Assembly (NCBI GenBank): GCA_030428585.1
Contig: JAUIDL010000006.1
Coordinates: 1 to 19,764 of the forward strand
Source: a bacterium
GTDB taxonomy: Bacteria; Patescibacteriota; Saccharimonadia; Saccharimonadales; Saccharimonadaceae
Length of the DNA stretch: 19,764 nt
Direction: 5' to 3'
The notes beneath the pieces are model-generated. The model saw only the letters and a list, made by a program, of their open reading frames with translations. It had not been told where the DNA came from and made no database searches. The position numbers and the translations under genes are program-made. Positions within the stretch are counted from its first letter, which is position 1, and every line of letters starts with the position of its first letter. This document shows, piece by piece, positions 1-19,764 of the stretch.

Positions 1-744
1 ACTGATGATAATTGGCGTCTTTGGAGTACTGTACTTCAGCGCGTTTTCAATCAAAATCGACATTAATTCGCCTAGCGCGAGCTCATTACCCATAACATAT
101 GAGTTTTTGCGGCTGTGAACCTCAAGCCGTTTCTGCTGAGTTTTAAAGTTCTTTAATACATCATTTAAGATGTCGGGTGTATTAACGCGCTCCATCGTGA
201 TGGCGTCGTAATCGAGTCGAGCAAGTTTCAAGAAGACCTCTGACATATCGATCAGTTTGTTCGCCTCTTCGAGATTACTCTCTAGTAGCTCGCGCGCTTC
301 TTCAATAGTGAGGTTATTGTCACGCAAGGAAACTTCAGTCTCGGTTTTCATCGCCGCGAGTGGCGTGCGTAGTTCGTGACTGACATCGCTCGTGAAGCGT
401 CGCTGTGCATCCAGTGCGCGTTCGATTGGTTCAAGGTTGCGCCGCGCCAAATAGTAACTGCCTGCTCCGCCGGCAACAAAAATAATCACATTGATATAGA
501 ACAGAGACAAGATTAACTGTTCTCCCGCCTGACGCGCTTGGATCAAACGGACCTGGTCACTATCAGTCGGTGGTCCGGTAATAAAATTCAAATCAAATTC
601 TAACAACCCTATCTCAAGGTTTTGCAAACGAGTGCTCAGTTCGTTAATCGAAATTTGATAAATGGCAAAACTAAAAATAAGACTGATGGACATCAGAATT
701 GCTAAATACGCGCTGGTCAAGCGAAACGTGGCGGTATTGAACAT
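1..744 (-). CDS. Sensor histidine kinase, 3' end cut by window edge
   Basis: Membrane sensor kinase that would autophosphorylate on His and pass phosphate to the response regulator encoded just upstream (752-1423). I translated 248 codons from the ATG at 744. A hydrophobic segment lies at about residues 8-30 and a second at about 77-100, with a short roughly 45-residue outer loop between them. Then comes a HisKA H-box, SDVSHELRTPL, with the phospho-acceptor at His123, and an N-box ENALKYS at about 233-239. The G-boxes of the ATPase domain lie beyond base 1, so the gene is truncated by the window and is not known to be broken. The start is 7 bp after the response-regulator stop, so the two are co-transcribed. 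The small extracytoplasmic loop gives no hint of the signal. Confidence 0.93.
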   Translation of the reverse strand, partial: MFNTATFRLTSAYLAILMSISLIFSFAIYQISINELSTRLQNLEIGLLEFDLNFITGPPTDSDQVRLIQARQAGEQLILSLFYINVIIFVAGGAGSYYLARRNLEPIERALDAQRRFTSDVSHELRTPLAAMKTETEVSLRDNNLTIEEARELLESNLEEANKLIDMSEVFLKLARLDYDAITMERVNTPDILNDVLKNFKTQQKRLEVHSRKNSYVMGNELALGELMSILIENALKYSTPKTPIIIS

Positions 745-751
745 GCTGTTA

Positions 752-1423
752 TTATGCCTCTAGCTTGTAGCCGAATCCGCGAACCGTGTGGATGAGCGGA
801 TTCTTAAACGGCGAATCAATTTTGTTGCGTAAATATTTAACGTAGACCTCGACCGTATTTGGTAAGATGTCGGCGTCGTAGTCCCACACGTGACTTATAA
901 TAACATCCTTGCTGAGTGGTCGTCCTTGGTTACGCAGCATATATTCGAGTAAGGCGAACTCTTTACTCGTCAGCTGAATGTCTTTGTCGCCACGCTTGAC
1001 GCTGTAATGTAGAGTATCGAGCGACAAATCACCAGCAGTTAATGTTGTCGCTTGTTGTTCGGCTGGGCGTCGTAGTAATGCGCGGACCCGTGCTAACAAT
1101 TCCTCAAGCGCAAATGGCTTGACTAAATAATCATCGGCACCAGCGTCTAGGCCGATAGCCCGTTCGTTGACGCTACTCATGGCGGTTAAAAATAGAACGG
1201 GAGTGTGAATCTTTTGTTCGCGCATTGCTTTGACAATAGCAACACCGTCGTACTCACCAGGCAGCATGCGATCAATAATAGCTGCATCGTATGGTTCAGT
1301 GGTGGCCATGGCATAACCCTCGTCACCGTCATAGGCGACGTCGACGGCATAGGTTTCTTGCTCTAACACTTTCTTTAGCGCACGAGCAATTTTGTGTTCA
1401 TCCTCGATAACCAATATTCTCAT
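752..1423 (-). CDS. OmpR/PhoB-family response regulator
   Basis: Two-component transcription factor of 223 aa, the usual size for the family. The receiver domain (about 1-120) keeps the acidic pair Glu7/Asp8, the phospho-acceptor Asp51 (IIDRMLP), the switch Thr79 and Lys101 in LVKPF. The C-terminal winged-helix domain (about 128-222) ends in the typical VRGFGYKLE. It is the first gene of an operon with the histidine kinase 7 bp downstream. The ATG lies 7 nt after a TATAAT box and no Shine-Dalgarno is visible, so the message should be leaderless. A tandem repeat with 11-bp period in the -35 region (1445-1463) looks like an OmpR-type site and suggests autoregulation. The family assignment is secure; the target regulon is unknown. 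Confidence 0.97.
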   Translation of the reverse strand: MRILVIEDEHKIARALKKVLEQETYAVDVAYDGDEGYAMATTEPYDAAIIDRMLPGEYDGVAIVKAMREQKIHTPVLFLTAMSSVNERAIGLDAGADDYLVKPFALEELLARVRALLRRPAEQQATTLTAGDLSLDTLHYSVKRGDKDIQLTSKEFALLEYMLRNQGRPLSKDVIISHVWDYDADILPNTVEVYVKYLRNKIDSPFKNPLIHTVRGFGYKLEA

Positions 1424-1430
1424 ACTGATT

Positions 1431-1463
1431 ATTATAGCGCGACTTTGCTGAGAGATTGCTGAG
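1431..1463 (-). promoter_or_regulatory. Response-regulator promoter with tandem repeat
   Basis: On the minus strand a perfect TATAAT (1431-1436) sits 7 nt before the start codon. No good -35 hexamer is present. In its place are two copies of CTCAGCAA (1456-1463 and 1445-1452) with an 11-bp period, one helical turn. OmpR-family activators bind such direct repeats next to weak -35 boxes, so this is a likely autoregulatory site. Confidence 0.65.
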
Positions 1464-1464
1464 G

Positions 1465-1782
1465 TTAGGCCGAAACTGGTTCGTATTGCCGGCTCCAGGC
1501 GTCCATATCCTTCAAAATTGGTAGCAATGCCTCGCCTTTTTCGGTTAACGAGTATTCGCAGCGATTTTCCGATGTCGTCGCAGTTTTGACGATGATCCCC
1601 TCTTTTTCTAGAGAATCGAGCCGTGCAGACAGCGTGCGTGGGTTGATGCCGTCAACCAAATCTTGGACTTGGCAAAAACGGACACTTCGTTCGTTTACGA
1701 AAAATCGCAAAATTTGCGGGGTCCACTTGTCTCCAAGAATTTTCGTCGCTGCTTTGACACAGCCAATTGTCTGCGTATCCAT
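1465..1782 (-). CDS. HxlR-family winged-helix regulator
   Basis: 105-aa DNA-binding regulator of the HxlR type. The N-terminus has the family pattern of a Cys (Cys8) followed by a helix and KW-TPQILRFF. The middle matches the winged helix, with NPRTLSARLDSLEKEGII as recognition helix and wing entry, and the end has YSLTEKGEALLPIL. HxlR proteins usually sense oxidants, quinones or aldehydes and often control a neighbouring oxidoreductase, which fits the FAD-linked oxidase starting 47 bp upstream on the same strand. Cys8 could be a redox sensor; that is inference. The gene has its own promoter and the ATG is 8 nt from the -10 box, so the mRNA is probably leaderless. Confidence 0.92.
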   Translation of the reverse strand: MDTQTIGCVKAATKILGDKWTPQILRFFVNERSVRFCQVQDLVDGINPRTLSARLDSLEKEGIIVKTATTSENRCEYSLTEKGEALLPILKDMDAWSRQYEPVSA

Positions 1783-1783
1783 A

Positions 1784-1819
1784 TACTAATACTATACATT
1801 ATCTAGTAAAAATAGTCAA
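1784..1819 (-). promoter_or_regulatory. HxlR-gene promoter with overlapping dyad
   Basis: Minus-strand TTGACT (1814-1819), 17-bp spacer, TATAGT (1791-1796), then the ATG 8 nt later. The forward motif TACTA occurs at 1784-1788 and 1790-1794, and its complement TAGTA at 1804-1808, so a small inverted repeat covers the -10 box. HxlR proteins bind short A/T-rich dyads, so this may be the regulator's own operator. Confidence 0.7.
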
Positions 1820-1829
1820 AAATTTGCGG

Positions 1830-3494
1830 TTATCGAATCAGGCCTTTGTGATTCTCTGTTCGAATATGCTCCATACTGTAGTCCCATGATGCATCGGTCT
1901 TTTTGTGAGGATTAAAGATGTTTTGCGGATCAAAAATGTCTTTCAATTCTTTAAAAATCTGATAGACGTTGTCGCCAAACACGGCTGGTAGCCACGGACC
2001 ACGGACCATGCCATCGTTGTGTTCGCCGGCCATCGTGCCGTTGTATTGGAGGACAATCGGAATCAGTTCGCGCATCACTGGCTCGAGTTTTGCCTGATCC
2101 TTTTCATGGACGATGTCCATCAAGGGAATGATATGAAAATTGCCGTCACCAAAATGACCAGCCAGCGTTGCGGGTAGTTTGTATTTACGAATGATCCGGC
2201 GCACTTTTGGCAAGAATTGTGGCAAATATTTTGGCTGTACCGTCATGTCGTCGATAAATGGTGAGGCATATTTGTCTTTGACTCGGTTACGCAGGAGCGC
2301 GAGCGATGCGCGGCGGATTGCCCAAAACGGTGCGCTCGCCTCTTCATCGCCTTCGATATCCATGCGGAGTTTGAACGGTTTCAGATCTTCGGCCATTTTG
2401 CCGATTTTTTTATAGACCTCGTCTTTCGTTTCACCCTCAAACTCGATCATCAGGACAATATTTGGCAGGTGGGCTTTAAATTTTGCAACGGTGCGAAGGA
2501 GCCAAGCTTGTTGCTTTAGCCATTCCTTGGTGCCCATTTGTTTGCGGAACTGGGTAAAGTATTTAACGCCCAAGTTAAAGGTAATATCGTCAAAGCCTTC
2601 GAATGTCGAGGGCTGGTGTTTCATAACCTTGGCGATGATGTCGCCAAGCTTCTTATCTGATTTGACATACGCCAGCAATAGCCCGGTATGTTTCGGCGCA
2701 GGCAGATTCTCGATTTTAAGGTCGGTGATGACGCCGAGTGTCCCTTGGCTGCCGCTCAAGACTCGAGTCAGGTCAAAAATGCCCGTTTCGCGGTCCCATG
2801 TGTCCCACAGACTGTAGCCCATCGAATTTTTGTTGACTTTGGGCCGAGCGTTTTTGATCAGGTCATAATTATTCTCAATCAACTCGTAGACACTTTTATA
2901 TAGGCGGCCTTCAAAGGTGTTCTGTTTCATTTTTTGGTCGAGTTGTTTTTTATTGAGCGGTACGACAGTATACGATTTGCCGTCAGCCAACACGACATTC
3001 ATAGCGCGGACCCAGCGTTCGGTGTTACCGAAGCGCAGCGATTGTTCGCCGCCTGCGTTGTTGCCGACCATGCCGCCAATCGTGCAGAGCGCTCGGCTAG
3101 CCGGCGCAGACCCGAGCATGTACCCATGTTTCTTTAAAAGCGGATCGATATCGCGGACGTAGACGCCCGGATCGGTATGCAGAATCGATCCTTCTAGACC
3201 ATGTATCTTGTTGAAGTACTTTGTCATATCCAGAACAATCGAGTTCCCAATAGCGGCCCCGGACATATCAGTCCCAGCGGCTCGAGGGGTGATTCCGAGT
3301 GTTGGATAATTGCTTTTGTTCTTGGCAACAAAACTGACGATTTTTTCGACATCTTTCGTATTCTTTGGCTGGAGGACGACGTCCGGTTGCATTTCATAAA
3401 TACTGGCGTCGCGGCTGTAGTCACTACGACGTTTCGGATCGGTGATAACAGCACCGCTGATCAGCTTGGCGAGTTGTTGGTTAATCTCTTGCAT
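1830..3494 (-). CDS. FAD-linked oxidase (GlcD / D-lactate dehydrogenase type)
   Basis: 554-aa flavoprotein of the PCMH-type FAD-binding superfamily, probably oxidising a 2-hydroxy acid such as glycolate or D-lactate. The FAD-binding half (about 36-230) shows AAGTDMSG at 72-79 and a GGMVGNNAGG loop near residue 140. The C-terminal half has HFGDGNFH at 447-454, the metal/substrate motif of the family. The usual GEHGxG is GEHNDG here (490-495), a variant. No signal peptide, membrane segment or iron-sulphur ligand cluster is visible. The start at 3494 follows a TATAGT box by 8 nt and lacks a Shine-Dalgarno, so the mRNA is probably leaderless. The HxlR gene follows 47 bp downstream and may respond to the same chemistry. 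The exact substrate cannot be read from sequence. Confidence 0.9.
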   Translation of the reverse strand: MQEINQQLAKLISGAVITDPKRRSDYSRDASIYEMQPDVVLQPKNTKDVEKIVSFVAKNKSNYPTLGITPRAAGTDMSGAAIGNSIVLDMTKYFNKIHGLEGSILHTDPGVYVRDIDPLLKKHGYMLGSAPASRALCTIGGMVGNNAGGEQSLRFGNTERWVRAMNVVLADGKSYTVVPLNKKQLDQKMKQNTFEGRLYKSVYELIENNYDLIKNARPKVNKNSMGYSLWDTWDRETGIFDLTRVLSGSQGTLGVITDLKIENLPAPKHTGLLLAYVKSDKKLGDIIAKVMKHQPSTFEGFDDITFNLGVKYFTQFRKQMGTKEWLKQQAWLLRTVAKFKAHLPNIVLMIEFEGETKDEVYKKIGKMAEDLKPFKLRMDIEGDEEASAPFWAIRRASLALLRNRVKDKYASPFIDDMTVQPKYLPQFLPKVRRIIRKYKLPATLAGHFGDGNFHIIPLMDIVHEKDQAKLEPVMRELIPIVLQYNGTMAGEHNDGMVRGPWLPAVFGDNVYQIFKELKDIFDPQNIFNPHKKTDASWDYSMEHIRTENHKGLIR

Positions 3495-3502
3495 ATGCCC
3501 CT

Positions 3503-3532
3503 ACTATACGGCAAGCACAAGCAGATTGTCGA
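3503..3532 (-). promoter_or_regulatory. Oxidase promoter
   Basis: Minus-strand TCGACA (3527-3532), 18-bp spacer, TATAGT (3503-3508), then ATG after 8 nt. TCGACA matches five of six bases of the -35 consensus. The 14 bp from the -10 box through the start of transcription (3495-3508) are identical to a promoter upstream of dnaX (12431-12444). Confidence 0.72.
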
Positions 3533-3560
3533 GTTCTGAGAGAACTGAGGCGAATACGTG

Positions 3561-3566
3561 TATAAT
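3561..3566 (+). promoter_or_regulatory. -10 box of the AI-2E-type gene
   Basis: A perfect TATAAT lies 7 nt before the ATG at 3574, with no Shine-Dalgarno. The expected -35 position has no good hexamer but holds CTGAG AGAA CTGAG (3536-3549), resembling the repeat at the response-regulator promoter. Confidence 0.65.
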
Positions 3567-3573
3567 ACACAGT

Positions 3574-4701
3574 ATGAAGACACGGATTGATATCGATACA
3601 CGAACTTTTGTGCGGTTTTGGCTGGTGGTTATTGCCTTCGGCCTCGTGTTATACGCTATCAATCTCGCCACGGTCGGCTTAATTATCTTAGGCCTCTCAT
3701 TGATTCTGGCGATGGCGCTAAACCGACCAGTTTCACGACTTGCACGACGATTGCCAGGGAAAAGTCGAGTTGGTGCAACCGCGATTGCCTATCTTGCTGT
3801 CATTGGAGTACTAACGGCCGTATTAGTCTTGATTGTGCCGCCAATTGTCCAGCAGACGGCTGGATTTGTGCAAAGTATCCCGAATATTGTTAATGGCACA
3901 TTAGAACAGTCGGAAGAGCTGCGCAACGTCGTCGCCGAGTATAATCTTGAGCCGCAACTTGACGCAGCGCTCGGTTCAATTCAAAACAGCGCCTCGAGTT
4001 GGGCGGGTAATGTTGGGTCGAATCTGATTGCCGGTATTGGGTCGTTCTTTAGCTTTGTCGCTGGGGTGATCTTGGTGCTGGTATTGACGTTCTTGATGTT
4101 GGTCGAAGGACCTGTTTGGATGAAGCGAATTTGGGGGCTCTACACCTCCAAAACAATCATGGAAAAACACAAGCGAGTCGCGGGCAAGATTTATAACGTG
4201 TTTACCGGATATGTCACTGGGCAACTGACGGTATCACTGCTTGGTTCACTGGCGGCGGGTATGGCGGTGTTCATTATCTCGCTGATTTTCCCCTCAGTGC
4301 CAGGCGCGTTGGCCTTTCCGACAGCGGCGATTACCTTTATCATGTCGTTGATTCCGATGTTTGGGGCGACTATTGGCGGTATTATTATTACGACTCTCCT
4401 CGCCTTTAACAGCATTCCAGCAGCGATTGTTTATGCGATTTACTTCGTTGTCTACCAACAAGTTGAAAATAACTTTATCGCCCCACACATCCAGGCGCGC
4501 CGCATCGAGTTGTCGGCACTCGCCGTGCTGGCGGCGGTGACCGTTGGATTGTACATGTTCGGTATCCTCGGAGGTATTATTGCCATTCCGATTGCCGGAT
4601 CAATTCGGGTGTTGTTGAACGAGTACCTTGATGACGCGAAGAAGCGTCGCGAAGAGTCAAGCGACTCGTCGAAAAAGCCACGCAAGAAAGTTGCGGCTTA
4701 G
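3574..4701 (+). CDS. AI-2E family (PerM-like) membrane transporter
   Basis: 375-aa polytopic membrane protein of the AI-2E/PerM family. N-terminal hydrophobic segments (about 15-60 and 75-100) are followed by a soluble stretch (about 110-160) and then several membrane helices containing TGYVTGQLTVSLLG, IPMFGATIG and VYQQVENNFIAPHIQ, all typical family signatures. The tail is Lys/Ser-rich and cytoplasmic. The family name comes from a proposed autoinducer-2 exporter, but members also act as ion antiporters or have no assigned substrate, so function here is open. The reading frame extends 44 codons further upstream, but that would run through the promoter; the ATG at 3574, 7 nt after TATAAT, is chosen. 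Its stop codon overlaps the convergent cysS stop in the shared bases TTAG. Confidence 0.93.
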   Translation: MKTRIDIDTRTFVRFWLVVIAFGLVLYAINLATVGLIILGLSLILAMALNRPVSRLARRLPGKSRVGATAIAYLAVIGVLTAVLVLIVPPIVQQTAGFVQSIPNIVNGTLEQSEELRNVVAEYNLEPQLDAALGSIQNSASSWAGNVGSNLIAGIGSFFSFVAGVILVLVLTFLMLVEGPVWMKRIWGLYTSKTIMEKHKRVAGKIYNVFTGYVTGQLTVSLLGSLAAGMAVFIISLIFPSVPGALAFPTAAITFIMSLIPMFGATIGGIIITTLLAFNSIPAAIVYAIYFVVYQQVENNFIAPHIQARRIELSALAVLAAVTVGLYMFGILGGIIAIPIAGSIRVLLNEYLDDAKKRREESSDSSKKPRKKVAA

Positions 4702-6143
4702 CTCGAGTATTCCCAAACAGTTCCACTAGCGGTGTCGCGAAGTGTGATGCCGCTTTTTTCGATGGCGTCGCGAAGTTTGTCTGACTCCGCCCAGTCCTTG
4801 TCATCGCGTGCTCGTTCACGCTGCAGGATGTCTTGTTTCAAGTCATCACTGATGTCAGGCGTTGATTGTAACAGGTTCAGACCGAGGAGATCATCGACTG
4901 CCTCGACGGCCGTTAGTAAGGCGTGGCGATCAATAGCATCAATCGATCCTTGCTCGATAGCAGTAAAGGCTTCATCGACAAGCCGAAGTGCCGCTGGTGT
5001 ATCAAGATCGTTCGCGAGTGCTTCTTTGAGTGCGCCAGCCAGTGCTCGAGGGGCTTTTGGTCGTCCAGACGCCTCATCAATCGTATCGTGGATTTGGTGG
5101 CGCAATGCGGCGATATTACGCCAGTGGAGTAAGCGGTGCTTGGCTGCGTCGAGGGCTTCGAAGGTAAAGTTGCCTTCGTTTCGGTAATGTCCTTGCAAGA
5201 CAAAGAGGCGGAAATCGAGCGGGCTGTAGCCCTTGTCATCCAAATCATCAAGCGTGTAGCCATTGTCGAGTGACTTGCTAATTTTTGTGCCGTCAACTTT
5301 CATGTGGTTGTTGTGGAGCCAGAATCGAGAGAAAAGTTCACCCGTTGCGGCTTCGGACTGGGCGATTTCATTGGTGTGGTGGACCGGGATGTGGTCGATG
5401 CCGCCAGTGTGGATGTCGATGGTATTGCCCAGAATCGTCATCGCCATAGCGGAACATTCCAGGTGCCAACCAGGAAAACCTGGGTGCTCGGTTTCATCAT
5501 CAGTCAGATCATTTGGAGTCGGCCACTCCATGTCGCGTTTTTCGCCCGCTGGGGTAAATTTCCAGAGCGCAAAGTCGCTGCTATTTCGTTTCTCTGGGTT
5601 ATATTCGACGCGTGCACCAGCTTGTTGAGCGTCAACGTGTAATCCGGCGAATTCATCGTACGTCGGAAATTTCGCTGTATCAAAGTAAATGCCGTCACTG
5701 ATTTGGTAGGTATAGCCGCGCTTTTTCAGCGTACGGACTAGTTCGAGTTGTTCGGTAATAAAATCAGTAGCTTTAGTAATGTGGGTTGGCTGGATTAGAT
5801 TCAGACGGTGCATGCCCTCGAGGAAATCGTCTGTGTAAAACTGAGCGACTTCCCATGCGGTCTTGCCTTCCCGGCGAGCGCCTTTTTCGAGCTTGTCTTC
5901 GCCGTCATCAGCATCGCTGACCAAGTGTCCAACGTCGGTGATATTCATCACGCGGTCGACGGACAGTTCGTGTGCGGACAATGTGCGGTCTAATGTATCC
6001 CAGTAGATATACGCAACCCAGTTGCCGACGTGTAAATAATTGTAAACGGTTGGCCCACAAGTATACAGTGAGACGCGGCCAGCGATTTCTGGCGCGAACG
6101 GTTCGACCGACTTGGTCAGTTGGTTATGAAATTGCAGTGGCAT
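4698..6143 (-). CDS. cysS: Cysteinyl-tRNA synthetase
   Basis: Charges tRNA-Cys with cysteine in the cytoplasm; 481 aa, normal for class I CysRS. The class I HIGH motif appears as HVGN (38-41) and the KMSKS loop as KISKS (287-291). The zinc/cysteine site is present: Cys29 in YTCGPTVYN, Cys230 in WHLECSAM, and a His and Glu259 in VHHTNE. The canonical DIHGGG and FPHHENE signatures are altered to DIHTGG and PVHHTNE, a variant I associate with CPR lineages. The gene overlaps the end of the DHH-protein gene by 20 bp and has no promoter of its own, so it is the last gene of that operon. Its stop overlaps the convergent membrane-protein stop. Confidence 0.98.
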   Translation of the reverse strand: MPLQFHNQLTKSVEPFAPEIAGRVSLYTCGPTVYNYLHVGNWVAYIYWDTLDRTLSAHELSVDRVMNITDVGHLVSDADDGEDKLEKGARREGKTAWEVAQFYTDDFLEGMHRLNLIQPTHITKATDFITEQLELVRTLKKRGYTYQISDGIYFDTAKFPTYDEFAGLHVDAQQAGARVEYNPEKRNSSDFALWKFTPAGEKRDMEWPTPNDLTDDETEHPGFPGWHLECSAMAMTILGNTIDIHTGGIDHIPVHHTNEIAQSEAATGELFSRFWLHNNHMKVDGTKISKSLDNGYTLDDLDDKGYSPLDFRLFVLQGHYRNEGNFTFEALDAAKHRLLHWRNIAALRHQIHDTIDEASGRPKAPRALAGALKEALANDLDTPAALRLVDEAFTAIEQGSIDAIDRHALLTAVEAVDDLLGLNLLQSTPDISDDLKQDILQRERARDDKDWAESDKLRDAIEKSGITLRDTASGTVWEYSS

Positions 6144-7122
6144 AGTCGGTGCTCGCTTTGTCGCTGGCGTTAATTAATTCGTTCAGAATTTTTTCGTATT
6201 CATCGTAGACTTTGAAGCCGGCTGAATACTCGTGTCCCCCGCCGCCAAAATAGCCAGCGATGTGGTGCGCAATCGGAACGTTTGAGCGGATTTTTCCGGT
6301 CAACTTACCATCAGGGTAAGTTTTGATGGCCACGGCGACTTCTACCGTATCAACCAGACGCATTTCGTCCAGAACGAGGATGCTCGGATTGTAACGATCG
6401 CTATACTGCTCGATGTCTTCCCAAGGGATGTGGACAGTCGCTAGTTTACCTTCGACGTGGTATTGAATTCGTTCAATCAATTCGCCCTTATAGTGCAAGA
6501 TATCGGCCGGTTTCTTCATGTATTCGCGACGGCGCGATTCGATGGTTGAGGGAACGGCGCCCAAGGCGACTAAATCGGCGGCAACTTGGTAGCTACGTGC
6601 GTCGGTCGCTGGCGTCGTTAGGCCAAGGCTATCGGCTTGAATTGAAATAAAGAGGAGTTCGGCGATGTCTGGGGTGATTTCCCATGCTTGTTGTTTGGCT
6701 AGGTCGTAAATCACTTGACCTGTTGCGACAGCGCTTTCGTCTAAAACGCTATCATGAGCAAACGGTAACTCCTCTCCCATTTCTTGGTGGTGGTCGATGA
6801 CGACAACCGGATGGTGTTCCAGAAAATGGCGAACACCGTCGTATTCGAGCATCTTTGTTAGTAATAATTCACTATTGGTGTCGACAAAAATTGCTAGATC
6901 GGCGTCGTACGGCCAATCTTTGACGACTCGGTCCCAGCCAGGAATATAATACAGGTATTTTGGAATGTCGATGGCACAAAACAGCACAACTTCTTTGCCG
7001 GCGTTACCAAGCAGTGCTTCCAGCGCCAGCGCACTCGAAAGACTGTCACCATCCGGATTTTCGGCCTGGACAATGACAATTTTGCGGGCATCCGCCAACC
7101 GGGCTGTAATTGATTCAAACAT
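6124..7122 (-). CDS. DHH/DHHA1 phosphoesterase, NrnA-like
   Basis: 332-aa metal-dependent phosphoesterase of the DHH superfamily, most like NrnA/RecJ-type enzymes that degrade oligoribonucleotides or cyclic dinucleotides. Motif I is AENPDGDSLSS (about 20-30), where a Glu stands in place of the usual His of HxNPDGD. Motif II is IFVDTNS, motif III VVIDHHQ, and motif IV DESAVATG. The C-terminal DHHA1 domain carries GGGGHEYSAGF. The His-to-Glu change in a metal-ligand motif is unusual and could shift metal use or substrate. The gene lies 18 bp after recR, overlaps cysS by 20 bp, and also has a TACAAT box 7 nt before its ATG inside the recR 3' end, so it may also be expressed on its own as a leaderless message. 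Confidence 0.92.
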   Translation of the reverse strand: MFESITARLADARKIVIVQAENPDGDSLSSALALEALLGNAGKEVVLFCAIDIPKYLYYIPGWDRVVKDWPYDADLAIFVDTNSELLLTKMLEYDGVRHFLEHHPVVVIDHHQEMGEELPFAHDSVLDESAVATGQVIYDLAKQQAWEITPDIAELLFISIQADSLGLTTPATDARSYQVAADLVALGAVPSTIESRRREYMKKPADILHYKGELIERIQYHVEGKLATVHIPWEDIEQYSDRYNPSILVLDEMRLVDTVEVAVAIKTYPDGKLTGKIRSNVPIAHHIAGYFGGGGHEYSAGFKVYDEYEKILNELINASDKASTDYATAIS

Positions 7123-7129
7123 TACATTT

Positions 7130-7135
7130 ATTGTA
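7130..7135 (-). promoter_or_regulatory. Candidate internal -10 box for the DHH gene
   Basis: Minus-strand TACAAT 7 nt before the ATG at 7122, just downstream of the recR stop. No convincing -35 is present, and the start has no Shine-Dalgarno, matching the leaderless arrangement seen elsewhere in the window. Confidence 0.45.
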
Positions 7136-7140
7136 GCAGA

Positions 7141-7755
7141 TTACAGACTACGCCGTCCTTCAAGCGCATGTGACAACGTAATCTGATCCGCGTATTCGAG
7201 GTCGACGCCAACCGGAATGCCGCGCGCGAGACGGCTCATCGTCACCTCGACGCCAGCATCGCGCAGGTATTTTTGTAGAAACAATGCGGTTGACTCACCT
7301 TCAACACTAGCGTTGGTAGCGATAATAATTTCTTCGACACTATCTTTTTTGATGCGGTCGAGTAGTTCGGGAATGTGGAGTTGCTCTGGCCCCACGCCGT
7401 CAATCGGACTGATTGCTCCGCCGAGGACGTGGTACGTGCCTTTGAATTGACCGGTTCGCTCGATGGCGACAATGTCGAGGGGCTCTTCAACGACGGCAAT
7501 CAATGTTTTGTCACGGTCACTGTCGGTATAGAGGGGCGAGATGTCTTGGTCGGCGTCAATCAGGGCAAACGTCACCGGACAGGTCTTCACCTGATGGTGG
7601 ATGTCGTGAATGGCGTTGGCTAATGAATCATTGATGCGTTGCTCTGCCCGCAGCAAATAATAGGCGTAGCGTTCGGCAGTACGCGAACCAACACCCGGTA
7701 GTCTGCCGAGTTCATCGATCAATTTTTCGAGGGCTGCGGGCAGCAAACGCGCCAC
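7141..7755 (-). CDS. recR: Recombination mediator RecR without its zinc finger
   Basis: RecR loads RecA at gaps with RecO/RecF; 204 aa, normal length. The N-terminal helix-hairpin-helix is LPGVGSRTAE (19-28). The Toprim domain begins at about 84 (LIAVVEEP, then VLGGAISPIDGVGP) and ends with RLARGIPVG. The region between (about 56-83) is where RecR normally carries a four-cysteine zinc finger. Only the first cysteine (Cys59) is left; the others are replaced by non-ligands although segment length is kept. The start is GTG, 2 bp after the ybaB stop, so the two are translationally coupled, matching the widespread ybaB-recR pairing. Confidence 0.96.
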   Translation of the reverse strand: MARLLPAALEKLIDELGRLPGVGSRTAERYAYYLLRAEQRINDSLANAIHDIHHQVKTCPVTFALIDADQDISPLYTDSDRDKTLIAVVEEPLDIVAIERTGQFKGTYHVLGGAISPIDGVGPEQLHIPELLDRIKKDSVEEIIIATNASVEGESTALFLQKYLRDAGVEVTMSRLARGIPVGVDLEYADQITLSHALEGRRSL

Positions 7756-7757
7756 GG

Positions 7758-8048
7758 CTACAGTCCTAGGTTGCCGAGACCGCCCATTAGTGGCTTCATT
7801 TTTTCGGCTGCGACTTCTTGAGCTTTGGCGAGGCCATCGCGAGTCGCAATTTCAATCCAGTGCTCAAGTTCGTGAATATCATCCAGGTCAACGCGTTCTG
7901 GGTCGATGGTGACTTTCTTCACTTTTAATTCACCAGTCACCTGGACAACGACTGCGCCGTCACCGGCTTCAACTTCAATAATTTCCTTTTTCAGGTCATT
8001 CTGCGCTTTACGCAGCTTGTTCAACATTTTCATTTGGTCAAATGCCAT
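7758..8048 (-). CDS. ybaB: YbaB/EbfC nucleoid-associated protein
   Basis: 96-aa DNA-binding protein of the YbaB/EbfC family, which forms tweezer-like dimers on DNA and is normally encoded beside recR. The sequence starts FDQMKMLNKLRKAQ and has the family core VTGELKVKKVTIDPE, then a C-terminal helix with MGGLGNLGL. It is the first gene of ybaB-recR-DHH-cysS. The leader is ordinary: a TATAAT box 36 nt upstream and a GAGGG element about 10 nt before ATG. In many bacteria dnaX directly precedes ybaB; here dnaB and a membrane-protein gene lie between them. Confidence 0.95.
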   Translation of the reverse strand: MAFDQMKMLNKLRKAQNDLKKEIIEVEAGDGAVVVQVTGELKVKKVTIDPERVDLDDIHELEHWIEIATRDGLAKAQEVAAEKMKPLMGGLGNLGL

Positions 8049-8084
8049 ACTACACTTCCCTCTTCTGTCATTAAGTACTTCTTA

Positions 8085-8090
8085 ATTATA
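8085..8090 (-). promoter_or_regulatory. -10 box of the ybaB operon
   Basis: Minus-strand TATAAT in the gap between ybaB and the upstream membrane-protein gene, 36 nt before the ybaB ATG. The -35 region is poor. The roughly 30-nt leader contains a GAGGG ribosome-binding element. Confidence 0.5.
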
Positions 8091-8092
8091 CG

Positions 8093-9529
8093 TTACTCGG
8101 TCGGGTTTTGGTACACGTAGAATCTGTCAGCCGCTCCAGAGAACGGACTGGTGATGATGCGGGTGATGTCGTACGTGTTCTCAACGTTTGGTCGGGCTGC
8201 TCGCGAAATCACAAAACGAGCGCTATCGGCTGGCGGATCGAGACTGACTTGTAAATCGCTGCGATAGTGGGCGACCGTTTGATAAAAATCTAGTTCACTG
8301 TCGGCAACAACCAGGCGGGTCGTGTCTTTTGGAAGGAGCGCTAGATCACGCGAAAAGCTCTCGGCGATATTTGGCGAATAGTGATAGCCGTAAAAGTACC
8401 GATCGATACCTGAGGTAATCAGCACCGCCACCAAGACGATAATCGGGATTAGTCCCGCTACCCGTGCGTATGGGTTCAATGGGAAAAGCCGATACCAGTA
8501 CGTGATCAAACTCGTCAGCCCAGCTGCAAGTAACATCACTGCTGGAATAAATACGATCGTCACGTACCGCGGGTCGATGAGGAGCACGGGGATCAGCACG
8601 ACAATCCAACTAATTAACAAGTAACTTCGCGTGGTGTCGAGTGTGCGGATGAGCCCATAGAGTCCAACACCAATCAAGAGAGCCGTCCCTATGCCAAAGA
8701 CTGGTGTAATCACGGTTGTCGTATCCGGCGCCCAGAAAACGAAGTATTGCACCAAGAGCGTTTGCATATTTTCGATGACATTCGGCATAGATGTCGGGAT
8801 GCCGAGCAAGGATAGACCCAATTGTGGGTTGAGGATCAACATCGTAATCAGCGGCGCCGCCAGCAACAAAGCGATACTACTCGCGACAATCAGCTGGGGC
8901 TTTTGCATGCGCCTGACGGCATTACGCAGATGTGGGTGCAGCATGATCGTGAATGCCACCGCAAGCCATAGGTAAAAGCTGAGCGGTGAATACAGACTCA
9001 GAATAGCGCTGGCGGCAAACAGGACCTTCCAGAGCATCGGAAAACGCTGCGAGCGTGTCACTTGTGTACCAAGGAATAATAAGATAACCGCCCAGAAGAC
9101 ATACATAATGCTTGGCGTGCCACTTTGCGCGATATAAATAAATTGCCCGGTTGCAATAGCAATCAATGATGCGAGTACGGAGATGCTCGGTGGAAACCAG
9201 CGCCGCAACAGAAAGATTAAGGCAACCGCAGCAATCGATCCGAGAATCAGTGAAGGCAACTTGATGGTGAACTCACTGATACCAAATACCTCTAAAATAC
9301 CCGCTTGTAACAAGTGATACGGGAGGTGGATGATCGTAAAGCTGCTGGGGTCGCTGAGCGATAATGCGCCACTACGAATGACAGACGCTTGTTCGGCTTG
9401 GCTCAAACCGCCGGGAACATAGAGTCCTGCGAATACCAACATACCCGCCAAGAGCAGGCCGAGAAAGGTGTACCCCAGCGCGTAGCGCCATCGATACAAA
9501 AAAGTTTCCGTCAGTGTTATACGTGCCAT
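8093..9529 (-). CDS. GT-C type membrane glycosyltransferase (ArnT/PMT-like)
   Basis: 478-aa protein with about ten or more hydrophobic segments and a short C-terminal soluble region from about residue 385. Layout resembles GT-C (family 39/83) glycosyltransferases that use polyprenyl-phosphate sugars: a first membrane helix (about 15-37), then a loop with GGLSQAEQAS, an amphipathic stretch with HLPYHLL, and a second helix after KLPSLILGS. The catalytic loop of this family normally has an Asp-Glu pair; only a single Glu is seen (SQAEQ), so the enzyme may be divergent or the function different. The gene lies between ybaB and dnaB, with its own extended -10 promoter and an estimated 5-nt leader. 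A role in cell-surface glycan assembly is inference. Confidence 0.7.
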   Translation of the reverse strand: MARITLTETFLYRWRYALGYTFLGLLLAGMLVFAGLYVPGGLSQAEQASVIRSGALSLSDPSSFTIIHLPYHLLQAGILEVFGISEFTIKLPSLILGSIAAVALIFLLRRWFPPSISVLASLIAIATGQFIYIAQSGTPSIMYVFWAVILLFLGTQVTRSQRFPMLWKVLFAASAILSLYSPLSFYLWLAVAFTIMLHPHLRNAVRRMQKPQLIVASSIALLLAAPLITMLILNPQLGLSLLGIPTSMPNVIENMQTLLVQYFVFWAPDTTTVITPVFGIGTALLIGVGLYGLIRTLDTTRSYLLISWIVVLIPVLLIDPRYVTIVFIPAVMLLAAGLTSLITYWYRLFPLNPYARVAGLIPIIVLVAVLITSGIDRYFYGYHYSPNIAESFSRDLALLPKDTTRLVVADSELDFYQTVAHYRSDLQVSLDPPADSARFVISRAARPNVENTYDITRIITSPFSGAADRFYVYQNPTE

Positions 9530-9541
9530 ACAGTAAGTATG

Positions 9542-9550
9542 ATTATACCA
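9542..9550 (-). promoter_or_regulatory. Extended -10 promoter of the GT-C gene
   Basis: Minus strand reads TGG TATAAT, an extended -10 element (TATAAT at 9542-9547), 12 nt before the ATG at 9529. The promoter sits against the dnaB stop at 9551. No clear -35 or Shine-Dalgarno is seen. Confidence 0.6.
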
Positions 9551-10900
9551 TTACTCGTCGTGCTTACGGTCCAGCGACATAAAGCGCAGGCGTTCTGGGT
9601 GGAAGTAGAGCTCGATTTTTCCAACCGGTCCGTTACGGTGCTTCGAGATGATGAGGTCGGTCACGTTCTGCCGTTCAGTCTCTGGGTTGTAATACGCTTC
9701 ACGGTAAATAAACATGACGATGTCGGCGTCTTGTTCGATCGAACCGGATTCGCGAAGGTCGGCCAGCTGTGGAATTTGTGGACTTCGAGTTTCAACTGTA
9801 CGCGATAACTGACTGAGGGCGATAACCGGGACATTTAACTCACGAGCAATCAGCTTGAGACCACGGGAGATCTCACTGACCTCTTGAACACGGTTGCCGT
9901 CACTGCGCCCACTCGCCTGCATCAGCTGCAGGTAGTCGACGATAATCAGGCCGAGTGGCTGTTCGTGAGAAATTCGGCGAGCTTTGGTGCGCATTTCGAG
10001 CACACTGACGCCAGGCGTGTCGTCGATAAAGATTGGCGCTTCGGCCATCTCGCCCATGGCTTCAGACAATTTGCTAAAGTCCTCGTCTGAGAGATTTCCC
10101 GTACGAATATTCCAGGCGTCAACACCCGATGCGTCCGCTAGCATACGGTCAACTAGTTGCTCTTTACTCATCTCGAGGCTAAAGAACAGGACTGGCTGCT
10201 TTGCAATCGTCGCAACGTTGTATGCGAGGTTTGTCACCAGTGTCGTCTTACCCATTGCTGGACGGGCGGCTAACACAATCAAGTCACTTCGCTGCAACCC
10301 GGCGGTCATATTATCAAGGTCGCGGTAACCGGTACGAATCCCACGTAGGCTACCTTTGTTGCGGTGCAATTCTTCCATACGGTCGAAGCTTTCGGTCAAG
10401 ATGGTTTCAAGGCTGACTAAATCTTGCTTGGTCGACTGGTCGCTGACAGCAAATAGTTCAGCCTCGGCTTTTTCCAGTAGTTCTTGGGTTGAAAACTCCT
10501 CGTCATAGCCTAGTTCGGAGATATCGCCACTGGCTTTGATCAGACGTCGACGAACGGCTTTTTGGGCGACTAATTCAGCGTAGGCCTCGGCGTGGGCGGC
10601 GGTTGGAACATAGTTCGTCAGTTCGGTTAAGTAGGCCGAGCCGCCGATGGCTTCGATTTCACTCTTGCGTTTGAGTTCGTCTGTCAAGGTCAAGAGATCG
10701 ACAGGTTTATGTTTCTCGTACAGACGCATCATGGCGCCGTAAATAACGCCGTGGCGCTTGTCATAAAAATCATTTGACGTGACGTGTTCGGAGATATCGG
10801 CCAAGGTTTCTTCGTCAATCAAAACTGCGCCGAGTAAACTCATTTCGGCGTCAACGTTTTGTGGCGGGACTTTTCCGGCGGGTACTTCTTTTGTGGCCAT
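9551..10900 (-). CDS. dnaB: Replicative DNA helicase DnaB
   Basis: Hexameric helicase that unwinds DNA at the replication fork; 449 aa, typical length. The N-terminal all-helical domain (about 12-115) has the usual PPQNVDAEMSLLGA opening, followed by a linker and the RecA-like motor. Walker A is ARPAMGKTT (212-220), Walker B is LIIVDYLQLM with Asp322, and later motifs include SQLSRTVE, DLRESGSIEQDAD and KHRNGPVG. No intein is present. The gene begins 26 bp after the dnaX stop and lacks a visible promoter or Shine-Dalgarno, so it is probably translated from the dnaX transcript. Direct dnaX-dnaB pairing puts clamp loader and helicase under common control. Confidence 0.99.
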   Translation of the reverse strand: MATKEVPAGKVPPQNVDAEMSLLGAVLIDEETLADISEHVTSNDFYDKRHGVIYGAMMRLYEKHKPVDLLTLTDELKRKSEIEAIGGSAYLTELTNYVPTAAHAEAYAELVAQKAVRRRLIKASGDISELGYDEEFSTQELLEKAEAELFAVSDQSTKQDLVSLETILTESFDRMEELHRNKGSLRGIRTGYRDLDNMTAGLQRSDLIVLAARPAMGKTTLVTNLAYNVATIAKQPVLFFSLEMSKEQLVDRMLADASGVDAWNIRTGNLSDEDFSKLSEAMGEMAEAPIFIDDTPGVSVLEMRTKARRISHEQPLGLIIVDYLQLMQASGRSDGNRVQEVSEISRGLKLIARELNVPVIALSQLSRTVETRSPQIPQLADLRESGSIEQDADIVMFIYREAYYNPETERQNVTDLIISKHRNGPVGKIELYFHPERLRFMSLDRKHDE

Positions 10901-10926
10901 GCGGGCATTAGGCGGTCAATCGGCGA

Positions 10927-12330
10927 TTATTCCTCGACTGACACCTCTTCTCCTCCACCCATAATAGCAACTACTGCGGCTGCTTGGCTACTTTTTGGCG
11001 GAGCGACCGTCGGAATGGTTTCGATTGCCAGGTCGGTATGGCCGATTGCGGTGAGCGATTCGTACAGGTGCGGCGTGTATTTGGCGTCGTCGAGTTTCTT
11101 TTTGTAAAACGCATTGCCAGTGTAGATGATAATAGTGTCGTCAAGGCGCTGGTGACCGCATTTGCTGAGGACGCTATACAGTGCGACGTAGTTGCGACGC
11201 GTGTGCTCGATCAGGGCGGTCCAGTCGAAATCGCGCGGTTCACCCTTTGGTTCGGTCACAGTTTTAATCTCTGGTACTTTTGGCTCTTTTTTTGTTGCCT
11301 GCTTGGTTAATTCTTCGATTGTGGCCGTGACTTCACGAACTGGTGTCGCCAATGCAGCGGTTTTCGGGGTTTTATGTTCAGCGTAGCTGCCGAGGACGGT
11401 AAATAACTTCATGGTTGGTTGTGAAGATTTCGCGACGTCAAGCAGTGAATCAATCAGCGTGACATAGCTCGGCGTTTCCAGTGATTTTGTGCGAAGGCGA
11501 GCAATCAGTTGTTGCGCGAGTATTGAAGCCTCAACGCCCTGCTGGGAAGCGCCGTCAAGTAATTCGGCGAGGTGCGACAGCTGATGCTGGTCGGCGGCAT
11601 CGATAATATCGTTAACGACTGTTGTTGGCGCAAGCCCAAGGGTCGCTTCGATAAGCTCGCTCGTCACCCCTTCTTTCTCATCAGCCAAGTTAGCCAGTTG
11701 GTCGAGCAAGCTAATGCTGTCGCGGAAGCTGCCGTCACCACGCTCTGCAATCAGTGTCAGTGCTTCGTCATCAATCTTAATTTTTTCTTGATCTGCGATG
11801 TGGCGCAAATGCTTGACGGCATCCGCTGGCGAGATACTGCGGAAACCATAGCGCTGTGCTCGACTCACAATTGTCGCTGGTAGTTTATCGACATCAGTGG
11901 TAGCCAGGATAAAGACGACGTGCTCTGGCGGTTCTTCGAGTGTTTTGAGCAGCGCATTAAAGGCTTGCTTGGTGAGCATGTGTACCTCGTCGATAATGTA
12001 GACTTTTTTGGTGGCGGAAACTGGAGCTAACTGCACCTTTTCGCGGAGGTCGCGGACGTCGTCGACACCATTGTTGCTCGCCGCATCAATCTCGATAATA
12101 TCAAGAGGCGTTGACGATTCGTCGTACGGCAGCTGGTTGATTTCGTGGGCGAGAATTCGCGCGACCGACGTTTTACCAACACCACGAGGGCCAGTTAATA
12201 AATACGCATGTGAAATGCGACCCGAGGCAACGGCCTTCGAAAGCAAGCGCGTAATGTGCTCTTGCCCAACAATTTCGTCCAGCGATTTGCTACGATATTT
12301 ACGATACAATGCGAGCGATGCTTGCGACAT
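10927..12330 (-). CDS. dnaX: DNA polymerase III gamma/tau subunit without zinc module
   Basis: Clamp-loader ATPase of the replisome; 467 aa. Starts SLALYRKYRSKSLDEIVGQEH as in all DnaX proteins. Walker A GPRGVGKTS (47-55), DEVHML (114-119), sensor LATTDVDKLPATIVSRAQ with the arginine-finger region, then the collar domain and a short variable tail. Between Walker A and IEIDAASNNGVD, where DnaX normally has a four-cysteine zinc module, there is only a short cysteine-free loop (about 61-76). No A-rich slippery site was noticed, and the C-terminal tail is short, suggesting a gamma-like form. It heads the dnaX-dnaB pair with a leader containing GGGAG and AGGGG elements. Confidence 0.97.
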   Translation of the reverse strand: MSQASLALYRKYRSKSLDEIVGQEHITRLLSKAVASGRISHAYLLTGPRGVGKTSVARILAHEINQLPYDESSTPLDIIEIDAASNNGVDDVRDLREKVQLAPVSATKKVYIIDEVHMLTKQAFNALLKTLEEPPEHVVFILATTDVDKLPATIVSRAQRYGFRSISPADAVKHLRHIADQEKIKIDDEALTLIAERGDGSFRDSISLLDQLANLADEKEGVTSELIEATLGLAPTTVVNDIIDAADQHQLSHLAELLDGASQQGVEASILAQQLIARLRTKSLETPSYVTLIDSLLDVAKSSQPTMKLFTVLGSYAEHKTPKTAALATPVREVTATIEELTKQATKKEPKVPEIKTVTEPKGEPRDFDWTALIEHTRRNYVALYSVLSKCGHQRLDDTIIIYTGNAFYKKKLDDAKYTPHLYESLTAIGHTDLAIETIPTVAPPKSSQAAAVVAIMGGGEEVSVEE

Positions 12331-12467
12331 TGTGAATCCCCTACTCCCTGTTTGTTGCTACTGATTATTATACCGACGTTCAGTGAATCAGATTGCCGTG
12401 TTTTTTACACTTTTTGTTTCACATAGTGTGATGCCCCTACTATAGCGCTTGTGTTTGGTGTTTGCAA
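12331..12467 (-). promoter_or_regulatory. dnaX control region with two candidate promoters
   Basis: Distal promoter: minus-strand TTGCAA (12462-12467), 17-bp spacer, TATAGT (12439-12444). Its -10 and early transcribed bases are identical to the oxidase promoter over 14 bp. Proximal: TATAAT (12367-12372), 36 nt before the ATG, with a weak -35. Just downstream of the distal start is the inverted repeat TCACA CTA TGTGA, followed by GTGT/ACAC arms around an A-run. The leader from the distal start is about 100 nt and could hold a control structure. Confidence 0.6.
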
Positions 12468-12474
12468 CTCAGTG

Positions 12475-12504
12475 CCAAGGAACACATAGATATATGTTGC
12501 TTGG
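12475..12504. repeat. Imperfect hairpin in the 12.5 kb intergenic
   Basis: The forward strand reads CCAAG G AACA C ATA, then TAT A TGTT G CTTGG, an imperfect 12-pair stem with two symmetrical mismatches. It lies beside the GC-rich stem at 12510-12533. Together they make a structured stretch between an unrecognised gene and dnaX. It could be a 3' end element or part of a small RNA; nothing decides. Confidence 0.4.
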
Positions 12505-12509
12505 GACTG

Positions 12510-12533
12510 CCGGCTCTCTTGGGCGAGAGCCGG
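12510..12533 (-). terminator. GC-rich 3' stem-loop after the 172-aa gene, no U-tract
   Basis: CCGGCTCTC (12510-12518) pairs perfectly with GAGAGCCGG (12525-12533) around a 6-nt loop, and outer GGG/CCC arms (12503-12505, 12537-12539) can extend it. It begins about 15 nt after the stop codon at 12549. There is no run of U on the minus strand, so this is not a textbook intrinsic terminator. Confidence 0.6.
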
Positions 12534-12548
12534 ATGCCCTGTTACTGG

Positions 12549-13067
12549 TTAGCGCCCAGCCCACGCTTTCGCGCGGTTCTGGAGCTGGATGGCCACGTCA
12601 CGATTGATCAGGCCGAAGCCACGGTCATCGACCTTGCGGAGGACTGCTTCGATGGTCTGAATCGGTCCTAGGAAGTCGGAGATGGTCGTCATCAGACGTC
12701 GGTTGTAGATCCAGGTCAGTTCCTTCATGGGTTCAACAATGAGCTGATCGCCGATGATGCGTGCGTGTAGCAAATCAGCTGGCGCAAGCATGGAACCTCC
12801 TCGTTCGTTTTGAACGTAGAGACGCGGATGCTCGGTGCGCGCCCGCAAGCGAAGCCCTCGCTCTTGGACGAAAGTCTCGATGGCGTTGACTGCCCCGATG
12901 TCCATGTACTTGTAGCTGAGTAGCTGGTCGCGTGTGTGCACTAGAACCAGTGAGAAACTGTTGACCAGTTTTTCTCGGATTGTGCTGGTTGCATGTGGAT
13001 TCAGCCGTCTGATCAGCTCTTCCATGGCTTCTGTCGTCATCGGCGTGGCGCTGTGGGTCGGACTCAT
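12549..13067 (-). CDS. Unrecognised 172-aa protein, possible alpha-CTD-like domain
   Basis: No firm family assignment. Residues about 13-78 weakly resemble the C-terminal domain of the RNA polymerase alpha subunit: a helix with LNPHATSTIREKL, then TRDQLLSYKYMDIGAVNAI and ETFVQERGLRLR, in the order of alpha-CTD's NLG-K-helix-GL pattern. If real, it would suggest DNA or transcription-factor contact. The rest is mixed helix/strand without membrane segments; one GG pair (residues 90-91) may be a turn. The start ATG at 13067 has a near-perfect GGGAGGTGA ribosome site, quite unlike neighbouring conserved genes. It has its own promoter, a hairpin at the 5' end of the transcript and a GC-rich stem-loop just after the stop. 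Codons look richer in G/C at third positions than those of rplL or dnaX, hinting at separate origin. Confidence 0.8.
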   Translation of the reverse strand: MSPTHSATPMTTEAMEELIRRLNPHATSTIREKLVNSFSLVLVHTRDQLLSYKYMDIGAVNAIETFVQERGLRLRARTEHPRLYVQNERGGSMLAPADLLHARIIGDQLIVEPMKELTWIYNRRLMTTISDFLGPIQTIEAVLRKVDDRGFGLINRDVAIQLQNRAKAWAGR

Positions 13068-13102
13068 GTCACCTCCCGGTGAAAATTGTGATGTAACAGA
13101 AC

Positions 13103-13126
13103 AGTCGACATCGGATGACGTCGACT
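13103..13126 (-). promoter_or_regulatory. 5'-terminal hairpin of the 172-aa gene's mRNA
   Basis: Minus-strand AGTCGACGTC, loop ATCC, GATGTCGACT: ten pairs with one G-U. The -10 box at 13132-13137 would start transcription at about 13125-13126, so the RNA would begin directly with this stem. Such 5' stems protect mRNA from decay; as DNA it is also a good operator dyad. Confidence 0.6.
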
Positions 13127-13131
13127 ATACT

Positions 13132-13160
13132 ATTATACTATATTTACAGATAAATTACAA
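13132..13160 (-). promoter_or_regulatory. Promoter of the 172-aa gene
   Basis: Minus-strand TTGTAA (13155-13160), 17-bp spacer, TATAAT (13132-13137). The -35 hexamer includes the stop codon of the upstream CPR-protein gene. The predicted leader is about 58 nt. Confidence 0.7.
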
Positions 13161-13673
13161 GGCTGCTTCGACTGCTGCCCACACGGCGTCAGGGTTATCG
13201 GCCGGTACAATAATGGTGACTTGGTCGCCAACATTAATGCGGAAGTATGTGACGCTCGCGAGCAGGATGCGGTATTCTTTGCCATTAGCTTCGACATAAT
13301 AGGCGCCGTCGTGTTGTACTAATGTTCCAATCACTTGGATTCGTTCGACTGGACCGATTTGCTTGTAGATAAAGGTGCCGTCGTCGGCGATGGTGAGCTT
13401 CAGCATGTCACCTTCGACTAGTTTTGATTTACTGGCGTAGTTTGCGGGGACAGGGTATTCTTTACCGTCTGGTCCGGCCATTTTTTGTCCGTCAAAGATC
13501 CCTTCAACGACTTTCCCGCTGACTTCTTCGTGGCTAGCGGATTTTGGTGAGATAATGCTGCCGTCGTCACCGACAATGCTAATCAGGAGTTCCTTGGCGG
13601 CTGCCAAGTTAGTTTCTGCTTCTTGAATCAATGCATGCAAGCGCTTGACTTGTTTCTCTGGTAGTTCAGACAT
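13155..13673 (-). CDS. Conserved CPR-type protein, coiled coil plus beta domain
   Basis: 172-aa cytoplasmic protein of a type I recognise as widely conserved in Patescibacteria but without a known function. A charged N-terminal helix (about 5-33) likely forms a coiled coil. A beta-rich part follows with GKVVEGIFDGQKM, GPDGKEYPVPANYASKSKLVEGD and TFIYKQIGPVER, then a second small domain ending NPDAVWAAVEAAL. The repeated short strands with glycine turns suggest OB- or TRAM-like barrels, perhaps binding RNA or the ribosome; this is inference. The frame is open for 26 more codons upstream, but the ATG at 13673 begins the conserved MSELPEKQ. Spacing from the only GGA-rich stretch (about 15 nt) is longer than usual. 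It has its own promoter and its stop codon forms part of the next promoter. Confidence 0.9.
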   Translation of the reverse strand: MSELPEKQVKRLHALIQEAETNLAAAKELLISIVGDDGSIISPKSASHEEVSGKVVEGIFDGQKMAGPDGKEYPVPANYASKSKLVEGDMLKLTIADDGTFIYKQIGPVERIQVIGTLVQHDGAYYVEANGKEYRILLASVTYFRINVGDQVTIIVPADNPDAVWAAVEAAL

Positions 13674-13722
13674 ATGGGTACTCGCAATTCCTTTGTCTAT
13701 TTTTGTAGTGCTATTACCTTCA

Positions 13723-13751
13723 CTTATAGCAAGCTTATAACAAAAAGTCAA
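13723..13751 (-). promoter_or_regulatory. Promoter of the CPR-type protein gene
   Basis: Minus-strand TTGACT (13746-13751), 17-bp spacer, TATAAG (13723-13728). The predicted leader is about 43 nt. Confidence 0.7.
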
Positions 13752-13808
13752 TAATCCGTAAAGCCCGAAACGTTATCCACATGATTTCTCGAGATGATGT
13801 GTAAATCG

Positions 13809-13864
13809 TTGTTAAAATTAACAAATGTTCAATTATTTACTAAAATAACAAATAGTTGTATAGT
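13809..13864 (+). promoter_or_regulatory. Promoter and dyad upstream of the 142-aa gene
   Basis: TTTACT (13836-13841), 17-bp spacer, TATAGT (13859-13864). Upstream, TTGTTAA AA TTAACAA (13809-13824) is a perfect inverted repeat with a 2-bp centre. A further AACAAAT recurs between the hexamers. The dyad could bind a repressor or activator. Confidence 0.55.
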
Positions 13865-13912
13865 ATATGTATTGCCACATCGGCAAGTACCCACTACGAA
13901 AGAGAGCTCCCT

Positions 13913-14341
13913 ATGGACCAAAAAACGAGTTGGGTGCCAGTTACCTCTGCCCCCAAGCTCCGCATCGTTGTTCCCTATCGTGATTATCGGGATGCCCGTG
14001 TCACCTTGAAGATTCTCGTCCTTGATCCCGAATTGAAAATCGGGGCGTTCCAACCTCGAGTCATCGCCAATCGTTTGCGCTCGGTTGAGGGCATTGATCA
14101 GGGCCATACCATTGATGTCCGCTTCGACGATACGTCGACATCGCTCGTGTTTCGAGTCACGGAAATACCAATGACTTCCACGACCGAGTACACCGTTATG
14201 TCGACAGTATTCTTGATGGTCGCTGATGGCCTTCGAGTGGCTTCTGAAGATGTTCAGGTATCGTTGGGGAATGACGATGGTCAGACTCCTTTGTCCGAGT
14301 ACATTCAGTGGCGCACAAAGCGCTATCGAGTACCTTCCTGA
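13913..14341 (+). CDS. Unrecognised 142-aa protein
   Basis: No family recognised. The protein is soluble and looks beta-rich in its first two thirds (LRIVVPYRDYRD, VTLKILVLDPELKIG, TIDVRFDDTSTSLVFRVTEIP), then has a helix-prone region and a basic end, WRTKRYRVPS. The ATG at 13913 was chosen because the frame's earlier start (13856) lies inside the promoter; a GAGAG element precedes it by about 10 nt. It is the first gene of a two-gene unit, with the next start 8-11 nt after its stop. Isolated between conserved genes on the opposite strand, it looks like part of an accessory insertion. Confidence 0.72.
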   Translation: MDQKTSWVPVTSAPKLRIVVPYRDYRDARVTLKILVLDPELKIGAFQPRVIANRLRSVEGIDQGHTIDVRFDDTSTSLVFRVTEIPMTSTTEYTVMSTVFLMVADGLRVASEDVQVSLGNDDGQTPLSEYIQWRTKRYRVPS

Positions 14342-14352
14342 ATCGAGGAATG

Positions 14353-14724
14353 ATGGTGTCTGATACGCAAAAAGCGGCCGTCACGTTATCGATTCGAGAA
14401 CCCGGAGTTGTCATGTCTATCAAGTTTCCGATAGGTACTGCCAATCGACAGTCCTTTCGTGAAACGCTGGTACGGCACGACGTTCTGGAGCCATCTCAAT
14501 ACTACTCTGTGAACAAAGAGATAGTACACATCGGCGTTAAAGATATGGACGACGCAATCAGTCGAGTCCTATGCGCGGTTAAAGCCGTCGCCGAGCACTT
14601 GGAGATGGACGTCGAACGCCTAACGGTGCTTTCTTACATCCAGGACGATTTGTTCTTTGGGACCTTCAACCAGTTCCGGCTCCGCATAGGCCAGCTCATC
14701 GTCGCTCGTGGTACCGCCAGATGA
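14353..14724 (+). CDS. Unrecognised 123-aa protein
   Basis: No family recognised. An N-terminal strand-rich portion (AAVTLSIREPG, VVMSIKFPIG) is followed by a helical section (DMDDAISRVLCAVKAVAEHLEMDVERL) and a short end containing RLRIGQLIVARG. The start is uncertain: ATG 14350, ATG 14353 and GTG 14356 all follow GAGGA at 14345-14349; spacing favours the later two. A GTG at 14308 would overlap the upstream gene and lacks a ribosome site. The close spacing shows co-expression with the 142-aa protein, and the two may work as a pair. A CCCCCC/GGGGGG stem-loop begins 7 nt after the stop. Confidence 0.7.
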   Translation: MVSDTQKAAVTLSIREPGVVMSIKFPIGTANRQSFRETLVRHDVLEPSQYYSVNKEIVHIGVKDMDDAISRVLCAVKAVAEHLEMDVERLTVLSYIQDDLFFGTFNQFRLRIGQLIVARGTAR

Positions 14725-14730
14725 GGCACA

Positions 14731-14759
14731 CCCCCCTTATGATCAAGTCATCTGGGGGG
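14731..14759 (+). terminator. C6/G6 stem-loop after the 123-aa gene, no U-tract
   Basis: CCCCCC (14731-14736) pairs with GGGGGG (14754-14759), with inner ATGA/TCAT pairing (14739-14742, 14748-14751) around TCAAG. It follows the TGA at 14724 by 6 nt, and no U-run follows. Confidence 0.6.
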
Positions 14760-14770
14760 ATTCTCATAGC

Positions 14771-14803
14771 AAAAAATACGCCCTCGCAATTGAGGGCGTA
14801 TTT
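14771..14803 (-). terminator. Intrinsic terminator of rplJ-rplL
   Basis: AAATACGCCCTC (14774-14785) pairs perfectly with GAGGGCGTATTT (14792-14803), 12 bp with a 6-nt loop. On the minus strand it ends in a six-U run (14771-14776), right after the rplL end at 14834. On the plus strand the U-run is weaker (TTTCTATT), so it may also back up the convergent accessory unit. Confidence 0.9.
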
Positions 14804-14833
14804 CTATTCCGATAACATTCGGCCGAAAATAAA

Positions 14834-15214
14834 TTACTGTAGCTCGACGCTTGCACCAGCTTCTTCGAGGGTCTTCTTTGCCTCTTCAGCTTCTTCTTTT
14901 GGTACTTTTTCCTTAACGGTTGCAGGTGCCCCGTCAACGATTGCTTTTGCTTCACCAAGACCAAGACCGGTAATGTCTTTAACAGCCTTGATAACTGCTA
15001 CTTTTTGCGCACCAGCGTCCTTCAGGACGATAGTGAATTCGCTCTTTTCGTCTTCTGCTGGAGCAGCGTCGCCGCCAGCAGCAGGGCCAGCAACAACTGC
15101 TGCAGCTGCAGCAGGCTCGATGCCGTATTCATCCTTCAGGATGGTCTTGAGTTCGTTTACCTCAAGGACAGTCAGACCGGTAAGGGTCTCTGCCAATTTC
15201 TTTAGATCAGCCAT
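14834..15214 (-). CDS. rplL: Ribosomal protein L7/L12
   Basis: Stalk protein that recruits translation factors to the ribosome; 126 aa. N-terminal dimerisation helices ([22 protein letters not shown]), an Ala/Gly/Pro-rich flexible hinge at about 34-55, and the C-terminal factor-binding domain with [21 protein letters not shown] and [13 protein letters not shown]. Strong GGAGG ribosome site before the ATG. It follows rplJ by 42 bp on the minus strand, giving the conserved rplJ-rplL order, and ends in a clear intrinsic terminator. Confidence 0.99.
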
Positions 15215-15256
15215 GATAGCCTCCTTTTAATATATCGATTGGTTATGAAAAATTGA

Positions 15257-15781
15257 TTAACTGGTTGCTTTTGCTTCCACACCATCCAGCAACGCGTGCA
15301 AGTTGCCCGAAAGCGCGTTGGTAACGTCGTGAACAGGAGAAAGCAGCTGAGCGACCACTTCGGCAATAAGTTGACTCTTGCTTGGTAGCGAAGCTAGGGC
15401 TTTGACGTCGTCAGCGCTCATCAGAACACCGTCGCTCGACAATCCGCCGGCAATGACCAATGCATCGTTGTCCTTGGCGAAGTCGTTCAGGACTTTGGCA
15501 GGAATCACTTCGTCGTCACTACTTACTGCGTACAGTAATTGGCCACCGAGTCCGCTGGTGTCGAGATCTTTGTAGGCGTCAATACCGCTCAAAGCGACGC
15601 GAACCAAACGGTTCTTGACGACTTTGATTGTCACACCATTCTCACGTGCCTGGGCACGGAGCTTTTGTAGATCAGCCACGCTGAGGCCTTGGTAGGCCGC
15701 GTAGACGGTGGTTTTTGCGCTCGAGAGGAGCTCAGTAAGGTCAGCAACCAATTCGTTCTTTTTATCGCGACTAATTGCCAT
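15257..15781 (-). CDS. rplJ: Ribosomal protein L10
   Basis: Base of the ribosomal L7/L12 stalk; 174 aa. Typical opening MAISRDKKNELVADLTELLSSAKTTVYAAYQGLSV and the conserved VVKNRLVRVAL segment, then a C-terminal helix that binds L7/L12 dimers. The frame is open for 43 more codons upstream, but those run through the regulatory leader; the ATG at 15781 has GGAG 6 nt before it and begins the conserved protein. A leader of about 190 nt with an L10-leader-like fold and an attenuator precedes it, so L10 probably controls its own operon. Confidence 0.98.
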   Translation of the reverse strand: MAISRDKKNELVADLTELLSSAKTTVYAAYQGLSVADLQKLRAQARENGVTIKVVKNRLVRVALSGIDAYKDLDTSGLGGQLLYAVSSDDEVIPAKVLNDFAKDNDALVIAGGLSSDGVLMSADDVKALASLPSKSQLIAEVVAQLLSPVHDVTNALSGNLHALLDGVEAKATS

Positions 15782-15971
15782 AAAAATCTCCTTGGTTAGT
15801 TTTTTCGGCCGAGTTGTCAAAGGTCGAGACAGTTGGCAGAACGACAAACAAAAAGTCTTTGGTTCTCGCAGCTGCCAAAGACTAGAAGATGTATGGTGTA
15901 AGAAATACATTTCCTCGGTAGCGGATTAAGCGTCGTTTCCTTCGCGGCTACTGTCTTTGGGATGTCTACAA
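15782..15971 (-). ncRNA. L10-leader-like cis-regulatory RNA
   Basis: 5' leader from the predicted start near 15971 to the rplJ ATG. It contains GTAGC (15944-15948) that can pair with GCTAC, with AAGGAAACGACG and CTTAATCC between them, then CCGAGG, features shared with L10 leaders of other bacteria. Outside this lie CCCAAAGAC (15953-15961) and AGTCTTTGG (15875-15883), which can pair and enclose it. The second segment can instead pair with CCAAAGACT (15854-15862) to form a terminator. The family call is by motif and position only. Confidence 0.75.
15846..15883 (-). terminator. Attenuator in the rplJ leader
   Basis: Minus-strand AGTCTTTGG (15883-15875), a 12-nt loop, then CCAAAGACT (15862-15854) and a U-rich run TTTTTGTTTG. 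This is a perfect 9-bp intrinsic terminator placed about 70 nt before the rplJ start, where it can stop transcription before the gene. Confidence 0.8.
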
Positions 15972-15977
15972 GAGGTG

Positions 15978-16006
15978 ATTATACACTTTGGCACGCGCAA
16001 AGTCAA
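15978..16006 (-). promoter_or_regulatory. Strong rplJ-rplL promoter
   Basis: Minus-strand TTGACT (16001-16006), 17-bp spacer, TATAAT (15978-15983). The best match to consensus in the window, as expected for ribosomal protein genes. Confidence 0.9.
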
Positions 16007-16025
16007 GATTGTCTCGCTGAAAAAG

Positions 16026-16053
16026 TTGACTTTATTTGTCAATCTTATATCAT
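16026..16053 (+). promoter_or_regulatory. Promoter of the 44-aa/96-aa gene pair
   Basis: TTGACT (16026-16031), 16-bp spacer, TATCAT (16048-16053), with a leader of about 40 nt. The -35 hexamer is one arm of an inverted repeat TTGAC TTTATTT GTCAA (16026-16042), a possible operator. This promoter is back to back with the rplJ promoter. Confidence 0.5.
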
Positions 16054-16098
16054 AGTCATTATCATTGGGATGTCCAGTGATCGAATATAGGGAGATGT

Positions 16099-16233
16099 AT
16101 GTCGAACAGTTCTCGTGGGTCAGGTTCTCGCACTGGTAAGCCGGCGGATGCGCACAAGCAGATGCCGAAGCCGCAGCCGCCGCGGCCGATGGTAATCGCC
16201 AGTCAGACCCACCAGGGATACCGACGCAGCTAG
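16099..16233 (+). CDS. Small 44-aa basic, proline-rich protein
   Basis: I translated MSNSSRGSGS RTGKPADAHK, then QMPKPQPPRP MVIASQTHQG YRRS. The protein is Ser/Gly/Pro/Gln-rich and basic, without hydrophobic segments, and is probably disordered. GGGAG lies 4 nt before the ATG. Its stop is embedded in the next gene's ribosome site (TAGGAGG), so the downstream start is translationally coupled. No family is recognised. The strong ribosome site and coupling argue that it is a real gene or a leader peptide. Confidence 0.68.
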   Translation: MSNSSRGSGSRTGKPADAHKQMPKPQPPRPMVIASQTHQGYRRS

Positions 16234-16242
16234 GAGGCAGAT

Positions 16243-16533
16243 ATGCCCGAAACTGATATCACGCCAGAAAAAGCCGACGGAGTGGATGTATTCGTCGCCC
16301 GTTGCCTCGAGGCGCTTCAGAATAAAAATGTCTCGCCTGACGAGCTCGCAACACTGATGGCAAGGCTGTGGCGTGCCACCGGGCTTGGCCGAACAGAGGT
16401 GCGTCTGGTAGTGCAGGAGCATTTCCGATTGGGGAGCTACGCCTCGTTGAAAGCAGAGCCGCGGCAGCTTTTACTTCTGAGCCAGTTTTTGGGTATCAAT
16501 CCGCCCCTTGCTCGGCCCAAGCAGCCCCACTAA
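16243..16533 (+). CDS. Unrecognised 96-aa helical protein
   Basis: No family recognised. Likely all-helical: DGVDVFVARCLEALQNKN, SPDELATLMARLWRATG, RTEVRLVVQEHFRLG and PRQLLLLSQFLGIN, with a Pro-rich end. The pattern of short amphipathic helices suits a protein-interaction or small DNA-binding fold, but nothing in the sequence decides between them. The ATG follows an AGGAGG site that contains the stop of the 44-aa gene, so the two are made together. A 15-bp perfect stem-loop starts 10 nt after the stop codon. Third codon positions look G/C-rich compared with the rplJ-rplL genes nearby. Confidence 0.75.
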   Translation: MPETDITPEKADGVDVFVARCLEALQNKNVSPDELATLMARLWRATGLGRTEVRLVVQEHFRLGSYASLKAEPRQLLLLSQFLGINPPLARPKQPH

Positions 16534-16542
16534 AACTCAGCC

Positions 16543-16585
16543 GGGTGGCCACGCAAGACTCTTTGCCGAGCTTGCGTGGCCACCC
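16543..16585 (+). terminator. 15-bp GTGGCCAC stem-loop after the 96-aa gene
   Basis: GGGTGGCCACGCAAG (16543-16557) pairs perfectly with CTTGCGTGGCCACCC (16571-16585); CTC/GAG in the loop extends it. No U-run follows. The core recurs in the stem-loop at 16950-16984. Confidence 0.7.
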
Positions 16586-16591
16586 CCAACC

Positions 16592-16608
16592 CCCCTCTGT
16601 CAGAGGGG
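16592..16608 (+). repeat. Second small hairpin
   Basis: CCCCTCT (16592-16598), loop GTC, AGAGGGG (16602-16608): a 7-bp perfect stem directly after the 15-bp stem-loop and 7 bp before the next promoter. Possibly a tandem barrier to read-through. Confidence 0.5.
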
Positions 16609-16615
16609 TATTAAA

Positions 16616-16644
16616 TTGCATTTTATTAAAAAATGTGATATAAT
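16616..16644 (+). promoter_or_regulatory. Promoter of the 85-aa gene
   Basis: TTGCAT (16616-16621), 17-bp spacer, TATAAT (16639-16644). Predicted leader about 27 nt with GAGGAGG near its end. Confidence 0.85.
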
Positions 16645-16677
16645 GAAATTATCGTTCATCTACCTGAGGAGGATATA

Positions 16678-16935
16678 GTGAGCGACGCAACCATCACCAA
16701 GGCGAACGACACGCAAGTTCGCCACGCGGTGCAGGCACTGGTCGACGACTACGCAGACAAGGTCCACGGTTCCCGTGGTATCCCAGTCGTGATGATCGCC
16801 AAGCGCGTGCGTGAGATGGAGGAGATGGGCATCACCCGTTCCACGATTCACGCACATGCGGTGAACATCGTGGCTGATGCCGAAGTTAGCTACGGCGTGG
16901 ACTTCGAGCCGCTGTACCGCTTCCTCCGGGGCTAG
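16678..16935 (+). CDS. Unrecognised 85-aa protein, possible helix-turn-helix
   Basis: Starts at GTG 5 nt after GAGGAGG. Mostly helical: TQVRHAVQALVDDYADKV, then IPVVMIAKRVREMEEMG, ITRSTIHAHAVNIVADAEV, and a short end YGVDFEPLYRFLRG. The middle two helices with the ITRSTIHAHA turn resemble a helix-turn-helix or winged-helix core, so it may be a small DNA-binding protein; I do not recognise the family. About 24 of the first 30 codons end in G or C, unlike conserved neighbours. It has a near-consensus promoter, a perfect ribosome site, and is bracketed by two stem-loops with the same GTGGCCACGC core, so it looks like a self-contained expression unit. Confidence 0.8.
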   Translation: MSDATITKANDTQVRHAVQALVDDYADKVHGSRGIPVVMIAKRVREMEEMGITRSTIHAHAVNIVADAEVSYGVDFEPLYRFLRG

Positions 16936-16949
16936 TCCCTGAACATCTC

Positions 16950-16984
16950 GGTGGCCACGCCAGACAATTGTCGGCGTGGCCACC
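16950..16984 (+). terminator. 12-bp GTGGCCAC stem-loop after the 85-aa gene
   Basis: GGTGGCCACGCC (16950-16961) pairs with GGCGTGGCCACC (16973-16984); the loop holds the palindrome GACAATTGTC. It shares GGTGGCCACGC and its complement with the stem-loop at 16543-16585. Confidence 0.7.
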
Positions 16985-16993
16985 GCGCCACCA

Positions 16994-17023
16994 CCCCGAG
17001 TTATTCGGGGATTATTTTATTTC
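16994..17023 (+). terminator. Intrinsic terminator
   Basis: CCCCGA (16994-16999), loop GTTAT, TCGGGG (17005-17010), then ATTATTTTATTT. A standard terminator for the 85-aa gene, lying partly in the 3' end of the convergent thymidylate-kinase gene. Confidence 0.8.
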
Positions 17024-17686
17024 TATAAGTCGCTCGACTCGTTTCCATAGCGCACTAAATATTTCGTCTTCGGTGCCACTTGCGTCTTGTAAGTCAAGAC
17101 CTTTGAGCATACCGTATCGGGTGTAGCCATCCTGCATGTTTGACTGGAAGTTGTCATCTTTTGACTCAAACGTATCAAGTTTACTACGGTCATCCCTGCT
17201 ACCCATGCGTTGCCGACGTTTCGCTTCGCTTCTGAGTGTCAAAATCACTAATAAATCTGGAGTCATATACGCTTCTCCAACGTGGGTACGGGTATACTCT
17301 TCGATCGCATCGAGTGAGATTCCCTCACCGTAGCCTTGATAGGCAATTGTCGAAAGCCAGTTGCGCGCGCAGACGACCCATAAGCCCGATTCGAGGGCTG
17401 GTTCAATCGCTTGGTTATAACTTAAGACTCGCGAATCGGTAAACCACTCTACATTTTGCCAAGGAGTTCGAGGGATACTGGCATCTTTAATTTTTCGGCG
17501 GAGGATATCTGCCTCAGGTGTTCCGCCGGGCTCTTGAATTGGCTCGAATTCACCTGTGTCGGGATTAATAACATGAAGTGTATCAAAGCCAGCAGCACGA
17601 AGACCTTGATCGATACGTCGTGCTTGCGTTGTTTTCCCTGTTCCGTCACCACCCTCGATAACGATGTATTTTCCGCGTTCCGCCAC
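17012..17686 (-). CDS. tmk: Thymidylate kinase-like protein
   Basis: Probable dTMP kinase (dTMP to dTDP), 224 aa from the GTG at 17686. P-loop GGDGTGKTT at about 12-20, EPGGTP at about 52-57, and the AYQGYG element near 115-120. The conserved DRx motif before it is altered: Cys-Ala-Arg-Asn (106-109) keeps the Arg but loses the Asp. A lid-like basic stretch (RSEAKRRQRMGSRDD) follows. An upstream in-frame ATG at 17776 would overlap dcd by 90 bp; the GTG, whose first base is shared with the dcd stop in TAGTG, is preferred because the protein then starts just before the P-loop strand. It ends the thyX-dcd-tmk unit. Confidence 0.87.
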   Translation of the reverse strand: MAERGKYIVIEGGDGTGKTTQARRIDQGLRAAGFDTLHVINPDTGEFEPIQEPGGTPEADILRRKIKDASIPRTPWQNVEWFTDSRVLSYNQAIEPALESGLWVVCARNWLSTIAYQGYGEGISLDAIEEYTRTHVGEAYMTPDLLVILTLRSEAKRRQRMGSRDDRSKLDTFESKDDNFQSNMQDGYTRYGMLKGLDLQDASGTEDEIFSALWKRVERLIEIK

Positions 17687-18684
17687 TACTTCACACCCTC
17701 CGCAAGACCCTCGACTGGCCGAGGCAGTTTGATCTCGTTTTTGTGAGCTCGCGGGATCATGTGATGCGGACGCCATGCCTGCTTGACCCGAATCAGGTCG
17801 TCAGATGACTGGGCCTGATAGTTACCCGAAGCCTGAGAATACTCGGTACCGACTGGCCCGGTTTGCGACATGACGATTTGCGCGATTCGCCACCCCGCGG
17901 GCAGGGGCACATAGTCGCTTTCGTTGAGATTATGAATTTCCATCGTCCAGCGATCGATATAGCCCGGGTCACCCCAGCCGGCACAGTAACAAGCCGAAAC
18001 GCCAATCCGTCCAGTGGTGCTCCTTGCCTGCATTGAAGTTGTTCCTGGCGGGCGGATGTCAATAAATTCATGGGTATGGGCCAAAATGCGTTCGTTAGGC
18101 CGTAGTAGGATGATTGGGTGATCCTCGGGTATAGTCTCGAGACTATCAGTCTGGAAGTACTCGCGCAGAATTTCTGTGTCGAGGAGACCCTCATCCTCTA
18201 GTTTATCGCGAACGTCTTTAAACGGTTTTGCTTGAAGGAAGCCATCACCGTCTTCATCGGTAGCGAACTGACGAAACGTCGATTGCTGATCGAAGGGGTT
18301 AAAGAGCCGTGATTGTTTGTGTTTGCCGGCTGTATAGAAATTGTATCCTAGGGTGACGTCAATACTCGACCCATTGATGCGTGCGCCGTGGTCGGGTGTT
18401 GGCTCTGGGTCACATACCATGTGGCCAATATCAAGCCCGACGCGGAGTTCGCGGTCGGAAAAAACACCACCACTGAGCCCTGAATTAAGGACATAGGTTC
18501 GTTGGCTGGTTAAAACAGGCAGCTTATTAATATCAAGCAGTTCGGCGGAAAGACCTAATTCATCAGCAAATCGCTGCGCAAAAGCTGCAGCACCCGTCGC
18601 CTGAATACCAAGATACCGTTCGGCGGTCTCCCGCGCATCGAGGTCGATGACGCGCTCACCGGCGATTTCCAAAAATTCTGCCAT
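17686..18684 (-). CDS. dcd: dCTP deaminase-like protein with N-terminal extension
   Basis: Deoxycytidine-triphosphate deaminase/dUTPase superfamily, making dUTP or dUMP for thymidylate synthesis. The family core begins at about 76 (SDRELRVGLDIG), with RINGSSIDVTLG at 102-113, the catalytic RSTTGR at 221-226, and Glu249 in the TMEIHN strand. Length is 332 aa against about 190 in ordinary Dcd: there is an N-terminal extension of about 75 residues and an insertion of about 70 (125-195). The extension has no recognised domain. Whether it is mono- or bifunctional (deaminase plus dUTPase) cannot be told. ATG at 18684 has AGGGAAG before it. No promoter is visible in the 96-bp gap to thyX, and the stop overlaps the tmk start, so all three genes are probably one operon. 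Confidence 0.87.
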   Translation of the reverse strand: MAEFLEIAGERVIDLDARETAERYLGIQATGAAAFAQRFADELGLSAELLDINKLPVLTSQRTYVLNSGLSGGVFSDRELRVGLDIGHMVCDPEPTPDHGARINGSSIDVTLGYNFYTAGKHKQSRLFNPFDQQSTFRQFATDEDGDGFLQAKPFKDVRDKLEDEGLLDTEILREYFQTDSLETIPEDHPIILLRPNERILAHTHEFIDIRPPGTTSMQARSTTGRIGVSACYCAGWGDPGYIDRWTMEIHNLNESDYVPLPAGWRIAQIVMSQTGPVGTEYSQASGNYQAQSSDDLIRVKQAWRPHHMIPRAHKNEIKLPRPVEGLAEGVK

Positions 18685-18723
18685 ACTTCCCTATTCCCTC
18701 ATAAATCTTGTGTTGTTCCCAGC

Positions 18724-18764
18724 CCGTCGACCTCGCCTGCTCGGATGAGCAAGGAGGCCGACGG
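18724..18764 (-). terminator. Long stem-loop between thyX and dcd
   Basis: Minus-strand CCGTCGGCCTC pairs with GAGGTCGACGG (11 bp, one G-U), continued after a small bulge by TTGCTC/GAGCAG around loop ATCC. It starts about 16 nt after the thyX stop and has no U-run. It may be a partial terminator or a processing/stability element inside the operon. Confidence 0.6.
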
Positions 18765-18780
18765 TGCTGAGGTGGAGTGC

Positions 18781-19665
18781 TCAGGCTGCGAGCGCGAAGT
18801 TGTCCTCGTTCGGTAGCGTCTTCCGGTACTGAGTCCAGCCACGGAAGTTGCCCGAGAACTTGGTCGGGTCGTCCGCCGGCGTCGCCACGTGTTCGCAGGG
18901 CGACATGTGACCAGAGGTCACGAGACGTACGAACAGCTCGATGTCCTTGTCGAAGTCGCGAACACCGTCGTGTGTCAGGTAGCTGACTCGAGCACAGCGA
19001 CCAACGCTGACCTTGATGGCTTCAAGTGGGTTGGCCTCGGCCCACTCGCGCTCATCTAGCTGGATGAACGGCAGGTGCCATTCGCCCTTCTTGAGCTGAC
19101 GAGGAGTCGATTCGTCGATCGCCTTGCGCATTGCCGCAGCCGCCACCTGAATCTCAGGCTGAGCCTGTGGGTTGTCGCGCAGTGCGAAGTAGTTCTCCCA
19201 CTCGGTCGCCGTGACGACGACCGTGTGCCACATGAACGGCTCGAGCAGTCGGTTGGTGACCTGCTTGTGAATCCCGATCTTGTAGAGGATCCACGCGAAG
19301 ATGATCGCGCAGTCCCGCGCCCGCAACCAGGCGAACCGTGCCAGCATGATCTTGAAGGCGGAGACTTCTGCCCCTGCCTGCATGCCGCTCTGGTTCGCTC
19401 CCCAGTGGATGGGGATGTACGGGTTGCGCCAGACCATCGCCCGCTGCTTTTTGAACGGAATCGCTCGCGAACTCGCGGAGTTCCGCGAGAACATCCGATG
19501 CGTGTTGAACTCGGCCAGGATGAAACGGTTGAAGACCACGACCAGCGTGATCAATCGCACCCCTTCCTCACTGATCGAGTCGGCGATTACCCGTGCCGAA
19601 AAAGTGGTCTTTTCCGGCTTGTCACGGCCAATAAGCCGTGTGAACCACTCTCTCAGACGGTTCAT
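18781..19665 (-). CDS. thyX: FAD-dependent thymidylate synthase
   Basis: Makes dTMP from dUMP with FAD and methylene-tetrahydrofolate; 294 aa. The ThyX signature is present as THRMFSRNSASSRA (55-68), the variant of RHRxxSxxxxSxR found in a larger ThyX subgroup that includes phage enzymes. A roughly 60-residue helical section follows (about 95-150), and the C-terminal part has VTATEWENYFALR and SGHMSPCEHVA, both conserved in ThyX. The ATG at 19665 is preferred: GAGGG lies 7 nt upstream. An earlier in-frame GTG at 19722 falls inside the -10 region. Codons are visibly G/C-rich at third positions, more so than dcd and tmk, and the gene ends in a GC-rich stem-loop, suggesting a separate origin for this member of the operon. 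Confidence 0.95.
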   Translation of the reverse strand: MNRLREWFTRLIGRDKPEKTTFSARVIADSISEEGVRLITLVVVFNRFILAEFNTHRMFSRNSASSRAIPFKKQRAMVWRNPYIPIHWGANQSGMQAGAEVSAFKIMLARFAWLRARDCAIIFAWILYKIGIHKQVTNRLLEPFMWHTVVVTATEWENYFALRDNPQAQPEIQVAAAAMRKAIDESTPRQLKKGEWHLPFIQLDEREWAEANPLEAIKVSVGRCARVSYLTHDGVRDFDKDIELFVRLVTSGHMSPCEHVATPADDPTKFSGNFRGWTQYRKTLPNEDNFALAA

Positions 19666-19720
19666 CGTTACCCTCTCTCGAAGTCTTGAGCAAACTCTGA
19701 ATGTTCGCCCACCTTTTTCC

Positions 19721-19763
19721 ACTATACCCTACCCCAGCATACTTTTTTGGACTTTTTGTCGAA
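19721..19763 (-). promoter_or_regulatory. thyX promoter region
   Basis: Two overlapping candidates on the minus strand: TTCGAC (19758-19763), 16-bp spacer, TATGCT (19736-19741); or TATAGT (19721-19726) with only an A-rich -35. I cannot choose between them. Either gives a leader of roughly 50-65 nt. Confidence 0.45.
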
Positions 19764-19764
19764 A

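Follow-up and report, generated by a model that had tools for sequence, protein, structure and literature searches.

What unites five units of unlike genes, lying on both strands of one stretch of a saccharibacterial genome, that each end in a GC-rich stem-loop a few nucleotides past the stop codon? The window, by which we mean the whole stretch of DNA analysed, comprises 19,764 nt (positions 1..19,764 of contig JAUIDL010000006.1 in assembly GCA_030428585.1, which is 697 kb long and approximately 87% complete). Its relevant features are given below; the distance stated for each unit's 3′ stem runs from the stop codon to the outermost pair.

12504..12539, minus strand: 3′ stem of the 172-aa gene (9 nt; z −6.14)
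12549..13067, minus strand: 172-aa orphan gene (GC3 0.67; ribosome site GGGAGG)
13103..13126: perfect palindrome immediately past the −10 of the 172-aa gene
13132..13137, minus strand: predicted −10 of the 172-aa gene, TATAAT, with TTGTAA 17 nt upstream
13913..14341, plus strand: 142-aa gene (GC3 0.56)
14353..14724, plus strand: 123-aa gene (GC3 0.60), its start set to match the length stated in the first-pass annotation; the listed reading frame opens at 14308
14731..14759, plus strand: 3′ stem of the 142/123 unit (6 nt; z −2.16)
14771..14803: ordinary terminator of rplL, a stem flanked by A and T runs
16048..16053, plus strand: predicted −10 of the 44/96 unit, TATCAT, with TTGACT 16 nt upstream
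16099..16233, plus strand: 44-aa gene (GC3 0.71)
16243..16533, plus strand: 96-aa gene (GC3 0.62; ribosome site AGGAGG)
16543..16585, plus strand: 3′ stem of the 44/96 unit, core GGTGGCCACGC (9 nt; z −6.80)
16592..16608, plus strand: short second stem past the 44/96 stem
16639..16644, plus strand: predicted −10 of the 85-aa gene, TATAAT
16678..16935, plus strand: 85-aa orphan gene, no relatives found (GC3 0.79; ribosome site GAGGAGG)
16949..16985, plus strand: 3′ stem of the 85-aa gene, core GGTGGCCACGC (13 nt; z −5.53)
16994..17010, plus strand: second stem with a T-rich tail, an ordinary-type terminator past the 85-aa stem and beside the tmk stop
17686..18684, minus strand: dcd, dCTP-deaminase-family gene (GC3 0.54; PF22769, E 3.9e-27)
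18718..18771, minus strand: 3′ stem of thyX (9 nt; z −7.57)
18781..19665, minus strand: thyX (GC3 0.79; PF02511, E 1.6e-11; phrog_85, E 3.9e-79)
19708..19713, minus strand: GGTGGG, near where the thyX leader is presumed to begin
19721..19726, minus strand: predicted −10 of thyX, TATAGT

By consensus match, a −10 site is predicted for all five units, with the stems as their putative end signals. The palindrome at 13103..13126 appears operator-like, or else may be the 3′ stem of a gene at 13155-13673. The 172-aa protein had no relatives in 60 other genomes, and a protein database returned the protein itself alone. At the gathering threshold, a search of the window against Rfam gave a single match, the L10 leader at 15840-15978, and left the stems unmatched. 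A GGTG element like that of the window thyX also occurs in the thyA and thyX leaders of relatives.

We compared each of the five stems with 200 shuffled sequences. None equalled the native stem for the 172-aa, 44/96, 85-aa and thyX units, and 6 did so for the 142/123 unit, whose stem we grade as marginal because of this and its z of −2.16. The five stems are thus genuine, one of them marginally, and lie near the stop on every unit, as the first-pass annotation had described. Its remark that they are unlike, save for two with a common core, was also borne out: an exact search places GGTGGCCACGC at four sites in the assembly, every one of them in the stem behind the 96-aa or the 85-aa gene. The 85-aa stem additionally lies behind the convergent tmk, which shares it from the opposite strand.

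Other parts of that description needed revision. G/C-rich third positions are a property of thyX and the 85-, 44-, 172- and 96-aa genes, but the 142- and 123-aa genes resemble their neighbours. Strong ribosome sites of the GGAGG type (GGAGG or AGGAGG) precede the 172-, 96- and 85-aa genes, while variants precede the 44-aa gene (GGGAG), thyX (GAGAGGG) and the 123-aa gene (CGAGG), and no site of this kind was found for the 142-aa gene. The five stems proper do lack a U-tract: each has the GC-rich hairpin past the stop that marks a canonical intrinsic terminator, but no U-tract directly behind it. This does not extend to the T-rich-tailed stem after the 85-aa stem or to the rplL terminator directly behind the 142/123 stem. 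The conserved neighbours had been said to lack stems, but tmk has one (CCCCGA..TCGGGG) 1 nt past its stop and rplL has its ordinary terminator. As controls, recR and cysS are unusable, since only 18 nt separate recR from the next gene and cysS runs 4 nt into a convergent gene.

Across the genus, among genes whose 3′ side is free, strong GC stems followed 31 of 74 with high GC3 and 15 of 605 with ordinary GC3 (Fisher p 3e-22, a value that counts related sequences as if independent). The figures for stretches outside the discovery set were 7/25 and 6/296 (p 9e-6). The proposed link between GC3 and stems therefore holds in the genome sample and in the genus against controls with a free 3′ side; GC3 differs between the classes, and stems are not equally common behind ordinary genes. 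Over 60 nt, the mean shuffle z was −2.44 behind 73 high-GC3 genes, −0.92 behind 150 sampled ordinary genes and −0.40 within the 73 high-GC3 genes, and the excess of stems is not a by-product of base composition. By the criterion used, 43 of the 74 high-GC3 genes, called with a simple gene caller that admits false frames, had no strong stem, and G007 taken singly had one in 1 of 10. When 91 3′ ends were compared pairwise, the stems were mostly unlike one another. Together these data support, both for the genome sample and for the genus as a whole, a class of genes with a common 3′-end architecture. A ribosome site alone was rejected as the correlate of the stems, which were strong in 4 of 75 ordinary-GC3, 3′-free genes with a mid-length leader and a Shine-Dalgarno (SD) site.

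The class also differs at its 5′ end. The median leader was 49 nt for high-GC3 and 27 nt for ordinary genes, and short or absent leaders are common among the ordinary genes. SD sites with at least 4 matching bases preceded 37/49 high-GC3 versus 123/355 ordinary genes, and sites of any scored kind 47/49 versus 194/355. The rise in GC begins at approximately −50, and the DNA farther upstream is equally AT-rich for both kinds; the difference in leader GC may partly reflect leader length. Translational optimisation was rejected as the source of the high GC3 because the ribosomal protein genes (rplJ, rplL and one more) differ from the class in their codons (for example, GAA 0.82 versus 0.38).

Among the 31 pooled strong stems, 19 lacked a U-tract by the test used and 12 had one. 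Weaker hairpins with a U-tract if anything followed high-GC3 genes more often than ordinary ones (21/74 versus 79/605), while a stricter terminator pattern gave the opposite direction (11/76 versus 145/601). Because of those 12 stems and the weaker hairpins, a missing U-tract is no defining mark of the class. Factor-assisted ending, which had also been suggested, is unlikely to involve Rho, since its RNA-binding domain PF07497, the sole domain searched, was detected in 0 of 17 genus genomes and in 9 of 14 control genomes. Behind the thyX stem of the window we found no recognisable promoter for dcd, so that this stem may sit inside a thyX-dcd-tmk transcript; by eye, the spacer that separates the stem from dcd carries a promoter-like TACAAT in G001, G007, G009 and G012. 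Pairing of the 5′ end of the leader with the sequence past the stop looked suggestive by eye but was rejected: in the thymidylate slot, matched pairs did no better than permuted ones (p 0.18 and 0.82; 12 of 13 genomes usable), and over 64 class genes the p values were 0.016 and 0.068.

The thymidylate synthase slot bears on how long the architecture lasts. One slot in the genus is occupied by ThyA or by either of two kinds of ThyX. The thyA gene is GC3-rich and stem-tailed in 4 of 5 genus loci; outside the genus high GC3 or a stem is rare, with a qualifying stem in 2 of 28 loci. Canonical thyX of G003, G006 and G012 shares 75-81% amino-acid identity (neighbours 59-94%, rplJ 75-80%), with a fourfold-site identity of 0.40-0.42, where saturation would give 0.30-0.32, and a GC4 of 0.68-0.78. 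Its stems, of about −30, −43 and −47 kcal/mol, are unlike in sequence. Canonical thyX thus diverged like its neighbours, to near synonymous saturation, and yet retained its high GC3 and a stem. In five related sequences of the stem behind the non-homologous thyA and canonical thyX, both sides had changed in 7 of 21 pairs, a number reached by 0 of 500 shuffles, whereas slid versions gave at most 1 such pair; this one stem family thus shows compensatory changes.

Starting from the observed architecture, its association with GC3, its persistence and these compensatory changes, we favour, with about even confidence, a reading in which the stems close autonomous leadered units, as U-poor intrinsic terminators or 3′ protectors, and the transcribed part stays GC-rich. 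Each unit, of one or two genes, would have a −10 promoter of its own, a leader some 30-70 nt long, an SD site and a GC-rich frame, and a long GC-rich hairpin no more than about 30 nt past the stop would close it. In this genus, where no Rho was detected, the hairpin would most likely terminate transcription intrinsically, with little or no U-tract, and would stay attached to the transcript, shielding its 3′ end from exonucleases. The GC-rich state is maintained over time, presumably by selection on transcripts, and genes can be swapped within this arrangement, as seen in the slot that ThyA and two kinds of ThyX share. More tentatively, the units may form a distinct transcript class under selection in an epibiont where no Rho was detected and where other genes often have a short leader or none; leader, SD site, GC-rich frame and 3′ stem would then be built for long-lived mRNA, with orphans and three kinds of thymidylate synthase exchanged in this RNA frame.

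The set looks more like a maintained style of gene expression than recent foreign DNA. A common phage or plasmid source, as first suggested, is unsupported because family matches are few, GC1/GC2 is barely shifted (0.604/0.402 in stem-tailed high-GC3 genes versus 0.581/0.399), high GC3 and stems persist in canonical thyX, and thyA outside the genus rarely shows either trait. Recent transfer, in which phages, plasmids or actinobacterial hosts of higher GC content supplied the genes together with U-poor terminators, seems rather doubtful to us. It would account for the 172-aa and 85-aa proteins without relatives, for unlike genes in the same slots of relatives and for the phage-family match of thyX, and it fits the occurrence of a thyX 56% identical in a Microlunatus and the 44% identity of thyX between G001 and G007, whose dcd genes are 91% identical. 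Yet the first two codon positions and the upstream DNA are native-like, and high GC3 was retained near synonymous saturation. The units sit among housekeeping genes, and of 38 class proteins scanned, thyX excluded, no more than 3 have a PHROG match and no more than 5 a Pfam one. A comparable single stem was not seen by eye behind thyX of five non-Saccharibacteria, nor a common architecture in 19 examined of 58 viral thyX loci; among viral proteins the 85-aa gene had one weak match and the 172-aa gene none. A 478-aa class gene had matches in 2 of 294 genomes, its source genome counted.

GC-biased gene conversion, by which exchange-prone slots drift to high GC3 and the stems are ordinary terminators sharing the drift, we judge unlikely. 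C and G are both raised at third positions and the slots turn over, natural transformation works in Saccharibacteria (PMC10633639), and the conversion hypothesis has been published for bacteria (PMC4450053); but DNA upstream of the promoters is not GC-rich, and GC3 is ordinary in the folA-like genes facing thyA in G002 and G010. That GC-rich ends simply fold better is highly improbable given the shuffles, intragenic controls and compensatory changes, even though genes and stems are alike GC-rich and the 142/123 stem is marginal.

Bacterial orphan and accessory genes tend to be AT-rich, whereas many here have high GC3, with leaders, ribosome sites and 3′ stems in common. These stand-alone genes are scattered over the genome of a tiny symbiotic bacterium, with start signals of their own, GC-rich codons and, often, a strong RNA hairpin at the end, and such a maintained style is unusual; in the literature searched we recognised no description of this gene class. 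If selection at the RNA level is the cause, sequence could reveal how genes are expressed and how long their RNA lasts in uncultured Patescibacteria, and composition alone would be no ground for calling such genes foreign. With three kinds of enzyme at one place, the thymidylate synthase slot offers a natural experiment in how genes are replaced.

Several known systems resemble these units in part. REP elements and integron attC sites are GC-rich imperfect palindromes behind genes; the class stems are too, but are mostly unlike each other, with the shared core restricted to two, and cassette arrays were not seen. Prophage morons are autonomous units of promoter, gene and end signal with deviant composition among other genes, which our units match in composition and predicted promoters; however, the latter sit among housekeeping genes, keep their composition and include thymidylate synthase. 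Stabilising stems lie at the 3′ end of some mRNAs and keep their structure as the sequence changes, and the class stems, which may act likewise, show the same placement and the same upkeep of structure over sequence. U-poor intrinsic terminators, debated in mycobacteria, share a GC-rich hairpin soon past the stop, often with little or no U-tract, and no need of Rho; PMC12288462 mentions terminators without a poly-U tail, and its references include titles from either camp in that debate. Here the hairpins, as putative terminators, are linked to a high-GC3, longer-leader class of genes in a genome of approximately 50% GC.

The assembly that holds the window contig comprises 697,248 bases in 87 contigs. 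The window carries dnaX, recR, rplL and rplJ, which take their names from the sequence and the first-pass annotation, together with tmk, a dCTP-deaminase-family gene (dcd), thyX and the five stem-tailed units. The annotation had placed a stem-loop shortly behind each unit, and folding bore out all five, with 6–13 nt between the stop codon and the outermost pair. Four of the five stems were far stronger than shuffled sequences, while the stem of the 142/123-aa pair was marginal; raised third-position GC (GC3) likewise held for the 172-, 44-, 96- and 85-aa genes and thyX but not for the 142- and 123-aa genes. The conserved neighbours proposed as stem-free controls proved poor ones, as stems follow tmk, rplL ends in an ordinary terminator, and recR and cysS leave no free room at their 3′ ends. 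Three further features lie in this region.

Window 13103–13126: perfect 10-bp inverted repeat, operator-like, directly after the −10 of the 172-aa gene.
Window 13155–13673: a second 172-aa gene, distinct from the stem-tailed one and conserved in relatives between rplL and dnaX, with a MazE-like stretch below threshold (E 0.024).
Window 15840–15978, minus strand: ribosomal protein L10 leader (RF00557, 47.6 bits), upstream of rplJ.

Genes were called with a simple codon score in 41 contigs including the window (315,029 bases), four window genes were added by hand, and only genes with a free 3′ side were used. A strong GC stem was defined as one of −15 kcal/mol or lower with 70% GC pairs, starting no more than 25 nt from the stop. 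The frequency of strong stems rose with GC3, from 4/161 below 0.60 to 3/19 at 0.60–0.66, 7/16 at 0.66–0.75 and 8/12 above 0.75. Using a slightly altered routine on 20 more contigs and stretches of three relatives, we found strong stems behind 7 of 25 genes with GC3 at least 0.15 above the set median, versus 6 of 296 less than 0.10 above it; ten genes of intermediate GC3, one of them stem-tailed, were left out. By genome, high-GC3 versus ordinary genes gave 1/4 versus 1/82 in the window's own genome (G000), 1/10 versus 0/82 in G007, 3/5 versus 5/62 in G013 and 2/6 versus 0/70 in G008. Pooled with 20 syntenic stretches, and with genes outside both GC3 groups dropped, the counts were 31/74 (at least 0.15 above) versus 15/605 (within 0.08). 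By our test, a U-tract was absent from 19 of the 31 high-GC3 strong stems and from 13 of the 15 behind ordinary genes.

The high-GC3 class bears other marks. Among genes with a recognisable −10 (26 class and 160 ordinary genes without one were left out), class leaders had a median of 49 nt and a 10th percentile of 36 (n = 49), versus a median of 27 and a 25th percentile of 3 in ordinary genes (n = 355). A Shine-Dalgarno-like triplet or better preceded 47/49 versus 194/355, and one of at least 4 bases 37/49 versus 123/355. The GC rise begins some 50 nt ahead of the start codon, and the DNA upstream of this is as AT-rich as in ordinary genes (67 class, 357 ordinary); leader length may add to the rise at this point. 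GC3 was 0.72–0.75 (stem-tailed genes; genes at least 0.20 above) versus 0.48, with GC1 and GC2 shifted by no more than 0.025. TTTT within 20 nt of the stop was found in 0/74 class genes versus 86/605 others, and U-tract hairpins of −8 kcal/mol or lower in 21/74 versus 79/605. The proteins are mostly unknown, with Pfam matches in at most 5 and PHROG matches in at most 3 of 38 scanned (34 of 42 listed class genes plus four more, thyX not included). At locus L144 of G007, positions 6775–8393 hold three adjacent high-GC3 genes of 77, 215 and 234 aa, the first two of which look ubiquitin-like and ThiF/E1-like by sequence.

In most of the genus the backbone near rplJ consists of the slot followed by dcd, tmk, a gene encoding some 310–380 aa, rplJ, rplL, a 172-aa gene and dnaX; the window is missing the 310–380-aa gene, and dcd was not found in G005 and G006. 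Many members have small, stem-tailed genes of high GC3, located between rplJ and the 310–380-aa gene or after rplL. Of the 17 genus members, 13 carry a thymidylate synthase gene in the slot.

Thymidylate synthase in the slot (ten checked with Pfam and in agreement, G000 by a separate Pfam search; G001 and G011 assigned by blast)
Long ThyX: six (G000, G001, G005, G007, G009, G011)
ThyA: four (G002, G004, G008, G010)
Canonical ThyX: three (G003, G006, G012)

GC3 was raised in all 13 (by 0.09–0.35) and each had a 3′ stem, that of G004 starting about 27 nt past the stop and missed by the stem routine. G014–G016 have a different gene in the slot, and G013 has a thyA elsewhere in the fetched stretch, of ordinary GC3 and without a strong stem.

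The three canonical slot thyX genes have diverged about as much as their neighbours, with fourfold sites near saturation, yet their GC at those sites was 0.68–0.78 versus 0.39–0.68 for neighbours, and each has a strong 3′ stem of unlike sequence. This speaks for upkeep. Gene exchange also occurs, since G001 and G007 share only 44% identity in thyX versus 91% in dcd, the two loci resembling each other in both flanks and in the stem. For the GC-richness of the transcribed part, selection on the RNA, gene conversion and ongoing transfer are all candidate causes. At 28 thyA loci outside the genus (30 retrieved minus two genus loci, from 193 genomes with a match), GC3 lay −0.11 to +0.17 from that of adjoining frames, a stem passing the threshold was found at 2, both within the apparent next coding frame, and a same-strand frame of at least 60 aa followed within 40 nt at 20. 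Six well-matched canonical thyX loci had both raised GC3 and a stem in four cases and neither in two. A stem behind long thyX was found in the six genus genomes and three further named loci (weak in L163); outside the genus, one was present in a G021 fragment, and no stem stood out in G040 and G053.

The 3′ stems behind thyA (G004, G010) and canonical thyX (G003, and G134 from a different genus) have related sequences. With G144 added, 7 of 21 pairs had changed on both sides among the five sequences, a number reached by 0 of 500 shuffles, with slid versions giving at most 1. Across the 13 slots, a GGTG element follows shortly after the −10 in the leaders of thyA and thyX alike, making it a candidate regulatory element of unrelated thymidylate synthases; G005 differs, and G011 was missed by one pattern search but shows GGTG in another analysis.

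Rho was not found in any of the 17 genus genomes, so the units would end by hairpins, other factors or readthrough. A canonical terminator was found no more than 75 nt downstream of 8 of the 33 class stems and of 145 of the 601 ordinary stops. For the other 25 class stems the GC stem was the only end signal visible, and we therefore favour the class stem as a putative intrinsic terminator with a poor U-tract, one that would also cap the 3′ end of the RNA.
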